DNA of 64,000 nt, from positions 124,001-188,000 of the forward strand of contig NZ_FJUR01000005.1 in assembly GCF_900067135.1 (NCBI RefSeq), in the 5' to 3' direction. The notes beneath the pieces were generated by a model that worked only from the letters and a program-made list of their open reading frames with translations, was not told the DNA's origin and made no database searches. Of this stretch, positions 1 through 64,000 are shown piece by piece. The translations under genes and the position numbers were made by a program. Source of the stretch: Rhizobium sp. 9140 (lineage in GTDB: Bacteria > Pseudomonadota > Alphaproteobacteria > Rhizobiales > Rhizobiaceae). Each line of letters begins with the position of its first letter. Within the stretch, counting starts at the first letter, position 1.

Positions 1-61
1 GCCTCCAGGCTCGTCGTGTGGCACAGTGAAAGGATGAAGCCTGCAATGGCTACGCAGCGTG

Positions 62-490
62 TTATCGCCATCCACCTGCCCTCCGGTTGGCTGCACGATC
101 TCCGCATCGTCTGCCTCTCGCGTCCCGCTGCCAGGAGTACTGACAATTTCCTTGATACGTCGGGTAAGACGGTGCCCCGCAATCGTTGTTGGCACAAATT
201 GCGACGGCTGTTCCAACCAGTGCGATAGCCACGATTGCCGCAGCAGCCTGGTCCTGCTGCTGCACCATTGCCGGGCAATCGTAGGTTTGGATTCCACGTC
301 GATTCAGCTCGAGCGCAATCTGCTGCTGGAAAACAGGGTCCATAGCCTGCAGAAATGTACGGCATAGGGAAGCCTGGCTGACGGCTTTAGGATTCCTGGC
401 AAACTCAGCTTGAGTAGTGGTTGTGCAGCTCGCCAAGGCAAGCGTCATCGATGCGGCTAACGCGAGCCGCGCAATTTGCTTATATTTCAA
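62..490 (-). CDS. Small putative lipoprotein of unknown function
   Basis: Encodes about 142 residues. The N-terminus is a lipoprotein signal: two basic residues, a hydrophobic Ala/Leu stretch and a lipobox-like LASC with the candidate lipidated Cys at about residue 20. I place the start at the TTG (complement of 488-490), because GAGGGG lies six bases upstream; an in-frame ATG at 520 would put charged residues before the signal. The middle contains a second short hydrophobic Ala/Val/Ile segment, and the tail is Cys-, Arg- and Gly-rich. No family is recognised. An outer- or inner-membrane lipoprotein is an inference from the lipobox only. Confidence 0.6.
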   Translation of the reverse strand: MKYKQIARLALAASMTLALASCTTTTQAEFARNPKAVSQASLCRTFLQAMDPVFQQQIALELNRRGIQTYDCPAMVQQQDQAAAAIVAIALVGTAVAICANNDCGAPSYPTYQGNCQYSWQRDARGRRCGDRAANRRAGGWR

Positions 491-520
491 CGTTGTCCCC
501 TCAGATAACGAGGAGATCAT

Positions 521-925
521 CGCACAACTTTACGAAGAGTCGATAGTCACTTACGGGAAGTCCAAGCTTTCTCTTTGACGAGCGGCAGATTTTAGGATTT
601 TCCCCTAGAACTAGGGTAATAGGTTTTGTTTCCGATCAATATAAGCGTCTTATGAGTAGGCCCACGGCCGGAAATTGCGAGTTGATTGAAGAAGGTCGTT
701 GAAGGAAGAAACATTCCGTCGGTCAACCGTGACATGAATGTGGTGATCGAACTCATGAGTTTGAGGGCGCATTGGACTTGAACGAACTGCACGCGATATA
801 AGGGGGCAGTTAAATCAGGATTCAGGACCACTTACGAATGGTAAGCAGCATCTCCAGATTGCCGCGAGCATCACAGTAGGCTTCCGATCTTGTAAGACCT
901 TGCCCGAAGTAAACCACGCGATCTC
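521..925. other. Intergenic stretch, no supported gene
   Basis: About 400 bases between the lipoprotein gene and the end of the ornithine-cyclodeaminase-like gene. A 79-codon frame on the minus strand (592-831) has no recognisable domain and no convincing ribosome site. I see nothing I can support here. Confidence 0.4.
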
Positions 926-1873
926 TTATCCAAGCGACCGGCTCTGTAAGAAAAGATGGCGCGCAGTGAAAAGGTCGAGATGCCCGCCACCGACGTTCTT
1001 GAACATCGTGATGTCGTCCCGCCCCGCCCTGCCCCAATGTCTCCGGCTGCAAAGGTCGAAGAGATCGGCGACGATGTCGTCCCGCGTGATGAGCCCGCGC
1101 TGAACCGGCTCGGCAATGTCGCCCGAGCCCTCACAGCCGACGCGGGTATCGACGAAAACTTTGCCGGCGCGGCGAGCGACATCGTCATCGGCCTCGCGCA
1201 TGGTCGGCAAATAAGCGCCGATCAGATCGACGTGGGCGCCGGGTTTCAAATGTAAACCACGGACGAGCGGCTCCGTAGCCATTGTGACGCAGGAAACGAT
1301 ATCGGCCTGTGCGACAGCGGCATCGAGATCCGTTACACCAGAGATAGCGGGATCATCGAGGCGAGCCGCCAGTGCCTGTGCTTTCTCAGGATTTCGGTTC
1401 CAGATCATGATCTTGCCGATCGAGGGACGCACGCACCGATGAGCTGCGATCACGTGCGGTGCAAGACCGCCAGCGCCGATCACCAGCAGGACCTCCGCGT
1501 CAGCGCGTGCCAGGAGATCGACGGCAAGCGCCGAGTCTGCTGCTGTCTTTCGAAACGTCAGCGCAGCGCCGTCGCACGTCATCAGCGGCGCCCCGGTTCG
1601 CCCGTCGATCAGCGTCACCAGACCTTGTACAGAAGGTTGCGGAACGGGCAGCGACGGGTTGCCGGGGAAGACGCCAACGAGCTTGACCGCGATCATGTCG
1701 CCACTTGCCCAGGCGATGAGTGAGACAAAGGCATTGTCGGTGTTGCCGCTGTCCGTCATCACATCGACGCGGGTCTGGGGCATCGTACCGTCGCTATGGG
1801 CCTTACGAAGGGCAGCTACGAGGCTCCGGTAATCAAGCAGATCGTGGACGGTCTCGGCATTCAAATGCAGCAT
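926..1873 (-). CDS. Ornithine cyclodeaminase / mu-crystallin family protein
   Basis: 315 residues, a normal length for the family. It shows a Rossmann motif (VIGAGGLAPHVIAAH) in the middle, the WNRNPEKA segment typical of the NAD(P)-binding half, and the C-terminal DITMFKNVGG motif. The family includes NAD-dependent ornithine cyclodeaminases, alanine dehydrogenases and ketimine reductases; the substrate cannot be read from sequence. It is the last gene of a leftward set (binding protein, permease, ATPase, then this) and starts 14 bases after the ATPase stop, so it probably acts on an imported amino acid or on the amine released from a sugar-amine conjugate. Confidence 0.85.
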   Translation of the reverse strand: MLHLNAETVHDLLDYRSLVAALRKAHSDGTMPQTRVDVMTDSGNTDNAFVSLIAWASGDMIAVKLVGVFPGNPSLPVPQPSVQGLVTLIDGRTGAPLMTCDGAALTFRKTAADSALAVDLLARADAEVLLVIGAGGLAPHVIAAHRCVRPSIGKIMIWNRNPEKAQALAARLDDPAISGVTDLDAAVAQADIVSCVTMATEPLVRGLHLKPGAHVDLIGAYLPTMREADDDVARRAGKVFVDTRVGCEGSGDIAEPVQRGLITRDDIVADLFDLCSRRHWGRAGRDDITMFKNVGGGHLDLFTARHLFLQSRSLG

Positions 1874-1887
1874 GCAAACTCCGGGCG

Positions 1888-2658
1888 TCAGAGGACGCGG
1901 GCGAGAAACGACTTCGTGCGCGCGTGCTTGGGGTTCGAAAGGACCTCGCGGGGCGGGCCGGCTTCGACGATGACGCCGCCATCCATGAAGATGAGATGAT
2001 CGGCGACATCGCGGGCGAAAGCCATCTCGTGCGTGACCACCACCATGGTCATTCCCTCTTCCGCTAGCTGCCTCATGACGGCTAGGACCTCGCCGACAAG
2101 CTCCGGGTCGAGCGCGGACGTCGGCTCGTCGAAGAGCATGACGGCCGGGCGCATGGCAAGCGAGCGCGCGATGGCCACACGCTGCTGCTGGCCGCCAGAA
2201 AGTTGCTTCGGATAGTAGTGCGCCCGCTCGCGCAGCCCGACCTTGTCGAGCAGCATCATCGCCTCCTCGATCGCCTCGCTTCTCTTGCGCCGCTGCACGA
2301 CGACAGGGGCCTCGATGATATTCTCGAGGGCCGTCTTGTGAGGGAAAAGGTTGAAGCTCTGGAACACCATGCCCATCCGCTGGCGCTGGGCGGCAAGCTC
2401 GTTGAAACTCATGCGGTGGAGGGTCTTTCCACGCCAGCGAACGCCGACGGGCGCGCCGTCTAGGAAGACGACGCCGGAATCGGGCACCTCGATATGGTTG
2501 AGGCAGCGCAGCAGCGTGCTCTTGCCCGAACCAGACGGACCGACGATGCATGTAACGTCACCGGCCCTGACGCTCATATCGATACCAGTGAGCACGCGGT
2601 GCGTTCCGAAACTCTTGGTCAGGCGCTCGACGTTGAGGAGAGGCATGGCAACGTTCAT
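1888..2658 (-). CDS. Polar amino-acid ABC transporter ATP-binding protein (GlnQ/HisP type)
   Basis: 256 residues. Walker A GPSGSGKS at 40-47, Q-loop in MVFQSFNLF near 97-105, signature LSGGQQQR at 153-160, Walker B VMLFDEPT at 173-180 and H-loop His210. It would drive uptake through the adjacent permease at the cytoplasmic face of the inner membrane. The start overlaps the permease stop as ATGA, and GGAGG lies 6-7 bases upstream, so the two are translationally coupled. The GlnQ/HisP subfamily usually serves amino acids, opines and related polar compounds. Confidence 0.93.
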
Positions 2659-3593
2659 GGCGAGACCTCCACCCGGCGGGCTCCCCAGAACCGGGTGCGA
2701 AACAGCGAGGCAAGGATCAGGGTGACCTGCAGCGGACGGCCGTCGTTCAGGCGATGTTCGATGTAGTGCTCGACAAGCGTCAGAATGGTGGAGAGCACGA
2801 GGTACCAGATGGTGGCGACGATCAGCAGCGGGATGGTCTCGTAGGTGCGCGAATAGATCATCTGCGCGGAATAGAGCAGATCGGGAAGCGCGAGAACGCT
2901 GACCAGCGACGTGAATTTCAGCATGGAGATCGTGTCGTTGCCGATCGGCGGCACGACGATCTTCAAGGCCTGTGGCAGCACGATCCGGCGCAGCGTCTGC
3001 GCTTTGCTCATGCCGAGCGTTGCCGCCGCTTCCGTCTGCCCGGTACTGACTGCCTGGATGCCGGCGCGGATCATTTCCGCCGCATAGGCGCTTTCCGTCA
3101 GCGCCAAACCAAGGACGGCGGCGCTGAACGGCGTGATCAGCGCATTCATGCTGGCCGACCAGAGCTGCGGACCGAAGGGAATGCCGAGCGACACCGTGGG
3201 AATGAGAAGTGCCAGGTTATACCAGAAGATCAGCTGAACCAGCGGCGGCACGCCGCGGAAGAACCAGATCCACACCCAGCTTGCCATCTGGAACACCGGA
3301 TTTTGCGAGAGCCGCATGATGGCGAGAATAACGCCGATCGCCAGACCGAGCACCATGGCGATGAAGGTGAGAAGCAAGGTCCGCCCGAGCCCGGCAAGAA
3401 TCTCCGGGCTGAACATATACCGCGCGACGACATCCCAGTGCAGGTTCTCGTTCGTCACGAGCAGGCGCACGAACAGGAACACGATCACGAGAAGCACGAC
3501 GCCGCCGATCCACCGCGAGGGATGGCGTTCGGGGACCGGCTGGATCGTGTGGATATCCGGACGTTCGGGAAGAGTTTTCAGATTTTGCGCCAT
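2655..3593 (-). CDS. Amino-acid ABC transporter permease
   Basis: 312 residues. A cytoplasmic N-terminus is followed by TM1 at about 29-46, then the HisMQ-type core with RTLLLTF near 71-77 and the EAA coupling loop ([17 protein letters not shown]) at about 188-204. Only one permease gene is present, so a homodimer is likely. It overlaps the ATPase gene by four bases and lies 99 bases downstream of the binding-protein gene. The C-terminus has an extra hydrophobic-basic tail. The substrate is unknown; context suggests a sugar-amine or amino-acid derivative. Confidence 0.92.
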
Positions 3594-3692
3594 TCGAACC
3601 TCTGGCAGATGAGAAGAGGCAGGCAGCGGGGCATGCGTCTTCTTATGGATGAGAGGAGCCGCAATCGCGGCTCCTCGTCGTCGGCATGATTT

Positions 3693-4580
3693 CTATTTCG
3701 TGGCGGGATGCGCGGCGTTGACGAGGATAGCCGCGTCCAGCATCCCTGATCCATCGACGCCCCACTTGGCCATCAGGGCCTTGTAGGAGCCATCGTCGAT
3801 CATCGCCTGCAAGGCATCCCGCAGCACCGGCCCGAGAGGGTCGCCGCGTCTGACTCCGATGCCGTTGAAGACGGCATTGCTCGTCAGCTTCGAAACGCCG
3901 AAGCGTCCGGTCTGCTTTGCCAGATACTGGAGCTTTGCCGAGCCGGCAGCCACCATTTCGATCCGGGCGGAGGAGACCGCGAGTTCTGCCGCGTTCTGCG
4001 TCGTGAACTGCTGGAGGTCGATCGGCTCCGCGCCGCTCTTCAAGCAGATGTCGGCGCTTACGGTCTGCAGGTACTGAAAGTCCCAGGCGCCCGTCATCAC
4101 GGCAATCGAGTGGCCGCAGAGATCCTTTTCGGCCTGAATGTCGAAGTTCTTCTCCTTCAGGAATGCATAGGCCGTTCCCTCATTGCGCTGCGGCACGAAA
4201 TCCAGCACCTGCAGCCGCTCTTCGGTTACGCCGAACGAGGAGAAACCGGCATCGAAGCGCTTGGATGCGAGACCCGGAATGATCGCGTCGAAACTGGTGG
4301 GCGTGAAGGTGAAGGTGACGCCGAGCTTCGCGGACATGGCCTTGGCCATATCGATGCTCCAGCCCTTCAGCTCGCCGTTCTCGATGAACTCGTCCGGCGG
4401 CCAGTCGTTGAAGGCCGCGACATTGACCCCATTCGCCCTGTACTGCTCCGGCACGGCATCATGCAGCTTCTGATCGATGCCGGCAGCCGACGCAGTGCCT
4501 AGAGCCAAACCCGTCAAGACGGGTACGAGCGCCAGTGTGAAGGCCAAGCCCTTCAGGTAGGCCGATGGTTCTGATCTCAT
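3693..4580 (-). CDS. Extracellular solute-binding protein of amino-acid ABC transporter
   Basis: 295 residues, SBP family 3. I start at the ATG at 4580, preceded by AGGGGAAGAAG, rather than the longer in-frame ATG at 4640. The Sec signal peptide covers residues 1 to about 33, ending in an Ala-rich ASAA site. The mature part carries the family 3 N-lobe pattern (VAAFNDWPPDEF, then KGWSIDMAKAMSAKLGV, then FDAIIPGLASKRFDAGFSSFGVTEERLQVLDF). It delivers ligand to the downstream permease and ATPase. It is transcribed divergently from the LacI-type regulator gene, with a LacI-type operator at 4672-4689 between them. Confidence 0.92.
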   Translation of the reverse strand: MRSEPSAYLKGLAFTLALVPVLTGLALGTASAAGIDQKLHDAVPEQYRANGVNVAAFNDWPPDEFIENGELKGWSIDMAKAMSAKLGVTFTFTPTSFDAIIPGLASKRFDAGFSSFGVTEERLQVLDFVPQRNEGTAYAFLKEKNFDIQAEKDLCGHSIAVMTGAWDFQYLQTVSADICLKSGAEPIDLQQFTTQNAAELAVSSARIEMVAAGSAKLQYLAKQTGRFGVSKLTSNAVFNGIGVRRGDPLGPVLRDALQAMIDDGSYKALMAKWGVDGSGMLDAAILVNAAHPATK

Positions 4581-4671
4581 CTTCTTCCCCTTTCTTCTTG
4601 TCATTCTTCCTCCAGGTTCCGACAAGTCGGGCGACCTCATTGGGTCCGTGGGATTGATACCCCTCCGTCAT

Positions 4672-4689
4672 TGTGCGAACGTTCTCATA
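4672..4689. promoter_or_regulatory. LacI-family operator in the transporter/regulator divergent promoter
   Basis: Reads TGTGCGAACGTTCTCATA, nearly palindromic about AACGTT. Its reverse complement matches the site at 6875-6892 at 17 of 18 positions. It lies 92 bases upstream of the binding-protein start and 166 bases upstream of the regulator start, so the regulator could control both the transporter and itself. The even, CG-centred dyad is typical of LacI-family operators. Confidence 0.75.
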
Positions 4690-4854
4690 GGAAGACTTTG
4701 TTTTGCGGTTCCGTCAAGTCACAAAGTGTCGGGAAGGGTCATTCCCATCATAGATGGACATGAAATGCCTGTCCTTCCAAGGTCAGGCAAGGTACGCCAG
4801 AACGTGAGCAGGCTCTCATGTGAGCAGCCGTTCAATTGCAGCTTGGAGAAAGAA

Positions 4855-5961
4855 ATGGCAGAAAAGCGTTCCGACAAGACGACGATCACCGATGTGGCGC
4901 GCCATGCCGGCGTCAGCACTGCAACGGCTGGACGCGTTCTCGGAGGCTATGGCTATACCAGCGCCGAAAACAAGGAAAAGGTCCGCCTCGCCGCCCAAGC
5001 GCTGGGCTACCGCGCAAATCAGTTGGCACGCAGCCTGATCACCGGCAAGACGCGCACGATCGGTGTCGTCGCTGGCGATATCCAGAGCCCGTTCTATGCC
5101 AGTGTTCTGCGCGGCATCGCGGATGTTGCGCGCGCACAAGGCTTTGGCGTGCTTCTGACAAACAGCGACGAACGGCTGGAACGCGAAATCGAGGCCGTTC
5201 AGCTACTCCTCGAAAAGCAAATCGACGGGTTGATCGTCGCTCCCTGCGACACGTCGGGTGCACGGCACTTGCATGACGCTGCGGCCTCCGGATGCCCCAT
5301 CGTCCAGATCGACCGCCGAGTCGCCGGGCTCGCCGCCGATTCGGTAACGCTCGACAACCGGCACGCGGCTCGCGATAGCATCGGCCGGCTGATAGCTGCG
5401 GGGCACCGTCGGATCGGCATGATCGCGGAACTAGAGCGTTTCGAGTTCGGTGACATGGAGGCGTTCGTCGATGGCGTTGTCGCCGGTTCCATTGACCCGG
5501 AAACGCTGTTTCCCAGCTGGCAGCGACTGTTCGGCTATATCGAAGCGCACATCGTGCACGGGATCAGCATCGATCGCAGCCTGATCGGACGGGCCGGAAC
5601 CTACTCTGGTTCGGCCGCACGTGCGGCCACGATGAAGCTGCTGCAGCGCGCCGACCGGCCGACCGCACTGTTCACGGCCGATGGGCTGATGTCGGCCGTT
5701 GCGATGGACGCCATCACATCACTCGACCTCAGCCTTCCTGATGCTCTTTCCCTGATCTGCTTCGACGATCTCGACTGGATGCGATTTCTCAAGCCCGGCA
5801 TCACCGCCATCGCCCAGCCACTGACGGAGATGGGCCAAGCCGCTGCGCGCCTGATCCTGTCGCGCATCGGCGGGGAGGATAGCGCAGAACAGCATCACGT
5901 GCTGACGCACACGCTGGCGCTTCGCGGATCCGTGTCCGCACCTCAGGCCATCGACGCCTGA
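4855..5961 (+). CDS. LacI-family transcriptional regulator
   Basis: 368 residues. The N-terminal helix-turn-helix and hinge are clear (ITDVARHAGVSTATAGRVLGG, about residues 11-31; the hinge Leu-Ala-Arg-Ser follows), then a periplasmic-binding-protein-like sensor domain (RTIGVVAGDIQSPFYASVLRGI). The start is the ATG at 4855 after GGAGAAAGA; the upstream frame extension has no family similarity. It sits between the transporter genes and the kinase and deglycase genes, and both divergent regions carry the same operator, so it is likely the local repressor. Its 3' end overlaps the kinase pseudogene by 19 bases in convergent orientation. Confidence 0.93.
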   Translation: MAEKRSDKTTITDVARHAGVSTATAGRVLGGYGYTSAENKEKVRLAAQALGYRANQLARSLITGKTRTIGVVAGDIQSPFYASVLRGIADVARAQGFGVLLTNSDERLEREIEAVQLLLEKQIDGLIVAPCDTSGARHLHDAAASGCPIVQIDRRVAGLAADSVTLDNRHAARDSIGRLIAAGHRRIGMIAELERFEFGDMEAFVDGVVAGSIDPETLFPSWQRLFGYIEAHIVHGISIDRSLIGRAGTYSGSAARAATMKLLQRADRPTALFTADGLMSAVAMDAITSLDLSLPDALSLICFDDLDWMRFLKPGITAIAQPLTEMGQAAARLILSRIGGEDSAEQHHVLTHTLALRGSVSAPQAIDA

Positions 5962-6850
5962 CGTGCCGGCCGAAGTTCGGGAACATCGCCCGTCAGCGCG
6001 ATAGGCGCCCCATGGCCAACGGCGCCGACGTATCGGCAGGTATCAGCGGCGGCATCGGCGGCCGCCTTCAGCAAGACGTCCGGCGCTTCTCCGGCCACAA
6101 GCCCGTAGAGTGTCCGGGCAATAAAGGTATCGCCCGCCCCGAGCGTATCGACCAGTTCGGCCGGCGACGCCGCGACCTCGAAGAGACCTGCAGGCCCCAG
6201 AAGCAGCGCACCGGCGCCGCCCCGCGTGACCAGCACCCACGTCGCTCCTGGTCCCCGCACCTCCCCGGCCCCCGCACCTTCCCGGCTCCGCCGAGGTCCT
6301 GGGTTCCTCTGAGCTCCTGAGCGATCGCGAGCGCCTCGGCACGGTCGAGATCGCCGGCAGAAACGGATGCCAGAAAACAAAACGGTGCGATGGCCTTGCG
6401 GTGGTCGGCATCCCGGCGCGTGGAGAAGTCGTAGGACAAACGCGTCTGGCCGGCGGCCTGGGGGACATGCGCATCGAGACCGCTGGATTGCCCGATGTGA
6501 ACGGCGGAAAATGTGGAGAGCCAGGCGATATCCGCCGGGTCCGGCGCAAACATCGAGACGCCGAGGTCGGCGCGGACGAAGATGCGGTCGGCATCGCGAT
6601 GGCCGATGATGCAGTAGGCTGTCGGGCCGTCCAGCACTCGCAACCGGGCGAGATCCACCCCTTCCGTCTGCAGTGCCGCTTTGATCACGGCACCCGCTTC
6701 GTCTTTCCCGATTGCGCCGATATAGGCCGACTGCCCGCCGAACCGGCGGATGAAGATGGAGAGGTTCAGGCAGTTTCCACCCGGAAACATCTGGCGCTTC
6801 GAGATATAGCAGTCCACGACGTTGTCGCCCATCGCAGCAATTTTGATCAT
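5943..6850 (-). pseudogene. PfkB-family sugar kinase, frameshifted (fructosamine-kinase FrlD-like)
   Basis: The N-terminal half is read in one frame (MIKIAAMGDNVVDCYISKRQ, a GGNCLNLSIFIRRFGG ribokinase segment, DGPTAYCIIGHRDADRIFV). The C-terminal half is read in another (WVLVTRGGAGALLL, then the PfkB signature LVDTLGAGDTFIA with catalytic Asp). The break is a 17-bp imperfect tandem repeat at 6246-6262 and 6263-6279; removing one unit restores one continuous frame of about 296 codons. The start ATG at 6850 lies 24 bases from the LacI-type operator. The family phosphorylates sugars; the FrlD-like role (phosphorylating a fructosyl-amine for the adjacent SIS protein) is inferred from context. 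Confidence 0.8.
6246..6279. repeat. 17-bp imperfect tandem duplication that breaks the kinase frame
   Basis: Two adjacent units on the plus strand, TCCTGGTCCCCGCACCT and CCCCGGCCCCCGCACCT, agree at 14 of 17 positions. Seventeen is not a multiple of three, and the kinase reading frame changes exactly here. Confidence 0.8.
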
Positions 6851-6874
6851 CGCGCATCTTTCCGATTGACTTGA

Positions 6875-6892
6875 TGTGAGAACGTTCGCACA
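6875..6892. promoter_or_regulatory. LacI-family operator between kinase and deglycase genes
   Basis: TGTGAGAACGTTCGCACA, a dyad with one mismatched pair (TGTGAG against TGTGCG). It lies 24 bases upstream of the kinase start and 154 bases upstream of the SIS-protein start. It matches the site at 4672-4689 in inverted orientation. Confidence 0.8.
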
Positions 6893-7046
6893 TTGGTCGA
6901 AAGCTGTCAACGCGGGCCTGACCCGACATTGCGAGACGCTGCCTCGGCGCATTCCGGCGGCCATAGCCTCGTCGTGTCCGGTGGCAGGTTGGCGACAGCT
7001 GCCTTCAGCAGGTGCCGGTGTGGCGCCGAGACAGACCGAGGATATG

Positions 7047-8048
7047 ATGAAAACTGCCGTAAACGCTGATATCGCCGCCACGCTTGCCGCCTTGGGTTCA
7101 AGAACCGTTCGACAGGTCTTTCTCGTCGCCTGCGGCGGGTCGCTGTCGATCATGCATCCGGGCAAGTATTTCCTGGATCGTCATTCCCGGCGCATCACGT
7201 CGGACGTTTACAATGGCGACGAATTCGTCTGCCGCGATCCGCTGACGCTCGATGCCCACTCCATCGTGATTCTCTGCTCGCAGACGGGGACGACGCGCGA
7301 GACCGTTCGTGCCGCACAGCATGCCAAGGCCAAGGGCGCCACCGTCATCGGCATGACGCTGGATCCGGCATCGCCGCTGGCCGAAGCGGCCGATCATGTT
7401 CTTCAGTATCAGGCGTCCTACACAACCGGCGTGGCGATCGATGCGGCGGACAGCAATTATGGTGTACTCTACATGCTCCTCGCGGGCCTCGTGAACATCG
7501 CCGACGGTACCGACTATCTGCCGTCGCTGCTGAAAAGCCTCGGACATCTCCAGCCGGCGATCGACAAGGCCCATATCCGCTACGCGGACCTCTTCACAAC
7601 CTTTGCCGAGCGCTTCAAGGACCGTCCGGTGATCTACACCACGGCGAGCGGCGCCAATTACGGCGCAGCCTATTCGTTTGCGATCTGCGTTCTCATGGAG
7701 ATGCAGTGGATCAATTCACAGGCCATCCACGCCAACGAGTTCTTCCACGGACCCTTCGAGGTGGTCGACGAGAACGCCTGCTTCATCACCATGATGGGCC
7801 TTGACGAAACCCGTCGGCTCGAAGAGCGCACGCGCGACTTCCTGTATCGGTTCGGAGACAGGAATAACGTCCTCGTCCTCGACGCTGCCGATCTCGACCT
7901 CGACGGGATCGACCCGCAATTCCAGGGCTATCTCGTTCCCCTGATATTCTTCGATGCCCTCTGGAAATTCGCCTACAAGCTTGCCGATCTCCGCGATCAG
8001 ACAATGCTGGAAGCCCGCCGCTACATGAAGAAAATCAGCGATTATTAA
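7047..8048 (+). CDS. SIS-domain sugar isomerase/deglycase (FrlB-like)
   Basis: 333 residues. Two SIS folds: the first has VFLVACGGSLSIMHPGKYFLD near residues 24-44 and the phosphosugar loop ILCSQTGTTRETV; the second has VIYTTASGANYGAA and the EFFHGPFE motif typical of the FrlB/AgaS branch. Such enzymes cleave fructosamine-6-phosphates or isomerise amino-sugar phosphates in the cytoplasm. Starts exist at 7044 and 7047; GAGG at 7038-7041 favours 7047. It is divergent from the PfkB-like kinase across the LacI-type operator. Kinase, deglycase, amino-acid-type ABC transporter and a cyclodeaminase-like enzyme together suggest catabolism of an Amadori compound or opine-like sugar amine. That last step is inference. 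Confidence 0.85.
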   Translation: MKTAVNADIAATLAALGSRTVRQVFLVACGGSLSIMHPGKYFLDRHSRRITSDVYNGDEFVCRDPLTLDAHSIVILCSQTGTTRETVRAAQHAKAKGATVIGMTLDPASPLAEAADHVLQYQASYTTGVAIDAADSNYGVLYMLLAGLVNIADGTDYLPSLLKSLGHLQPAIDKAHIRYADLFTTFAERFKDRPVIYTTASGANYGAAYSFAICVLMEMQWINSQAIHANEFFHGPFEVVDENACFITMMGLDETRRLEERTRDFLYRFGDRNNVLVLDAADLDLDGIDPQFQGYLVPLIFFDALWKFAYKLADLRDQTMLEARRYMKKISDY

Positions 8049-8093
8049 GAGGTCGGTCTCAAACGGCGGACGGGCTATGCTGTACTGGAAGCG

Positions 8094-8408
8094 TTGGCGG
8101 CGTCCGCCAACGGGCGAGCGAGTTCGCAGGCGCATGCGCCGGCGCCTCCTTACGCGGAGGCGTCGATCGGCTCAGCGCATCGCGAGCCCGATGGCACGCT
8201 GGTCCTATGGCTGCGAGGGAAAATTGAAGACGGGTCCGTTGTCGGACATGGTGAGTGGCGCTACCCGCCGCGTGACCCGCACTATGACCGTGTCCTGCGC
8301 CATTTGGGACCGATCCCACCGGGCGGTGAGGTTTTTGTGTGGCCATTTCCACCACGTGGCCGGACGAACCTGCGTCGCCTCAGCGACCAAGGTCGTAGGT
8401 CACGGTGA
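8094..8408 (+). CDS. Hypothetical protein, about 104 aa
   Basis: A TTG start follows CTGGAAG. The central part looks like a folded protein rather than a shadow frame (EPDGTLVLWLRGKIEDG, then WRYPPRDPHYDRVLRHLG, then PGGEVFVWPFP). The YPP-D/H-P-x-Y followed by HLG-x-x-PG pattern recalls small proteins seen in rhizobia, but I cannot name a family. The 3' end overlaps the convergent exported-protein gene by about 29 bases. The Arg-rich tail may be out of the original frame. Confidence 0.4.
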   Translation: MAASANGRASSQAHAPAPPYAEASIGSAHREPDGTLVLWLRGKIEDGSVVGHGEWRYPPRDPHYDRVLRHLGPIPPGGEVFVWPFPPRGRTNLRRLSDQGRRSR

Positions 8409-8994
8409 CGATCACCTGGGGGCGGTCGCGACGTGCACCCGGTTCATCGGCACGGCTGAGGACCAGTGCCAGCTTTGGCTCCTTGCGCAGTCGGAAGAAG
8501 GTCGAGACCCGGCCCTCTCGGTGCTCCTCGCCGATGCGCTCCCAGCGATCGGAGACGTCCGGCGAGGCGGCCACCGCTTCGGCCGCCGGCTGGAAGTCGG
8601 CCCCGCCGCCGCCCGTGATGTGGCACATCGGAATGTCGCGCGAGACCACCAGCGCGTAACCCTCGTTGGGTCCGACATTGATCCGCCAGTACCGGTTGCC
8701 GCGCCGGAAGGGCTCGGGTGGGAAGAGCGGCTCCGGCAGGCTCTCGGTCTCGAACACCGCGCCACCAAGATCGATGGCCGCGAGGAAGCGCGCCGGATCG
8801 TTCAGCCAGCTTGACGGGTCGAGGACCCAAATCTCGCAGCCGCGCAGTGCGCCCTCCAGACCGCTGCGCAACGGATCCGCGACAGGCCCATCCTGCGCCG
8901 ATGCGGACCCGGAGATGGCAAGCAGCATCGTGGATGCGAGCAGCAGGCGGGACAAACGGCCCATGTCGATGGAGCTCCGTAAGCGCAGCATCAT
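8380..8994 (-). CDS. Exported hypothetical protein
   Basis: 204 residues. The start ATG at 8994 overlaps the stop of the upstream gene as ATGA. A signal peptide is visible (basic residues, then LLLASTMLLAISGSASAQ), so the product is probably periplasmic. The mature part holds ALRGCEIWVLDPSSW, RYWRINVGPNEGYALVVSRDIPMCHITGGG and a long Arg/Glu-rich C-terminal stretch. No family is recognised. It is coupled to the other exported protein gene, suggesting a joint envelope function. Confidence 0.65.
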   Translation of the reverse strand: MMLRLRSSIDMGRLSRLLLASTMLLAISGSASAQDGPVADPLRSGLEGALRGCEIWVLDPSSWLNDPARFLAAIDLGGAVFETESLPEPLFPPEPFRRGNRYWRINVGPNEGYALVVSRDIPMCHITGGGGADFQPAAEAVAASPDVSDRWERIGEEHREGRVSTFFRLRKEPKLALVLSRADEPGARRDRPQVIVTVTYDLGR

Positions 8995-9503
8995 CGGTTC
9001 TCCAAACCCTTTGAGGCGCGCTCGGCTCTGATCATGTCCGCTTCTCGCCCGATCTCGTCGCGAAGGGCCGTCAGTCCTGCCCGCATCCGCTCGTGTACGG
9101 CAGGATCCAGCGAAGGATCGGGATAACGGACGTCCCAAAGGAGCACGACGTCGATCGTCCGCTGGAGCTTGGGGATGTCGCCGAAGGCCCAACCATTGAC
9201 GGGCGGCCCGAGTGTCTCGAACAGCGACGAAAACAGAGCGGGTTCGCCGGTCGGGTCCTGAGCTGGGCTGGCGTTCAGGCGTGAGCGCCAGCGAAGTTGT
9301 CCGGCATAGAACCAGAACGTCGCCTCGTCTCCCCTGCCCGCCTGCATCAGGGGTGCCGCACGTAGCATGATTGCGCTGGGCAGCGCGTTACCCGCGGTCT
9401 CAGCACCTGGCGGCAAGGCCGGCTCCTCTGCGAAGGCAGGTGGCGGAGCAAGAAGAAAGATGGCTGCCGCTGCAAGATGCGGGAAGATGGTGCGATAGGA
9501 CAT
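8991..9503 (-). CDS. Exported hypothetical protein
   Basis: 170 residues from the ATG at 9503. A longer frame to 9539 exists, but the signal peptide (MSYRTIFPHLAAAAIFLLA, ending AFAEE) begins here. The mature part contains WFYAGQLRWRSRLNA and a C-terminal amphipathic helix rich in Arg and Glu. Probably secreted to the periplasm; function unknown. It forms a two-gene unit with the next exported protein. Confidence 0.65.
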   Translation of the reverse strand: MSYRTIFPHLAAAAIFLLAPPPAFAEEPALPPGAETAGNALPSAIMLRAAPLMQAGRGDEATFWFYAGQLRWRSRLNASPAQDPTGEPALFSSLFETLGPPVNGWAFGDIPKLQRTIDVVLLWDVRYPDPSLDPAVHERMRAGLTALRDEIGREADMIRAERASKGLENR

Positions 9504-9918
9504 GTGGCGCGGTGGCTCCCGATACACGAGGCTTGGCAACGAAGGGAGAAAGTGAACGGCAGCCTACGGGAGTGGACGAGCAATTGTAGAACGGTTCGGA
9601 CGGGTCACTTCCGGTTATCCAGGCCCTTCGCAAAAGTCGGTCGTGAATGCTAGCTCTTTGCGACCGGTTTTTGCGACATCAATTGTCTGGAAAAAATTCA
9701 ATGTCGCTGATTTTGTCGCAAGTTTTGGAGAGTTGCGACGCTTTGACAGCATCGTCTCCAGCTTCCTTGGCGTTCTCTGCCTCACAGCCGCTCGTGGTTG
9801 GATCGGGCGCTAACAGGCCCTAGCAGAACCGACTGTAAAATGGAGACGGTACCACGACGTCTTGACACTCTAATAATATATAATAATATAACGTATATTA
9901 AAACTCGTGGAGTTCATG
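9504..9918. other. Intergenic region with clustered TTGCGAC motifs
   Basis: No gene supported. TTGCGAC occurs at 9658-9664, 9671-9677 and 9733-9739, and its reverse complement at 9715-9721, which is four copies in 82 bases. The downstream part holds the promoter and operator of the sulfide operon. Confidence 0.5.
9862..9900 (+). promoter_or_regulatory. Promoter and AT-rich operator of the bigR-type operon
   Basis: A TTGACA box at 9862-9867 is followed by an AT-rich -10 candidate TAATAT at 9884-9889. Over the -10 lies a perfect inverted repeat, TAATATA-ACG-TATATTA (9884-9900). BigR-type ArsR repressors are known to bind AT-rich dyads over the promoter of such operons, so this is the probable operator. 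Confidence 0.65.
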
Positions 9919-11217
9919 ATGCCTGCTGTCGAAATATCCGGAAAGCTGTCGATCTCACCTCAGCCGAGCCTCGATGGCATCCAGTCGCTGAGAGACAGGG
10001 GGTTCAAGACACTCATCAACAACCGACCGGAAAACGAGGATTCTGACCAGCCTGGAACGCAGCGTGAACGCCAGGCCGCCCAACACTGCGACCTGTCCTA
10101 CGTATTCATTCCGGTCATACTCGACTCGATCACCGAGGCAGATGTGCGTGCGTTTCAGCGCGCGATCGACAACTCCGAAGGACCCGTGCTCGCCCATTGC
10201 AAGTCTGGAACACGATCCCTCAGCCTTTATCTGATCGGCGAGGTTCTTGACGGTCGCATGTCGGCCGACGAGGTCGTTGATTTCGGACGTAGCCGCAGCT
10301 TCGACACCAGCGGTGCTGCGCGCTGGCTGGAGAACCAAGCCGCGCGACGGCCGCAGGTGAAGGGCTTCTTCGACAAGCGCACCTGCAGCATCCAGTACGT
10401 TGTATTCGACCCCGAGACCCGCAAATGCGCCATTATCGATCCTGTGCTCGACTTTGACGAGAAGGCCGGGGCCATCGCGACCATCAACGCCGACGCCATC
10501 TTCGCATATATCTGTAATGAGGGGCTGACCGTGGAGTGGATCCTCGACACCCATCCGCATGCCGATCACCTCTCGGCCGCCCAGTATCTCAAAGACAAGA
10601 CCGGCGCGCGGACGGCCATCGGCGAGCGCGTCGTAGATGTTCAGAAGCTGTGGAAGGGCATCTACAACTGGCCTGAGCTTGCAATCGACGGATCTCAGTG
10701 GGACCGGTTGTTTGCCAATGGCGAGACCTTCAAGATCGGTTGCATCGATACGAAAGTGTTGTTTTCTCCGGGACACACGCCTGCCTCCATCACCTATGTG
10801 ATCGGTGACGCAGCCTTTGTGCACGACACGCTCTTCATGCCCGACGGTGGCACCGCGCGCGCCGATTTTCCCGGCGGTGATGCTCGTGACCTATGGAGGT
10901 CGATAGAGAAAATTCTGGCCCTCCCGGACGAGACAAGGATCTTCACGGGCCACGACTACCAGCCGGACGGGCGGGAACCTCGCTGGGAAAGCACGGTGGC
11001 CGACCAGAAGACGTTCAACCCGCATCTTGCCGGGCTGACGGAAGAAGACTTCGTGGCGTTGAGGACAAAGCGCGACAAGACGCTGCCGATGCCCAAGCTC
11101 ATCCTGCATGCCCTGCAGGTGAACATCCGCGGCGGGCGGCTGCCGGAGCCGGAACCCAACGGCAAGCGCTACCTCAGGTTTCCGGTCGACGCATTACAGG
11201 TAGCAGCATGGGCATGA
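9919..11217 (+). CDS. blh: Bifunctional sulfur transferase / persulfide dioxygenase (Blh)
   Basis: 432 residues. N-terminal DSP/rhodanese-like domain with the Cys loop LAHCKSGTRS (Cys94) and a metallo-beta-lactamase-fold persulfide dioxygenase after residue about 145: HPHADH motif at 212-217, metal ligand His286 in SPGHTPAS, DADFPGG-like loop near 316 (here RADFPGG), and FTGHDY His345. The enzyme oxidises glutathione persulfide to sulfite. Of two adjacent ATGs (9916, 9919) the second has better spacing from GGAG. It is first of five genes with the ArsR repressor, two YeeE/YedE proteins and TauE, the known bigR operon order. Confidence 0.9.
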   Translation: MPAVEISGKLSISPQPSLDGIQSLRDRGFKTLINNRPENEDSDQPGTQRERQAAQHCDLSYVFIPVILDSITEADVRAFQRAIDNSEGPVLAHCKSGTRSLSLYLIGEVLDGRMSADEVVDFGRSRSFDTSGAARWLENQAARRPQVKGFFDKRTCSIQYVVFDPETRKCAIIDPVLDFDEKAGAIATINADAIFAYICNEGLTVEWILDTHPHADHLSAAQYLKDKTGARTAIGERVVDVQKLWKGIYNWPELAIDGSQWDRLFANGETFKIGCIDTKVLFSPGHTPASITYVIGDAAFVHDTLFMPDGGTARADFPGGDARDLWRSIEKILALPDETRIFTGHDYQPDGREPRWESTVADQKTFNPHLAGLTEEDFVALRTKRDKTLPMPKLILHALQVNIRGGRLPEPEPNGKRYLRFPVDALQVAAWA

Positions 11218-11555
11218 CCACCGACCTGAAAACTATGCTGAAGGCTGGACTTTCTCCTGTCGAGATGGCCACCCGGGCCGGAGAAGTTGCCAACCTCTTG
11301 AAGACGCTTTCGCACCAGGCGCGTCTGATGATCGTCTGCACGCTTGTGGAAGGGGAGTTTTCAGTCGGCGAGCTTGAAGAGAAGGTCGACATCCACCAGC
11401 CGCATCTGTCGCAGCACCTCACCGTGCTGCGCAACTCCGGGATCGTTCAAACGCGGCGTGAGGGGAAACAGATCTTCTATTGCCTAACGGAGGAAAGGGC
11501 CGCCCTGCTGGTTGCCGCCCTCTATGACATCTTCTGCGCGAAGGAAGTCAAATGA
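11208..11555 (+). CDS. bigR: ArsR-family redox-sensing repressor (BigR-like)
   Basis: 115 residues. Winged helix: ANLLKTLSHQARLMIVCTL, then FSVGELEEKVDIHQPHLSQHLTVL. Cys44 and Cys110 are 66 residues apart, the same spacing as the regulatory disulfide pair described for BigR (Cys42/Cys108). This supports persulfide/disulfide sensing that releases the repressor from the AT-rich operator upstream of blh. Its start overlaps the blh end by ten bases, and its stop overlaps the next start as ATGA. Confidence 0.88.
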   Translation: MGMTTDLKTMLKAGLSPVEMATRAGEVANLLKTLSHQARLMIVCTLVEGEFSVGELEEKVDIHQPHLSQHLTVLRNSGIVQTRREGKQIFYCLTEERAALLVAALYDIFCAKEVK

Positions 11556-11962
11556 GCGCATATCTCACCTCATTGGCCGGGGGAATGCTCATCGGCGCGT
11601 CCGCCGTCATGCTCCTGCTCCTCAACGGCCGGATTGCGGGGATCAGCGGGATCGTCGGGCGTCTCGCCCAAGGCGTCGGATTGCCAGCCAATCTTGCCTT
11701 CGTGCTCGGACTGTTACTCGGGCCCCTCACATACCTGTTCGTGTTCGGCGGCTGGCCGACGGTTGAGATCACCACCGGCTGGCCGTTGACCATCGTCGCT
11801 GGACTGCTGGTCGGCTTCGGATCGCGCATGGGATCGGGCTGCACCAGCGGCCACGGCGTGCTTGGTCTCGCGCGCCTGTCCCCGCGTTCCATGGTCGCCG
11901 TCGCCACCTTCCTGACGGCCGGCGTGGTCGCTGTCGCAGTCCTGCGTAGTCTTGAGATATGA
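11552..11962 (+). CDS. YeeE/YedE (DUF395) family membrane protein, first subunit
   Basis: 136 residues, four hydrophobic segments. The conserved [10 protein letters not shown] motif carries Cys97, thought to relay sulfur-containing anions in this family. Half-sized DUF395 proteins occur in pairs; the partner follows with an ATGA overlap. In bigR operons they accompany the persulfide dioxygenase, so movement of thiosulfate, sulfide or sulfite across the inner membrane is likely. Confidence 0.88.
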
Positions 11963-12390
11963 ATAGGAACATCTACCAGTTCGGCGCCGCTCTCCTCTCC
12001 GGCATTGTGTTTGGTTTGGGCCTGTCGCTCTCCGGCATGCTGAGTCCGGCTCGTGTCCAAGGTTTCCTCGACATCTTCGGCGCTTGGGATCCAAGCCTTG
12101 CCTTCGTTCTTGGTGGAGCCTCCGTCGTCGCCTTCGTCGGCGTCCAGGTGACGAAGCGGATGCTCCATCCGGCCTTCGATGACAACTTCCATCTGCCGAC
12201 GAACCGTCGGATTGACGCTCCGCTCGTTATCGGCTCGGCCTTGTTCGGCCTGGGCTGGGGTATCGGTGGCTTCTGTCCCGGGCCGGCAGTCGCGTCTCTG
12301 TCTGTCGGCATTCCGCAGATAGCTCTGTTCGTTATTGCCATGCTGGTCGGAATGAGCTTGCATGACAGAGGCTGGGGCAGGCAGACATGA
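11959..12390 (+). CDS. YeeE/YedE (DUF395) family membrane protein, second subunit
   Basis: 143 residues with four hydrophobic segments and the GIGGFCPGPAVASL motif with Cys106, the second-half counterpart of the Cys motif in the preceding protein. Overlaps both neighbours by four bases, so translation is coupled through the operon. Probably forms a two-subunit sulfur-compound transporter with the preceding gene product. Confidence 0.88.
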   Translation: MNRNIYQFGAALLSGIVFGLGLSLSGMLSPARVQGFLDIFGAWDPSLAFVLGGASVVAFVGVQVTKRMLHPAFDDNFHLPTNRRIDAPLVIGSALFGLGWGIGGFCPGPAVASLSVGIPQIALFVIAMLVGMSLHDRGWGRQT

Positions 12391-13157
12391 GCACCTCAAT
12401 GCTTGCAGCAGTCGGCTCCGGCGGGATTGTGGGCTTCATGCTCGGCCTGCTCGGCGGCGGCGGCTCGATCCTAGCCACTCCACTGCTTCTTTACGTTGTT
12501 GGCGTCAGTCAGCCTCATATCGCCATCGGAACGGGCGCGCTTGCTGTATCCGTGAACGCGTTCGCTAACTTCGCAAGCCATGCGATAAAGGGTCACGTCT
12601 GGTGGCGGTGTGCGGTCGTCTTTTCGGCGCTCGGCGTCCTTGGTGCCCTTGGCGGCTCCAGCCTTGGCAAGGCGATGAACGGAGACCGTCTGATTTTCCT
12701 GTTCGGAATTCTGATGATGGTCGTCGGCGTCGTGATGCTGAAGCCGGGCAAGCCGGCTTCGGCAGGAAGCCGGCCGGTCGATCTCAGGATGTGCGCGATC
12801 ACTGCAGGCGTTGCGCTCACCGCCGGCGCTGTTTCCGGCTTTTTCGGCATCGGCGGCGGCTTCCTGATCGTTCCGGGGCTGATGTTGGCTACAGGAATGC
12901 CGATGATCAACGCGATCGGCACGTCTCTCCTGGCCGTGGGTGCGTTTGGAATGGCCACCGCACTGAACTACGCCAGCTCCGGCTTCGTCGATTTGCGGCT
13001 CGCCGCCGAGTTCATCGGGGGAGGCATTGTCGGTGGCGTGATCGGGATGCTGCTCGCCACACGGCTCAGCAGTTACAAAAACATCCTGAACCGGCTGTTT
13101 GCTGCGCTCATCTTCGCGGTCGCCGGTTACATCCTGTACCGCAATTGGGGACTTTGA
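12387..13157 (+). CDS. Sulfite exporter TauE/SafE family protein
   Basis: 256 residues, seven or eight membrane segments. Family hallmarks: GFMLGLLGGGGSILATPLL near the N-terminus and GAVSGFFGIGGGFLIVPGL in the second half, the internal duplication typical of TauE/SafE. As the last gene of the bigR-type operon it most likely exports the sulfite made by the persulfide dioxygenase. The start ATGA overlaps the preceding stop. Confidence 0.92.
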   Translation: MSTSMLAAVGSGGIVGFMLGLLGGGGSILATPLLLYVVGVSQPHIAIGTGALAVSVNAFANFASHAIKGHVWWRCAVVFSALGVLGALGGSSLGKAMNGDRLIFLFGILMMVVGVVMLKPGKPASAGSRPVDLRMCAITAGVALTAGAVSGFFGIGGGFLIVPGLMLATGMPMINAIGTSLLAVGAFGMATALNYASSGFVDLRLAAEFIGGGIVGGVIGMLLATRLSSYKNILNRLFAALIFAVAGYILYRNWGL

Positions 13158-13470
13158 CGATTGGGCCGCGGGATAGATCGCTCGCCTACCTTATCTTGCA
13201 TCTCAATCGCCGTTCGAAGGCAGTATCGCCAAGCTCCTTCCCGACTATTCGTAAATCCAAAGGTCGCTTCGGGCGAACTCGGCTTTTCGCTTGTCGCAAA
13301 ACTCCCGCTTAGAAACACACTTGTTTTCCCGGCTTCTGCGACTTCGCAGAATACGGAGTTCTGCTATAGCCGCAATGTCGGGAGTTGCCGTGCATGGGAT
13401 GTCGCCGCGCGACTCAGACGTCTGGCCAGAATTGAGATCAAACCGCATAACACGATTGCAAGCATTCCCA
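13158..13470. other. Intergenic region, no gene supported
   Basis: About 310 bases between convergent genes (TauE and the scpB-like gene). The only clear structure is the 18-bp perfect dyad at 13334-13351, listed separately. Confidence 0.5.
13334..13351. repeat. Perfect inverted repeat TTCTGCGA-CT-TCGCAGAA
   Basis: Eight-base arms around a two-base centre. A related dyad, TTCTGCG-N4-CGCAGAA, lies at 20315-20332 on the far side of the scpB/DUF1403/integrase module. It could be an attachment, terminator or protein-binding site; there is no direct support for any of these. Confidence 0.45.
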
Positions 13471-14160
13471 TTACGCCTCGTCCACGTCGGCCTCCTCAAC
13501 GCTGTCGAACGGCAGTGCCACATCGGTCCCCTGCCCCTGCATCAGCCCCGCATCCTCCAGCATCTCCACGTCCGGCAGGTCCTGCAGCGTCTCCATGCCG
13601 AAGGCCGAGAGGAAATGCCGGGTGGTCACGTAGGTGTAAGGTGCGCCCGGCTTCGGGCTACGCGGCCCGGAGGCGATCAAGCCGGCGCTGCGCAGGCTTG
13701 CGATCGTGTCGCGGCTGATCTCCTTGCCGAAGGTCTTCGACAGCTCGCTTCGCGTGACGGGCTGGAGATAGGCGATTGCCATCAGGACCGTTGCTTCGTT
13801 CCGGGAAAGGGCAGCCGCCAGGGACCGCGTCTGTGCCGTGGAGGCGCGAATGGCATCGGCATAGACGCCGCGGGTGCGATGTTGCCAGCCACCGGCCACG
13901 GAAACGAGCTCATAGGGCCGACCGGTCAGATCCTCGCGCAGATCGTCGATCAAGAGATCGATGGCGCAGTCCCTGCCGACGACGCGGGCCAGCGTTTCGC
14001 GTGTGACGGGTTCCGCGGAGGCAAAGATCACCGCCTCGACCCGCATCATCCATTCCCGCCAACGCAACGCTGGCGGCAGGTCCTCAAGCTCTTGGTCGAA
14101 GGCGCGATCATCGTCCCGTTTCCCGGTGCCTCGGCGGGAGCCTGTACTTGCGCCCGCCAT
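13471..14160 (-). CDS. ScpB-like segregation and condensation protein
   Basis: 229 residues. After a basic N-terminal leader come paired winged-helix modules: RVEAVIFASAEPVTRETLARVVG, then ALSRNEATVLMAIAYLQPVTRSELSKTFGKEISRDTIASLRSAGLI, then APYTYVTTRHFLSAFGM. This is the SMC accessory ScpB pattern. The C-terminus is acidic. The start lies two bases after the DUF1403 stop, so the two are co-transcribed. A plasmid-borne ScpB homologue beside a tyrosine integrase suggests a role in plasmid maintenance or element control rather than chromosome condensation (inference). Confidence 0.82.
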   Translation of the reverse strand: MAGASTGSRRGTGKRDDDRAFDQELEDLPPALRWREWMMRVEAVIFASAEPVTRETLARVVGRDCAIDLLIDDLREDLTGRPYELVSVAGGWQHRTRGVYADAIRASTAQTRSLAAALSRNEATVLMAIAYLQPVTRSELSKTFGKEISRDTIASLRSAGLIASGPRSPKPGAPYTYVTTRHFLSAFGMETLQDLPDVEMLEDAGLMQGQGTDVALPFDSVEEADVDEA

Positions 14161-14162
14161 CG

Positions 14163-15116
14163 TCACAGCCCGTAGATCCGAAACGTGCTGCGGCCGGACA
14201 GCTCCCGCACAGCACCGGAGGCCTCCAGCCGCTCGAACATGCGCCGACTGGCCCAGCGCGAGAGATCCGCGCCCGGAGCGGACGCCGATACCGCATCCTC
14301 TTCCAGCAACCGGTGGATCACGCCCTCCCCGCCTTTCGTGCGCAGTTTTGGCGCGACGATCATGAGCTGCCGGGCGCGCCGATCGATCTCGCTCGCCGAC
14401 TGCAAAGCGGTTCCCGCACCCTCGACCAGCGCCAGACACACCGCACGCGCAAAACCTGGCTCGCCCGGACGCACCCGCCCGCGGCCGCCAAGCGTACGGA
14501 AGGCGGGTCCGCTTCGCTGCGCCATCAGGAGAAACACAGGCTGTGTCCAGCCGAGCCGCTGCGCCATCAAACCGTCGGCAAGCGCCCAGGCCAGGCGTTC
14601 GGCATCCGGGCGAACGGCATGGATGGCTGAGACGAGATCGGCCGCGGCAAAGGGCGCGGATCGGGACGACTGCAGCGCGCCATCGAGCAGATCGACGACC
14701 CCGGCCAGAGGATCGTCCCAGCGGAGCGACAACAACGTGGCGAGTTCTTTCAGGATTGCCGTGTTCACGGGACCCTTGCGGGCGCCGAGCGTCCGGTAGG
14801 CGGAATAGACGTTTCCGGCCGGACCGGGATCACCGGCATCCGACGACATCAGCACGGCATCCCGCAGTTCGGCTTCCCCCTCGGTGCGCCCCGTCAGGCG
14901 CACGGCGGCAGCGGCAGATCGGAGCGCTAACCGCGCGCGCCAGCACCCGCTCCAGACCGGTTCGGTGCGAACCAGATCGTCCAGTGTTTTCAGGGCGATG
15001 CCGGCCGAGAAGGCTGCGTCGCTTTCCGTCCCGGCAGACCGCAACGATGCCGACCATGACGGCAGGACGAAGCTCTGAGCAGGTGAAGAAACGGTCGGGA
15101 TGATGCGCGAATCCAT
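14163..15116 (-). CDS. DUF1403 family protein
   Basis: 317 residues from the ATG at 15116; the 19-codon longer frame upstream looks non-coding. Composition is Ala/Arg-rich and mostly helical (FSAGIALKTLDDLVRTEP, WRARLALRSAAAAVRLTGR, the LGARKGPVN region, and a C-terminal winged-helix-like end RLEASGAVRELSGRSTFRIYGL). I recognise it as the uncharacterised DUF1403 family, which I recall next to scpB-like and integrase genes in rhizobial replicons. It is divergent from the integrase gene across the palindrome at 15193-15221. Confidence 0.7.
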   Translation of the reverse strand: MDSRIIPTVSSPAQSFVLPSWSASLRSAGTESDAAFSAGIALKTLDDLVRTEPVWSGCWRARLALRSAAAAVRLTGRTEGEAELRDAVLMSSDAGDPGPAGNVYSAYRTLGARKGPVNTAILKELATLLSLRWDDPLAGVVDLLDGALQSSRSAPFAAADLVSAIHAVRPDAERLAWALADGLMAQRLGWTQPVFLLMAQRSGPAFRTLGGRGRVRPGEPGFARAVCLALVEGAGTALQSASEIDRRARQLMIVAPKLRTKGGEGVIHRLLEEDAVSASAPGADLSRWASRRMFERLEASGAVRELSGRSTFRIYGL

Positions 15117-15192
15117 GTGATAAGCATAGAACGGATGTGCGGATGATGCTATCCCACACCGCCTGATCCGCACAGACCGTCGTTGTCAACAG

Positions 15193-15221
15193 ACGTCCGA
15201 TAATCTTGCATTATCGGACGT
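15193..15221. repeat. 12-bp perfect inverted repeat between DUF1403 and integrase genes
   Basis: ACGTCCGATAAT - CTTGC - ATTATCGGACGT. Arms of 12 bases around a 5-base spacer, 18 bases upstream of the integrase ATG. The geometry suits either a tyrosine-recombinase core site or an operator for the divergent promoters. Confidence 0.7.
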
Positions 15222-15239
15222 TCATGTCATTATAGAGAA

Positions 15240-15376
15240 ATGGCGCAAATCATCGAGCAAAATGCCAATATCCACGTCGAGGAGAGCCCAGCGACGTCTG
15301 ACAGGACGGCGGCTTCGAATGATATTACGGGGGCGTCGCTGTCGGCCGAACCCGCAGCGCTTGGTGACGCCGACCT
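15240..15376 (+). pseudogene. 5' fragment of the tyrosine integrase gene, cut off by the Tn3-family insertion
   Basis: Begins ATGGCGCAAATCATCGAGC and runs in frame for 45 codons to the GACCT target site. Joining base 15376 to base 19192, which removes the transposon and one GACCT copy, continues the frame without interruption into the integrase at 19211. The intact ancestor was 404 residues. The fragment's own frame now runs into the transposon's inverted repeat. Confidence 0.85.
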
Positions 15377-15416
15377 GGGGCTCCGTGGGCATTTCTACAT
15401 TAATACACGCTAAGGG
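15377..15416 (+). repeat. Left terminal inverted repeat of the Tn3-family element
   Basis: Forty bases beginning GGGGCTCCGTGGGCATTTC. The transposase stop codon (15410-15412) lies inside it. Confidence 0.9.
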
Positions 15417-18379
15417 AATTTGAAGTTGTTTGGATTGAAGCGGTTAGCCCGGATTGGCCTGAAGCGTTCGAGGGGTCGGTCAATTTCGTTCCAGAGGTAG
15501 TCGCCGGTGAGCGCGATATGCGCCCATGGTAGTGGTGCGACCTGGGAGAGCAGCTCGTCCGGAATGATAATACCCTGACTGCTGATATAATCGACAGCAC
15601 GGCTGAGATAGACAGTGTTCCACAGGATGATGGCGTTGACGACGAGGTTAAGACCGGACGCGCGGTAAGCCATGGTTTCGGCGACGCGGTTGCGCAATTC
15701 GCCGAGCTGGTGGAGGAAGATGGCGCGTGCGAGAGCATGACGGCTTTCACCCTTGTTGAGGATCGCATGCGATCTGCGGCGCAGTTTCGTATCGAGCAGC
15801 CAGTCGCAGATGAAGATCGAGCGTTCTATCCGGCCCATTTCGCGCAGGGCCTGGTTCAGCCGGTTTTGTCGCGGCGACGCTGCCAGCTTCTTGAGGATGA
15901 CGGAAGGCGGCACCAAACCTGCAGCGATCGAAGCCTTCAGCCGCAAGACCTCATCCCAGTGGTGCTCGACGACATCCATGTTGACGGTTCCAGCGATCAG
16001 CGCGTCGAGCGGTTCGTAAGCCGGATCGCGATCAATGACAAAGAGCCTGCGATTGCCGAGATTGCGGATACGGGGAATGAGCCTGTAGCCAAAGGCGTGG
16101 AACATGGAGAACGTCGTTTCGGTGGCGCCAGCGGTATCGGTTGCGTGCTCATAGATTTCGACGGAGCTTTCGTTGTGAAGGAGGCCGTCGAGAACGTAGG
16201 GGGCTTCGCCCTCGGATGCCTGGATCATGCGGGAGAAGAAGGAAGCAAAACGGTTGGATAGGAAGCCATAGATCGACGCCCCCGGTCGCTTGCCGTATTT
16301 TGCATTGTAGTCGAGGCTGGCTTCGCCACGCCCGCCAGCCGGAAAGAACTGTCCGTCCGAGGAGGAGATATGGCCGTCACCCCAGATCGCGGCAAAGGGA
16401 TGGGCCTGCTGCGCATCGACCAGCACGGCGGTCGCCGTGGCGTAGGTTTCCGATCGCATATGCCTGTCCACCATCAGCATCATCTGGTGGATCGTGACGC
16501 CGCGTGAGCTTTCCGCCATACGTTCGGCTCCGGCATTGGTGGCGTCGGCAAGGATCGCTGCCATCAGCGCTGCCTCGTCGTTTGCCGTCTCACCGGTACG
16601 ATAATGCGTGAAGCTGTCGAGGAATTTGGTCCAGCTTTGCACCTCGGCAAGCAGGCTGGTGATCCTGATCCGTGGCACCAGAACATATAGTCGGCGGCTG
16701 AGCGCGACGATGCTGTCGCGCTCCTCCTCGCGGATCGGCGAGATCGACAGGCCCTTGTCGGAAATCGCTGCATCCGGAATAGCATTGGCAGCCGCCGCCT
16801 TTGCCAGCTCTTTCAGCTTCGCATCGAGCGTGGCGGTCCGTTCTGCTCGCCATTCGGCAAAGCTGTCGGGGAGTGCGAGCCCGAGCCGCCCCTCGGCGCG
16901 CATCAGCTCGAAGATCGGCCGAGGCAGAAGATAATCCTCGAAACTGCGCCATGCCCGGCTGCCTTCGACCCAGATGTCACCGGCCCTCAGACGCTCTCGC
17001 AGGTGAACGAGGACCGCCACTTCCCAGGCGCGCAGGTCGATATCGGCACTGTTCGGGCGCACGCAGCGTCGCCATTTGCGGGTCAGAAAGGCGAGCGGCA
17101 CCTGCGCCGGCAATTTCCGGCCGCCATAGAGCGCGCGCAGATGGTCCACTGCTACAAGGATCGGATCATCAGCACGAAACGACCGGAACGAGAACGTGCG
17201 GAACATCAGTCTGCCCAGCTTGCGCAACGATTTGTGCCGCTTGATGAGCTCGTCGAATTCGTTACTGCGATCAGGGTGGACGACAGATCTGGCTGCCGCC
17301 ATGCTGGCGACCAATCCGTCCCAGCCGAGGGAGGCTGCGATCGCCGATGCAAGATCGGTTTTGCTCGCACGAGCGGCCAGAAGCGCCTCGCCGAGCTTGA
17401 GATGCTCAAGCGCCACCCCATCAAGAACCTCGGCCTCTTTTAGCCGGCGTTCCGTGCGGCTGATCTCGGCCTTGCGGCGGTTGCTCCCAATCATTTTGCA
17501 GAACATGTCGATCGTCAGGTCGGTGATCGACGCCTGTCTCTCGATGACGAAGGCGGCCAGCGTGGCGTAGCGACGTTCGGATGTCAGGCGTCGTATCTCC
17601 CGGGCATGCAGAATGCGTGCATCCCTGGCGATGATGCCGTAGCGATTGGCATGGATCGTCTTGCGACGGTCGTCGGGAATGGCGGCTGAGCGCAATACCT
17701 CGAGGCGGGCGATCAAGCCTTTGAGGTTCTTCAGCTTCGCCCCTTCAGGTGCTTCCGCAATCCAGCCAAGGTGGCTCCGATCGCCGGCCCGCTCAGCGAG
17801 GAGCTGATCAAGCGCCTCGATCGAAGGCTGCTCCAGATCCCGGATCAATTCGCGATAGGCTTGTCGACGCGCCGCCGCCCGGCCGGCCAGTGCCAGACGG
17901 ATCAGCAGCTCCGGCATAGGAACGAGCAACTTTCGTTCCTTCAAGGCTTCGATCACGGCCTTGGCGATCGGCGCACCTTGTTCAGTGGCCGCCGCCTCGC
18001 GTGCCGCCGCCGTTATCAACTCGCGATAGTCACTCGTCCGGACAGGCTGAAGCTCCAGTGCAGAGACGATCTCGCGCGCGTGTTCCCGGCGCGTTTCGTC
18101 GCGCTGGGCGTAGAACTCGAACACTGCAGGGTCGATGCCCAGCTGGTCGGCGACAACAGAGACAACCGCCTGAGGTGGAACTTCGCCTATTCGCAGCAGA
18201 CGGCCCAGATCACGCACCAGTGCGAGTTGGATCGCAAAGCCAAGCCGATTATGCGACCGGCGATGTTCCTTGACGAAGACAATATCCTCGGAAGTCAGTG
18301 CATAGCGCGCTTGCGCATCTTCATAAGCTTCGGGTGGTTCGAATAAAACGGCACGCGATTGCTCATCGAGAAACGCCAT
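15410..18379 (-). CDS. tnpA: Tn3-family transposase
   Basis: 989 residues, full family length. N-terminal DUF4158 region (MAFLDEQSRAVLFEP, later FVKEHRRSHNRLGFAIQLALVRDLG) and the C-terminal DDE catalytic region (HPFAAIWGDGHISSSDGQFF with the first catalytic Asp, then SLDYNAKYGKRPG, then HNESSVEIYEHATDTAGATE). It cuts and joins the element ends in replicative transposition, producing cointegrates. The stop lies inside the left inverted repeat. It follows the resolvase gene by 16 bases on the same strand, so they share a transcript. Confidence 0.95.
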   Translation of the reverse strand: MAFLDEQSRAVLFEPPEAYEDAQARYALTSEDIVFVKEHRRSHNRLGFAIQLALVRDLGRLLRIGEVPPQAVVSVVADQLGIDPAVFEFYAQRDETRREHAREIVSALELQPVRTSDYRELITAAAREAAATEQGAPIAKAVIEALKERKLLVPMPELLIRLALAGRAAARRQAYRELIRDLEQPSIEALDQLLAERAGDRSHLGWIAEAPEGAKLKNLKGLIARLEVLRSAAIPDDRRKTIHANRYGIIARDARILHAREIRRLTSERRYATLAAFVIERQASITDLTIDMFCKMIGSNRRKAEISRTERRLKEAEVLDGVALEHLKLGEALLAARASKTDLASAIAASLGWDGLVASMAAARSVVHPDRSNEFDELIKRHKSLRKLGRLMFRTFSFRSFRADDPILVAVDHLRALYGGRKLPAQVPLAFLTRKWRRCVRPNSADIDLRAWEVAVLVHLRERLRAGDIWVEGSRAWRSFEDYLLPRPIFELMRAEGRLGLALPDSFAEWRAERTATLDAKLKELAKAAAANAIPDAAISDKGLSISPIREEERDSIVALSRRLYVLVPRIRITSLLAEVQSWTKFLDSFTHYRTGETANDEAALMAAILADATNAGAERMAESSRGVTIHQMMLMVDRHMRSETYATATAVLVDAQQAHPFAAIWGDGHISSSDGQFFPAGGRGEASLDYNAKYGKRPGASIYGFLSNRFASFFSRMIQASEGEAPYVLDGLLHNESSVEIYEHATDTAGATETTFSMFHAFGYRLIPRIRNLGNRRLFVIDRDPAYEPLDALIAGTVNMDVVEHHWDEVLRLKASIAAGLVPPSVILKKLAASPRQNRLNQALREMGRIERSIFICDWLLDTKLRRRSHAILNKGESRHALARAIFLHQLGELRNRVAETMAYRASGLNLVVNAIILWNTVYLSRAVDYISSQGIIIPDELLSQVAPLPWAHIALTGDYLWNEIDRPLERFRPIRANRFNPNNFKFP

Positions 18380-18395
18380 CAGCCACGGTCACTCG

Positions 18396-19001
18396 TCAAA
18401 CTACGGTTTCGGGCGTGCCGGTCTTGCCGGGGCCTGTCCATCCAGTCCGCTTCAACGTGTCGATCAAGGTCGAGCGCGCCACCTTGAACGTCCGGCACAC
18501 GGACGCCTTGCTGGCGCCAGCTTCCAAAGCAGCTAGAACCTGCTCGACCTTTTCCGCATCGATCGTTGGAGGTCTCCCGCCCTTACGGCCACGTCGGCGA
18601 GCCGCCGCCAGGCCGGCATTGACCCGCTCGGTGATCAGCACTCTCTCGTATTCTGCAAGCGAGCCGAACAGGTTGAACAGAAACGCGCCGTGCGAATTCG
18701 TGGTGTCGATCGCCTCCGTGAGAGATCGGAAGGCGACACCACGTTCCTTCAAATCCTCGACGATGCGGATCAAGTGGGAGAGTGACCGGCCTAACCGATC
18801 TATCTTCCAGACGACCAGGACATCGCCTTCGCGCAATTCGCCGAGGCATGCCTTCAGACCCGGCCGGTCATCACGCGCTCCGGAAGCGCGATCCTGATGG
18901 AGATGGCGCTCATCGACCCCGGCCGCGAGCAGGGCATCGCGCTGCAAGGCAACCGACTGGCGCTCGTCACTACTCGATACCCGCATGTAACCGATCAACA
19001 T
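18396..19001 (-). CDS. tnpR: Serine resolvase of the Tn3-family transposon
   Basis: 201 residues. Catalytic domain starts MLIGYMRVSSSDE with the nucleophilic Ser at about 9-10, followed by DRASGARDDRPGL and VWKIDRLGRSLSHL (Arg cluster). The C-terminal helix-turn-helix is GASKASVCRTFKVARSTLIDTL. I use the ATG at 19001 with GAGG upstream; a TTG three codons earlier is possible. It resolves cointegrates at a res site expected just upstream (19002-19146). Confidence 0.93.
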   Translation of the reverse strand: MLIGYMRVSSSDERQSVALQRDALLAAGVDERHLHQDRASGARDDRPGLKACLGELREGDVLVVWKIDRLGRSLSHLIRIVEDLKERGVAFRSLTEAIDTTNSHGAFLFNLFGSLAEYERVLITERVNAGLAAARRRGRKGGRPPTIDAEKVEQVLAALEAGASKASVCRTFKVARSTLIDTLKRTGWTGPGKTGTPETVV

Positions 19002-19146
19002 GTGCGACAAACCTCAAATCAGGTGTTGCCGCACAGCCAGACATTCCGACAGGGTTTGTCGCGCAAAAAATGGCCCTATTGCGTGGCCAGTTTGCCCCGC
19101 GATCACGGTGAGCGGAAATCATGTGTTTCCCGTCACCTGCAAAATG
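19002..19146. promoter_or_regulatory. Probable res site and tnpR/tnpA promoter region
   Basis: The only non-coding stretch inside the transposon, between the resolvase start and the right inverted repeat. It repeats the short motif TTGTCGC in both orientations (next to the resolvase start and near 19055), as expected for resolvase subsites, but I cannot define the three subsites exactly. Confidence 0.5.
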
Positions 19147-19186
19147 CCCTTAGCGTGTATTAATGTAGAAATGACCACAGAGCCCC
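19147..19186 (-). repeat. Right terminal inverted repeat of the Tn3-family element
   Basis: Forty bases; read leftward it begins GGGGCTCTGTGGTCATTTC, matching the left end at 38 of 40 positions. Confidence 0.9.
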
Positions 19187-19210
19187 GACCTGCCCGATAT
19201 CGTCGATCTC

Positions 19211-20269
19211 GTGATCGCGATGGGCAAGATGCCGGAAGAGCCTACCCCCTCCCCTCTCTCGGGCTTGGCCACTCCCCGCCTGCCAGCGCATCTCGAGGCC
19301 CTCGCCGATCGCGCGCGCGATTATGTCGAGGCGGCGAGTTCCGCCAACACTCGCAAAGCCTACGCTTCCGACTGGAAGCATTATGCTGCCTGGTGCCGGC
19401 GGTCCAACCTGGCACCCCTCCCCCCACATCCACAGACCGTTGGCCTGTATATCACGGCGTGCGCCTCCGGAACTGCTGAACGAGGCGCGAAGCCAAACTC
19501 CGTTTCGACGATCGAACGCCGCCTCTCCTCGCTTTCGTGGAACTATACGCAACGCGGGCTGACCCTTGATCGCAAGGATCGTACGATCTCCACCGTGATG
19601 GCCGGCATCCGCAACAGTCATGCGCGGCCGCCGGTGCAGAAGGAAGCCGTGCTCGCAGAGGATATCATTGCGATGGTGGAAACACTCGACCGCGGATCGC
19701 TCCGCGGCCTGCGCGATCGTGCCATGCTGCTGATCGGGTATGCCGGCGGTCTGCGCCGCTCGGAGATCGTCGGCCTTGATCTCAAAGCAGATCAGACGGA
19801 AGACGGGCGCGGTTGGATCGAGATCCTCGACAAGGGCATGCTCGTCACCCTGCGCGGCAAGACCGGCTGGCGCGAGGTCGAGATCGGCCGCGGTTCGTCC
19901 GACGCCACCTGCCCTGTCCTTGCCGTCGAGACGTGGATCAGGTTCACCAGGCTTGCGCATGGTCCCCTCTTCCGCCGTGTGACGGGGCAAGGCAAAGCTG
20001 TTGGGCCTGACCGGCTGAATGACAAGGAAGTGGCGAGGCTGGTGAAACGCGCTGCAATGGCCGCCGGCGTTCGCGGCGATCTTAGCGAGATCGAGCGGGC
20101 TTTCAAATTTTCGGGCCACTCACTACGGGCGGGACTCGCCTCATCCGCCGAGATCGATGAGCGCTACATCCAAAAACATCTGGGCCACACTTCCGCCGAG
20201 ATGACGCGACGGTACCAGCGGCGACGGGACCGATTTCGAGTGAATCTCACCAAAGCAGCAGGGCTCTGA
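19211..20269 (+). CDS. Tyrosine recombinase/integrase, main 3' part of an interrupted gene
   Basis: 352 residues from a GTG codon. N-terminal SAM-like core-binding domain (DYVEAASSANTRKAYASDWK, AAWCRR), then the catalytic domain: AGGLRRSEIVGLDL with Arg I, FKFSGHSLRAGLAS (HxxR), KHLGHTSAEM with His, and the nucleophile Tyr in TRRYQRRRD near the C-terminus. All catalytic residues remain. The original start (15240) was separated by the Tn3 insertion, which removed 45 to 50 residues. Any expression would have to start inside the fragment or from a transposon promoter. A second, decayed copy lies at 24370-24708. Confidence 0.88.
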   Translation: MIAMGKMPEEPTPSPLSGLATPRLPAHLEALADRARDYVEAASSANTRKAYASDWKHYAAWCRRSNLAPLPPHPQTVGLYITACASGTAERGAKPNSVSTIERRLSSLSWNYTQRGLTLDRKDRTISTVMAGIRNSHARPPVQKEAVLAEDIIAMVETLDRGSLRGLRDRAMLLIGYAGGLRRSEIVGLDLKADQTEDGRGWIEILDKGMLVTLRGKTGWREVEIGRGSSDATCPVLAVETWIRFTRLAHGPLFRRVTGQGKAVGPDRLNDKEVARLVKRAAMAAGVRGDLSEIERAFKFSGHSLRAGLASSAEIDERYIQKHLGHTSAEMTRRYQRRRDRFRVNLTKAAGL

Positions 20270-20314
20270 TATCGGGAATGGAACATCATTCGCTACCTGT
20301 TGCAAAAACCAGGT

Positions 20315-20332
20315 TTCTGCGCCGTCGCAGAA
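20315..20332. repeat. Inverted repeat TTCTGCG-CCGT-CGCAGAA downstream of the integrase
   Basis: Seven-base arms identical to those of the dyad at 13334-13351. The two sites bracket the scpB-like/DUF1403/integrase module. Confidence 0.45.
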
Positions 20333-20525
20333 GTCAGACGCAAAATCGAAGCGCTGGGGATTTTCACTAACGCTGAAAGACATGCGATGTGATGCCTGAC
20401 GGACATAATCGGTCGACTCCATTTTCCTTTGCAAACCTGTCCCGCTGTCGTGCGTTCGCATGACAAGTCGGGGTGCCCCTCCATGCGAAGCTGCGTGGAT
20501 GAAGCACCGGGACAGGAGAGAAATC

Positions 20526-20708
20526 GTGGACATCTACAGTCTCGCCATCACACACATTCGAGCCGAGACTCGACCAGCGTGCATGATTGCTTTGGGCGAG
20601 GATCGCTATTACTCAAACCACACGGGCCTGCGCTTCAAAGCAGGGCTGCTTGGGTCGATCGCCACGGCAGCCGCCATGATCGCGATCCTTGGCATCACCC
20701 TGCCCTGA
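20526..20708 (+). CDS. Small membrane protein, 60 aa
   Basis: GTG start with a strong ribosome site (AGGAGAG, seven bases upstream). The sequence runs from a polar first half (IYSLAITHIRAETRPACM, EDRYYSNHTGLRFKAG) into one hydrophobic C-terminal segment (LLGSIATAAAMIAILGITL). Probably a single-pass inner-membrane protein. Function unknown; the next gene downstream is a LuxR-type regulator 65 bases away on the same strand. Confidence 0.55.
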   Translation: MDIYSLAITHIRAETRPACMIALGEDRYYSNHTGLRFKAGLLGSIATAAAMIAILGITLP

Positions 20709-20773
20709 GCGGCCCCGTGGAATATGGTTCCGACCGTGCTATGCAAATGCCTGGCATTTTGCGGAGATCATGG

Positions 20774-21739
20774 ATGGACGAACGCGAGGCTGAAAAAGAC
20801 GCGATCCTGGCAGTGCTCCGCAGCGAGACCGAGGCATGGTTGCAGCGGGACTTCGAAACATTGGCGAACCACTGGGTACAGTCGCCGCAGACGCGGCGAA
20901 TGGAATATTACGCCTCACTTGGGGTGCGGGTCGATGAAGGCTGGGACGTAATTGCCGCTCGACTTAAGACGATCGTGGAGCGTTTCCCGCAGAGGCGCGC
21001 TTTTTCGGAGCATGTTCGGTGGGACAAGATCAACGTCATCGTTGCTGAGAGCATGGCGTGGGTCACTTACGACCAAATCGGGATCGACGGCGGCGATGAC
21101 CTTAAACGCGAGCTAAAAATTCTGCACAGGATCGATGGGGTCTGGAAGATCAGTTGCGTGGTGATGATGGAAAGTACCATCAAGCAGGCGAACTTCCCGA
21201 TGATCGAGGTTGACGCAGATATGCGCATTCTGTGGACGAACCGTCTGGCGCAGGAGCGGATACAGGGCCATCAGGGGCTCGCCATCGCTGCTGGTCGACT
21301 CCGCGCCAAGCGAAGCGAACACGCCTCCGTGCTCCGTGAAGCTGTCCGCTTGGCTTTTCGTGAGTTGCAGGGGCAGACACGACTAACCTTATCGCCGAAG
21401 CAGGCTTGGCCGGTGATCCTTGGCGAGGATGCGGCGGGGGTGCCGATGCACTGCTGGGTCCATCTTGAAGATGGCAAGGCGCTAGTATCATTCGATGATG
21501 CGCAGACGATCGCGCGCCGGATTGACCAGGCGCAGGAAATCTATGGTTTGTCGCCGGCGCAGATCAGGCTCGCCCGTCTCATCGTCGATGGACACGATCT
21601 GGCGGCCGCCGCCGAACGCCTGAGAGTCAGCACTAATACGCTACGCACTCAACTCCAGCGTATTTTTGACAAAACTGGCGTGCGTAGTCAGGCCGCGTTG
21701 GTGCGTTCACTGCTCAGCGTTGAGGCACCCAACAATTGA
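20774..21739 (+). CDS. NTF2/SnoaL-like sensor with C-terminal LuxR-type helix-turn-helix
   Basis: 321 residues. The first about 130 residues form a SnoaL/NTF2-like fold (AWLQRDFETLANHW, MAWVTYDQIGIDGGDD, LKILHRIDGVWKISCVVM). A middle PAS-like part follows (MIEVDADMRILWTNRLAQERI), then a C-terminal LuxR helix-turn-helix (LSPAQIRLARLIVDG, LAAAAERLRVSTNTLRTQLQRIFDKTGVRSQAAL). The start at 20774 follows GGAG at eight bases; earlier in-frame ATGs lack a good site. Ligand and targets are unknown. Confidence 0.8.
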   Translation: MDEREAEKDAILAVLRSETEAWLQRDFETLANHWVQSPQTRRMEYYASLGVRVDEGWDVIAARLKTIVERFPQRRAFSEHVRWDKINVIVAESMAWVTYDQIGIDGGDDLKRELKILHRIDGVWKISCVVMMESTIKQANFPMIEVDADMRILWTNRLAQERIQGHQGLAIAAGRLRAKRSEHASVLREAVRLAFRELQGQTRLTLSPKQAWPVILGEDAAGVPMHCWVHLEDGKALVSFDDAQTIARRIDQAQEIYGLSPAQIRLARLIVDGHDLAAAAERLRVSTNTLRTQLQRIFDKTGVRSQAALVRSLLSVEAPNN

Positions 21740-21747
21740 CCGAACCT

Positions 21748-21830
21748 TGGGGTTGCTTCATTGCTCACTTTCCAACCGCAGACGAGATAGCTGTCGTCGA
21801 AATCCTGATTTTTCACGGACGAGGCAGCTC
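21748..21830 (+). pseudogene. Possible ParE/RelE toxin remnant (C-terminal end)
   Basis: A short frame reads CFIAHFPTADEIAVVEILIF then HGRGS, resembling the end of ParE toxins (…IFYRPTADEIxIVRILHGARD). No N-terminal part or antitoxin is visible. Too short for certainty. Confidence 0.3.
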
Positions 21831-21832
21831 TT

Positions 21833-22018
21833 CATGCTTGTGTCGCCGGTCTTGGTATGGTGCTCGTGCCGCCGATCCTCACGGCCAGGGAAACACGATC
21901 CGGCGCGTTGGTGGCCCCGTCTGGATATGAGCCGGTTGAAATTGGATCACCGGTCAGAACCGAGAGCAGTGCGCAGTTCTGTAGCTGGATGGTCGCCGAA
22001 GCCCGCGGCCTCGGATAA
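21833..22018 (+). pseudogene. Remnant of a LysR-family regulator (C-terminal end)
   Basis: Reads HACVAGLGMVLVPPILTARE and, further on, QFCSWMVAEARGLG before a stop. This matches the end of a GcvA-like LysR effector domain (AGxGxALVP, then a final FxxWLxAEA helix). No helix-turn-helix part exists upstream. Confidence 0.4.
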
Positions 22019-22054
22019 GGTGCTGTCGCAGGTCTCGAGAATTTCGCGATAGGA

Positions 22055-22504
22055 ATGGAAACAATATTGGCAATTCGTGTCGAAATAGAACGCCTTCCAA
22101 GTGACGATGTGCAACGCTTAATCGACGAGGGTTTGGACATCTTCAACGCGGAAAAGGTGGGCCCGGATAACGCAGAAGATTTGTGGGTTATCGCGCGCGA
22201 CGGCAATGGAGGCGTTCAAGGAGGCCTGAAGGGACGCACATTTTACTCTTGGCTCTTTATTGACTGGTTATGGTTGTCTCCGGCGGCAAGAGGGCAACAT
22301 GTAGGGATACAGCTCCTAGGCCGAGCGGAGATGGCAGCGCAGGCACGGGGTTGCATCGGTTCTTACGTCGATACATTCAGCTTTCAAGCCCCCAACTTCT
22401 ATCGCAAAAACGGCTACGAAGAATTCGGGCGGATCGAGGGCCTTCCTCCTGGCCATGCTTGCATCTGGCTCAAAAAGACATTCGAAGAGCCGCAAAAATC
22501 CTAA
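22055..22504 (+). CDS. GNAT-family N-acetyltransferase
   Basis: 149 residues. Acetyl-CoA-binding motif A is present (FIDWLWLSPAARGQHVGIQLLGRAE, the R/Q-x-x-G-x-G/A-like loop), then DTFSFQAPNFYRKNGYEEFGR, the usual motif B ending in FY-KxGF. A cytoplasmic enzyme; substrate unknown. A TTG or later start is possible, since AGGA is very close to this ATG. Confidence 0.8.
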   Translation: METILAIRVEIERLPSDDVQRLIDEGLDIFNAEKVGPDNAEDLWVIARDGNGGVQGGLKGRTFYSWLFIDWLWLSPAARGQHVGIQLLGRAEMAAQARGCIGSYVDTFSFQAPNFYRKNGYEEFGRIEGLPPGHACIWLKKTFEEPQKS

Positions 22505-22572
22505 TACTTGCAGCAAGATCGCCAGCTCTGAATTCCCAAGGAAATTTCTATCGCAGATAGCAGGCGCAAGAG

Positions 22573-23520
22573 TCAGCCCCGCACGACTGAGTTTTGCGAT
22601 AGACCGAGCGAAGTGCGCGGCTTGCTGAAAACAGCGATTGCGGAACAGACGCCGAGGAACTGCATGGCTACCCCGATTGCTTCGGCTAGCGTTGGGAAGC
22701 GCCCCTCGAACGCAAAGCCGTAGGCGAGGCCAAAGACCGTTTCGGCAACGATAAGCTGGGCAGCGAGAGCCAGCGGCAGGCGGCGGGACGCGATCACCCA
22801 GCACCACGTCGCAAACCACGAGCCGGCCAGCCCCATCACCAACGCCCATGCGATGAACCGGAAGGTTTCCGCTGTGGATGCCGTATTTCCGAGATCGAAC
22901 GAAACCAGTGGCAATAGGAGGAGACTCCCGACCGCCGCCCCGATGCCTTGCAATCCCGTCCATTGCAGACCGTCCGGTGCGTCCGTTGACCGCATGACCC
23001 CCGCATTCACCAGACCGTAGGCGATCCAGATCGCCAACGCCGCGGAACTGGCGAGAGCACCGAGCAAAATTGACCCTGTATCCGCAACGTCGGCCGCGCC
23101 TATCGTCGCGACGTTCACACTTGCCACGCCGATAGCAATTAGCGCCAAGGGCGGCGCGAGAGCCTTCCATGGTGCGCAGCGGTCTCGGATATTGGCGATA
23201 ATCGCCAGGAACACCGGCATGGTGCCAATGATGACAGGCGGAACGGCTGCCCCGGCGAGTTGGACTGCAAAGGCCGCACTGATGAAGTACCCGACGTATC
23301 CGGCGCCGCCGAGTAGCAGCCCGATCAAAAGCCGCGATGGCGCAATACCAGTGGGCCGGAAGCGTCGATCGGCCATCAACAGCAGGCAGGCCAGACCGAA
23401 GATGCCATAGCGCGCAATCGTCAAATCCCAAGCCGTGAACGGCCCGATGGCGCGCGGGGCGATGAAAGTCAGTCCCCATAGGGCGCAAGTGGTGAGGCCG
23501 GCGATGATCCCGAGCAGCAT
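22573..23520 (-). CDS. EamA/DMT-family exporter
   Basis: 315 residues, ten hydrophobic segments arranged as two EamA repeats (ALWGLTFIAPRAIGPFTAWDL in the first; MGLAGSWFATWCWVIASRRLP and LAAQLIVAETVFGLAYGFAFEG in the second). The start at 23520 has AGGAG upstream. The DMT family exports metabolites such as amino acids. The divergent Lrp-type regulator 85 bases away is a common arrangement for amino-acid exporters. Confidence 0.88.
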   Translation of the reverse strand: MLLGIIAGLTTCALWGLTFIAPRAIGPFTAWDLTIARYGIFGLACLLLMADRRFRPTGIAPSRLLIGLLLGGAGYVGYFISAAFAVQLAGAAVPPVIIGTMPVFLAIIANIRDRCAPWKALAPPLALIAIGVASVNVATIGAADVADTGSILLGALASSAALAIWIAYGLVNAGVMRSTDAPDGLQWTGLQGIGAAVGSLLLLPLVSFDLGNTASTAETFRFIAWALVMGLAGSWFATWCWVIASRRLPLALAAQLIVAETVFGLAYGFAFEGRFPTLAEAIGVAMQFLGVCSAIAVFSKPRTSLGLSQNSVVRG

Positions 23521-23605
23521 GGTTTTCTCCTGTTGGAGCAATCATGCAATGCGGTTTGGCTATTTTATATGGAACTTTGAAAGCTGTTTCGGTAAATTAA
23601 CTACC

Positions 23606-24085
23606 ATGTCGAAAGCAAAGACACCTGAAAACCTTCATATTGGAAAGTCGACGCTGGACGCGACCGACGCGCGGATTCTCTCCGCACTCGATTCCGATGC
23701 CCGCTTGTCGATGAGCGAGCTTTCCCGCCTTGTGGGTATGTCCGCGCCGAGCGTATCGGAACGCGTTCGCCGCCTTGAGGCCGCTGGCGTCATCAACGGC
23801 TTTACGGTCGATGTCGACACGCGCGCCATCGGGTACCAGATCAGGGCAATGGTGAGGATCAGGCCGCTGCCCGGCAAGCTCCACTTTGTTGAACGGCTCA
23901 TTCAGGAGCGCCCGGAAGTTGTCGAATGCGACAAGATCACCGGTGATGATCCCTTCTTGGCCCGTCTCGTCGTTCATACGATCGAGCAGATGGACGATGT
24001 TCTCGAAGCGCTCTCGGAACACGCCGTCACGAGCACGGCCGTCATAAAGGGAACATCCGTCAAACGACGCTTGCCGCCTCTGTAA
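23606..24085 (+). CDS. Lrp/AsnC-family transcriptional regulator
   Basis: 159 residues. N-terminal helix-turn-helix (DATDARILSALDSDARLSMSELSRLVGMSAPSVSERVRRLEAAGVI) and a C-terminal RAM/AsnC ligand domain (VECDKITGDDPFLARLVV). Likely controls the divergent EamA exporter gene in response to an amino acid. The start is the ATG at 23606; the longer upstream frame overlaps the exporter and is not credible. Confidence 0.9.
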   Translation: MSKAKTPENLHIGKSTLDATDARILSALDSDARLSMSELSRLVGMSAPSVSERVRRLEAAGVINGFTVDVDTRAIGYQIRAMVRIRPLPGKLHFVERLIQERPEVVECDKITGDDPFLARLVVHTIEQMDDVLEALSEHAVTSTAVIKGTSVKRRLPPL

Positions 24086-24132
24086 CAAACGTCAGGGATA
24101 TCGCGTCCCAAGTCTTCGCTCGGGCAAAAACA

Positions 24133-24290
24133 CGGCCTCAGAACGTTCACACATGTTCCTGTCGATGCCGATCTCGTCGCTCTGGCGACGCAGGCCTGGC
24201 TGACCTACGGCAAGGGCCGCCACCCGGCATCCCTAAGTCTTGCTCTTTATGGGCAACGACTTTTCGCAAACCGATATCAAGGCGGCGTGA
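24133..24290 (+). pseudogene. VapC-type PIN toxin remnant
   Basis: One frame reads LRTFTHVPVDADLVALATQA then WLTYGKGRHPASL, and a second frame reads LLFMGNDFSQTDIKAA and stops at 24288-24290. Both are the characteristic end of rhizobial VapC proteins. The conserved segment normally lying between them (NFGDCFAYALA-like) is missing, so this is an internally deleted, inactive C-terminal piece. No VapB is visible. Confidence 0.6.
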
Positions 24291-24369
24291 TGCGAAGCGG
24301 TGCTCATCTCGACAACGATCGACGCGGTAAACCCACTTCCCCGCCTCGCCACCGGCGGCGCTAGTTCCC

Positions 24370-24708
24370 GGTCTACCTCCGCAGTTTCAACCGCACGGAT
24401 CGGGCCCGCACCTATATCGAGGCAGCGAGTTCCGCCGCCACCCGCAAAGCTTTCTCCAGCGAGTGGTACCATTTGGACGCGTGGTGCCGTCGCTCCGGGG
24501 CATCTCCCCTCCCCATCCAACCCACACACCACCGGCCTCTACATTACCGCATGTGCCTCCGGCACGGCCGAGCGAAGCGCGCAAAGGCCAATTCCGAGTC
24601 GACCATCGAGCGCCGGTCTGTCTTCACTCTTCTGAAGCTTCGCCAGTCCCGCCAATGGAGAACGAAGCGGTAATGGCTGCCGATATCGTCGCTATTGATC
24701 GGCCACGC
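24370..24708 (+). pseudogene. Decayed tyrosine-integrase fragment
   Basis: Frames together read RTYIEAASSAATRKAFSSEW, AWCRRSG, TGLYITACASGTAERS, STIERR and NEAVMAADIVAI. These align in order with the integrase at 19211-20269 (YVEAASSANTRKAYASDW, AWCRRSN, VGLYITACASGTAERG, STIERR, KEAVLAEDIIAM). Several frameshifts; no catalytic domain remains. Confidence 0.7.
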
Positions 24709-24883
24709 CGGCGGGCTACGGCAGAAACGTCATTTGCGATCGCTTTTGGACGGCTCGATCGGGACCAAGTCCAACTCGACAACGGTATCCTCACAGGTGA
24801 AGGTTTGAAAGATGTCATCAATCAATGCGCCAAGACCCGGTTACTCGACACCCCTCAGCCAGCGCTATTTCGGTGTGCAAAAA

Positions 24884-24899
24884 GTTGCCAGCCGGAAAC
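24884..24899. promoter_or_regulatory. parS-type partition site 1
   Basis: GTTGCCAGCCGGAAAC fits the repABC centromere consensus GTTNNNNGCNNNNAAC, within a longer imperfect dyad (AAAGTT...AACTTT). Confidence 0.75.
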
Positions 24900-25309
24900 T
24901 TTTCTTACTCGTGGCTATTTATCTCTTTATTTCAATACGTTACCGGAAATTTGCATAATCCGCTTCTTTGAGAAACGGGCGAGGGGGCGGTTCAGCTTAC
25001 GCCTGATCCCGACCCCGGGCCGCGTTCGTCGCGCGGGGCTATGGGTAGGCTCGGGCTTAAGCAATTACAAAGGTTGAGTGCACGGTCGTCCGGAGGACGT
25101 GATCGATGATTTCGTTCCGGCAAAGACAGTCAGTAGCCGTGCCTGCAGAATTAATTCGTTGATACTCTTGCAGGTTCGCTCTGGAGCACGGACAGGATTG
25201 GCGCAAGTAGCCTGAACAAAACCATGCCCTCGCTCAAAGTCATTGCGTTGACATTCTCTCCCGCACTCGCCATTCGTCACGTCATCAGCACGAGCATGAG
25301 GATTGCAGA

Positions 25310-26197
25310 ATGACCTTCGACGACGAATTCGGAGTCCGTGAGGTAGAATTTGCTGTTCACGCGGCACAGGCCGAAAGGCTCTTCGTCCGGGGCGCGAATG
25401 CTCTCAACGACCGGTACTTCGATAATCAGGCGAAGGAGAACCACATCTATGGTGTAAACAACGCACTGAACCAGCTTTTGGGAGACGCGGCCGTATTGGT
25501 CGAGGGAGGCGGGCTCTCAAAGACTGCAGAATATTTCATGCGGTTTGGCGTACTGCGGCGCCTCAGGATGCTGATAGCTTCATTTCGCAGCTTCCAAAGT
25601 ATCATAATGCCCGATCGTGCTGCCCCACTAACACTCGAACAGTCTGACGAAGCGTGCCGCGACCTCAACGCGATCTACATCAACATTCTCGGCCTACTCG
25701 ATAACTATGCGTGGACGATTGTCCATCAGGCAGGCAGTGCCGGCACGCAAGCCGCAAGACCACTCTCCATCAGTCTTTTCAAGCCTGCCTTCGCTGCAGA
25801 TCCGAAACTACAACACCTTGCCACCACATTATCTCCGTTTTCTACCTGGGAAGAAGATGTAAAGAAACGGAGAAACCCCGCGGCACACCGCATGCCGTTG
25901 TATGTTCCTCCAGCAGCTTATGACTCTGAGGCAGCAGCAGCTCTTGAGGAATACGACAGGCAGATCTCTACAGCGTTAAGGGCTCAGGAGTATGGAACGA
26001 TGCAAGAGCTGCATCGAAGGCGGGAGCAGCTCGGCATATTCGTTCCAGTTTTTCTCCACGACCCTGAAGAGGAAATATGCGAAATCTATCCTACTTTGCC
26101 CCAGGATATTGGACAGATGATCAAGATTGGCCGGGTCTGCCAGTCGTTCATACGGGCAAACCTCCTAACACCTGGCGCGCTCTTTCCTGCTGGCTGA
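25310..26197 (+). CDS. Hypothetical protein with a HEPN-like R-x4-H motif
   Basis: 295 residues, mostly alpha-helical. The motif RNPAAH (Arg188 to His193) has the R-[N/D/H]-x3-H form found at the active site of HEPN ribonucleases. It follows a long helical stretch (DLNAIYINILGLLDNYAWTIVHQ) and WEEDVKKR. No named family is recognised, so HEPN membership is a motif-level inference. It lies alone on the plus strand, convergent with the PD-(D/E)xK-like gene 44 bases away, in an accessory stretch beside the replication genes. The codon at 25310 is an ATG; no strong ribosome site is visible. Confidence 0.65.
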   Translation: MTFDDEFGVREVEFAVHAAQAERLFVRGANALNDRYFDNQAKENHIYGVNNALNQLLGDAAVLVEGGGLSKTAEYFMRFGVLRRLRMLIASFRSFQSIIMPDRAAPLTLEQSDEACRDLNAIYINILGLLDNYAWTIVHQAGSAGTQAARPLSISLFKPAFAADPKLQHLATTLSPFSTWEEDVKKRRNPAAHRMPLYVPPAAYDSEAAAALEEYDRQISTALRAQEYGTMQELHRRREQLGIFVPVFLHDPEEEICEIYPTLPQDIGQMIKIGRVCQSFIRANLLTPGALFPAG

Positions 26198-26240
26198 CAC
26201 GAATGCAAAAAGATGGCTGGTCGCTCGACATTGTGAGCTC

Positions 26241-27524
26241 TCAATCTCGAGGTAGAAGACCCGCGTTTCGAACTGGCTCCTCTAAAGCTTTCTGTTCGTA
26301 TCCCGCGCCTTGATAAGAGAGCAGCTCAGTGTTTGATGTCGCTATTCTAATATCGCCAGCTCTCACGATTTCAGCAGCCTGTCTTGGAGCGACGGAACCT
26401 GGCCTGAATTCCGCAAGATCCTTTTCATTCCCCAGGACCGCAAAACCGTCCGGGAAAATTGCCCCGCCAGCCTGCTTGGCCGCTTCAACGATATCATCAC
26501 CGAATTCAGGAAGGTTCTCCAGAGAATGTGCTTCGGGCGCTTCCGCTTCGATGTAGGCGAACACGCGCTTTGCGATCTCCAGGTCAATTGCCAGGCCATT
26601 GAACCAGCGGAACGTTGTTTGTTTAAACGCGACCCTTCCATCCTTGCCAACCACGAAAGATTCCGGCGCAATTTCTTCACCAAGGATCCAGGTGCGGTCG
26701 AGCCAGACAACAGTCGAAAAACTCTGCTCGGACGGACGCCACGCACGCGCGCGCGCAGCCTCTCCAACTTCCGGTCCGAAAAGAAGGGTTAGCACGCCGC
26801 AGTAGCTTCCGAACCGCACTCCGGTGGGATCAGATCGCTCTTCGGCAGCTGACCCTTCGACAGTTGTCGGATCGGCTGCATCCGTATGGTGGACGAAGAT
26901 TTCTGCCCCTTTTACCGGTGTCATCCAGCTTCCGACAGAAAAGCCGTGAGAGGCAATCCAGCTGCCGATCTTGCGACCTAGATAAGGCTCAACCTGATTT
27001 TTGTAACCGTCCTCAACGCGTTCATTGAACGCCTTCTTCGAGGTACCCTTTGTTGCCTTGGATTCGGCCAGTGCCACAAAGAAATCATTGCTGCGGCTGA
27101 AAATGAAATCGGGAGATCGAGCTGTCGGCTTCTTTCCGTGCACCACATGGCTTTCAAAATGATCGACCCATCGATATCCGTCGCGGGCCATATGAAGATA
27201 AGCGATGCCGTCTCCCACCAGCCCCGTCATTGCCTTCCTGACATAGTCTTTCAGATCTCGAGATGAGTCCAGAAGTGCGAAGCGTTCCCCTTTTTCATCA
27301 ACGTGGCGAGCGATCAGATGCCTGCAAAATGCTACATGAGCTCGCGCTGCTTGCTGGTCCATTCGGCGCCGACTCGAGCATTGGGCCATCGCCCCATACA
27401 GTTCTGCTGGCGTAAACGACAACTCCATGCTTCCAGGCTCCCGGCCCATGATCAATCGCGAAGACGTCGGCCGGTGTGCACTGACCTGTTTCACGCTCAA
27501 GAGTTTACGCTTTGCTCGCCACAT
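26241..27524 (-). CDS. Hypothetical protein with a PD-(D/E)xK-like nuclease signature
   Basis: 427 residues. SPDFIFSRSNDFFVALAESK supplies Asp139, Glu154 and Lys156 (D-x14-E-x-K), the core of many restriction-type nucleases, with a hydrophobic strand between them. The N-terminus is helical and basic. The C-terminal third (FGDDIVEAAKQAGGAIFPDGFAVLG) is of unknown type. The ATG at 27524 has GAGGG six bases upstream. It ends 44 bases from the convergent HEPN-motif gene. A defence or DNA-processing function is possible but unproven. Confidence 0.65.
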   Translation of the reverse strand: MWRAKRKLLSVKQVSAHRPTSSRLIMGREPGSMELSFTPAELYGAMAQCSSRRRMDQQAARAHVAFCRHLIARHVDEKGERFALLDSSRDLKDYVRKAMTGLVGDGIAYLHMARDGYRWVDHFESHVVHGKKPTARSPDFIFSRSNDFFVALAESKATKGTSKKAFNERVEDGYKNQVEPYLGRKIGSWIASHGFSVGSWMTPVKGAEIFVHHTDAADPTTVEGSAAEERSDPTGVRFGSYCGVLTLLFGPEVGEAARARAWRPSEQSFSTVVWLDRTWILGEEIAPESFVVGKDGRVAFKQTTFRWFNGLAIDLEIAKRVFAYIEAEAPEAHSLENLPEFGDDIVEAAKQAGGAIFPDGFAVLGNEKDLAEFRPGSVAPRQAAEIVRAGDIRIATSNTELLSYQGAGYEQKALEEPVRNAGLLPRD

Positions 27525-27594
27525 GGAGTGCCCTCGTTAAATTCTCCGGTTCGGCCTTAAGCTGTTGCGATGCATCTTGACCAAGGATCGAAAA

Positions 27595-27610
27595 GTTGTC
27601 AGCCGGAAAC
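27595..27610. promoter_or_regulatory. parS-type partition site 2
   Basis: GTTGTCAGCCGGAAAC, 57 bases beyond the repC stop, fits GTTNNNNGCNNNNAAC. Confidence 0.78.
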
Positions 27611-27666
27611 TTTCACAATCTATCGCATTTAATGGTTTATAATCAACGGATTAGTCCCCCGCGGCG

Positions 27667-28884
27667 TTATGATGTCGCTCTCAAGGACTGGTTGTTCGCC
27701 CTTAGCAGCGCAAACAGCATCGGGCCAAGCGAAAATTCCCCTCGCCGCGCCTTCGACGTCAAGTCTCGGAGATAACCGCCGGCCGAGTTTATATGTCCTG
27801 CACGTTCATAAATGCAGGCGATAGCAATCGCTGCCGCCGCTTGCCCCATGACTTCGCAGGCCTCCTCATATGCCGACGGACTGACGCCGAGCGTCGAACG
27901 AGCAGTTACGGCCGCGGCCATCAACTCCCGCCAATTCCCGATCGATCCTCCGGGGCCGAAGTTCCCAATTTCGGGGCATGCCCTCAGAACCATCGACAAC
28001 GGGAAGGTCTGCGGCTCGTCTTTCAGCTTAGGCCGGCTGTTTGGCTCAGGTCTTTCCCCCGGCTTCTTTTCGAAGCGAGGTTCAAGTTCATGGATAGAGT
28101 CGGTATTTGAATTCTGTATGTGGCAACCAGATGCGATGTCATTGCCATCGGTTTTTTTGGATTCTTCTCGTGTTTCCAACATCCTGGACACTTCCTCGTG
28201 CAGAAGCGTCATTTCGTCGAGGCTCGATTCCAGGTCGCCAAGCGTTGGCCTCCTCTTAAACCGCCCTACGATGTTGATAAAGGCGTCTTCCGCAGCATGC
28301 CAGTCGCCAGCAACGCCTTCCGTTAAGCCGACGGTGATAAGCTTTCGAACATCTCGCCGCACGATCGTCAGCCGATCTTTCACTAAGCGGTAGCGGCGCT
28401 GCTCGGCCGCAACCTCCTGGGCCAGCGCAGCGAATTCAGCGGCGCGGCTTACAAGAGGGGCAAGGTTAAACCCATAGGCATCTTCAATTCTGCCCTCATC
28501 GTCTTTGCGAGCATATCGCTTTCCATTCGGGCTGTCCTTGCGGATGATGATGCCCGCCTCGACCAAGGCCAAAAGGCATTTACGCAATGTGGTTCCGGCT
28601 ATGCCGTTTGCGCGCGCGGAGAGCTGGGCGTTGGATGGAAAAACGACGAGGCTGCGATCGGCGCTTAATTCGGTGGCTGGAAAGAACGACAAGAGAGCGT
28701 TCAAAACAGCGAGCGCGCGATCATGAATGCCGAGCCTAGAACGAGCGTCCCCGACGTCCCGAAAGACACGCCACTTATCCACCGAGGCTTCCGCCGGGGC
28801 CTGTTCAGTTGCCTGTTGACGCCGCACCAGGGCAAGCGTCATCGGCCGCCGCCCAAAGGGCGTCGTTAAATAACCAGTTTCCAT
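27667..28884 (-). CDS. repC: Replication initiator RepC
   Basis: 405 residues, the normal RepC length. Starts METGYLTTPFGRRPMTLALV with AGGTGAAGG upstream, matching the conserved RepC N-terminus. The N-terminal winged-helix DNA-binding region follows (DRALAVLNALLSFFPATEL, FPSNAQLSARANGIAGTTLRKCLLALVEAGII), then a coiled region, a variable linker with Pro/Glu/Lys, and the C-terminal domain (AAAAIAIACIYERAGHINSAGGYLRDLT). RepC initiates replication at an origin that lies inside its own gene in this family. Expression is limited by the antisense RNA in its leader. Confidence 0.95.
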   Translation of the reverse strand: METGYLTTPFGRRPMTLALVRRQQATEQAPAEASVDKWRVFRDVGDARSRLGIHDRALAVLNALLSFFPATELSADRSLVVFPSNAQLSARANGIAGTTLRKCLLALVEAGIIIRKDSPNGKRYARKDDEGRIEDAYGFNLAPLVSRAAEFAALAQEVAAEQRRYRLVKDRLTIVRRDVRKLITVGLTEGVAGDWHAAEDAFINIVGRFKRRPTLGDLESSLDEMTLLHEEVSRMLETREESKKTDGNDIASGCHIQNSNTDSIHELEPRFEKKPGERPEPNSRPKLKDEPQTFPLSMVLRACPEIGNFGPGGSIGNWRELMAAAVTARSTLGVSPSAYEEACEVMGQAAAAIAIACIYERAGHINSAGGYLRDLTSKARRGEFSLGPMLFALLRANNQSLRATS

Positions 28885-28938
28885 GTCCTTCACCTTTCAC
28901 AAGGCAAAGAAAAGGCTACGCCGGATCGACGTTGACTC

Positions 28939-29026
28939 TTGACTGTGATTCCAGGAAGTGCGATTCTCTAAGCGACCAAACTGAGAGAGGCCTTCTGGAA
29001 CACCGTTTCGGAGGGCTTTTTCTTTG
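28939..29026 (+). ncRNA. Counter-transcribed antisense RNA between repB and repC
   Basis: In the repB-repC gap, read opposite to repABC. A TTGACT -35 (28939-28944) and GATTCT -10 (28962-28967) are separated by 17 bases, giving a start near 28974. A hairpin (CCTTC at 28991-28995 with GGAGG at 29010-29014) followed by TTTTTCTTT ends the transcript near 29025. This is the position and form of the incompatibility RNA of repABC plasmids, which lowers repC translation. Confidence 0.72.
28991..29025 (+). terminator. Rho-independent terminator of the antisense RNA
   Basis: CCTTC/GGAGG stem with a T-rich tract at 29017-29025. Confidence 0.65.
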
Positions 29027-29058
29027 CGCTACGGATACCTTTCTTTGTTTCGCTTCAT

Positions 29059-30018
29059 CTACTGCCTCGTCTTTTTGAACGATGCATAGATTTCGGGCAG
29101 GGCCGACATCAGGTACTCGCCGAATTCCGGCGCCGCCTTCTTGTCGATCATCAGGGTCAGTGTCTTTTTATCCTGTCTGAAGCTGGCAGCCTTGACGCCA
29201 TCGTCGGCCTGCCAGACTTCCGTTTTAAACTTAGCGCTTTTCGTTTTCTTCGGCGCCACCGCATCAAAAATACGGGCAAAACGTTCGTCCGAGGCCATGG
29301 ACATGATTGCTTTGTCAGAAAGCAGTGCACGCGCCGTTTCAAGTGCTCCATCTGCGCTCAGTCGTGAGGACAATTCGTACCAGCGATCACGCCCTGTTTT
29401 CGGAGCGGCACCGATGAGGCGAATGACGTCGGCTGGCAACTGGGTCGCCGCTTGGATAAGCCGCGACAGGTTGCTCTTATCAACTGCAAGCGCGGCCATG
29501 ATAACGGAGCGCTGATATCCATTTGCCTCAAGCTGCGCGGCATAAAGTGCCCGCTCGATGAAGGAGAGATCTTGGCGTGCGCTGTTTTCCTGACCCTGAG
29601 CCAGGACAAGCTCGTCGTCCGTCAGAGACCTGATCGCGGCTGTGATCTTGACGCCTGCCGCCTTGACTGCGCGCAAGCGGCGGCGGCCATATGCAATCTG
29701 ATAACGGCCCTCTATCGTCGGATGAGGGCGGACAAGAATTGGAACCTGCTGCCCGTTCTCACGAATGTTGCGAGCAAACTCTTCGAATTGATCGTCATCT
29801 TCGTCGAGCCGATCCGTAACGGCCGGCGCATCGATCAAATCAGGATCGATCTCGGTCAAACCCTGAGACTTCAGAGCCTCAATCGAACGAGATACCGCCC
29901 CGATTGCACCCCTTGGGGCGTAATGGGGCGGAGCCGCGACTGTAGAGGTTGACTCACCCGTGTGGTCCGTCGAAGTCAATGAAGCCTTGAGCTCCGAGAG
30001 AAGATGTTTTCTAGCCAT
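29059..30018 (-). CDS. repB: Plasmid partitioning protein RepB (ParB family)
   Basis: 319 residues. ParB nuclease-like box (RENGQQVPILVRPHP, then YQIAYGRRRLRAVKAAG), the QGQENSARQDLSFIERALYAAQLE segment, and the helix-turn-helix (YQRSVIMAALAVDKSNLSRLIQAATQLP). It binds the parS-type sites at 24884, 27595 and 30086 and interacts with RepA. The start at 30018 has GAGAGG upstream; an ATG at 30042 is also in frame. Confidence 0.95.
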   Translation of the reverse strand: MARKHLLSELKASLTSTDHTGESTSTVAAPPHYAPRGAIGAVSRSIEALKSQGLTEIDPDLIDAPAVTDRLDEDDDQFEEFARNIRENGQQVPILVRPHPTIEGRYQIAYGRRRLRAVKAAGVKITAAIRSLTDDELVLAQGQENSARQDLSFIERALYAAQLEANGYQRSVIMAALAVDKSNLSRLIQAATQLPADVIRLIGAAPKTGRDRWYELSSRLSADGALETARALLSDKAIMSMASDERFARIFDAVAPKKTKSAKFKTEVWQADDGVKAASFRQDKKTLTLMIDKKAAPEFGEYLMSALPEIYASFKKTRQ

Positions 30019-30085
30019 CAACTTTCCTCTCGCGTTTGGCACAATTGATTGTCTCCGCGCGCCCTAGAAGGGGAGGGGGGGACGA

Positions 30086-30101
30086 GTTTCCGGCTGGCAA
30101 C
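30086..30101. promoter_or_regulatory. parS-type partition site 3
   Basis: GTTTCCGGCTGGCAAC, in the 120-bp gap between repA and repB, fits GTTNNNNGCNNNNAAC. Site 1 is its reverse complement. Confidence 0.8.
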
Positions 30102-30138
30102 TTGCCGCGAAGGATCGATTTTGCGGTCGGGGCGGGCC

Positions 30139-31335
30139 TCATTTGCGACCCCACGATGACTGGATAAGCTGCTCAATCTCGCTGTTGACGTTGTCGAGCG
30201 ACTCCATTGCTCGATCGTAGGTCGCCCTCGTAAACTGATCGCGGCTCACTTCGTAAAGTGTCTGCTTGGTGATGCCAGCGTCAGAAACGGCCGTGCTCTT
30301 CAGCATAGGGTGATTTAAGACATGATCGCCGAACATGGTTCGCATAAACGACACCATCTGATTTTGCGGTCCATCACCCGGCTCATACCGGGTGACCAGG
30401 TAACGCATCCAGTCATAATTCATGCTGCCCCCGGCATCTGCGACCACGCTTAGAAGCTCGGAGGTCATCAGGAGGAACTGGCACATCGACATGACATCGA
30501 GCATCTGCGGATGGACAGTAACAAGAACCGCCGTCGCCGCGCAAAGAGCCGAAATGGTCAGGAAGCCGAGCTGCGGAGGGCAATCAACGACAACGACGTC
30601 GTAGTCATCAGCCACGGACGCAATCGCGTCATCCATTCTCGTAAAGAAGATATTCTTCCGATCATTGGAGCTTAGTACCTTTGCGGTATCGTGTTCGAAC
30701 TCCATCAGCTCGAGATTGCCGGGGACAAGATCCAGATTCGGGAAGTAGGTCTTCTTGACGACGTCCCTCATAGGTCGACGTTCTTCATCATAGCGAACGG
30801 CCCCGTAGAGCGTCTCATTGTCCTTGACGTCGAACTCTGGCTGGAACCCGTGAAGCGCGGACATACTCGCCTGCGGATCGAGGTCTATTGCCAAGACCCG
30901 ATAGCCATTCAGAGCAAGATATTGAGCGAGGTGCGCGGCCGTCGTCGTCTTGCCGCTACCACCCTTGAAATTGACTGCCGTGATAACCTGAAGATGCTCA
31001 CTACCGGAGCGCCTTGGCGAATAACGGCGGTCACCCTTGCCGTTCTCGTCGAGATACTCGCGCAGCGCCTGAATGGTGTCGACGGAGTAGGAACGGCGAT
31101 TGTTATTGCCGATCTCAGGCTGAGGCCCTTTTCCTTCGATTGAAAGATGGCGGAGATACCCGTCGTTTACTCCAATGAGCTTCGCCGCCTCGGTTGACGA
31201 AAAAGACCGGAGCGTCTTGCGTGCCTCCGGCGGGTACAGCTTGATGCGATGCTCGTGCAATGCGCCAGAGAGGTCTCGCGCGTGGGCCGCTATCAGTTTA
31301 TGAATAGCTTTTTGAAGCTGGGCGGGATTTTCCAC
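30139..31335 (-). CDS. repA: Plasmid partitioning ATPase RepA (ParA family)
   Basis: 398 residues. N-terminal winged helix (SFSSTEAAKLIGVNDGYLRHLSIEGKGPQPE), then a deviant Walker A (FKGGSGKTTTAAHLAQYL, 123-140) and DVVVVDCPPQLGFLTISAL (Walker B region). I choose the GTG at 31335 because GAGAGG lies five bases upstream and the length then fits the family; an ATG at 31401 would add 22 residues with an unusual Cys/Lys-rich start. RepA segregates the plasmid with RepB and represses its own operon. It is divergent from the trb operon across about 370 bases carrying a tra-box-like site. Confidence 0.93.
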   Translation of the reverse strand: MENPAQLQKAIHKLIAAHARDLSGALHEHRIKLYPPEARKTLRSFSSTEAAKLIGVNDGYLRHLSIEGKGPQPEIGNNNRRSYSVDTIQALREYLDENGKGDRRYSPRRSGSEHLQVITAVNFKGGSGKTTTAAHLAQYLALNGYRVLAIDLDPQASMSALHGFQPEFDVKDNETLYGAVRYDEERRPMRDVVKKTYFPNLDLVPGNLELMEFEHDTAKVLSSNDRKNIFFTRMDDAIASVADDYDVVVVDCPPQLGFLTISALCAATAVLVTVHPQMLDVMSMCQFLLMTSELLSVVADAGGSMNYDWMRYLVTRYEPGDGPQNQMVSFMRTMFGDHVLNHPMLKSTAVSDAGITKQTLYEVSRDQFTRATYDRAMESLDNVNSEIEQLIQSSWGRK

Positions 31336-31703
31336 GTCGTCCTCTCGTACACACGGTAATTTTCGTAAACACACCTTTTTGCCGTCGATAGGACAACCCA
31401 TTCCACCGCGTTTTGCAAGAATTTTAAAGTTAACAAAGTCTTAACGCGATTTGCTGGTTTCGAACGTCTCCCGGACTCATTGTTAGATTCCAGCGGGTTA
31501 CCGCAAGAAGCGAAGAGTTAACTCTGCAGATCTTTCCTGTGACTCAATCGCCACCGTCCAGCGAAAATAGAGTGTCAGGGGCCGAATCGCAGCAAGCCTG
31601 ACGGAATCACTTGCACACTACGAGATGCAAATTTGCACCTCGACAATCTGCGATCTTCACGGTCTGTCTCTTCACACACTCAAACGAGGAGACGGTTTCC
31701 CCC
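31336..31703. other. Divergent control region between repABC and trb
   Basis: No gene supported. In Ti plasmids the traI gene starts here, but no LuxI-type frame is present. The region holds a tra-box-like dyad at 31623-31640. Confidence 0.7.
31623..31640. promoter_or_regulatory. tra-box-like dyad upstream of trbB
   Basis: AGATGCAAATTTGCACCT, an 18-mer dyad with one mismatched pair. It shares its arms with the perfect site at 50713-50730. TraR boxes are 18-bp dyads upstream of tra/trb promoters, and in Ti plasmids the site in this gap also raises repABC expression. Confidence 0.7.
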
Positions 31704-32669
31704 ATGCTTCAATCGCACTCCCGCCTTGTCCGCAAATTGCAGGATGCACTTGGTGAGCGGCTTTGCATTGCCCTTGACGATCCGACCGTCGTTGAAATCA
31801 TGCTCAATCCGGACGGCAAACTCTTCATCGAACGCCTGGGCCACGGCGTAGCTCCGGCTGGCGAGATGGCCGCGACAGCTGCCGAAACGGTCATTGGTTC
31901 GGTGGCGCACGCCCTCCAGTCGGAGGCCGACAGTGACCGCCCGATCATTTCGGGTGAGCTTCCCATCGGAGGTCACCGGTTCGAGGGATTGCTTCCACCA
32001 GTGGTCGGCGCGCCGACGTTCACCATCCGTCGTCGCGCGTCGCAGCTCATCCCCCTCGAGGACTATGTGAACACAAAGATCATGACGGACGCGCAAGCAG
32101 CGATCATCCGCAGCGCTATCGCCAACCGGCTCAATATCGTTATCGCCGGCGGAACCGGATCTGGGAAAACGACACTTGCAAATGCCGTGATTGCTGAAGT
32201 CGTGACCGCCGCACCGGAGGATCGGATTGTGATCCTTGAAGACACCTCCGAAATCCAGTGTGCCGCAGAAAATGCCGTCAGCCTCCACACGAGCGATACC
32301 GTCGATATGGCCCGGCTTCTCAAGAGCACAATGCGCCTGCGACCAGATCGCATCATCGTTGGAGAAGTCAGAGATGGTGCAGCTTTGACTTTGCTAAAAG
32401 CGTGGAACACCGGCCACCCGGGCGGCGTGACGACAATCCACTCAAACACCGCGATGTCGGCGCTCCGGCGCCTCGAGCAACTGACAGCAGAGGCAAGCCA
32501 GCAGCCGATGCAAGCGGTCATCGGCGAAGCGGTCGATCTGGTGATTTCGATCGAGCGCGCCGGCCGGGGGAGGCGGGTGCGGGAGGTCCTTCATGTCGAG
32601 GGTTTCAGCGGATCCCGTTATCAGACAGAGCACTATCCGCAAATCGATGAGGACAGCCATGCCGCATAA
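31704..32669 (+). CDS. trbB: TrbB, VirB11-type conjugation ATPase
   Basis: 321 residues. Walker [16 protein letters not shown], Asp box [13 protein letters not shown], Walker B-like [15 protein letters not shown] and [13 protein letters not shown] with the conserved His box. A hexameric traffic ATPase at the cytoplasmic base of the mating channel. The longer frame from 31611 would include the tra-box-like site, so I start at the ATG at 31704 (GGAG upstream). First gene of trbBCDEJKLFGHI; the Ti operon would have traI before it. Confidence 0.93.
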
Positions 32670-33045
32670 TCGCTCCCTTCGTTTGGGAATAGCCGCCGCG
32701 TTCATTTGCGCATCGATTGCCGCTCCGGCGTTTGCGGGTTCAGGAGGGAGCCTCCCGTGGGAGGGCCCACTCGAACAGATCCAGGAATCAATCACCGGGC
32801 CGGTCGCGGGCTATATCGCGCTGGCCGCCGTCGCGATCGCTGGTGGCATGTTGATCTTCGGCGGCGAGCTCAATGATTTCGCACGGCGGCTGATGTATGT
32901 CGTCCTTGTCGCCGGCATCCTTCTCGGTGCCACCACGATTGTCGGCCTCTTCGGTTCGACGGGCGCCTCGATCGGGATTGGGCAATTCGCAGGCCAACCC
33001 ACAACGCCGCCCACCAGCGCGGAAGGGGAGGGGGGCAATGGCTGA
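32659..33045 (+). CDS. trbC: TrbC, conjugative pilin precursor (VirB2-like)
   Basis: 128 residues. Signal peptide ([21 protein letters not shown]), then two hydrophobic segments ([19 protein letters not shown] and [24 protein letters not shown]) typical of VirB2/TrbC pilins, and a Gly/Pro-rich tail. In RP4 and Ti the processed peptide is cyclised by the TraF peptidase, encoded here at 46685. Overlaps the trbB end by 11 bases. Confidence 0.9.
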
Positions 33046-33337
33046 GCCAAGGGTCAATCTCCACCGCAATCGGGTCCACCGCGCTCTTTCGCGCCCAAAC
33101 CTCTTGATGGGTGCTGACCGGGAGCTTGTGCTCCTGACCGGGCTTGCGGCGGTGATTTTGATTTTCGTCGTGCTCACAGTCTACTCGGCGCTCTTCGGGA
33201 TATTGATCTGGATTGTTATCGTCGGCGTCCTGCAAATGATGGCAAAAGCCGACCCAATGATGCGGCAGGTTTATGTGCGCCACATGCGATATCGGCCGCA
33301 TTACCTGCCAACGTCTTCGCCCTGGCGACAGTTCTGA
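33038..33337 (+). CDS. trbD: TrbD, VirB3-like inner-membrane protein
   Basis: 99 residues: a short basic N-terminus ([21 protein letters not shown]), two adjacent membrane segments ([19 protein letters not shown] and [17 protein letters not shown]) and a basic C-terminal tail with a PHYLP-like end. Overlaps trbC by eight bases and precedes trbE, as in the Ti trb operon. Assists pilus assembly together with TrbE. Confidence 0.9.
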
Positions 33338-33346
33338 GGGTTTATG

Positions 33347-35782
33347 ATGGTTGCTTTGCGCTCATTTCGCTCCGCCGGCCCATCGTTCTCGGAACTCGTC
33401 CCTTATGCGGGGATCGTCGATAACGGAATAATTCTTCTCAAGGACGGCAGTCTGATGGCGGGTTGGTACTTTGCTGGCCCGGACTCTGAAAGTGCAACCG
33501 ACTTTGAACGCAATGAGCTGTCCCGGCAGATCAACGCGACCCTGTCGCGGCTGGGTTCGGGCTGGATGATCCAGGTCGAGGCGGTCCGCTTCCCGACTAT
33601 CGACTATCCTTCGGCTGACCGAAGCCATTTTCCCGACGCCGTTACGCGCATGATCGATGACGAGCGACGCAACCACTTCGCGCGGGAGCAAGGGCATTTC
33701 GAAAGCCGGCACGCCCTGATCATGACGTATCGACCGCCGGAACGACGCCGCTCCGGCCTGACCCGCTACATATACTCGGACACCGAAAGCCGCACGGCGA
33801 GCTATGCCGATACCGTGCTGGAGACGTTTCGGCGGTCGATTCGCGAGATCGAGCAATACCTTGGAAATTCGGTTTCGATTCAACGCATGCTCACCCGCGA
33901 GGTGCCGGAGCGTGGCGGCGCCAGGGTTGCCCGCTATGACGATCTTTTTCAGTTCATCCGTTTCACGATCACTGGCGAAAATCATCCCATTCGGCTGCCT
34001 GAAATCCCCATGTATCTCGACTGGCTGGTAACAGCGGAGATGGAGCACGGCCTCACTCCGCGGGTTGAGAATCGTTTCCTCGGCGTCGTGGCGATTGATG
34101 GACTACCGGCGGAGAGCTGGCCGGGTATCCTCAACAGCCTCGACCTGATGCCTCTGACCTATAGGTGGTCGTCACGCTTCATCTTCCTCGACGCCGAAGA
34201 AGCAAAGCAGCGGCTGGAGCGCACGCGCAAGAAATGGCAGCAGAAGGTTCGACCGTTTTTTGACCAGTTATTCCAAACGCAGTCCCGCTCGATTGATCAG
34301 GACGCAATGGCGATGGTCATGGAAACAGAGGACGCGATTGCCGAAGCGTCCTCACAGCTCGTGGCGTACGGCTACTATACGCCAGTGGTCATTCTCTTCG
34401 ACGAGAGACTGGAGGCTCTGCAGGAGAAGGCTGAAGCTGTCCGCCGCCTCATCCAGGCCGAAGGATTTGGTGCGCGCATCGAAACCCTGAACGCGACCGA
34501 CGCCTTTCTCGGAAGCCTGCCGGGGAACTGGTACTGCAACATTCGGGAGCCCTTGATCAACACCCGTAATCTGGCAGACCTCATCCCACTCAACTCGGTC
34601 TGGTCGGGAAGTCCGACGGCGCCATGCCCGTTTTATCCGCACGATGCGCCGCCGCTGATGCAGGTAGCGTCTGGTTCGACGCCGTTTCGGCTGAACCTGC
34701 ATGTCAACGACGTCGGCCACAGTCTGATTTTCGGTCCGACCGGCTCGGGCAAGTCCACCCTTCTTGCGCTGATCGCAGCGCAGTTTTGCCGCTATGAGCA
34801 AGCCCAGGTCTTCGCCTTTGACAAGGGTAACTCAATGCTGCCTCTAACGCTCGCTGTCGAGGGCGACCACTACGCGATCGGCGCCGAGGACGGGGAGGGT
34901 GCTAAACTCGCCTTCTGCCCGCTTTCGGATCTGTCGAGCGATGGGGATCGCGCCTGGGCATCCGAGTGGATCGAAACTCTCGTGGCCTTGCAGGGTGTTA
35001 CGATCAATCCGGACCATCGCAACGCCATTTCCAGGCAGATCGGCTTGATGGCCGCAGCGCCCGGCCGATCGCTTTCCGATTTCGTCAGTGGCGTCCAGGC
35101 GCGCGACATCAAGGACGCGCTTCATCACTATACGGTCGACGGGCCAATGGGACAGCTGCTCGACGCAGAGCATGATGGCCTGGCGCTCGGCCGCTTCCAA
35201 TGTTTCGAGATCGAACAGCTTATGAACATGGGTGAGCGAAACCTCGTGCCGGTCCTGACCTATCTGTTCCGCCGCATCGAGAAGCGCCTGGACGGTTCGC
35301 CGAGCCTGATCATCCTCGATGAGGCTTGGCTGATGCTGGGTCATCCGGTTTTCCGGGACAAGATCAGGGAGTGGCTCAAGGTTCTGAGAAAGGCCAATTG
35401 CGCCGTCATTCTCGCGACGCAATCGATCTCAGACGCCGAGCGTTCAGGCATTATCGACGTCCTGAAGGAATCCTGCCCGACCAAGATTTGCCTCCCAAAT
35501 GGTGCTGCCCGGGAAACCGGTACACGGGAGTTTTATGAGCGGATCGGCTTCAACGAACGGCAGATCGACATCGTCGCGAACGCCATCCCCAAGCGGGAAT
35601 ATTATGTGACCTCGCCAGACGGCCGCCGGCTTTTCGACATGTCACTTGGTCCGGTTACGCTGTCTTTCGTCGGCGCGTCCGGGAAATCCGACCTTGCCCG
35701 CATCCGGGCGCTTCAATCCGCCCATGGCAAGGAGTGGCCGGGGCAATGGCTCATCGAAAGGGGGATCAATCGCTATGCGTAA
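33347..35782 (+). CDS. trbE: TrbE, VirB4-type conjugation ATPase
   Basis: 811 residues. N-terminal CagE/TrbE domain (LVPYAGIVDNGIILLKDGSL, MAGWYFAGPDSES) and a C-terminal ATPase (Walker [16 protein letters not shown]; Walker B SLIILDEAWLML; later ILATQSISDAERSGIIDVL). The ATG at 33347 gives the conserved MVALRSFR start; an ATG just before it is also in frame. Energises pilus assembly and substrate transfer at the inner membrane. Confidence 0.94.
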   Translation: MVALRSFRSAGPSFSELVPYAGIVDNGIILLKDGSLMAGWYFAGPDSESATDFERNELSRQINATLSRLGSGWMIQVEAVRFPTIDYPSADRSHFPDAVTRMIDDERRNHFAREQGHFESRHALIMTYRPPERRRSGLTRYIYSDTESRTASYADTVLETFRRSIREIEQYLGNSVSIQRMLTREVPERGGARVARYDDLFQFIRFTITGENHPIRLPEIPMYLDWLVTAEMEHGLTPRVENRFLGVVAIDGLPAESWPGILNSLDLMPLTYRWSSRFIFLDAEEAKQRLERTRKKWQQKVRPFFDQLFQTQSRSIDQDAMAMVMETEDAIAEASSQLVAYGYYTPVVILFDERLEALQEKAEAVRRLIQAEGFGARIETLNATDAFLGSLPGNWYCNIREPLINTRNLADLIPLNSVWSGSPTAPCPFYPHDAPPLMQVASGSTPFRLNLHVNDVGHSLIFGPTGSGKSTLLALIAAQFCRYEQAQVFAFDKGNSMLPLTLAVEGDHYAIGAEDGEGAKLAFCPLSDLSSDGDRAWASEWIETLVALQGVTINPDHRNAISRQIGLMAAAPGRSLSDFVSGVQARDIKDALHHYTVDGPMGQLLDAEHDGLALGRFQCFEIEQLMNMGERNLVPVLTYLFRRIEKRLDGSPSLIILDEAWLMLGHPVFRDKIREWLKVLRKANCAVILATQSISDAERSGIIDVLKESCPTKICLPNGAARETGTREFYERIGFNERQIDIVANAIPKREYYVTSPDGRRLFDMSLGPVTLSFVGASGKSDLARIRALQSAHGKEWPGQWLIERGINRYA

Positions 35783-36584
35783 TGGCAGCCGGTTTCAAAA
35801 AACGCTTAGGGCAATCGCCACTGTCTCCATAAACCTCGGCCTCGCATTGTCACCGACTCTATCCTTCGCCGGCTCCGCGGCCGGCGGCGCTACAGAGTGG
35901 ACGCAGCTTCTCAATAATGGCGAGCTGATCTCGCTGGTCGGCCAATCCGGTACCCAGATCGAAAACCAGATCAAGCAGATCACCCAGCTTGCCGAGCAGA
36001 TTCAGAACCAGCTCAACATTTACCAGAACATGCTGCAGAACACTGCGCAGCTTCCAAACCATATCTGGGGAGAGGTCGAGAACGACCTCGATCAGCTGCG
36101 AGACCTCGTAGATCAAGGTCAAGGCATCGCGTTTCAAATGAGTAACGCGGACGACCTGCTGAAGCAGCGGTTCAAAAGCTACGCTGATCTAAAGACGAGC
36201 CTGCCTAATGCTGAGAGCTTCTCGTCGACCTATCAAACCTGGTCGACCACGAACCGGGATACGATTTCGAGTACTCTCAAAGCCGCAAGCCTGACCGCTG
36301 ATCAGTTTGACAGCGAAGAAGAGACGATGAGCGCGTTGCGCTCAATGTCGCAATCGGCCGACGGCCAGATGAAGGCCCTGCAGGTTGGCCATCAGATTGC
36401 TGCCCAACAGGTGGCCCAAATGCAGAAGCTTCGGGGGATTGTCTCGCAGCAGACGACAATGATGGGAACCTGGCTGCAAAGCGAACAGACCGACAAGGAT
36501 CTTGCCCAGGCTCGCCGCGAGAATTTCTTCAATGCCGATGTCCAGTCGGTCCCGACCGGGCAAAAAATGGAGCCGCGCTGGTGA
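35775..36584 (+). CDS. trbJ: TrbJ, VirB5-like minor pilus protein
   Basis: 269 residues. A Sec signal peptide (KTLRAIATVSINLGLALSPTLSFAG) precedes a helical, Gln-rich coiled-coil mature protein (QIENQIKQITQLAEQIQNQL, then QMKALQVGHQIAAQQVAQMQ). Overlaps trbE by eight bases. VirB5-type proteins sit at the pilus tip or assist assembly and are exported to the periplasm. Confidence 0.9.
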   Translation: MRNGSRFQKTLRAIATVSINLGLALSPTLSFAGSAAGGATEWTQLLNNGELISLVGQSGTQIENQIKQITQLAEQIQNQLNIYQNMLQNTAQLPNHIWGEVENDLDQLRDLVDQGQGIAFQMSNADDLLKQRFKSYADLKTSLPNAESFSSTYQTWSTTNRDTISSTLKAASLTADQFDSEEETMSALRSMSQSADGQMKALQVGHQIAAQQVAQMQKLRGIVSQQTTMMGTWLQSEQTDKDLAQARRENFFNADVQSVPTGQKMEPRW

Positions 36585-36784
36585 CCAGAACCGTTCTGAT
36601 CGTTTCCGTCCTTGCAGGCGGCTGCGCCCTCGTCGCTGTATCTGCCGTAATCTTTGCCCAAAACAGGACCACCGCTGCGCCTGAGATGAGCGGAGAGCAG
36701 CGCGCCGCACGTGAGAAGTTCTTCGGGACAGGCAAGGATCTGTCCCCGATTGAAAAGGGGCAGGAGATGCGGCCGAGATGGTGA
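36581..36784 (+). CDS. trbK: TrbK, entry-exclusion-type small protein
   Basis: 67 residues from a GTG overlapping the trbJ stop as GTGA. One hydrophobic N-terminal segment (VLIVSVLAGGCALVAVSAVIF) contains a Cys in a GGC context, followed by a charged tail ending KGQEMRPRW. In Ti and RP4, TrbK lies between trbJ and trbL and contributes to entry exclusion. Identity is mainly positional. Confidence 0.8.
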   Translation: MTRTVLIVSVLAGGCALVAVSAVIFAQNRTTAAPEMSGEQRAAREKFFGTGKDLSPIEKGQEMRPRW

Positions 36785-37959
36785 GGCGTGATTTGACGCG
36801 GATCTTCCTGCTTGCCGGCGCGACCTGCATTTTCTTGGCGGCACCGGCCATTGCACAGCAAGGTCAAGTCCTCACGGAATTGGAGAACCAGGTTTCCACG
36901 GCCGCAAAAGGCTGGGAAACCACCATTATGGATGCAGCACAGTCGCTGTTCTGGATCCTCGCCGGGATCGAAGTTGGCATCGCGGCGGTGTGGCTCGCGA
37001 CGCAGGCCGCCTCTCTCGACAGCTGGTTTGCCGAACTTGTCCGCCGCATCATGTTCATCGGCTTCTTCGCGTTCGTCCTGACCCAGGGGCCAACCTTTGC
37101 CAAGGCGGTTGTCGATAGCCTCTTTCAGATCGGCGCTGGCGGCGGATCCGCATCGCCCGCCGAAGTCTTCGACGCCGGGATCCGCGTTGCATCCCAGATG
37201 TCGGAGCAGGCGAAATTCGGGGTCTTCGAAGACAATGCGCTTGCAATCGCAGCTGTGCTCGCGATGGGCATCGTCGTTATCTGCTTCTCGCTCGTGGCTG
37301 CGATTTTCGTATCCGTTATGGTCGAGATGTATGTGGGGCTTCTCGCCGGCATGATCATGCTTGGACTGGGTGGATCGTCGTTCACCAAGGACTTCGCCAT
37401 TCGGTATCTTGTCTATGCCTTTGGCGTCGGCATGAAGCTGATGGCGCTCGTGATGATCGCCAAGATCGGCTCAAATGTTCTTCTTGGTCTCGCGCAGGCA
37501 CCGACGGCCGAATCCGATCAATTCATCACAACGCTGGCGATTGCCGGAATCTCCGTCGTTGTTTTCATAATCGCTCTGTATGTTCCCAACATCATTCAGG
37601 GCGTGGTGCAGGGGGCCTCCGTGTCCGGTGGGATGGAGACGATCCGCCACGGCGGCCAGGCCGCTTCGTTTGCGGCGGGCGGAGCCTTCCTCGGTGCTGG
37701 TGCCGTCGGAGCAGGGTTTGCGGCGGCGCAGGCTGCGAGGGCCGGAGGGGCCTCCGCATCGGGCGCGGCTCTTCGAGGCATGGGAGCCGGCTTCACATCC
37801 GGCGCAATGGCGGCCGGATCAGCAGCTAAGGATAAGGCGATCGGCTCTCCCGGCGCTTATGCCGGATCGATCTTGGGCCTCGCGAACGCCAAGCTTGATC
37901 AGGCTCGCGGCAAATCATCGTCCTCCACTCCGCCGCCAGAACGGCCGGATAAATCTTAA
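36778..37959 (+). CDS. trbL: TrbL, VirB6-like polytopic channel protein
   Basis: 393 residues. Signal-like start ([20 protein letters not shown]), then five or six membrane segments ([82 protein letters not shown]) and a Gly/Ala/Ser-rich C-terminal tail. Forms the inner-membrane core of the mating channel. Overlaps trbK by seven bases. Confidence 0.92.
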
Positions 37960-37979
37960 CAATCAGACAGGAAACGAGC

Positions 37980-38642
37980 ATGGCAGCGCAACGCGCACCG
38001 GATAATCCATATCTTGCGGCGAGACAGGAATGGTCTGAGCGGTATGGCTCCTACGTGAGAGCCGCCTCTGCATGGAGGGCTGTCGGAATCTTGAGCCTGG
38101 CTATGGCCGTCATAGGTTTCGGCTATGCGCTGTATCTGAGCACGCAAGTGAAACTTGTGCCCTACATCGTCGAGGTCGACAAGCTCGGCAACACAGTGTC
38201 GGGAGGTTTCCCGCAACAGATCGAATATGCCGACGCCCGGGTCGTGCGCGCCACGCTGGGGAATTTCGTTGCAAGCTTTCGCTCCATTACACCCGATGCG
38301 GTGGTTCAAAAGCAATATATCGACCGCACTTACGCACTGCTGCGGACAAGTGATCCCTCGACGCAAAAGGTCAATGCCTGGTTCCGCGGAAACTCGCCTT
38401 TTGAAAAGGCCGTGAATGCGACCATTGCGATTGAGGTGAACAACATCGTCGCACTCTCCAACCAGACTTATCAGATCGACTGGACAGAATACGAGCGTGA
38501 CCGGAAGGGCAAGGAAGTCGCAACTCGCCGGTTCCGCGGCATCGCCACCGTCGCGATCACTTCACCGCAGGACGAAGCAACAATCCGGCTCAACCCGATC
38601 GGGGTGTACGTGACCGACTTCGACTGGACCGCACAACTCTAA
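37980..38642 (+). CDS. trbF: TrbF, VirB8-like bitopic protein
   Basis: 220 residues: cytoplasmic N-terminus with [18 protein letters not shown], one membrane segment ([18 protein letters not shown]), and a periplasmic NTF2-like VirB8 fold ([49 protein letters not shown]). Nucleates the channel at the inner membrane. AGGAAACG lies upstream of the ATG. Confidence 0.93.
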
Positions 38643-38657
38643 GGGCAGGGAAATGCA

Positions 38658-39488
38658 ATGGGGACCCTATACGGATATGCAGCGGTTGGCTGCTTGCTTG
38701 CACTGGGCGTAACGGCCGGCGCACCGACGCCGGCGCTTTCGCAAAGCCTGACCAACAACGAGGTGAAAGGCACCAATCTGTCCGGAAAATGGCGCGGTCA
38801 GGCGGGATTGGTCACGCGCGGCCCAGATGGGAAGGTGATCTTCCTCTTCGGCGAGACCCAACCGTCTGTCGTATGTTCACCTCTTCAAGTCTGCGATATC
38901 GAGCTACAAGGTGGGGAGATCGTCCGCGATGTTCTGGTTGGCGATACTGTTCGATGGAAGGTCGAGCCGGCTACATCGGGCGCCGCGACCGGGCAAGCAA
39001 TCCATCTGATCGTCAAGCCCTCCGAACCCGGCCTGGTAACCTCGATGGTCGTCACGACATCTCGGCGGACGTATCATATCCAGCTGAAATCGCATCCCAG
39101 CCAATACATGGCACGCGTCGGCTTCGAATATCCGGAGGATGCGTCGACCAAGCTTTCGGACATCAATGCCAGGATCCAGTCGATGAGTGGACCGGGCGGC
39201 GGCGTACCGCCGGAACAGCTGGCGTTTTCCTACTCATTGAGCGGCAGCGCGCCTTGGCGACCAAAGCGGGTCTATTCCGATGGCCAGAAGACCTACATCC
39301 AGTTCCCGCGCGCAATTTCCGGTCAGGACGCGCCCGTTCTCTTCGTCGTTTCGGGAGGACAAAACCGCATCGTCAACTACCGGCTGAAGAATGACATGAT
39401 GATCGTCGACTACAATATCGACAAGGCCGTGCTGTTATCGGGAGTTGGCTGGAGGCAGCAGAAAATCACCATCCGGCGGGGAGGCTGA
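38658..39488 (+). CDS. trbG: TrbG, VirB9-like outer-membrane-complex protein
   Basis: 276 residues. Signal peptide ([21 protein letters not shown]), then the VirB9/CagX domains: [37 protein letters not shown] and, near the end, [15 protein letters not shown] with [14 protein letters not shown] strands. Part of the periplasm-spanning core with TrbH and TrbI. Confidence 0.93.
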
Positions 39489-39491
39489 AAC

Positions 39492-39938
39492 ATGTTGCGT
39501 CGCTGCCTTCTGCCGATTGCCTTTTGCCTGAGCCTTGCGGGTTGTCAAAGCGCAACCGACGGTCTGACCACAAGCGCCGCCTCCGTTGACGTTACGGAGC
39601 CGGCAGCGAGCGCGATTGCCGGTGATATGGCGGGGCGCTTTGCCGAGCAGGCCGGATCGACCGCTACGCCGATCAGGCTCAAGAAGGATAGTTCCGATTT
39701 TGCCGTCTCACTGGAATCTGCGCTGAAGGGATGGGGGTTCTCCATCATTGGCGACGAAAAGGCCACAAGCGCGAAAGACGGGCCCAAGCCTGTCGAGGTG
39801 GCTTATTCGATTGTCGCCTCCGATGGACAGGTCCTCGTCAGGTTGTCGACGGACACGCTTGAGCTCGGGCGTGCGTACTCCGTCACCAACGGCGTCGCGA
39901 CGCCTGCAAGCCCGCTTTCTTTGATGAAGCGCAACTGA
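39492..39938 (+). CDS. trbH: TrbH, conjugation lipoprotein (VirB7-like role)
   Basis: 148 residues. Short lipoprotein signal (MLRRCLLPIAFCLSLAGCQS) with lipidated Cys at 18. The rest is a small periplasmic domain (ESALKGWGFSIIGDE, YSIVASDGQVLVRLS). Lies between trbG and trbI as in Ti plasmids; probably stabilises TrbG at the outer membrane. Confidence 0.9.
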   Translation: MLRRCLLPIAFCLSLAGCQSATDGLTTSAASVDVTEPAASAIAGDMAGRFAEQAGSTATPIRLKKDSSDFAVSLESALKGWGFSIIGDEKATSAKDGPKPVEVAYSIVASDGQVLVRLSTDTLELGRAYSVTNGVATPASPLSLMKRN

Positions 39939-39951
39939 GGCGGAAACGATC

Positions 39952-41250
39952 ATGGTCCAATCTCTTCAGTTGGGAACAAACGGCTCTGCCGACACCCAGG
40001 GGATGAAGCGCCTCAATCGCGTCCCACTCTTTCTCGGTATCGGCATCGCGGTCGTTTTTCTTGCAGTGCTCGTGTACGGGCTCTCCTCCCGTGGGCTTCG
40101 CTTCGGTCATGACCTTCCGAATGAAGCCGGATCGAATAGTCCGGCGTCCAGTTTTGCGGAACAGATGAAGCGGGGTGTGAAGGATGGTATTATCGGTGAT
40201 CAGGAGGAACAGCCTGTCTTCCAGCCCACCCCCGACACGAGCAGGACGGTCGTCAACCAACCTGTTGAAGCCGAAGCTAAAGAGGAACCTCGCGACACCC
40301 GACGGCCACGCATGGAATCGGATGAGGAATGGAACGCCCGCATGCTGCGCGAGCAGCGAGAACAGATCGCGCGCGAGCAGCAGCGACAGCGCATGGCGAG
40401 CCTTCAGGCAAAAGGCGCCGCCATCGACTCGCCGTTGAAGGTCGACATATCGGACATTGCCGCAAAGGGAGGCCATGCCGACAGCACGACTGAGCGCACA
40501 CAGGGAACGACGGGTCCAAGCGGTGCCTCAGATCTTTATGCTGCAGCGTTGAGAGGGGGCATAGCTGGACAAGCCGGGGATCCCAACGGCCAGGCTTCGA
40601 AAGAGGATTTCTTCAATGCTGACATCAAAGAGCTTGGCTACCTGCCCAATCAGGTCGTGCTGCAGCAGTCTCGATACGAATTGAAGCGTGGCTCAGTCAT
40701 TCCCGCTACCTTGATCACCGGCATCAATTCGGACCTACCTGGCCGGATCACTGCCCAGGTGAGCCAGAATGTCTATGACAGCGCGACGGGTCACTTCCTG
40801 CTGGTGCCGCAGGGGACGAAACTCTTTGGACGCTATGACAGCAAGGTTTCCTTTGGCCAGAGTCGAGTCCTCGTGGTCTGGACCGACATCATCTTCCCGA
40901 ATGGGTCTACGCTGCAGATCGGCGGCATGGCAGGGACCGACTCTGAGGGGTATAGCGGCTTCCGCGATAAGGTGGACAATCATTATCTGCGGACATTCGG
41001 CTCCGCTGCGCTCGTCGCTCTCATCGGGACAGGCATCGACATGGCGGTACCGGAAAGCTCGACACTTGCCACTCAGGATACGGCGTCGGATGCAGCCCGG
41101 CGAAATTTCGCGGAAACTTTTGGTCGGGTTGCCGAGCAAACGATCTCTAAAAACCTGAATGTGCAGCCGACGATCAACATTAGGCCGGGCTACCGGTTCA
41201 ACGTGATCGTAGATCAGGACGTCATTTTCCCGAACCTTTATTCGAACTAA
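39952..41250 (+). CDS. trbI: TrbI, VirB10-like core protein
   Basis: 432 residues. Cytoplasmic start, one membrane segment (VPLFLGIGIAVVFLAVLVYGL), a Pro/Arg/Glu/Gln-rich periplasmic linker and the C-terminal VirB10 beta-barrel domain (LKRGSVIPATLITGINSDLP, VPQGTKLFGRYDSKVSFGQ, LGGMAGTDSEGYSGFRDKVD-like segment, RPGYRFNVIVDQDV). Links inner and outer membranes. Last gene of the trb operon. Confidence 0.94.
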   Translation: MVQSLQLGTNGSADTQGMKRLNRVPLFLGIGIAVVFLAVLVYGLSSRGLRFGHDLPNEAGSNSPASSFAEQMKRGVKDGIIGDQEEQPVFQPTPDTSRTVVNQPVEAEAKEEPRDTRRPRMESDEEWNARMLREQREQIAREQQRQRMASLQAKGAAIDSPLKVDISDIAAKGGHADSTTERTQGTTGPSGASDLYAAALRGGIAGQAGDPNGQASKEDFFNADIKELGYLPNQVVLQQSRYELKRGSVIPATLITGINSDLPGRITAQVSQNVYDSATGHFLLVPQGTKLFGRYDSKVSFGQSRVLVVWTDIIFPNGSTLQIGGMAGTDSEGYSGFRDKVDNHYLRTFGSAALVALIGTGIDMAVPESSTLATQDTASDAARRNFAETFGRVAEQTISKNLNVQPTINIRPGYRFNVIVDQDVIFPNLYSN

Positions 41251-41408
41251 AAATGACTGGCCAGCCTCCGGCCTCGTTGCGCTTCACTCAATTTACCGAG
41301 TCAAATGGGAACCGTGTTAATTGAGGTGCAGATTTTGGTACGGCTGCCAAATCATTACCTTTGATATTGTCGTTCGCTCCAGGATTCATAAATGCTTGAC
41401 TTGCGCAT

Positions 41409-41443
41409 AAACCTGTTGCCAAATTGTGATTGGCAACAGGTTT
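41409..41443. repeat. 14-bp perfect inverted repeat before the serine recombinase gene
   Basis: AAACCTGTTGCCAA - ATTGTGA - TTGGCAACAGGTTT, ending 12 bases before the recombinase ATG. There is no T-run beyond it, so it looks more like a binding or crossover site than a terminator, although it does lie 159 bases past trbI. Confidence 0.75.
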
Positions 41444-41455
41444 ATGTAGCAGAAC

Positions 41456-42106
41456 ATGTTAATCGGCTACGCGCGGATTTCGAAGAACGACGGCCAGGAG
41501 GCGGCAACCCAGATAGAGGCGCTCTGGGAAGCCGGTTGCGAACGTGTATTTGATGAAAAGGCATCAGGTGCTCGATGGGATCGGCCTGAGCTTCATCGGT
41601 TGCTTGACCAGCTGCGCGACGGAGACACCCTCGTCGTCTGGAAACTCGACCGACTCTCCCGTTCGCTGAAGGATCTTCTCCATATCCTGGACAAGGTGGA
41701 AGCAGCCGGCGCCAGCTTCCGGTCGTTGACCGAAGCCGTGGACACTTCGGGCCCGGCGGGTCGCATGATGATGAAGATGCTCGGGGCATTTGCCGAATTC
41801 GAGCGCGCCATGGTACGCGAAAGAACTCGCGCGGGATTGAATTCTGCTCGTGAACAAGGCCGCGTTGGAGGCCGACCGCCGAAATTCAATGATGAACAGC
41901 GCGCAGAAATCATCGACATGCTCGAGGCCGGCCGGAAACCGGCCGATGTGGCACGGCTGTTTCGTGTGCATCGAGCAACCATTGCGCGGCTGACGGCAGC
42001 GATGAAGTTTGAACAGGATGAAGATTCGGACGAGGCGCGTACGGTCGGGGTTTCCTTGCTGTCGCCCAAATCCAGCGCGGACAGGAGACCTCCCCATGTT
42101 AAATGA
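41456..42106 (+). CDS. Serine recombinase (resolvase/invertase family)
   Basis: 216 residues. MLIGYARISKNDGQE with Ser9 as likely nucleophile, DEKASGARWDRPELHRLLD, VWKLDRLSRSLKDLL, FAEFERAMVRERTRAGL, and a C-terminal helix-turn-helix (GRKPADVARLFRVHRATIARL). It may act as a plasmid multimer resolvase or be a leftover mobile-element gene. Directly preceded by the 14-bp palindrome. Overlaps the downstream methyltransferase gene by 11 bases, an unusual pairing. Confidence 0.9.
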   Translation: MLIGYARISKNDGQEAATQIEALWEAGCERVFDEKASGARWDRPELHRLLDQLRDGDTLVVWKLDRLSRSLKDLLHILDKVEAAGASFRSLTEAVDTSGPAGRMMMKMLGAFAEFERAMVRERTRAGLNSAREQGRVGGRPPKFNDEQRAEIIDMLEAGRKPADVARLFRVHRATIARLTAAMKFEQDEDSDEARTVGVSLLSPKSSADRRPPHVK

Positions 42107-42947
42107 GCGAGCCAGCATCGAAGAAATCAGAGGGTTTTATGCCCGCCTCATGGCGGCGGCCAGCAGATCGTCTGATCCGCGGCTTGAGAGAGCTTTCGAG
42201 GCTGTCCCTCGCGAAGCTTTTTTCCCTCCCGGCCCTTGGAAAGTCATGGTTAACCTCCGGTACTTTGAGACGCCGAGCGCTGATCCAGTCTACCTCTATC
42301 AAAATGCCCTCGTGGCGCTGGATGCACAAAAGGGGATCAATAACGGCGAACCTTCGCTTCATGCGGCATGGATAGGAGCGGTAGCGCCACAGCGCGGGGA
42401 GGCCGTCACGCATGTCGGCGCAGGAACCGGGTATTACACCGCGATCCTGTCAATGCTCGTCTTGCCCACAGGCAAGGTTACCGCATTCGAAATCGACGGG
42501 AACCTGGCCGGAGAGGCCACGCAGAACCTCGAACCGTTTGAAGGCGTAGATGTCATCACGGGTGATGCTACGAGGAAGCGGTTGCCGCTGTCGGACGTGA
42601 TCTACGTGAACGCCGGCGTGGCCGCACCGCCGACCGAGTGGTTAAGGGCGCTGAAGCCCGGCGGACGGATGATCTTTCCGTGGCGACCGAGCGAGGAGGT
42701 CGCGCTGACATTGCTGGTGCGGGCAGAAAACGGGGGCTTTAGCGTCACACCCCTGATGCCTGCCTGGTTTATTCCATGCGTGGGCGCGTCGAGGGAGGTC
42801 ACTGCTTCCATGTTGCCAGCCAGTTTTCCGGAAGCTCGGTCCATTCGCTCGCTGTGGAGAACGGCCGATCGCGCCCCTGACGAAAGCGCGATAGCCATCT
42901 ATCCCGACGTTTGGTTCTCCACCGAGCCTGCCAGTGCGATCCATTGA
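42096..42947 (+). CDS. SAM-dependent methyltransferase (isoaspartate O-methyltransferase-like)
   Basis: 283 residues. N-terminal ARLMAAASRSSDPRLERAFEAVPREAFFP and the SAM motif I AVTHVGAGTGYYTAILSML at about 104-122, then VTAFEIDGNLAGEA and ADVIYVN-like motif II/III (DVIYVNAGVAAPPTEWLRALKPGGRMIFPW). Similar to PCMT-type enzymes but with an extended C-terminus. AGGAG lies upstream of the ATG. Target unknown. Translationally coupled to the serine recombinase gene. Confidence 0.8.
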   Translation: MLNERASIEEIRGFYARLMAAASRSSDPRLERAFEAVPREAFFPPGPWKVMVNLRYFETPSADPVYLYQNALVALDAQKGINNGEPSLHAAWIGAVAPQRGEAVTHVGAGTGYYTAILSMLVLPTGKVTAFEIDGNLAGEATQNLEPFEGVDVITGDATRKRLPLSDVIYVNAGVAAPPTEWLRALKPGGRMIFPWRPSEEVALTLLVRAENGGFSVTPLMPAWFIPCVGASREVTASMLPASFPEARSIRSLWRTADRAPDESAIAIYPDVWFSTEPASAIH

Positions 42948-43614
42948 AGTTAACTTTGGCAATCTCCTGGAGCCAACTTGGGAAATGACCCTCGCCCGGT
43001 GGGTAATGCGCTGCGCAAAGTTCCGGAAGATATCCTCGCGGGTATTTTTCCGTCCCGAAATCGTCGCGGTCGCTATCATCTTGCGCTAATAGCACCGATA
43101 CCATTTCACATCCTTCCGTGAAACCGAGCCTTGCGGCCGATCCTCCATCATCTGGCAGCAATCGGCCCGGCCTCGTGTCGTTTCGCTTTCTTCGGCGAGT
43201 TCCTCGTAGGATGACACTAACCGGGATGGCTCCCCTCGTCTTCGCTGGTCTGATCCACGTTTTCCCGGAATGTCTGGTCGCAGCCTTCGCGATCTGTTGG
43301 CAAAGTTTACCACTCGCTGCCAGTGAGAGTTCATCCGTTGCAATTCTGTAGTGGCGTGGTAGAGCCGCAAGCGCTATAAGCCCTCTCGAGGTAGTACGCG
43401 CTATCTCGCGGGCTTAGTAACCCGAGCATGTCGGTTTGGCGTCCGCCGTTAGGACGTCGAATTCCTCGACCTATGGTCGGGGAGCCATGGACTCATGTCC
43501 AGGTTCCTCGGAACTAAAGGTCCATGGGCCGGCACATGCTCGGTTACTAACTCCCCGATCGCCAGGGGTCAGGAACAATGCGGGGGCGTACCGCGCATTC
43601 GTTTGGGAGGAGCC
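42948..43614. other. Intergenic region with a dense hairpin block
   Basis: No gene I can support between the methyltransferase and traM. A minus-strand frame at 43086-43370 exists but has no recognisable features. The second half holds the nested inverted repeats listed at 43414-43550. Confidence 0.5.
43414..43550. repeat. Nested inverted repeats, possible structured RNA or cruciform upstream of traM
   Basis: A long outer stem pairs 43414-43434 (TTAGTAACCCGAGCATGTCGG) with 43529-43550 (ends CATGCTCGGTTACTAA) with two small bulges. Inside are CGTCC/GGACG (43440-43444 with 43452-43456), GTCGA/TCGAC (43456-43460 with 43466-43470) competing with CGACC/GGTCG (43467-43471 with 43475-43479), CCATGGAC/GTCCATGG (43485-43492 with 43520-43527), and GTTCC/GGAAC (43503-43507 with 43510-43514). 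Confidence 0.6.
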
Positions 43615-43914
43615 ATGTCCAAAGAGGAAAATGGCACGATTGAAGACGTAGACCTTCGTCCACTCGTCGGGTTGCTGGCAGGTGTACCTGAACGGATAAT
43701 AGAGGGACTAACCGTCGAAGCGATCAAAAAGCACCGTGATCTGGTGGAAAAGGCTGAGATACTGTTTCAGAACTTACCGACTAACGCGCAAGGCGGCATC
43801 GACGGGAATGACGCGGCTCAGATTGACTATTTCGCAGCGGCCATCGAAATGCACGCCCAGATGTCCGCTCTGACGACACTCTTGAAGATCCTCGGTCGGA
43901 CACCGAAAGTCTGA
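43615..43914 (+). CDS. traM: TraM, anti-activator of TraR
   Basis: 99 residues, matching TraM in length and pattern: DVDLRPLVGLLAGVPERIIEGL, TVEAIKKHRDLVEKAEILF and the C-terminal helix FAAAIEMHAQMSALTTLLKILG. TraM binds TraR and blocks DNA binding, setting the quorum threshold for conjugation. GGGAGGAG lies upstream. Convergent with traR, their ends 10 bases apart. Confidence 0.9.
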   Translation: MSKEENGTIEDVDLRPLVGLLAGVPERIIEGLTVEAIKKHRDLVEKAEILFQNLPTNAQGGIDGNDAAQIDYFAAAIEMHAQMSALTTLLKILGRTPKV

Positions 43915-43924
43915 CCGCACCTGA

Positions 43925-44629
43925 TCAAATCAACCCACGGCGTATCGCCAAGGCAACCAGTTGCGTGTTATTGCACAGATCGTAACGTCGCCGCGCGTCC
44001 GCCAGGGCTATCCGAACGGTGTTGTACTTGACGTTCTCGATATCTGCCGCGTCTTCAACCGTTTTACCCTGTTCAAGCCACCGGACGTAAGTGGCCTCTT
44101 TCGGGCTAAGGTAGACAGTTTCCTCGATCGAGGGCTGCACTTTAAGCTGGTCAATACGAGCGTGTAATTGCGCTACCGCTGAAGCGGCCACTATCGCATC
44201 AATGTCGTTCTCAGTAGACAGGTTGGCCTTGGAAGACGCAAAAGTGAGCATTGAAATCGCACCGTTGGGTGTCGCCACCGGGATCGAGACGCCGGACCGG
44301 ATATCATATTCGCTCGCATCTGCGAAAAATCGCCGCTCCTCTTTGCTCAGCGAGGCCTTTTCTGATTCTCCGGACCACGCGAACGCGCGACGCCATTTCT
44401 GGGCCTGGCGCACGACCGGGTCCAGGTGCCTGAAATTTTCCTGGTAATATCGCTCTTGCCATTCCGCCTGATAGTTTGAAACTGCAAAAGAATGACCGGG
44501 TCGGAGGTTGACGAACGCATATCCGGAGAAGTCGAACCGATCGGCAAGCTGCGAGAGTGCCGCTTCGAGGGTACTTTGATCTCGAGCGATCGCAGTAATG
44601 TCCAATAGTCTTTCGAGCCAATGGGCCAT
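43925..44629 (-). CDS. traR: TraR, LuxR-family quorum-sensing activator of conjugation
   Basis: 234 residues, exactly the usual TraR length. Autoinducer-binding domain (HWLERLLDITAIARDQ, YAFVNLRPGHSFAVSNYQAEW, NFRHLDPVVRQAQKWRRAFAW) with the Trp, Tyr and Asp of the AHL pocket, then a LuxR helix-turn-helix (LSPKEATYVRWLEQGKTVEDAADIENVKYNTVRIALADARRRYDL). Expected to bind the tra-box-like sites at 31623 and 50713. No traI synthase lies in this window, so its signal must come from elsewhere. Confidence 0.92.
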   Translation of the reverse strand: MAHWLERLLDITAIARDQSTLEAALSQLADRFDFSGYAFVNLRPGHSFAVSNYQAEWQERYYQENFRHLDPVVRQAQKWRRAFAWSGESEKASLSKEERRFFADASEYDIRSGVSIPVATPNGAISMLTFASSKANLSTENDIDAIVAASAVAQLHARIDQLKVQPSIEETVYLSPKEATYVRWLEQGKTVEDAADIENVKYNTVRIALADARRRYDLCNNTQLVALAIRRGLI

Positions 44630-44897
44630 CGACAACCTCACTGTATTTTTAGCACTGCAACCCCACTTCGCCCGACCGCGAAGCGCTGGCTTGCAGCGCG
44701 CGCTAACAGTGATGAGCGACCAGGCGGCGCATCGCAAGTTGCATTGAGTGACCGATTATCAGATACAATGAGACGGTTGTAGCGCGAGAATGTACGATTG
44801 CAAAGATTTAAAATGGCGTCCTGCTAGGCGAAATTCTATACGCTTATCTGCCACGAGCAGCTGGTCTATTGGCCGTCCCAGAACGCCGGATATGCGA

Positions 44898-45512
44898 TTA
44901 TTTCTGTCCGCCGATTCGCGACAGGTCAATTCTGATCCCAGCGTCGGCCGCGCTAGCGGGGTTGGATGTCGACGCAGCTGTCTGACCACCAGGATCGGAC
45001 TCAGGCTCGTCCGGCGGGCGGCCGGTTTTGGGGATTGCTTCGAAGAAGGTAGGACCGCCAGGGTCATCTGCCCTGAACACATTGCTCCCTTCAAAACTGC
45101 CGGTCCTCCAGGCATAGATGGCGTCATCCAGCATTTGCGGTAGAAGTTCCGTGTTGGTCGGGTGCCCATACCATTTGGTAACGATCCGGGCAATTTTTGC
45201 AAACATGGCCGTGCCGGTCCGAAGGTTCTCGCAGGTGTCGAAGATGATCGCCCTTAGTTGCGACGCATCGCTTGCTCCGATCCCCGCCGGAAACTGCGTC
45301 AGGCCGACCCGCACGACTGCATGACCCACATATTCCTTCACGACTTCGAGCGCCTCGTCCGCCGAGCGAGGCCTCGGTATCAGTACGAGACGGCCGTTCT
45401 CTTTGACGGTGATAGCAAGTGGATCGTCGCTCCCGACAGCCGCCACAAACTGCTCGACAATCGCCGGGGGGAGGGCAGGATCCGCACACGTATCGATGAA
45501 ACCGGCATCCAT
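44898..45512 (-). CDS. traH: TraH, conjugal transfer protein (Ti-type)
   Basis: 204 residues from the ATG at 45512 (GGAG upstream). Segments DAGFIDTCADPALPPAIVEQFVAAVG, DPLAITVKENGRLVLIPRP, EALEVVKEYVGHAVVRVGLTQFPAGI and ARIVTKWYGHP fit the Ti TraH family, whose function is not defined. Last gene of traAFBH, read leftward; its tail is Pro/Asp/Gly-rich. The 13 bases before it hold the end of traB. Confidence 0.87.
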   Translation of the reverse strand: MDAGFIDTCADPALPPAIVEQFVAAVGSDDPLAITVKENGRLVLIPRPRSADEALEVVKEYVGHAVVRVGLTQFPAGIGASDASQLRAIIFDTCENLRTGTAMFAKIARIVTKWYGHPTNTELLPQMLDDAIYAWRTGSFEGSNVFRADDPGGPTFFEAIPKTGRPPDEPESDPGGQTAASTSNPASAADAGIRIDLSRIGGQK

Positions 45513-45525
45513 GGTTTGCTCCAAA

Positions 45526-46695
45526 TCACGTGTTGAAAGACATCACGAGCGGCTTGCCGAACAAGCGAGCCCAAGCCTCAGCGCTGGCGCGTTGGATTGA
45601 GACGATACTTGTCCCCTTGGTCCACCATCCGTTTCCGACCGCGACTATGAGGTCGGGATCGTGCAACATCGACTGGAGAACGGGCCAAACGATCAGCTGC
45701 TCGTAGCAAATGAGCGGTGCAACCCGATATCCGAGCACCTCGGCCACCGGATTTGCGAAGAAATGTGCCCGGGCGCCGCTGCCTTTGCCGATCAGCGGAA
45801 GCCACGGCTGCCACATCGAGCCTGGGACCGGCATTCGCTCACGATAGAGAATTTCGCTGCTCTCGGCCGAGATCCGTACGAGGATATTGTCGTATCCTTC
45901 GGCGTTGATCATCGCTGCGCCTGCGACGACTGTAAGGCCGGTTCCCGATAGCTGCTGGCGCCACAAACGATCCACCGAGGATGTCCATAAGCCTAGTGCG
46001 CTCTCGGGCAACACCACGATGGAACGGCCGGAAACGTGTTGATCGAAGACTGTCGCGGCGAGATCACGATGGCGAGAAAGACTTCCATCCCGGCCGAGAC
46101 TGCTACCGAGCTGCAGGTCGACTGCTTGCCAGCTTTTGGGCCAATCTTCCCGGTCTGTCGCCAATGCAGCCGGTCCAAGCCATAGGCCTGCGAAGGCGAA
46201 GGCCGCAGCTGGCCAGCATCGTGTCGACATAATCACGAGGCCGGCCGCCATTGACACAAGCCCGCCCCAGCCCCACCCGGGGAACAGGATGCCTGCGGCC
46301 GTGATCGGATGGGCCCATCCGACGATGCCGAAAGGGGGCACAGCCATCAGCAATATGGCCGCGAAGTACCGTAGGGCCCTCCGCCACCCAGCGTGTGGCG
46401 TCCACACGACTGTATGGACAAACACGAACCCGGTGGAAGCGGCAATCCAAAGGATCAAACCCGGCCAGAGATCCGACTGGTAGAATGCGGCGACGCCCTG
46501 TGGCAGTCCGCGCGATGCGGCGAGGAAGTAGGCTGTGGATACAGCTGCCGCGCAATGCCGTCTTGGCGCCAATGACCAGATTAGCGGAAAGGCCGCTGAC
46601 AAAGGAAGTGCCGAGGCCTGGCCGCTCCAGGCGATGAAACCGACAGCTCCTGACGCAACGATGAGGGCGAGAGCGAGCTGGCATTCATGGCGCAA
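45526..46695 (-). CDS. traB: TraB, conjugal transfer protein with nitrilase/Lnt-like fold
   Basis: 389 residues. N-terminal half with several membrane segments (WPGLILWIAASTGFVFVHTVVW, ALRYFAAILLMAVPPFGIVGW). C-terminal half has a carbon-nitrogen-hydrolase fold: VVLPESALGLW (Glu region), ILYRERMPVPGSMWQPWLP, and APLICYEQLIVWP with the Cys. In Ti plasmids TraB raises transfer efficiency. Overlaps traF by 11 bases. Confidence 0.9.
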   Translation of the reverse strand: MRHECQLALALIVASGAVGFIAWSGQASALPLSAAFPLIWSLAPRRHCAAAVSTAYFLAASRGLPQGVAAFYQSDLWPGLILWIAASTGFVFVHTVVWTPHAGWRRALRYFAAILLMAVPPFGIVGWAHPITAAGILFPGWGWGGLVSMAAGLVIMSTRCWPAAAFAFAGLWLGPAALATDREDWPKSWQAVDLQLGSSLGRDGSLSRHRDLAATVFDQHVSGRSIVVLPESALGLWTSSVDRLWRQQLSGTGLTVVAGAAMINAEGYDNILVRISAESSEILYRERMPVPGSMWQPWLPLIGKGSGARAHFFANPVAEVLGYRVAPLICYEQLIVWPVLQSMLHDPDLIVAVGNGWWTKGTSIVSIQRASAEAWARLFGKPLVMSFNT

Positions 46696-47239
46696 AGGTC
46701 AGCACCTCGCTCGCCAGACCGAGAATGCCCTCTTCGGGAATCGGCCCGAAATATCGCGAGTCCCAGGACCCTGAGAAAGCCGAATGGAGAAAGATCGAGC
46801 GGGCCGGAACCACGCCGCCTTCATACGGTCGTAGCGGACGGCCTCGACCGTCGCGGGCTAGAGGTCGCGACGAGGGAATGACGCGTCCATCCACGCTCAC
46901 GCCGGAGGCGACATCAACCTGCTGGCCGCCAACAGCTATGATGGTTTTGATCAGCGGGCCGAAGCCACCCGGACATAGCCCTGGTCGCAGATAGCCTCTG
47001 GTCTTCCCGTCCATGACGGTTGCGGTTGTGGGAAGGCAAACGAATACGGTGTCGCCGACCTGAGCGGCACGATCAAGCAACACGATTCGCCAGATTCCAA
47101 GCGGCTCGCTTGGCGTGGTGTTAACCCGCAGCCGGCCGGCGAGCCCGCCCACAGACACGATGAGTATGAAGCCCGCGAACGCAGCAAGGAGGAGGAGAGC
47201 CCCACGTTGTTGACGTTGGTAAGTCGTGGTTTCGATCAT
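46685..47239 (-). CDS. traF: TraF, conjugative S26-type signal peptidase
   Basis: 184 residues. One N-terminal membrane anchor (LLLLAAFAGFILIVSVGGLAG), then the S26 serine motif TTPSEPLGIWRI and lysine motif GPLIKTIIAVGGQQVDV, followed by DGRVIPSS and FSGSWDSRYFGPIPEEGILG. It processes and cyclises the TrbC pilin. Start overlaps the traA stop as ATGA. Confidence 0.92.
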   Translation of the reverse strand: MIETTTYQRQQRGALLLLAAFAGFILIVSVGGLAGRLRVNTTPSEPLGIWRIVLLDRAAQVGDTVFVCLPTTATVMDGKTRGYLRPGLCPGGFGPLIKTIIAVGGQQVDVASGVSVDGRVIPSSRPLARDGRGRPLRPYEGGVVPARSIFLHSAFSGSWDSRYFGPIPEEGILGLASEVLTFAP

Positions 47240-50200
47240 TTCAGCGACAGCCCCTTTGACTGGGTCTGGCGAAGCGTTTCCGCATGCTTCAAGGCGACGG
47301 CCGATCGCTCGTGGGCGGCGAGTTGCTGAACCGTCCGCATTGTGTCCCAGGCTGATCTAAGCTCGCTCTTTTGCGCTTGCTGCATCCCCACGGACAAAGA
47401 TTTGAACGCTTTTCCGTCAGCGGTCTTGGCAGCAAGAGGAAGGAAGGCTCGCTCCCCAAAGCGCTCCGCCACGATCTTGGCGAACCCTTCCAGTTCAGCT
47501 TTTACCATTTTATCGGCAAGGGCGTATTCGAGGCCGGCTGGCAGGTCGTTTCGATCGATTGCATCGCGCACCCGCTCGAGAACCTGGTGCGCCGAGGCAG
47601 ACAAGGCAGGAATATCGAGCGAGAGCTTGCTGCGAAGAGCCCGTTCCTCGGCTTCGTATCGGGTTGCGGCTTCCGACCGCTTTGAAATAAAACTCTCAAG
47701 ATCGCGGGCAAGCGCGGGAGCATTGATGAGGGCGTTGTCTCGCGCCTGTCGATCGGCGCGGCCGGCAAACAAGCCGGTCTTTCCTTTCAGCGATCCGAAG
47801 CTTTCAGGCTGCTCGGCGATCTTGATGATCGTTGCCTTCGCGGCGGCCCCATCGACCAGCATGGCGTCGACGTTGACTGCTTTGAACGCTGCCTGCGGGT
47901 CGGCATAGATATGATGGAAGCGCGCGGAGACCTCTTGCCAATCCGCCTTCAGGGCAGGGTCGGCTGAAAGCTTGTCTTCGATCGCCTGACCGATCGAATG
48001 CGGGAAGATCGTCGTACCGGACACCATGGGCTTTCCCTCCTTGATCGCGGCTGAGGTGGATGGGTCGAGCTTTGTTGTCCCCAAACCGAGTTTGGCGGCC
48101 ACAGCAGCAAGACGAACGCCAAGCTCGGCGAGCCTCGACGATTGGCGAATGGTCCATCGGAGCTGGTCGTGCGCGATCGTGCGGGCGATATTGACGAGGT
48201 GGAGACCGCGGGCTTCGGCAAAGCGAAGCGCCTGGGCGTAGAACCGGCCAGCGGCATAGTCCAGCGTCGTTTCCTTCGCATTGGAGCGGGACAGGATCGG
48301 CACGAGACCGCCAGCCTTGGCGAAGGATCTCCGCCCATAATAGACTGCGAGATCCTCGCGGTGGCGCGTCATCGCCACATAGGTCAGATGACGATCAAGC
48401 GAGAGGGAAGCTAGCACCTTGACGTGATCGACGGTGGCGCCCTGGCTTTTGTGGACGGTCGTGGCATAGCCATGATCGATGTTGTTGTAGAAGCGCTGCT
48501 CGACGGTGACCAGCCGAGGGTTTCCAGCACCACCGATCTGCACGACGAGGCGACCCGGGGCGGCATCCACGACTTTCGCCAACATGCCATTCTTGACGCC
48601 AAGCGAACCCTCATTCTTGAGGAATACGACCTGATCACCGGCGGCAAAATTTCGGTTCCCGTCCGCAGTTTTGAACGAGTGGCCGATATCAATAATCCCC
48701 CTGTCGACCAGTTTCCCCCGTGCCAGCTGGTTCAGCATCCGGATATCGCGACGCAGATGGGCAAGGATTAGTGAAGACTTGGTCGGATCGTAATCGCGGC
48801 TCCAGTCGGAGATCAAATTGATGACGGCATCCGTCTTCAGCTCTGAGCCCATCAGCTTTCCATTGGCGCGATAGGCATCGACCGCTTTTCCGACCCTGCC
48901 TCGGGCGAGATCGAGTGACGCGTCGCGCATCCATCGCTCGCGCTGGCGATAGATGGTCTCCAGTTCGGCGTAACCGATGCGGTCGGCGATCGCGCGGAAG
49001 GCCGCACCCGCTTCGATCGGCTGGAGCTGTTCTGGATCTCCGACCAGGACAAGCTTCGCGCCGGCCTTTGTTGCAACTTCAACGAAGAGCGCCATCTGCC
49101 GGGACGAAACCATTCCGGCCTCGTCGAGGACGAAGACGGTTCTGTCGTCGAGTTGGCTGCGACCTTGGCTCCAGCGCAATTGCCAGGACGATAAGGTGCG
49201 CGAGGCAATCCCCGCTTCGCTCGAAAGTCCTTCGGCCGCCTTTCCGGCGAGGGCACCGCCGACGACGCGATAACCGGCGCTTTCCCAGGCCTCGCGGGCC
49301 GCCTTCATCATCGTCGTCTTGCCCGCACCTGCGCGACCGATCACAGCCGCGATCCTCTCGTGTCCTGCCACATGCTCGATCGCTGTTCTCTGCTCGTCCG
49401 ACAGGCGCTCATGGCGGGCGAAGACGGACTTGAGAACCAGGTCCCTGACGCGGTGAGACGAGCGCTGCGACAGCCAGATCGCCCGGTTTGCCATCTCGGC
49501 TTCGATCCGGATCAGCTCGCGCGTCGTGTATTTTGCCGGTGCTTTCACACCCGTCACGAGGTCCATGCGCTCGCGATCCAGCCGGAGCGTCTGCGGGCTT
49601 TGCAGGATCCGCACCATCAGGGTTTGAAAAAGCGCGACATCGTCGATATAGCGATAGAGGATCTTGGCGATATCGCGTTCGTCGAAGACGCTTTTTTCTC
49701 GTGTGACCAGGTCGAGCACGATCTCTGGATGGCGTTGAATCCGCCGGGCGTTCTGCGCCCGCCGCTCCTCCTGCAGCTCAAGCCGTTCCAAGGCAAGGCC
49801 GATCTTGGCATCCTGCGCTTTCCGTTCGATCGCTTTGGTTCCGACGCCGAGATGAATCGTCGGCGTGAGCTCGATACCCTGCTTTTCGAAGGAGCGCCCG
49901 TCTATGCGGATGTCCATTCCGGCAAGCGCCAGATGCCGGTTATGGCAGGCGAACCATCCGTCCCGAAACACGTTGAAATCGTCGGCACTGCCGGCCCAAA
50001 GTTCGTAAACGATCTTGCCGGCGTCGTTTCGAACCGGCTTGCCATCCGGCCCGATAACCGCCACCTTTTTAGCTCCGAAACCATCTTCCGTCAGGGGCCG
50101 CAGTGTTGTCATCAGGTGGATATGCGGATTGCCGGGCGCGTCGTGGAAAACCCAGTCGGCGACCATGCCCTTGGCGGTGACATGCCGTTCGACGAAATCG

Positions 50201-50547
50201 CGGACAAGGGCGATGTTCTGGTCCGCGGTAAGTTCGATCGGGAGAGCGATCGTGACGTCCTTGGCGAGCTGCGCATCAGCACGTTTCTCAAAAGCCTCGA
50301 CCTTGTTCCAGAACACTTCGGAGGCGCCCGATATCGATCGGTCCGCAATCATCGCCCGCACCCATGCTGGAGCATCCTCGGGAATGACGAACTCCTCGTG
50401 GATGAGGCCAAGCTTGCGGGTGTAGTCGATCGTCCGTGCTTCGCGCTCGAACTCCATCTTGGCGCAGTGCCGATAAGCCGCCGACAGCACGGCACTGCGG
50501 CCCGAGCCGCGTGCGACGATGCTGACTGAGAAATGCGGAACGGCCAC
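47236..50547 (-). CDS. traA: TraA, relaxase-helicase of conjugative transfer (MobA/MobL type)
   Basis: 1103 residues. N-terminal MobA/MobL relaxase (MAVPHFSVSIVARGSGRSAV, Tyr25-bearing AAYRHCAK; metal-binding HDAPGNPHIHLMTTLRPL), then a RecD/TraI-like helicase (Walker A VIGRAGAGKTTMMKAA; VFVLDEAGMVSSRQ; HKSQGATVDHVKV; TYVAMTRHREDLAVYYGRR). It nicks oriT (about 50.6 kb, just upstream of the gene) and unwinds the strand. Transcribed away from traC. Confidence 0.94.
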   Translation of the reverse strand: MAVPHFSVSIVARGSGRSAVLSAAYRHCAKMEFEREARTIDYTRKLGLIHEEFVIPEDAPAWVRAMIADRSISGASEVFWNKVEAFEKRADAQLAKDVTIALPIELTADQNIALVRDFVERHVTAKGMVADWVFHDAPGNPHIHLMTTLRPLTEDGFGAKKVAVIGPDGKPVRNDAGKIVYELWAGSADDFNVFRDGWFACHNRHLALAGMDIRIDGRSFEKQGIELTPTIHLGVGTKAIERKAQDAKIGLALERLELQEERRAQNARRIQRHPEIVLDLVTREKSVFDERDIAKILYRYIDDVALFQTLMVRILQSPQTLRLDRERMDLVTGVKAPAKYTTRELIRIEAEMANRAIWLSQRSSHRVRDLVLKSVFARHERLSDEQRTAIEHVAGHERIAAVIGRAGAGKTTMMKAAREAWESAGYRVVGGALAGKAAEGLSSEAGIASRTLSSWQLRWSQGRSQLDDRTVFVLDEAGMVSSRQMALFVEVATKAGAKLVLVGDPEQLQPIEAGAAFRAIADRIGYAELETIYRQRERWMRDASLDLARGRVGKAVDAYRANGKLMGSELKTDAVINLISDWSRDYDPTKSSLILAHLRRDIRMLNQLARGKLVDRGIIDIGHSFKTADGNRNFAAGDQVVFLKNEGSLGVKNGMLAKVVDAAPGRLVVQIGGAGNPRLVTVEQRFYNNIDHGYATTVHKSQGATVDHVKVLASLSLDRHLTYVAMTRHREDLAVYYGRRSFAKAGGLVPILSRSNAKETTLDYAAGRFYAQALRFAEARGLHLVNIARTIAHDQLRWTIRQSSRLAELGVRLAAVAAKLGLGTTKLDPSTSAAIKEGKPMVSGTTIFPHSIGQAIEDKLSADPALKADWQEVSARFHHIYADPQAAFKAVNVDAMLVDGAAAKATIIKIAEQPESFGSLKGKTGLFAGRADRQARDNALINAPALARDLESFISKRSEAATRYEAEERALRSKLSLDIPALSASAHQVLERVRDAIDRNDLPAGLEYALADKMVKAELEGFAKIVAERFGERAFLPLAAKTADGKAFKSLSVGMQQAQKSELRSAWDTMRTVQQLAAHERSAVALKHAETLRQTQSKGLSLK

Positions 50548-50626
50548 GGCGCGAAGTCCTTTTTATCGCGAGTAAAATCAAGGCGTTCTCTCAGAGGCGC
50601 GGCCCCGCCGGGGCATCTTCAACAGC

Positions 50627-50660
50627 ACGTCGCGGCAGCGACGTATAATTGCGCCCTTTG
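50627..50660. promoter_or_regulatory. oriT: oriT nic region (Q-type-like)
   Basis: A perfect inverted repeat ACGTCGC-GGCA-GCGACGT (50627-50644) is followed by ATAATTGCGCCCTTTG, which contains the ATTGCGCCCTT core of Ti/RSF1010-type nick sites. It lies between divergent traA and traC exactly as in Ti plasmids. The exact nicked bond is inferred from that family. Confidence 0.8.
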
Positions 50661-50712
50661 ATCCGCTCCTTCGGAACGGCGGGATCATTCGCCAAAAGCT
50701 GACGCTTTGGCG

Positions 50713-50730
50713 AGGTGCAAAATTGCACCT
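50713..50730. promoter_or_regulatory. tra-box-like dyad between traA and traC
   Basis: AGGTGCAAAATTGCACCT: perfect eight-base arms AGGTGCAA/TTGCACCT with a two-base centre. It lies 71 bases before the traC start and can serve both divergent tra operons. Confidence 0.8.
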
Positions 50731-50800
50731 TTCCAGCGGAAGAAGACTTGGTGCAGGCTTCGGCCTCATCAGACCAGCAGTTGAGAGGAAGCGAACGCCT

Positions 50801-51073
50801 ATGAAAAAGCCTACAGCGAAAATCCGTGAAGAAATCGCGCGCCTGCAGGAGCAGCTCAAGCTGGCAGAAACGCGCGACGCCGAACGCATCGGCCGTATCG
50901 CCTTGCGCGCGGGCCTTGGCGAGATCGAGGTCGAGGAGGGGGAGCTTGTTGCAGCGCTCGAAGAGGTAGCGGCGCGGTTTCGGCGCGAGACGAAATCCGC
51001 TCACGGGCGAAAAGGTCCCGCCACGCCGCCGAACGGCACTGGCGATGCTGCGGGCCAGTCTTCTGAGGGCTGA
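50801..51073 (+). CDS. traC: TraC, conjugal transfer accessory protein
   Basis: 90 residues, highly charged: [28 protein letters not shown] followed by [21 protein letters not shown], a typical Ti TraC pattern. Probably a relaxosome accessory protein at oriT. First gene of traCDG, right of the tra-box-like site. Confidence 0.87.
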
Positions 51074-51077
51074 ACGG

Positions 51078-51290
51078 ATGCAGCGGATGACCACAGTCGA
51101 AGCCCGAAAAAAAGACGCGCGGGAGAAGATCGAGCTTGGCGGACTGATCGTCAAGGCGGGCTTGCGATACGAGAAGAGAGCGCTTCTGCTTGGCCTGTTG
51201 ATCGACGCTGGCCAACGGATCAAGGCGGACGAGGGGGAGCGGTCTCGCCTGACGGAGATCGGAGCAAAGGCTTTCACTGATGACGCCTAA
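51078..51290 (+). CDS. traD: TraD, conjugal transfer accessory protein
   Basis: 70 residues. Contains [38 protein letters not shown], the Ti TraD signature. Starts at 51078 or 51087; the former lies nine bases after GAGGG. The stop overlaps the traG start by 11 bases. Function undefined; always between traC and traG in this plasmid group. Confidence 0.87.
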
Positions 51291-53241
51291 AAAGATCTTC
51301 CTCGCCGCCGCTCCCGCCGTCGCGATGCTTGCTGTTGTCTTCGCAGTACCAGGTATCGAGCACTGGGTTGCGGGTTTCGGCACGACCAGCGAGGGGCAGG
51401 TAATGCTTGGCCGGATCGGACTTGCGCTACCTTATGCGCTCGCGGCTGCTTGCGGTGTCATCTTCTTGTTCGGAGCGAGGGGATCGATCGACATCAGGAC
51501 CGCAGGATGGAGCGTGGCCACCGGGGGGCTGGGCGTCGTTCTTGTCGGGGCGTTCAGGGAGGGAGCGCGGCTGCTGAGCTTTGCAAGTCAGGTGCCCGCA
51601 GGACAGTCAGCGATGTCCTATGCGGACCCGTCGACAGTCCTGGGCGGGGGGCTTGCGATCCTCGCAACATTCTTTGCGCTGCGCGTCGTCAGAATGGGGA
51701 ACGCCGCTTTTGCGCGGAGCGAACCGAAGCGCATTCGGGGGAGACGCGCGCTCCATGGGGAGGCTGACTGGATGTCGATGCAGGAAGCGGAAAAACTGCT
51801 TCCTGAAACGGGTGGCATCGTCATCGGCGAACGATATCGCGTTGACCGCGATAGTCCGGCCGCCGTCTCTTTCCGTGCGGCCGAGCCGGCCACCTGGGGC
51901 AGAGGCGGGTCGGCGCCTCTTCTGTGCTTCGACGGTTCCTTTGGTTCGTCGCACGGGATCGTGTTTGCCGGGTCTGGTGGCTTCAAGACCACTTCGGTGA
52001 CTGTGCCGACCGCGCTCAAATGGGGCGGCTCACTTGTCGTGCTCGACCCGTCGAACGAGGTGGCGCCGATGGTCATGGATCACCGGCGCAAGTCAGGTCG
52101 GCGCGTGATCGTGCTCGACCCGAAGATTGCCGGTTCCGGATTCAACGCACTTGATTGGATCGGCCGCCACGGCGGCACCCGGGAAGAGGATATTGCGGCT
52201 GTCGCATCCTGGATCATGAGTGATAGCGGCCGCGCGACAGGTGTTCGCGATGATTTTTTCCGTGCATCCGGTCTCCAACTGTTGACGGCGATGATCGCCG
52301 ACGTCTGCCTCTCCGGTCATACGGATGAAAAGGACCAGACATTGCGGCAGGTCAGAGCCAACCTGTCCGAGCCGGAGCCGAAGCTGCGTGCCCGGCTGCA
52401 GGAGATTTACGACAATTCCGCCTCCGACTTCGTGAAGGAGAATGTCGCGGCATTCGTGAACATGACACCTGAAACCTTCTCTGGCGTTTATGCGAACGCG
52501 ATCAAAGAGACGCACTGGCTGAGCTACACGAATTTCGGCGCGTTAGTGTCCGGCTCCAACTTTTCAACCGATGCTCTGGCGAACGGCGATACGGACGTCT
52601 TCATAAACATCGACCTCAAGACCTTGGAGACGCATGCCGGCCTGGCACGCGTTGTGATCGGCTCGTTCCTCAACGCTATCTACAACCGCAATGGTGCTAT
52701 GAAGAGCCGAACATTGTTCCTCCTTGATGAGGCCGCAAGGCTCGGCTACATGCGGGTGCTTGAAACGGCCCGCGATGCCGGCCGGAAATACGGTATCACC
52801 CTCACCATGATCTACCAGTCGATTGGCCAGCTGCGCGAAACATATGGCGGACGCGATGCGTCAAGCAAGTGGTTCGAGAGCGCCAGCTGGATCTCGTTTG
52901 CAGCGATCAACGACCCCGAGACGGCCGATTACATTTCGCGTCGCTGCGGCACGACCACGGTCGAGATTGACCAGGTCAGCCGCAGTTTTCAGTCGCGCGG
53001 CTCATCGCGGACGCGTTCGAAGCAACTCGCATCACGGCCTCTCATCCAGCCGCACGAGGTCTTGAGAATGCGCGCCGACGAGCAGATCGTATTCACTGCC
53101 GGCAATGCGCCATTGCGGTGCGGTCGGGCGATCTGGTTTCGGCGGAACGATATGAAAACCTGTGTAATGCAAAACCCTTTCCATCGTCCGGCTGCTTTGC
53201 CGCATGGGGTGTTCGATCAACGCCAGGCAGATCAAGAGTAA
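51280..53241 (+). CDS. traG: TraG, type IV coupling protein (VirD4 family)
   Basis: 653 residues. N-terminal membrane segments ([40 protein letters not shown]), the modified Walker [40 protein letters not shown], and Walker [17 protein letters not shown]. Ends with [20 protein letters not shown]. Delivers the TraA-DNA complex to the Trb channel. The stop overlaps the nuclease start in TAATG. Confidence 0.94.
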
Positions 53242-53705
53242 TGACCAGGAACGTAACCAATGCTGTGTTCGCGGTTACCTTGGCGATGATCTTCGGAACG
53301 ATCGCCGCGCGGGGTGAAGCGCAGACGCGCTCTTCAGACAGCATGTCTGCCACCTTCACGATTTGCGGAGAAGGGCGACGCGTGAGCTGCGTGGTCGACG
53401 GAGATACGTTCTGGTTTCAGCGCCAGAAAATCAGGATCGCGGATATCGACGCGCCTGAACTGAGCCCGCCCCGTTGCCCTTACGAACGGGAGAATGGTGA
53501 AGCAGCCAAGCAGCGTCTTCTATCACTTCTCAATCAAGGCAGTTTTTCATTAGCGACGGTAGACCGGGATGAGGATCAATACGGACGAAGACTTCGCCTT
53601 GTCACAAGGGCAGGACGGTCCATCGGCGATATCTTGATCGATGAAGGCCTAGCCCGCCCATGGGGAGGGCCGCGGCAAAGCTGGTGCGAGCGAACCGAAG
53701 GTTAA
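53241..53705 (+). CDS. Secreted thermonuclease-like (SNase family) protein
   Basis: 154 residues. A hydrophobic signal region (TNAVFAVTLAMIFGTIAARGEAQ) precedes the SNase fold: CVVDGDTFWFQRQKIRIADIDAPEL carries the metal Asp and substrate Arg, and DRDEDQYGRRLRLVT the conserved Tyr-Gly-Arg. Likely periplasmic or secreted nuclease. Coupled to traG by a one-base overlap, a placement also seen in Ti-type plasmids, where its role in transfer is unclear. Confidence 0.87.
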   Translation: MTRNVTNAVFAVTLAMIFGTIAARGEAQTRSSDSMSATFTICGEGRRVSCVVDGDTFWFQRQKIRIADIDAPELSPPRCPYERENGEAAKQRLLSLLNQGSFSLATVDRDEDQYGRRLRLVTRAGRSIGDILIDEGLARPWGGPRQSWCERTEG

Positions 53706-53803
53706 AGTCGGTCGCCCCATTTGGCCCTTGGCGATAGTCCTGCTGTCCGAGACCCGGCATATGCGCTACTGGTTTGAGGCGGCGTGGCAACGGGGGGAAG
53801 CAC

Positions 53804-56713
53804 ATGACGAAACGTAATGGAGAAACGGGCCCAACTGTTGTCGACGCGGTCCAGCTCGGCCGCATCGAAGCGACGCATCGCGGTTTTTTGTATCAGCATC
53901 TTTATGTTGCAGCGGTTCTTCTGCGCGCCGCCGAGTTCAAGGTTTCGTCTGTGCTGGTCGAGAGCGATGAGGATCTGGAGATCCTGTCCGACACAGGCCA
54001 CATCTATGTGCAAGTTAAGCTCCGCGCGGATATCCTGGGCTGGTCGGATATTTCGGATGCGATGGATCGCTTTGCTTCCTATCGTGCCCTGCATGAGGAC
54101 GGCACGCGCGCCGGATCCGCGCGTTTTGTCATTGCAAGCAGCGCACCACCGCGACCTTCGCTGATCGAACAGATGAACGACCCGGGCTGGCCAGCTGATG
54201 TCACGATCGAGTGGCCGGACGGGCGATCCCGGTCCGACAATGTGCTCCCCTGGCCAAGGCCGAATGTGATCGACATGGCCGACCATGTCAGAGCCTTGGC
54301 CGAACGGCTGCCATTTGCGGTTCTGACACCTGACACGCTGATGTGGAAGCTTGCCGGAGTCGTCACGCTCGCAGCGGCAGGCCAGCCACCAAGAACCGAT
54401 CACCAGTTCCGCTCCACCGAGCTGCCGAAACTCTTCGAGCAGTTGGTGATCCAGCTTCAGGACTTTCCAGCCCCTCCGAGCCCATACCGCGAGCAGGAAG
54501 ACGAGCCATCTCTGACGGGGCATGGACCGATCAGAATGATTACGGGATATTCCGGTTCGGGCAAAACATCGTGGGCAGCGAATGCGGCCCTGCATACGGC
54601 AGGCACATTCATCTATTTCGACGCGCAGGACATTCCAGGGGGAGGCCTGGCTGCGGGGCTTGCACGAGAAGTTGCCGCCCGAATCTATCAGGAGAGCGGA
54701 GGCCTGGGTGAGGTGCTTCTGCCCGGCGCGTCCGGCGCGGAGATCCTTCAGTCGATCGGAAGGGAGCAGACAGCCGACGAGCCCGTCACGATCGTTTTTG
54801 ACAATGCACACAAGCCGCCGGCGGCTGATGTGGCGGCATGCATTCGCGCGGCAAAGGGGTTCGGTTTTGTTCTTCTTGGCCAGCCCGGCCGGAACACACA
54901 GGAACTCGCCGCGCTCCTTCAGATCGGCGAAGAAACGCTTGTAGGTTGGTCGGTGGATACGATCGCGGCGGAAGCTGCATCAAATTCGTGTGTCGCAGAT
55001 CCGGCATCCTGCCAGATGCTGCTCGACCAGACTGGAGGACTGCCGCTCTACATTCAGAACGCCGTCGAGATCGCGAGAACAGAACATGCGGGATCGCTCG
55101 CAGAATTCTGCAACAAGCTGGCAGGTCTTGTCCACACAGTCGAGACGGCGCAAGAATTCATTCTTGCTCACGTAATCGACGCTCTTCCAGAGACGGCAGG
55201 CCGTCTGCTGGCAATTCTCAGCCTGAGCGACATTGCATTGTCCCGTGACGAGGTTGCGGCTTACGCCAACGCCGTGTTCGGCACGAACCCGACAGAACTT
55301 GCCGCCAGCCTCCGGCGCCTGCGGACAGCAGGTTTGGTGCAGACGTTCGGAAGTGATGCGCTCAAGGCCCACGATGCGGCGAGACTCGTGGGCCGTAGCC
55401 GGCTCCAGGAACTGGGCGATGTCAAAGCTCACACCGCCCGCGTGGCGCTTAAGGATGTTCTCGCAGGTTCGATCCGGAAGCGATGGGAATACAGAAAGGT
55501 CGCACTTTACATCCGGATGCTGGGCGAGGCGGGCGAGATAAAGACGCTCGTGCAGTTCGGAACCGATGAAGTCTTTCACGAAATGGGCTTGTGGCCAATC
55601 ATCGAGCCGCATCTGATGGCAGCGGCATTCGCTGACGATGTTGACGCTGAGTCCAGGTTCTGGGCACTGGATGGCATCGTTTTCAACGAAATGCGCAAAC
55701 ACACAGGCAACCCTCGAAAACACATAGACGAGATGAAGCGCCTGACTGAGCAGTTCGAGCTTGGTGGTGACGAGCGCTTGGCTGTGGGAATGAAGGAAAT
55801 GACACTTCTTGCGCAGGAGGGAGATGCGGAAGGCGCGAAAAGATTGATGAACAGCGTGCGGGCTGGCCTTCGAAACACACCCGCCCACAGCCGGATCTTT
55901 CGTTACAACGTCGCATCTTCAATGTTCTTTCTGGGCGAATACGACGTTGCAGAATCTCAGATCCTGCAGGTTATGGACGAATATTTCAAACTGCTGGGCA
56001 TCAGGCCGGAGACGGTTGTCGGTCTCAACCCTCCGCAGCTATATCCCCTCCTGACCAAGACGCCTACTGTCGAGGACGACATCAAGCACCTCGCCGACTG
56101 CCTGGATCTTCTGGCAAAAATCAAGACGGCGCAGGGTCAGATCTCGCCCTTCGCTCGCCTGCACGCCATAAAATTTTATGCGATGGCGAACTCGCCCGAA
56201 TCGTTGATCCGGGTCGGCCAGGACCTCGTCGACGAGTTTATGAACAGACATGACTATATTGGTGCGCGTGAGATAATTGAAACAAATCTTCTGCCCAATT
56301 TGCTGGAACTGAAACTCGCAAGCTACATGATTCCGGTTCGCTCGCACTACGCGGTTGTGCTCGCCTATTGTGGCGACTTTCCCCGGGCCGACTTGGAAAT
56401 GGAGAGACTGGCGCCGTACGAAGCCGGTCTCTCCCCACAAGGACGGGCCGAACTCACCGAGCAACGGCGCATTATCGCGCAGTTAAAGCGCTTCGGGCCT
56501 CCGCCCCAGCTGCAGCTTCCCGATAATCTCCAGCAGCGCATGGCGGCCTTTCGAGACTCCATCACCAACAATGCCCCGCAAGGCCAACGGACGCGAATTG
56601 GCCCTGTGGTTCAGGAAAGAAATACAAGAAATGCCATGGAGGTGGCGGATAGTCCGCGCATCCATGCTAGGGAAACAGCAGGTCCGACTTCGCCATATCC
56701 GTCAGACTCATAA
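53804..56713 (+). CDS. Cap4/DUF4297-like nuclease fused to STAND-type ATPase with TPR-like repeats (candidate defence gene)
   Basis: 969 residues. Residues 20-75 look like a Cap4/DUF4297-type PD-(D/E)xK nuclease: GFLYQHLYVAAVLLRAAEFK, then ESDEDLEIL (Glu53, Asp55) and YVQVKLR (Gln70, Lys72). A P-loop NTPase follows: Walker A GYSGSGKT at 248-255, Walker B VTIVFDNAH at 328-336, then a winged-helix-like part (DIALSRDEVAAYANAVFG). The last 400 residues are helical hairpins resembling TPR repeats (YNVASSMFFLGEYDVAESQIL). The start at 53804 has GGGGGAAG upstream. Nuclease-STAND-repeat proteins are frequent antiphage effectors; the function here is inferred. Overlaps the DUF3800 gene by 47 bases convergently. 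Confidence 0.7.
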   Translation: MTKRNGETGPTVVDAVQLGRIEATHRGFLYQHLYVAAVLLRAAEFKVSSVLVESDEDLEILSDTGHIYVQVKLRADILGWSDISDAMDRFASYRALHEDGTRAGSARFVIASSAPPRPSLIEQMNDPGWPADVTIEWPDGRSRSDNVLPWPRPNVIDMADHVRALAERLPFAVLTPDTLMWKLAGVVTLAAAGQPPRTDHQFRSTELPKLFEQLVIQLQDFPAPPSPYREQEDEPSLTGHGPIRMITGYSGSGKTSWAANAALHTAGTFIYFDAQDIPGGGLAAGLAREVAARIYQESGGLGEVLLPGASGAEILQSIGREQTADEPVTIVFDNAHKPPAADVAACIRAAKGFGFVLLGQPGRNTQELAALLQIGEETLVGWSVDTIAAEAASNSCVADPASCQMLLDQTGGLPLYIQNAVEIARTEHAGSLAEFCNKLAGLVHTVETAQEFILAHVIDALPETAGRLLAILSLSDIALSRDEVAAYANAVFGTNPTELAASLRRLRTAGLVQTFGSDALKAHDAARLVGRSRLQELGDVKAHTARVALKDVLAGSIRKRWEYRKVALYIRMLGEAGEIKTLVQFGTDEVFHEMGLWPIIEPHLMAAAFADDVDAESRFWALDGIVFNEMRKHTGNPRKHIDEMKRLTEQFELGGDERLAVGMKEMTLLAQEGDAEGAKRLMNSVRAGLRNTPAHSRIFRYNVASSMFFLGEYDVAESQILQVMDEYFKLLGIRPETVVGLNPPQLYPLLTKTPTVEDDIKHLADCLDLLAKIKTAQGQISPFARLHAIKFYAMANSPESLIRVGQDLVDEFMNRHDYIGAREIIETNLLPNLLELKLASYMIPVRSHYAVVLAYCGDFPRADLEMERLAPYEAGLSPQGRAELTEQRRIIAQLKRFGPPPQLQLPDNLQQRMAAFRDSITNNAPQGQRTRIGPVVQERNTRNAMEVADSPRIHARETAGPTSPYPSDS

Positions 56714-57764
56714 CGCGGTGTGCCAACGCCCTGTTCTCCGCTGCTGCGCGCGCGAGATGAGCGCCAAGTTTTGCGAGGTTCGACTTTTGCCGTTCATCGA
56801 GAGCAGTCACATCATTTCGGATCTTGGCCGTGTCGGTGAGAACGAGATAATTGAAGAATTTTCCCAGCAGACCGGCGGTGATATCCGACAGTTGTATCAT
56901 GGGCTCAAGCTTGGAATCGGAAAATCGAAACGTAATATTGGAAGGAAGAGGGAACGACTGAAACTTCTCGCGCACCACCTCTTCTACATCGAGGACATGG
57001 TCGGACTTTCCCAGGATCGTCAGGCGATGACGGAAGAAGATGTCAAAACCTTCGATGAGAACATGTCCGTCTTCCGGCGTGCCTTCGATGAATGGAAACT
57101 CGTCGCCTTCGGCAGCTGCTTCAAAAAGACCATCCAGCATCTGACCATAAACAGGATGGAGATGGCGAGCCTGTCGCTGAAGGATTGTTCTCAGGGCTTC
57201 GTAAAATCGCGGTCCTTCCTTCGGATCGATGGCCGGGTAATTGAAGGCTCGAAACAGTGACAGCGTGGTGTTGAAGTCGCGGCGGAGCGCGATGTTCAAC
57301 ATATCCTTCAATGGCGGGAGGACGGGAGCCAAGTCGAACCGGTCCGCTGCCGAAATCGCGCTGTCGACGATATCGACGATCGACCAGTAGAGTTGGTCGA
57401 GGCATTGGTAGTGGATGAAGAGGCCTTTTGCCTCAATCCAGTCGAGAAAGTCACCAAGACGTTGGGAGCGCAAGACCTGAATGAAGTCCCCCTTGGCCAC
57501 GTGGGTGAGCTTGATCTCTGCGGTCGTCGGTTGCAGGTAGAGAACACGCCTTAACTCCTCAATGTCCGGTACGGCAACGCCGCCGGGGATTGCCACACCC
57601 GCCAGCACGAAACAGCCAGGATCTTTGACATTCAAGCCGTTCGCGGTGAAATGCAGCTTTCGATGATTGTTGGTCTCATCATAATAGAGCGTGTAGACGA
57701 CATCGGCCCGTTCCAGGCCGTGCATGCGAATTTCCAGATCGCGAAGATCGTCTACGTCTGTCAT
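56667..57764 (-). CDS. DUF3800-type protein (RNase H-like fold)
   Basis: 365 residues. N-terminal acidic motif YTLYYDETNNHRKLHF (Asp29, Glu30), then CFVLAGVAIPGG and IKLTHVAKGDF, with ITFRFSDSKLEPMIQLSDITAGLLGKFFNY near the end. This is the DUF3800 pattern, with Asp/Glu placed for an RNase H-like metal site. Often found in phage and defence islands; activity unknown. The ATG at 57764 overlaps the stop of a small upstream gene as ATGA. Confidence 0.78.
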   Translation of the reverse strand: MTDVDDLRDLEIRMHGLERADVVYTLYYDETNNHRKLHFTANGLNVKDPGCFVLAGVAIPGGVAVPDIEELRRVLYLQPTTAEIKLTHVAKGDFIQVLRSQRLGDFLDWIEAKGLFIHYQCLDQLYWSIVDIVDSAISAADRFDLAPVLPPLKDMLNIALRRDFNTTLSLFRAFNYPAIDPKEGPRFYEALRTILQRQARHLHPVYGQMLDGLFEAAAEGDEFPFIEGTPEDGHVLIEGFDIFFRHRLTILGKSDHVLDVEEVVREKFQSFPLPSNITFRFSDSKLEPMIQLSDITAGLLGKFFNYLVLTDTAKIRNDVTALDERQKSNLAKLGAHLARAAAENRALAHRVMSLTDMAKSDLLFP

Positions 57765-57946
57765 TCCGTCAAAACCCCTGTTGCCCGCCGAGCTTGGCGG
57801 TCGGCTGCTAGTTTGGCAAGTGCTTTGCACTCGGCGAGAGGATCGTCACCCGAATGGGCGAGACCGCTTGCGGCTTCGGGCCGCAATGCGGCTAGAGCCG
57901 TGCGCCCGCGGCGTCTCGCCCAGATCACGTCAACGAAATGAATCAC
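57761..57946 (-). CDS. Small 61-aa protein coupled to the DUF3800 gene
   Basis: GTG start with AAAGAG six bases upstream; the stop overlaps the DUF3800 start as ATGA. Reads IHFVDVIWARRRGRTAL, then helical DDPLAECKALAKLAADRQARR. No family recognised. Coupling to the DUF3800 gene is the main reason to believe in it. Confidence 0.45.
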   Translation of the reverse strand: MIHFVDVIWARRRGRTALAALRPEAASGLAHSGDDPLAECKALAKLAADRQARRATGVLTE

Positions 57947-58009
57947 TTGCGCTCTTTCGATTCAAAACTCTCATTGGACGCGAAGTGAAGAATTTCGGAT
58001 TCTGCGATC

Positions 58010-58267
58010 ATGATCACGCAGCCCTATCGTCTTCATATTGAACGCGTCGACGCCACGAAAAACATGGCGCGGTACTATACGCTGGAAATTACGACGACAT
58101 TGTTTGGAGAGGCGTGCCTGGTACGCTCGTGGGGGCGCATCGGAAAAAATGGGCAGAGTAAGAAGCACCATTTCGACCGGGAAGAAGACGCCGTCGACCT
58201 CTTCCTCGCCCTTGCCCGGCAAAAACGTGCAAGGGGTTATCGACTACGCCACCGTCTGGAAGACTGA
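58010..58267 (+). CDS. WGR-domain protein
   Basis: 85 residues. Contains the WGR motif region (LHIERVDATKNMARYYTLEI, FGEACLVRSWGRIGKNGQ), then HHFDREEDAVDLFLALARQKRARGY. WGR domains bind nucleic acid ends. A lone single-domain protein of this kind occurs widely in rhizobia. No clear ribosome site; the frame is otherwise convincing. Confidence 0.82.
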   Translation: MITQPYRLHIERVDATKNMARYYTLEITTTLFGEACLVRSWGRIGKNGQSKKHHFDREEDAVDLFLALARQKRARGYRLRHRLED

Positions 58268-58385
58268 CTTCCTATAGCTGGCGCCCGCACGCCTTGGTCA
58301 CAAGCTCCGACTTTTTTGTCTGAGTTTTCCGACGGAAATTTCCTTAGTGATTTAACGCCTAGGATTTCCTCGCGGACCTTAGGGA

Positions 58386-59141
58386 TTATCGCGACAAATG
58401 CGACAGCAGAAAATGGGCCGCGCGCTGGTGAGCTGCGCTAGCGTTCCGGGTTCCCGATCTCAAGAAAAAGTCGTGCGCGCCGCCCTCATAAACGTCAAGC
58501 GTAACTGGCCCGCCAAGCTGCTGCGCCGACCTTTGCAGCTCCCGGCCGATCGACACGGGAAAAGTCTGGTCGGCGTTGCCCCAAATCAAAAGGAGGGGCG
58601 GCAATGAGCGGACAGGCTGCGAATAGCCATTCGGGAAACCGCCATCGACCAGCACCAGAGCGTCAATGTCGCTTCGCCCGGCCGAAGCCGCAGAAGCAAT
58701 TTGCGCGCCAAGGGAGATTCCAAGAACGCCGATCTTACCGCCGTGGCGCGATTGCCCCTCAAGATGGGCGGCTACACCTTGAACGGCGGAAATCCAGTCC
58801 GGCAACCGCTGCGCATAATAGGCGATGCGCCCTCGCGCGCTGCCCGCTTTCGCGATGGCGTCGACGTCGGTCGGAGACAGGACATGAACCAAGTAGGGAT
58901 TCAAGCCCGCCGCCCGGAACGTCTGGCCGATCTCGTCATAAACGGGTGCTCCAAACCCTCTGCTGCCGCTCAAGATCAGAACGGCCGGGCAGATTGCGCT
59001 CGCGCAACCTCCGACGCTCTCGACCAGAACCGCGCCGCTGGCTGTCGGCACAGTGAATTGCTGTCGAGTTGTTTGAGCGTTGGCCCCGACTGGAAGAAGT
59101 GAAAGGGCCAGGGCCGCGATAATAATGTTGAATGGACGCAT
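58386..59141 (-). CDS. Exported alpha/beta-hydrolase (dienelactone-hydrolase-like)
   Basis: 251 residues. Signal peptide (IIIAALALSLLPVGANAQ), then an alpha/beta-hydrolase: CPAVLILSGSRGFG, the nucleophile elbow GVLGISLGAQIASAA (GxSxG), and a C-terminal His in YEGGAHDFF. Probably periplasmic; substrate unknown. Lies just left of the IS21 element. Confidence 0.82.
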   Translation of the reverse strand: MRPFNIIIAALALSLLPVGANAQTTRQQFTVPTASGAVLVESVGGCASAICPAVLILSGSRGFGAPVYDEIGQTFRAAGLNPYLVHVLSPTDVDAIAKAGSARGRIAYYAQRLPDWISAVQGVAAHLEGQSRHGGKIGVLGISLGAQIASAASAGRSDIDALVLVDGGFPNGYSQPVRSLPPLLLIWGNADQTFPVSIGRELQRSAQQLGGPVTLDVYEGGAHDFFLRSGTRNASAAHQRAAHFLLSHLSR

Positions 59142-59356
59142 GAACCTGTCTTGTGTGCAATCGCCGCAAAATCCTCGTTTTGAGCGACATTTGTTTTAGT
59201 GCTATTGCAAGTCGCAGAATAGGTTGTCAACGGCGGAGTAAAATCCTGCCACGCGGCGGCGCAAAAGTCGGCCACTTGTGGCGCGCGCATGAGACCGCCG
59301 GGAGGGCTTAGGCCCGAGCGGGGGTCTCATGCGCGCGTTGCGATTTTCGAAGGGCG

Positions 59357-60115
59357 TCAGCCGGCCTTTCGGGCGCGGCTTTGGGCGAGACGATAGCTGT
59401 CGCCGTTCATCTCGAGGATGCTGACGTGATGGGTGATGCGGTCGAGCAAAGCGCCGGTCAGGCGCTCGGACCCCAAGGTTTCCGTCCATTCGTCAAAAGG
59501 AAGGTTGCTGGTGATCAGGGTCGCGCCTCGCTCGTATCGTTGCGAGATCAGCTCGAACAGCAATTCCGCGCCGGTCTTTGACAGCGGCACGAAGCCCAGT
59601 TCATCGATGATCAACAGCTGGTAGGCGGCCATCTGCTTCTGGAACCGGATGAGACGCCGCTCGTCGCGCGCCTCCATCATCTCGCTGACCAGTGCGGCCG
59701 CTGTCGTGAACCCAACGGACAGGCCCTTCTGGCAGGCGGCCAGGCCGAGGCCGAGCGCCACATGGGTCTTGCCCGTGCCGCTGGGGCCGAGAGCGATAAC
59801 GTTCTCCCTGCGCTCGATCCATTCGCAGCGCGCCAGTTCCAGCACCTGCATCCTGTTCAGCTTTGGGATGGCGGCGAAGTCGAAACTGTCGAGGCTTTTG
59901 ACGACCGGGAACCTGGCCGCCTTGATGCGACGCTCGACCTTGCGACGGTCCCGTTCGATCATCTCCCGCTCGGCAAGCCGGGTGAGGTATCCGACATGAT
60001 CGACGCCTTCGGTGGCGCACAGCCGGGCCAGCTTCTGGTACTCGCGCTGGAAACTCGGCAGCTTCAGGGTTTTGAGATAATGGGTGAGAAGGATCTCGGG
60101 TGCTTGGGTGTTCAT
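59357..60115 (-). CDS. istB: IS21-family helper ATPase IstB
   Basis: 252 residues. Walker A ALGPSGTGKTHVALGLG, Walker B YQLLIIDELGFVPL, ending SNLPFDEWTETLGSERLTGALLDRITHHVSILEMNGDSYRL. An AAA+ ATPase that assists IstA. Start overlaps the istA stop by four bases. Confidence 0.95.
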   Translation of the reverse strand: MNTQAPEILLTHYLKTLKLPSFQREYQKLARLCATEGVDHVGYLTRLAEREMIERDRRKVERRIKAARFPVVKSLDSFDFAAIPKLNRMQVLELARCEWIERRENVIALGPSGTGKTHVALGLGLAACQKGLSVGFTTAAALVSEMMEARDERRLIRFQKQMAAYQLLIIDELGFVPLSKTGAELLFELISQRYERGATLITSNLPFDEWTETLGSERLTGALLDRITHHVSILEMNGDSYRLAQSRARKAG

Positions 60116-61608
60116 GCGACTTCTCCCGCATCCGACGACAGGAGACGCATATACGCCTTCGCCGATGTCGTCTCGACCGTCGCCCTCGGCAAATACGGGT
60201 AGATGGACAGGTCCAGTCTGGGCGGCCGGCGTTCCACCCGGCACAGGATCAGATGCTTGACGGCGTCAAAGCCAATGGCGCCAAGCTGGATCGCCTGCTT
60301 CACCGCCGCATGCAGATCGGCGAGTTCGAAGCTCTCCAGCAGGCGGAGGACCTGCACGTACTCACGCCGGCCGTGTTTGGCCATGCGGCCTTCCATCAAC
60401 CGGCGCAGCGTAGCGAACTCTTGCGGCAAGTCCCAGCCCTGGAGGGGCGCTGCCTGATCCAGCGAATTGATCTTCTGCTCGATCAGCGGCAGGTAATGGA
60501 CAGGATCGAAGACGACGTCTTCCCGTTCCCAGCACCGAGGATGGCGGGCGATGATCTCGCCACGGCCACCAATGACCACTTCGTTGACATAGCCGCGCAC
60601 CCACACATCCTGATGGCCATAGGCGACCGGGACGGAATAGTCGTTGGTCTTGTAGCGCACCAGCGACTGCGCCGTCACCTTGGCACTTGCCTGGTCGCAG
60701 GCATCAAATGGCGAGGCTGGCAAGGCGCGCATGGCAGCCAGATCGCGCCGCAAGCGCTCGCCGATCGTCTCGCTCTCGCCGCGCAGCCTGTCGCGCTGGC
60801 GCTTCCGGCACTGCTCCTCCAGAAAGGTGTTGAACGCCTCCCATGTCGCAAACTGCGGGATCGGTACCATGAAGTTGCGCCGGGCATAGCCGACGAGACC
60901 CTCGACGTTCCCCTTGTCGTTGCCCTTGCCGGGACGGCCATAGCGATCCCGGATAAGGTAGTGGGACAGGAAGCCGCTGAACAACGTCGCGCGCTTGCGG
61001 GTGCCGTCAGGCAAAATCTTCGCCACCAGGCAACGGTCGTTGTCGTAGACGATCGATTGCGGCACGGCGCCGAAGAAAGCGAACGCATGGACATGGCCAT
61101 CGACCCAGGCCTCGGCCACTGCCGCCGGATAGGCCCGCACGTAGCAGCCGTCGCTGTGCGGAAGGTCGAGCACGAAGAAATGCGCCTTCTGCTCGACACC
61201 GCCGATGACCACCATCGCCTCACCGAAATCGGCCTGCGCATGGCCGGGCGGATGCGACAGCGGCACGAACACTTCCTGGCGGCGCTGATCCCGCTCGCGC
61301 ATGTAATCCTTGATGATCGTATAGCCGCCAGTGAACCCGCATTCGTCTCGAAGCCGGTCAAACACCCGCTTGGCCGTATGGCGCTGCTTGCGCGGCACTT
61401 GTCTGTCTTCGTCCAGCCAGTGATCGATCGTCGAGACAAACGCATCCAGCTTGGGCCGCCGGATCGGTGATTGTCGCTGATAGCCAGGTGGCGTCGAATA
61501 GGACAGCATCTTGGAAACGCTGTCGCGCGATATGTTGAAATGCTTTGCAGCCTGACGCCGGCTCATGCCTTCCGAGCAAGCCAGTCGAACCTTCAGATAT
61601 AATTCCAC
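60112..61608 (-). CDS. istA: IS21-family transposase IstA
   Basis: 498 residues from a GTG. N-terminal helix-turn-helix (SRRQAAKHFNISRDSVSKML) and DDE integrase core (HPPGHAQADFGEAMVVIGGV with first Asp; VYDNDRCLVAKI with second Asp; GNDKGNVEGLVGYARRNFMVP with Glu). Confidence 0.95.
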   Translation of the reverse strand: MELYLKVRLACSEGMSRRQAAKHFNISRDSVSKMLSYSTPPGYQRQSPIRRPKLDAFVSTIDHWLDEDRQVPRKQRHTAKRVFDRLRDECGFTGGYTIIKDYMRERDQRRQEVFVPLSHPPGHAQADFGEAMVVIGGVEQKAHFFVLDLPHSDGCYVRAYPAAVAEAWVDGHVHAFAFFGAVPQSIVYDNDRCLVAKILPDGTRKRATLFSGFLSHYLIRDRYGRPGKGNDKGNVEGLVGYARRNFMVPIPQFATWEAFNTFLEEQCRKRQRDRLRGESETIGERLRRDLAAMRALPASPFDACDQASAKVTAQSLVRYKTNDYSVPVAYGHQDVWVRGYVNEVVIGGRGEIIARHPRCWEREDVVFDPVHYLPLIEQKINSLDQAAPLQGWDLPQEFATLRRLMEGRMAKHGRREYVQVLRLLESFELADLHAAVKQAIQLGAIGFDAVKHLILCRVERRPPRLDLSIYPYLPRATVETTSAKAYMRLLSSDAGEVA

Positions 61609-61735
61609 GGTATAGATCCCCAGGCCCTCCTGCGCTCATTGCAGAAGAGAAATAGGTGGCCGACTTTTACGCCGCCCGAAGCGGGACAATCCCGCCGCTA
61701 CCGTGGTCTAATTTTGCACCGCCGCTCTCATAGGT

Positions 61736-62195
61736 AGATTTGCAACAACAGCAATCGGTAGGTCAGCCCAAGTCGGCCTCGGAAAATGATAATCAGCGTC
61801 GCAACTCCCGATCGGCGAACGTCCTCGGAGCTCCAGAAGGTCACCGCGTGTCAGAGGTCGAAACACTACCATTCCATCCCGCTACCGCAACGAATGGCGA
61901 TCCCGCAACGTAACAAGATTGCAATTTCGAGAGCGTGAATCAAACAAAAGAGATGGAACCGTAGCTCCTTGTATGTTGATGCGAGACCCCAACGGAACGA
62001 AATGGTGAGAAGCATCGTGCTCTCATCGCATCGGCTGAAAAATAACGCTAAAGTTTAGGCAGCTATCCCGACACAAACAAGGAATTGAATTTCAGCGTAG
62101 TTCGGCATATAAATCTTGTGTCCAGCTCCCATATTGTGAGCTTCGACCATCGCTGAACGCTCTTTGCAATCCTTGGACCTGGAAAGGGGATCGGG
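61736..62195. other. Intergenic region, no supported gene
   Basis: About 460 bases between the IS21 element and the GntR gene. Base composition drifts towards AT rightward. No credible frame, repeat or RNA seen. Confidence 0.4.
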
Positions 62196-62861
62196 TTGAA
62201 TAGCGCTGACCATCATGTGTATCTCTCCATTAGAGAGCAAATCTTCGATGGCAGACTTCCAGCAAACTCGTTCATCCACATTCAGAGCTTAGCCACATTC
62301 CATAAAGTTAGCGCGCTTCCAGTCAGAGAAGCGTTAATCCGTCTCTCGGCGGAAGACCTGGTGGAATACAACAGATCGAGAGGCTTTATGCCCTCCCTGA
62401 TTAGCTTGAATACGCTGGTCGACAGTTATGACATAATTTACCACATCTATCAGCTCAATTTGAGAATAAATATAGCAACGAAGCCGGCAGACAATCTACC
62501 CGATGATGAAATTATCATGAGCATCGCCGAAGACGAAAACATTACGGCTAGATCTGTTGATGAAGCTTTGGAGCTTTTTGCGTCTCGACTGCTGAGGGAG
62601 CACTTCTATGGTTGCTTTCTTAGAGAGCTGAGGCGCACCCGGCCCTTTCGATTCCAAACTTTTCAACTGAGGGACGATATCGCTTTGATCGCGGAATATA
62701 TCCGCGACATGAAGGCGATGGTTATAAATCGCGAGTACGCAAAGATATACAGAACAAACAGAGATTTTCAAAGGGCCAATATTTCCAAACTGAAAGATAG
62801 ATACCACTTATTTGTAGAAAACACCCGGAAGAGCCAAGTATATAATACAATTATATCATGA
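62196..62861 (+). CDS. GntR-family transcriptional regulator, AT-rich
   Basis: 221 residues from a TTG with AAGGGG upstream. N-terminal winged helix (IREQIFDGRLPANSFIHIQSLATFHKVSALPVREALIRLSAEDLVE) of GntR type, then a helical FCD-like effector domain (TLVDSYDIIYHIYQLNLRI, ELFASRLLREHFYGCFLRELR). Codon use is clearly more AT-rich than its neighbours, ending in an AT-only-like stretch at 62840-62890, so recent transfer is likely. No obvious target next to it. Confidence 0.75.
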   Translation: MNSADHHVYLSIREQIFDGRLPANSFIHIQSLATFHKVSALPVREALIRLSAEDLVEYNRSRGFMPSLISLNTLVDSYDIIYHIYQLNLRINIATKPADNLPDDEIIMSIAEDENITARSVDEALELFASRLLREHFYGCFLRELRRTRPFRFQTFQLRDDIALIAEYIRDMKAMVINREYAKIYRTNRDFQRANISKLKDRYHLFVENTRKSQVYNTIIS

Positions 62862-62969
62862 TTATATTTGTTTAATTTCATTAAAATATAGGGATGGCGC
62901 TTCTTCCTCTGAGAATCGTGTGTCAAAATCTCCTAGCCACTGAAAAGGTCAGTGAAAAGGAGGAAAGAT

Positions 62970-63572
62970 ATGACCCAGACGCAAATCCCGGGCGAGCAGG
63001 CTGTTGCCATGCCACCCCCATCAACCGTTACCTCCCCGGAGAAAGTCAGTTCCGGAGCAATCGCCAGCGGCCATGCACAGGTTGTTCCCGGTTACGTCGA
63101 AGATGCAAGGCGGCGCGCCGAAATGGCAGATCGCTTCACGCTCGAACCGATCCTCGCCCGCTATTGCAAGGAAGAAGGGCTTTCGATGGAGATCGCGAAG
63201 GATCATCGACGCGAAATGTTGCGCTTTCTCGCGCTTTGCGGGACAGCGACACAGCACGGCAAATTCTACGGGATGACCGGCGCTGTCGACGAACTTTGGC
63301 ATACCTTCGTCATCTTCACCCGTGAATATGCTGCTTTCTGCGATGCCGTGGCGGGGAGGTTCCTGCATCACGTGCCGGAGGTCGAGGGCCAGATGTCCGC
63401 AAACACCTTCGAGCATTACCTCGCCTTCCTCGCCGACTACGAGGCGGTGTTCAATGAGCCGGCTCCTGCCGCCTACTGGCCGCGGCCCGAGGGCGATCCA
63501 GAGTCGGTCGCCTGTAAGGGTTGCAGCGCCTGCAGTAGCTGCGGTGGCGGAGGCTCCTGCACCGTACACTGA
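62970..63572 (+). CDS. GRDP/DUF1399-like protein with Cys/Gly-rich tail (copy 1)
   Basis: 200 residues, with AAAGGAGGAAAG upstream. N-terminal Pro/Ser/Thr-rich stretch, then GYVEDARRRAEMADRFTLEPILARYC, HRREMLRFLALCG, and DELWHTFVIFTREYAAFCDAVAG with HHVPEVEG, resembling the glycine-rich-domain (DUF1399) family motif D-x-x-W-H-x-F/H. The end, ACKGCSACSSCGGGGSCTVH, carries five cysteines spaced by Gly and Ser, possibly a metal site or modified peptide. Paralogue of the next gene. Confidence 0.65.
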   Translation: MTQTQIPGEQAVAMPPPSTVTSPEKVSSGAIASGHAQVVPGYVEDARRRAEMADRFTLEPILARYCKEEGLSMEIAKDHRREMLRFLALCGTATQHGKFYGMTGAVDELWHTFVIFTREYAAFCDAVAGRFLHHVPEVEGQMSANTFEHYLAFLADYEAVFNEPAPAAYWPRPEGDPESVACKGCSACSSCGGGGSCTVH

Positions 63573-63609
63573 CGACCCCATCGAGTTGAACAAATTAGGA
63601 GATGAAACG

Positions 63610-64000
63610 ATGCTTCAAGAAGCGATCGAAGACCGCAATGCTGTCGCCAGCGCCCCGGCTGGAATGCAACCTGCTGACGCCGATGCGGCGACAAAGCAAA
63701 CAGTCGGATATGCTTCAACCATCCCCGACTTTATCAAAGACGCTCGTCGGCGGACCAAAGTTGCCGAGAGCTTCGCTCTTGAGCCGATCCTTGCTCGCTA
63801 TTGCAAGGAAGAAGGGCTTTCGATGGAGATCGCGAAGGATCATCGACGCGAAATGTTGCGCTTTCTCGCGCTTTGCGGGACAGCGACACAGCACGGTAAA
63901 TTCTACGGAATGACCGGCGCAGTCGACGAACTGTGGCATACCTTCGTCATCTTCACTCGAGAATATGCCGCTTTCTGCGATGCCGTGGCGGGCCGGTTCC
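63610..64000 (+). CDS. GRDP/DUF1399-like protein, copy 2 (truncated by window end)
   Basis: 130 residues visible, start ATG at 63610 eight bases after GGAG, incomplete at the window edge. The N-terminus (MLQEAIEDRNAVASAPAG, later DFIKDARRRTKVAESFALEP) is diverged from copy 1. The following stretch is nearly identical in DNA to copy 1, with 101 bases (63796-63896) matching 63159-63259 exactly. Likely recent gene conversion between tandem paralogues. Confidence 0.7.
   Translation, partial: MLQEAIEDRNAVASAPAGMQPADADAATKQTVGYASTIPDFIKDARRRTKVAESFALEPILARYCKEEGLSMEIAKDHRREMLRFLALCGTATQHGKFYGMTGAVDELWHTFVIFTREYAAFCDAVAGRF

Follow-up and report, generated by a model that had tools for sequence, protein, structure and literature searches.

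A structured element upstream of traM

Upstream of the traM gene of the window (the whole stretch of 64,000 nucleotides from Rhizobium sp. 9140 that was analysed) lie trbG, trbI and the genes for a resolvase-type recombinase and a PCMT-like methyltransferase, and traM is followed by traR, traH, traB and traA (relaxase) on the opposite strand. A block of nested hairpins, 137 bases long, had been described at positions 43414-43550, 65 bases before traM. The block is real, with its arms and inner repeats present, but it corresponded to a part of a larger RNA element of approximately 212 nt located on the + strand at 43388-43599 (Table 1). The 5' boundary was the hairpin at 43388 and the 3' boundary the hairpin ending at 43599, 15 nt before the traM ATG (43615). 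The preliminary description was thus right in kind and underestimated the size of the element. The segment 43404-43560 folded as + strand RNA at -84.4 kcal/mol (z -7.4) and as - strand RNA at -70.4 kcal/mol (z -5.1), and for both strands none of 200 dinucleotide shuffles was as low. No significant match to the hairpin block was observed in Rfam 15, the only one at E up to 10 being a partial match of 16 bases (E 6.8). Elsewhere in the window, the Rfam Atu_Ti1 sRNA (RF02506) was visible at 46157-46248 (+), antisense within traB, with 74.1 bits for a cut-off of 55. The palindrome at 41406-41446, between trbI and the recombinase gene, gave a weak match to a microRNA model on both strands; this match is due to chance, the palindrome probably being a hairpin or a terminator.

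A promoter-like site was located just 5' of the first hairpin, hp1. It was recognized from the base bias of 78 relatives upstream of hp1, with T/A at -35, G at -34 (53/78) and A at -31 (40), followed by T at -13 (47), A at -12 (44) and A/T at -11 (44 and 23, respectively), and, if taken as a site of the sigma-70 type, would have a 17-base spacing. This location supports the view that the RNA would begin the mRNA, and the putative transcript start is expected at approximately 43388, at hp1. Position and promoter-like site together argue that the conserved, structured RNA is a sense-strand 5' leader. Beyond the last hairpin, hp3, the window continues with TCGTTTGG.

Table 1. Predicted structure of the leader and neighbouring features (window positions; paired cells and pairs changing on both sides were counted among the aligned relatives).
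Feature	Position	Strand	Support
Promoter-like site: weak -35-like, 17 bp, -10-like TATAAG	43352-43357 and 43375-43380	+	base bias in 78 relatives
hp1, first hairpin, GAGGTAG-TACGCG-CTATCTC	43388..43407	+	stem 90.2% paired, 7/7 pairs change both sides
hp1-hp3 loop contact	CGC of hp1 loop with GCG of hp3 loop	+	two invariant pairs, one covarying
P2 hairpin, CGGG-CTTAGTAA-CCCG	43409..43424	+	100% paired; compensatory changes in 2/4 pairs, few sequences each
PK1, P2 loop TTAGTAA with TTACTAA	43414-43420 with 43544-43550	+	99.1% paired, 4/6 pairs change both sides
P4, AGCATGT with P8 loop ACATGCT	43425-43431 with 43534-43540	+	86.6% paired, 6/6 pairs change both sides
P3, CGGT with GCCG	43432-43435 with 43445-43448	+	86.2% paired, 4/5 pairs change both sides
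P3 H-type pseudoknot, GGCGTC with GACGTC	43438-43443 with 43453-43458	+	87.6% paired, 5/6 change both sides
P5 hairpin, GACC-TAT-GGTC, excludes PK2	43468..43478	+	95.8% paired, mostly invariant, 1/4 pairs changes both sides
PK2, GGTCGGGGAG with CTCCCCGATC	43475-43484 with 43551-43560	+	99.1% paired, 4/9 pairs change both sides
P6	43485-43492 with 43520-43527	+	98.6% paired, 5/8 pairs change both sides
Conserved internal loop CATGTCCAGG / CTAAAGG between P6 and P7	within 43485..43527	+	
P7	43503-43514	+	weak, 69.8% paired
P8 hairpin, CCG with CGG, P4 3' strand in loop	43529-43531 with 43541-43543	+	95.8% paired, 3/4 change both sides
hp3, last hairpin, AATGCGG-GGGCGTA-CCGCGCATT	43577..43599	+	95.3% paired, 3/5 pairs change both sides
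Shine-Dalgarno-like GGGAGGAG	43605..43612	+	sequence
traM, antiactivator of TraR, 99 codons plus stop	43615..43914	+	Pfam Prok-TraM, E 1.5e-24

The 78 distinct sequences of the closest group of relatives (tier 1, defined below) were aligned blind to structure (alignment A7), and the truncated L072, a reverse-strand match in L024 and identical cores were dropped before the counts. In a first set of 57 pairs, 92.0% of the cells were paired as compared to 84.6% after shuffling and at most 45.9% after sliding; 37/57 pairs changed on both sides, the covariation was 0.290 versus 0.153, and none of 500 shuffles was as high in any of the five measures. In a second set (PK2, P4 and P6), which overlaps the first by eight P6 pairs, 95.9% of the cells were paired (82.0% shuffled, at most 55.6% slid), 15/23 pairs changed on both sides, and the covariation of 0.398 versus 0.144 was again reached by none of 500 shuffles; the shuffle controls of both sets ignore relatedness and the slid controls allow for it in part. 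Over the 72 distinct pairs, 475 cells were G-U and 127 A-C, and this excess of G-U implies that the folded molecule is the + strand RNA, the sense strand of the downstream gene. Compensatory changes are thus present in the alignment in every tested helix of these close relatives, pseudoknots included. A regulatory RNA upstream of traM had been suggested beforehand, a lack of compensatory changes in homologues being named as the result that would speak against it; such changes turned out to be abundant, and the G-U excess assigns the function to the + strand.

The predicted fold shown by this comparison is a + strand RNA of approximately 212 nt with a contact between hp1 and hp3, loops of P2 and P8 which pair with each other's 3' flanks (PK1 and P4), an H-type pseudoknot (P3) and a long pseudoknot helix (PK2). 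The covarying pair of the hp1-hp3 contact was C-G in 65 sequences, U-A in 10 and U-G in 2, and was broken in none of 77. A potential fourth pair (A-U 31, G-U 2, other 44 of 77) was not conserved, and the contact was therefore limited to three base pairs. All four Watson-Crick combinations occurred at alignment column 45/193 of PK1 (A-U 32, G-C 22, C-G 18, U-A 4) and at column 60/178 of P4 (U-A 23, G-C 20, A-U 17, C-G 9, with one G-U); one pair of PK2 was G-U in 68/77.

Instead of PK1 and P4, an outer stem of 21–22 bases had been proposed. The arms exist in the window, at 43414-43431 and 43534-43550, with 18 versus 17 bases, one bulged C and a possible CGG/CCG further in, and a continuous stem was seen in the minimum-energy fold. 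The hairpins P2 and P8 show compensatory changes, and their arms compete with the continuous stem; in the family, the same strands therefore form two distinct pairings of a loop with a strand, PK1 and P4. The inner repeats CCATGGAC/GTCCATGG and CGACC/GGTCG were present in the window and kept in relatives. The proposal of mutually exclusive repeats was correct insofar as such helices exist; the conserved pair is GACC/GGTC (P5) versus GGTCGGGGAG/CTCCCCGATC (PK2), and the GTCGA/TCGAC alternative was not conserved in the alignment of relatives.

Relatives of the leader and the genes behind them

A blastn search with 257 bases found 309 places in 244 of 72,556 plasmid records, 148 of these records being typed conjugative, and the conserved region reached past the block first reported at each side. 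The covariance model R1 (17 sequences, 233 positions) matched, at E up to 0.001, 38/289 genomes of the class, 39/297 of the order and 8/150 of the phylum. The R1 scores split into two groups. Tier 1 consisted of full-length matches of 134 to 238 bits which resemble the window. Tier 2, which also extended to chromosomes and viral contigs, scored mostly between 30 and 116 bits and was spread over many families of the class; one genome had at least seven copies, the numbers of copies per genome being lower bounds as at most 7 candidates were scored per genome (14 in one search). A pattern scan added 29 viral contigs and at least 119 genome stretches. The 80 stretches listed were alphaproteobacterial by title, except L114 and L148 (MAGs named only Proteobacteria) and L130 (Acidobacteriaceae). 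R1 matched 100 of 100 pattern-scan loci, partly by construction since the pattern is a part of the element; for the genome stretches, this search took in L111-L181 and left out L182-L190.

Several individual loci stood out. The leader was present in 29 IMG/VR viral contigs (L082-L110), all matched by R1. The MAG labelled Acidobacteriaceae showed a tier-1 match of 135.6 bits at 3096-3334 (-) of L130, for which transfer or mis-binning are both possible. Plasmid pR76 (L021) carried two leader copies approximately 1 kb apart (4990-5219 and 6007-6241), one before a helix-turn-helix gene and one before the gene of an AraC-type regulator. In a Rickettsiales MAG (L127 5934-6155 and 7020-7236, and L177), several copies among the matches listed were followed by prepilin-like genes that begin almost identically, which would fit a joint duplication of leader and gene.

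The gene behind the leader varied. In the Ti plasmid of Agrobacterium fabrum C58, the element at 150012-150145 was followed by traM at 150171, and traM also stood behind the element in pSinA and in a Sinorhizobium meliloti plasmid. In Ketogulonicigenium pYP1, the gene behind it encoded a DUF2285 protein, and in p42d, pAMI8 and pR76 a helix-turn-helix regulator. In plasmids of Bradyrhizobium and Rhodopseudomonas, the element preceded genes of hypothetical proteins, with luxI-type genes at some distance further on. A reading of the p42d copy as the leader of RctA was rejected, the ORF behind it being an HTH_3 protein. Eleven of 14 copies in 13 annotated plasmid stretches had an annotated gene on the same strand 11–21 bases past the aligned element, the exceptions being L011, L013 and L016. 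A Pfam scan of 83 tier-1 ORFs counted 22 RovC_DNA-bd (PF10074), 8 Prok-TraM and 6 HTH_3 proteins; these counts, as those of tier 2, are rough, as the longest ORF was chosen and some true downstream genes were missed (e.g., L010), and a later scan took all candidate ORFs. The annotated DUF2285 protein of pYP1 matched PF10074, the family to which we take QseM to belong. With iterative profiles, 38 of the 78 distinct tier-1 loci preceded an antiactivator gene, 23 being QseM/DUF2285-like and 15 TraM-like. The latter is an upper figure, since some members scored 17.6 and 18.1 for a Pfam cut-off of 22.2 and two gave no Pfam match when re-scanned. The two antiactivator families are dissimilar to each other. 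The same profiles found neither family behind any of 90 tier-2 loci, and the tier-2 downstream ORFs were mixed, without obvious common function; therefore no metabolite is suggested as the ligand.

TraM binds TraR and blocks transfer, and strains without TraM transfer the Ti plasmid constitutively (PMC5924552). QseM was described as a quorum-sensing antiactivator of symbiosis islands (PMC5882170). No description of the leader was found in the literature searched, the early traM papers and a 2008 study of rctA regulation lying outside its scope, and a word search for traM in the main text of a survey of Agrobacterium leaders (PMC3738593) gave no occurrence.

Relation to sRNA-Xcc1

The Rfam family sRNA-Xcc1 (RF02221) is a model of 87 positions for an RNA borne by integrons, transposons and plasmids. 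In a full-length alignment of L029, its outer stem corresponded to PK2, followed by P6, P7 and P8 in the order of the leader, and the internal loop was conserved. At E up to 1, RF02221 was found in 2 of 18 scanned loci, both of tier 2, over positions 1-87 on the same strand with 34.4 and 31.7 bits, and a separate genome search matched it to one tier-1 element with 32.5 bits (E 0.0016), below the cut-off. None of 20 tier-1 and tier-2 loci reached the gathering cut-off of 53 bits, and the window's copy showed no match at E up to 10; being below the cut-off, it was not assigned to RF02221. Of 200 genomes of the phylum, 46 contained the family itself, 30 of them with matches over the cut-off, as compared to none of 14 control genomes. 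Some genomes held several copies, and G323 and G398, which belong to the same order as the window, had separate RF02221 matches over the cut-off. Conversely, among 30 sRNA-Xcc1 loci R1 matched only two over the full length (E 2.5e-6 and 2.9e-4). Both models matched one locus on contig 8 of G651, R1 with 20.1 bits and RF02221 with 47.9 bits.

Upstream of the RF02221 match, 27 of 30 sRNA-Xcc1 loci carried a hairpin resembling P2 of the leader, the loop of which complements the strand that follows P8, versus 238 of 870 mismatched combinations, a count which keeps all loci, the loosest finds (L238 and L253) being doubtful. The P2 hairpin, PK1 and P4 lay approximately 75–130 nt upstream. A structure-blind alignment of 25 sRNA-Xcc1 loci (A8) supported P2, PK1, P4, PK2 and P8, with the 5 of 30 loci in which P2 was absent or doubtful left out, which favours the P2 counts. 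In this alignment, 81.2% of the cells were paired as compared to 69.2% shuffled and at most 54.8% slid, 31/44 pairs changed on both sides, and none of 500 shuffles was as high. PK2 and P8 covaried in both branches, whereas P6 and P7 (52.9 and 65.0% paired, respectively) were poorly aligned in the sRNA-Xcc1 set.

The sRNA-Xcc1 fragment appears to correspond to the 3' half of the same architecture; Rfam RF02221 models this half only, without the 5' domain. Our reading is that the leader and sRNA-Xcc1 represent one architecture with separate branches. The branches differ in that a hairpin and a T-run stand in place of the tier-1 P3 pseudoknot in the sRNA-Xcc1 branch. In the 30 loci (L230-L259), a conserved hairpin CCGCA/UGCGG with a loop of the CCCGUCAG type was located approximately 45–80 nt upstream of the RF02221 match, commonly with a T-run after it, and TTTTT occurred within the 110 upstream bases in 24/30. 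The arrangement resembles a terminator located within the sRNA-Xcc1 leader. An HDV-like ribozyme was considered, since the 5' strand of PK2 is where sRNA-Xcc1 starts, and was rejected; the strand order of the sRNA-Xcc1/PK2 architecture presumably differs from the HDV topology. In Xanthomonas, sRNA-Xcc1 was mapped as an RNA of 88 nt with a Northern signal of approximately 100 nt (PMC2996969), and it is located upstream of symE in integron cassettes (PMC12444791). In Xylella, transcription was seen for seven homologues (PMC12189769).

Possible switching and the alternative readings

The clearest traces of alternative pairing were observed in the sRNA-Xcc1 branch. The core strand matched its own downstream side with a mean longest match of 6.77 versus 5.33 (sd 0.18) over the 30 loci, and its own upstream side with 7.90 versus 6.03, and in both cases none of 2000 permutations was as high. 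The downstream match reached at least 7 in 18/30 loci. In L239, L241, L251 and L257, both 5' strands recurred on either side of the Shine-Dalgarno sequence, as predicted by a strand-exchange switch at the ribosome-binding site. These comparisons support the view that, in the sRNA-Xcc1 branch, the P8 loop and the following strand would complement both the 5' domain and the region around the downstream ribosome-binding site.

In tier 2, a terminator-like hairpin was found behind PK2 in 36 of 81 loci as compared to 12.75 expected, often sharing the last PK2 bases. The tier-2 PK2 strand also matched the downstream region (5/1000 permutations), while the core strand did not (136/1000). Where ACTCCC was changed to ACACCC, GGGAG was present downstream in 0/7 loci versus 39/69 of the others and GGGTG in 3/7 versus 4/69, one of the seven (L051) probably being a mis-assigned site. 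An overlap of the PK2 end with a terminator-like hairpin is supported as a predicted feature of a part of the loci of this diverged alphaproteobacterial tier. In tier 1, to which the window belongs, neither the PK2 strand (344/1000 permutations) nor the core strand (842/1000) matched the downstream region, and a partner at the ribosome-binding site is unsupported. In these pairing and terminator tests, loci without a recognizable PK2 strand were left out. A loose terminator test flagged 14 of 76 tier-1 loci, the window's hp3 included, versus 4.05 expected, and attenuation at hp3 is possible.

Switching is thus supported by base pairing in the sRNA-Xcc1 branch, and for traM it is only inferred from the family, as the tier-1 pairing tests were negative. 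We propose the following model. With the 5' domain folded, the core strand would be held and the ribosome-binding site, or transcription, would be free; in the alternative fold, either would be closed. For the window, the model predicts CTCCCC (43551-43556) as the competing strand, engaged in PK2 or with the traM Shine-Dalgarno sequence, to which the PK2 3' strand CTCCCCGATC could alternatively pair. The leader would thereby set the amount of TraM per mRNA. Candidate triggers are a small molecule, a protein, Hfq with an sRNA, or the state of the ribosome. Mutation of hfq in A. tumefaciens lowers TraM protein and raises TraG, which fits a post-transcriptional control of traM, although the leader itself was not linked to it in that report (PMC4201532).

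A mobile repeat (MITE or IS end) or a chance palindrome would account for an inverted repeat of approximately 18 bp around 100 nt and for the presence of the element on many replicons. That the block does not look like an IS end had been noted beforehand, and the genome bears this out: its 5.43 Mb contained two copies, each preceding a TraM-like gene, with all other DNA matches at E >1. The second, also of tier 1, was located on contig 3 of the same genome (G000; L002/L023) at 69245-69474 on the - strand. With the compensatory changes in inner helices and pseudoknots and the z of -7.4, this explanation is for practical purposes refuted by the covariation and its probability negligible. A single-stranded DNA promoter or priming site of the Frpo/ssi type, folding in the transferred strand so that traM is expressed soon after entry into the recipient, is also very improbable. 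Promoters of this type are known (PMC11541004), and those of plasmid leading regions are likewise folded elements before genes of conjugative plasmids; the leader is heavily structured, is found on conjugative plasmids and precedes a gene useful in a new host. However, its orientation relative to the relaxase gene varies, being the same in four stretches (L018, L020, L014 and L021) and opposite in two (the window and L009) of six, a count in which the relaxase gene is a proxy and a constant oriT-traA order is assumed. The excess of wobble pairs lies on the coding-sense strand, whereas the transferred strand, when transcribed, would be the template. Furthermore, relatives occur in chromosomes and viral contigs. 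For Frpo/ssi promoters, -35 and -10 boxes would be expected inside the hairpin; the promoter-like site recognized here lies outside, upstream of hp1.

Two readings as an RNA deserve more weight. The element could be the gene of a trans-acting small RNA, as sRNA-Xcc1 was described, standing before ORFs by chance, whereas we read the window's element as a leader. The mapped 88-nt RNA and its Northern signal (PMC2996969), the transcription of the Xylella homologues (PMC12189769) and the common architecture favour it. We nevertheless hold it to be rather unlikely given the position of most annotated plasmid copies 11–21 bases before a gene on the same strand, the antiactivator genes behind 38/78 tier-1 loci and the complementarity of the sRNA-Xcc1 core to its own downstream side beyond permutation; moreover, 62/76 tier-1 copies showed no terminator-like end even in the loose test. 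A static structured leader, with a role in protecting the mRNA or in shielding translation from upstream surroundings that differ among mobile genes, would agree with the great diversity of the downstream genes and with the lack of covariation with the ribosome-binding site in tier 1. It seems a somewhat better candidate, still on the unlikely side, as mutually exclusive helices are conserved across tiers and as both the downstream pairing of sRNA-Xcc1 and the terminator-like overlap of tier 2 fit a switch better.

On balance, the element is probably a cis-acting regulatory RNA leader with a switch-like behaviour. It resembles translational riboswitches and pseudoknotted cis-regulatory leaders in its compact core with multiple pseudoknots and its conserved internal loop, and, in a part of the family, in a putative alternative pairing that involves a terminator or the surroundings of the ribosome-binding site. 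It differs from riboswitches in that the downstream genes point to no common metabolite, and none of the Rfam riboswitch families was matched in the scans of the window and of the scanned loci. A bolder proposal, which we regard as tentative and somewhat doubtful, is that of an ancient riboswitch class of mobile DNA with one common ligand, present on alphaproteobacterial plasmids and chromosomes as well as on viral contigs, and represented in other Pseudomonadota by sRNA-Xcc1, which class would decide on the translation of TraM or QseM and hence on plasmid transfer. The sRNA-Xcc1 RNA would in that case be a stable fragment of a leader and not a dedicated trans-acting sRNA.

The leader before conjugation antagonists and other mobile-DNA genes of proteobacteria looks like an unrecognized genetic switch. 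The same fold would explain the orphan Rfam entry sRNA-Xcc1 as a part of a larger leader, and the covariance model and the helices described here are available for finding the trigger. A common intricate leader before two dissimilar families of antiactivators points to a shared post-transcriptional input.

What the first reader, a model, noticed from the sequence alone, without database searches (positions are those of the whole stretch)
43414..43550. Unexplained block of nested hairpins upstream of traM
A 21-22 base outer stem encloses at least four further inverted repeats in 137 bases, two of them mutually exclusive (GTCGA/TCGAC against CGACC/GGTCG). Such alternative pairing is typical of regulatory RNAs. 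It sits 65 bases before the TraR antagonist gene and does not look like an IS end or terminator.
Basis: seen in the sequence. Interest (0 to 1): 0.75.

Follow-up and report, generated by a model that had tools for sequence, protein, structure and literature searches.

The report
Self-matching RNA leader before traM
The folded stretch before traM is one copy of a widespread, apparently undescribed family of roughly 210-base leader RNAs whose first half matches its own second half like a private lock and key, often placed before genes thought to restrain plasmid transfer.

Summary
Covariation in 49 diverse homologues strongly supports the structure. Of 149 close-type copies (redundant), 39 precede TraM genes, 39 a single-domain DUF2285 protein like QseM, 11 a TraM-like group and 13 XRE regulators; among 62 non-redundant copies it is 14, 10, 0 and 5, with 26 unplaced.

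The 5' half is an antisense image of the 3' half. Segments a and b are hypervariable yet match their own a' and b'; strand c' can pair with c or with c''. In 75 of 75 pairs of copies sharing a genome, b prefers its own b'. In part of a deeper branch c'' overlaps an intrinsic terminator.

No Rfam 15 family matches the window copy. The core is a remote relative of sRNA-Xcc1 (RF02221). Best reading: a self-specific antisense/target leader, C4-like in logic, controlling the downstream gene. The RNA family is secure; the mechanism is inferred, and no transcript was seen.

The parts
43375..43380 (+). -10-like box TATAAG, 13 nt before the first base of the element
   Evidence: Best TATAAT-like hexamer starts at -13 or -12 in 47 of 62 representatives; match quality itself is only slightly above shuffles, and a sigma-70 consensus scan found no promoter here.
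43388..43407 (+). P1, 5' hairpin with loop around ACGCG
   Evidence: Helix 1 of A2: 6 of 7 pairs with changes on both sides, 77.2% of cells paired (partly misaligned in A2).
43409..43424 (+). P2 hairpin; its loop 43413-43420 is segment a
   Evidence: 98.5% of cells paired; a matches its own a' (z -14.5).
43425..43431 (+). segment b, hypervariable antisense arm
   Evidence: b matches its own b' (z -29.2); divergence 0.345 among close relatives.
43439..43457 (+). P4 hairpin
   Evidence: 6 of 6 pairs with changes on both sides.
43458..43474 (+). segment c, upstream partner of c' (P5)
   Evidence: z -5.0 cognate against non-cognate; not kept in all classes.
43475..43484 (+). strand c' (GGTCGGGGAG)
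   Evidence: Helix 4 of A2 with c'', 97.1% of cells paired.
43485..43527 (+). P6 with near-invariant internal loop ATGTCCAGG..CTAAAGG
   Evidence: 5 of 8 pairs with changes on both sides; near-invariant columns.
43529..43543 (+). P8 hairpin; loop 43532-43540 is b'
   Evidence: 96.6% of cells paired.
43544..43550 (+). segment a'
   Evidence: Column pair 43416/43548 is the strongest covariation in the scan (z 31.5).
43551..43560 (+). strand c'' (CTCCCCGATC), competitor of c for c'
43579..43595 (+). P7, conserved 3' hairpin GCGGGGGCGTACCGC
   Evidence: 94.7% of cells paired; flagged terminator-like by a consensus scan.
43605..43611 (+). likely ribosome-binding sequence GGGAGGA
   Evidence: Read from the sequence.
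43615..43914 (+). traM, TraR antiactivator
   Evidence: Prok-TraM E 1.5e-24.
43925..44629 (-). traR, convergent with traM
   Evidence: Annotated as traR in the 100% identical plasmid region L015; coordinates carried over.

Best explanation
The block is the 5' leader of traM and a member of a new family of about 210-nt structured leader RNAs that works as a self-specific antisense/target switch. The first half (P1, P2 with a in its loop, b, P4, c) is an antisense image of the second half (c', P6, P8 with b' in its loop, a', c''). When the antisense half pairs with the target half (a:a', b:b', c:c'), c'' is freed and the downstream gene is shut off; in part of the deep branch a free c'' completes an intrinsic terminator, in the plasmid type the read-out is unknown. 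When c' pairs with c'' (H_A, with P8 closed) the gene is expressed. Because a and b are hypervariable but self-matching, and b differs between copies sharing a genome, the antisense half most likely also acts in trans on its own kind only, as phage C4 RNA does. Shown from sequence: the RNA family, its helices, the self-matching, the within-genome difference, the gene association. Inferred: transcription, direction of effect, action in trans, and an effect on TraM level and hence on the transfer threshold.
For: Covariation: 30 of 48 pairs with both sides changed, 237 cells against 69.0 +- 7.5 shuffled (0 of 500), slid controls 39-61. Self-matching in 62 representatives: a -4.74 against -1.95 kcal/mol, b -8.62 against -2.48, 0 of 1000 permutations each; mismatched controls z -0.6, -0.2, +2.1; repeated in 26 deep copies. 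b and b' are the most divergent parts among 504 close pairs (0.345, 0.391; linker 0.280; P2 stem, c' and c'' 0.006-0.014). 75 of 75 within-genome pairs prefer cognate b, 63 of 75 cognate a. 9 of 26 deep copies have a terminator-like hairpin beginning inside c''. Fixed -10 position in 47 of 62. ORF of at least 55 aa 3-70 nt downstream in 156 of 175 copies, against 63 of 175 reading away from the 5' end. The remote relative sRNA-Xcc1 shows the same complementarity with its upstream flank (z -5.9, 0 of 2000). TraM protein falls without Hfq (PMC4201532, passages), compatible with RNA-level control.
Against: No transcript is shown; a sigma-70 scan finds no promoter at the window copy. P5 is only modestly supported (z -5.0) and lost to A-C mismatches in some copies. 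Pairing of c'' with the ribosome region is weak (z -2.8; longest run 5.81 against 5.71 non-cognate), and forcing H_A in the window did not make GGGAGGA more open (mean unpaired probability about 0.40 against 0.53 unforced). Only 6 of 62 plasmid-type copies have a terminator-like hairpin, so the read-out there is unknown. In cis the nested model favours the antisense-paired state by 8.0 kcal/mol (pseudoknots not counted), so something must open it. Within-genome pairs are few at matched similarity (19) and not independent. P1:P7 complementarity does not covary (z +1.8). sRNA-Xcc1 is a mapped 88-nt RNA (PMC2996969, passages), not a proven target.
Confidence: 0.5

Rival explanations
1. A cis-acting riboswitch: the pseudoknotted fold with the near-invariant P6 internal loop binds a small molecule, which chooses between P5 and H_A; a:a' and b:b' are only structural.
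For: Compact pseudoknotted fold, near-invariant loop nucleotides, competing helices, leader position, terminator overlapping c'' in some deep copies.
Against: Downstream genes are too varied for one metabolite; b:b' diverges faster than the free linker; copies in one genome always differ in b.
Confidence: 0.22
2. A leader bound by a host or plasmid protein (for example Hfq or another RNA chaperone) that sets translation or stability, without antisense specificity.
For: Near-invariant P6 loop and P7; TraM protein falls without Hfq (PMC4201532, passages).
Against: Does not explain the self-matching hypervariable arms. The Hfq effect may be indirect.
Confidence: 0.18
3. A single-stranded DNA structure (as in leading-region promoters or initiation sites of conjugative plasmids), not RNA.
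For: Common on conjugative plasmids; strong hairpins on one strand.
Against: Fixed -10 box before P1, same-strand ORF directly behind, also on records titled as chromosomes such as L100 and L131 and before non-transfer genes.
Confidence: 0.05
4. A palindromic mobile repeat (MITE or IS remnant).
For: Long inverted repeat.
Against: Two copies in the own genome, both before TraM-group ORFs; compensatory changes.
Confidence: 0.01

Closest known systems
sRNA-Xcc1 (Rfam RF02221), 88-nt RNA of Xanthomonas
   Same: Core order c', P6, P8 with b', a', c''; weak reciprocal model hits; upstream flank complementary to the tail; mobile-element setting.
   Different: The window copy scores nothing against RF02221. 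The plasmid type adds P1 and P7 and keeps both halves in one leader. Downstream of RF02221 loci, 8 of 19 tested ORFs have phage antirepressor-type domains, the rest no Pfam match, not TraM.
C4 antisense RNA of phages P1/P7 (RF01695; also c4-2, c4-a1b1)
   Same: Antisense arms a and b facing two target segments near the start of the regulated gene; specificity in the arms (description from passages of PMC5320573).
   Different: No C4 or c4-2 hit at the element, nor directly upstream of RF02221 loci in the 18 genomes tested. C4 is a processed ~77-nt RNA and its targets are antirepressors.
FinP/traJ of F-like plasmids (recalled, no call)
   Same: Plasmid-specific antisense control of the leader of a conjugation regulator.
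   Different: FinP comes from the opposite strand and controls an activator; here the antisense-like half is on the same strand and the gene is an antiactivator.

Membership tests
sRNA-Xcc1 (RF02221) | score above Rfam's gathering cut-off (53 bits) | tested here: not met
   Window: no hit. Other members reach 28.7-36.2 bits.
sRNA-Xcc1 (RF02221) | homologous core in the same place and order | tested here: met
   RF02221 on model positions of the core for L189 (E 4.8e-5); R1 hits 9 of 20 RF02221 loci at the RF02221 place at E up to 1, three of them below 0.001. Remote, through intermediates.
sRNA-Xcc1 (RF02221) | accumulates as a discrete small RNA | not testable with these tools
   Known for Xcc1 (PMC2996969, passages); no transcript data here.
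C4 antisense RNA (RF01695, c4-2 RF02944) | match to the C4 or c4-2 model | tested here: not met
   not next to RF02221 loci.
C4 antisense RNA (RF01695, c4-2 RF02944) | two arms complementary to two target segments | tested here: met
   a:a' and b:b'.
C4 antisense RNA (RF01695, c4-2 RF02944) | separate antisense RNA cut out by RNase P | not testable with these tools
   No RNA data.
riboswitch | binds a ligand and changes fold | not testable with these tools
   Competing helices exist; ligand unknown.
IS/MITE | dispersed copies without fixed gene context | tested here: not met
   Two copies in the genome; 156 of 175 copies before a same-strand ORF against 63 in the control.

The most novel reading that the evidence does not exclude
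Conjugative plasmids and integrative elements across Alphaproteobacteria carry a self/non-self RNA code: each antiactivator leader yields an RNA half that silences only leaders with the same a/b code, so a resident element recognises an incoming copy of its own kind and resets its transfer threshold. The same RNA architecture stands before antirepressor-type genes in the sRNA-Xcc1 branch, which would make this one ancient immunity device shared by phages and conjugative elements.
Probability: 0.35. Interest if true: 0.92.

Novelty: new variant of a known kind. Interest (0 to 1): 0.78.

Why it matters
TraM and QseM-type proteins hold back activators of conjugation. Finding the same structured RNA before both suggests a shared, overlooked RNA layer in the control of plasmid and ICE transfer, Ti plasmids included. 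It also offers a role for sRNA-Xcc1: it may be the target half of an antisense/target pair. The a/b code gives direct, testable predictions about which elements recognise each other.

Tried and rejected
Considered and rejected: an IS/MITE; a known Rfam family; direct membership of C4; a P1:P7 helix as a fourth antisense pair (no covariation, z +1.8), not claimed; c'' as a cover of the ribosome site, only weak support. Phage records hold no DNA match to the block; the viral collection gave none to the first pattern and three to the second.

Limits and dropped rows. Acidobacteria genomes were not searched with the model (one search failed and was not repeated). L124 was left out of A2 (49 of 50 representatives). 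Searches used 62 of 147 plasmid-type rows (near-identical ones removed; L014 and L201 left out); the 149 include those two. One search used 94 rows of A4 without deep rows, L014 and L201; one pair there that I had labelled as one genome (L019, L030) comes from two different plasmids and was dropped. In one search I first chose 10 of 19 ORFs that partly looked phage-like (8 hits, one below Pfam's cut-off); the other 9 were tested later (none), hence 8 of 19. Four of the 8 start 94-224 nt downstream and another, shorter ORF may lie between. Permutation tests do not model relatedness; the mismatched controls were run for that reason. One search used mononucleotide shuffles. Gene labels such as pilin-like in the deep branch are by eye.

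Full report
What was checked. The block at 43414-43550 folds far better than shuffles on the plus strand (z -8.0) and less so on the minus strand (z -5.1); the whole element 43388-43596 has z -5.8. No Rfam 15 family reaches its curated score there; in the small stretch, at E up to 10, only a chance-level c4-a1b1 hit appears (9.9 bits, E 7.7).

Homologues. The own genome has a second copy, 85% identical, on another contig, before an ORF that falls in the TraM group. Among plasmid records, 214 of 72,556 match the block with its flanks: mostly Agrobacterium and Rhizobium; Bosea, Afipia, Methylobacterium, Paracoccus, Shinella and others too. Neighbours differ: traM in close relatives and pTiC58, an HTH regulator in p42d and pAMI8, small unnamed proteins elsewhere (15 records viewed).

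Extent and structure. Conservation runs from 43388 to 43596. RNAalifold and a separate covariation scan agree on most helices; P1 was added by hand. Counting 48 pairs over 49 sequences under 80% identity gave 92.7% paired cells, 30 pairs and 237 cells with changes on both sides (shuffles 69.0 +- 7.5, 0 of 500; slid controls 39-61). The strongest covarying column pair (z 31.5) links the P2 loop to the strand before CTCCCC, a pairing that cannot be drawn together with P2, P8 and H_A without a pseudoknot.

Family size. Covariance model R1 finds 42 of 289 genomes of the class at E up to 0.01 and 26 of 299 of the phylum at E up to 0.001; both counts include the own genome and some core-only matches. 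Besides close relatives there is a deep branch; the 26 deep copies analysed score 45-96 bits. They lie before varied genes, by Pfam or by eye XRE regulators, glycosyltransferases, DUF4268 proteins, outer-membrane and prepilin-like proteins. Of 20 loci sampled, none matched Rfam at curated scores except nearby tRNAs.

Link to sRNA-Xcc1. In permissive scans RF02221 falls on the core (model positions about 87-173) in 3 of 7 and 3 of 18 loci given (28.7-36.2 bits, cut-off 53), and with E 4.8e-5 for L189 alone. R1 in turn matches 9 of 20 strong RF02221 loci at the RF02221 place at E up to 1, three of them below 0.001, best 4.6e-5. Upstream of these 20 loci lies sequence complementary to the target tail (cognate -27.95 against -24.11 kcal/mol, z -5.9, 0 of 2000; cognate the best partner in 6 of 20). 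By eye it includes a hairpin whose loop pairs with a' and, in many, a terminator. Of 19 downstream ORFs tested, 8 have Bro-N, KilA-N, P22_AR_N or Phage_pRha domains (one below Pfam's cut-off), 11 have no Pfam match. So sRNA-Xcc1 looks like the target half of an antisense/target pair. It is on record as a mapped 88-nt RNA (PMC2996969, passages) that lies upstream of symE in Xanthomonas integrons (PMC12444791, passages).

Self-matching. In 62 representatives a matches its own a' (-4.74 against -1.95 kcal/mol, z -14.5) and b its own b' (-8.62 against -2.48, z -29.2), 0 of 1000 permutations each; mismatched controls give z -0.6, -0.2 and +2.1. In 26 deep copies z is -9.8 and -14.9. Among 504 close pairs b and b' diverge most (0.345, 0.391), more than the linker (0.280), while the P2 stem, c' and c'' hardly change (0.006-0.014); a and a' are at 0.143 and 0.123 (loop columns are aligned only roughly). 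In 24 genomes with two or more copies held, cognate b:b' beats cross-pairing by at least 0.5 kcal/mol in 75 of 75 pairs and a:a' in 63 of 75. At matched similarity 14 of 14 (0.80-0.90) and 5 of 5 (0.90-0.97) within-genome pairs are b-incompatible, against 92% of 1754 and 60% of 247 between genomes; for a the within-genome share is no higher than between (57% against 62%, 40% against 36%). Six of the 19 pairs come from one genome. This is what a recognition code would give, though the matched numbers are small.

Switch. H_A (c':c'') is strongly supported (97.1% paired; z -8.0), P5 (c:c') less (z -5.0). In the window the nested minimum over 43388-43660 has a:a', b:b' and P5 (-125.8 kcal/mol); forcing H_A costs 8.0 kcal/mol without counting pseudoknots, and does not open GGGAGGA (mean unpaired probability about 0.40 against 0.53). 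In the deep branch 10 of 26 copies have a terminator-like hairpin after c'', 9 of them beginning inside c'', so H_A and terminator compete (shuffled rate 0.021). In the plasmid type 6 of 62 do, and pairing of c'' with the ribosome region is barely above control.

Promoter and genes. The best -10-like hexamer starts 13 or 12 nt before P1 in 47 of 62 copies; its position, not its quality, stands out, and the sigma-70 scan is negative at the window copy. An ORF of at least 55 aa starts 3-70 nt after 156 of 175 copies, against 63 of 175 reading away from the other end. In 149 plasmid-type rows profile clustering gives 39 TraM, 32 DUF2285, 13 XRE, 11 of a TraM-like group, 15 in small groups, 39 unplaced; seven of the unplaced have a DUF2285-like protein 115-133 nt downstream. 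Three DUF2285 members were Pfam-tested (PF10074) and 5 of 99 representatives matched it. In the TraM-like group three of four members tested show weak Prok-TraM matches below its cut-off. Among the 62 representatives: 14 TraM, 10 DUF2285, 5 XRE, 7 in small groups, 26 unplaced. That the DUF2285 proteins act like QseM (an antiactivator related to RovC; PMC10359603, passages) is inferred from domain and size.

What is in print. Searches of the open library listed no paper that, by title or abstract, describes this leader; I read passages of thirteen papers, not whole texts, and no supplements. PMC3738593 (passages) counts one 5' UTR element on the Ti plasmid of C58 without naming it in the passages seen. 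PMC4201532 (passages) reports less TraM protein without Hfq.

Judgement. That this is a conserved leader RNA family is close to certain. That it works by self-specific antisense/target pairing is the best reading; action in trans and its biological use are inferences that simple experiments can settle.

Noticed in passing
46157-46248 (+): Match to Rfam RF02506 Atu_Ti1 (74.1 bits, cut-off 55), antisense to the ORF at 45526-46695 (-), annotated as traB in the identical plasmid.
   Followed up: no
41456-42947 (+): A resolvase-like recombinase and a protein-L-isoaspartate O-methyltransferase lie between trbI and the leader here and in pAtCFBP6625a, but not in L016 or L017: probable insertion.
   Followed up: no
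L018:5982-6192 and L076:7610-7820: On pTiS4-type Ti plasmids the element is kept but no ORF of 55 aa or more starts within 70 nt; an IS6 transposase gene lies just upstream: perhaps an orphan copy.
   Followed up: no
genomes G102, G115, G121, G173: Six or seven copies per genome in the class search, before varied genes; several are nearly identical except for b.
   Followed up: partly
L152-L154 (viral contigs): Three contigs filed as viral carry the leader before an ORF that looks by eye like a PAS-type sensor, as in Acidobacteria copies.
   Followed up: no
L195:2889-2953 (-): Type II hammerhead ribozyme (66.4 bits, cut-off 37) about 1.4 kb from a core-only copy.
   Followed up: no
PMC12189769, Table 4 (passage): In Xylella De Donno, C4, isrK and sRNA-Xcc1 matches lie within 400 nt on one strand, suggesting these families share phage immunity regions.
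   Followed up: no
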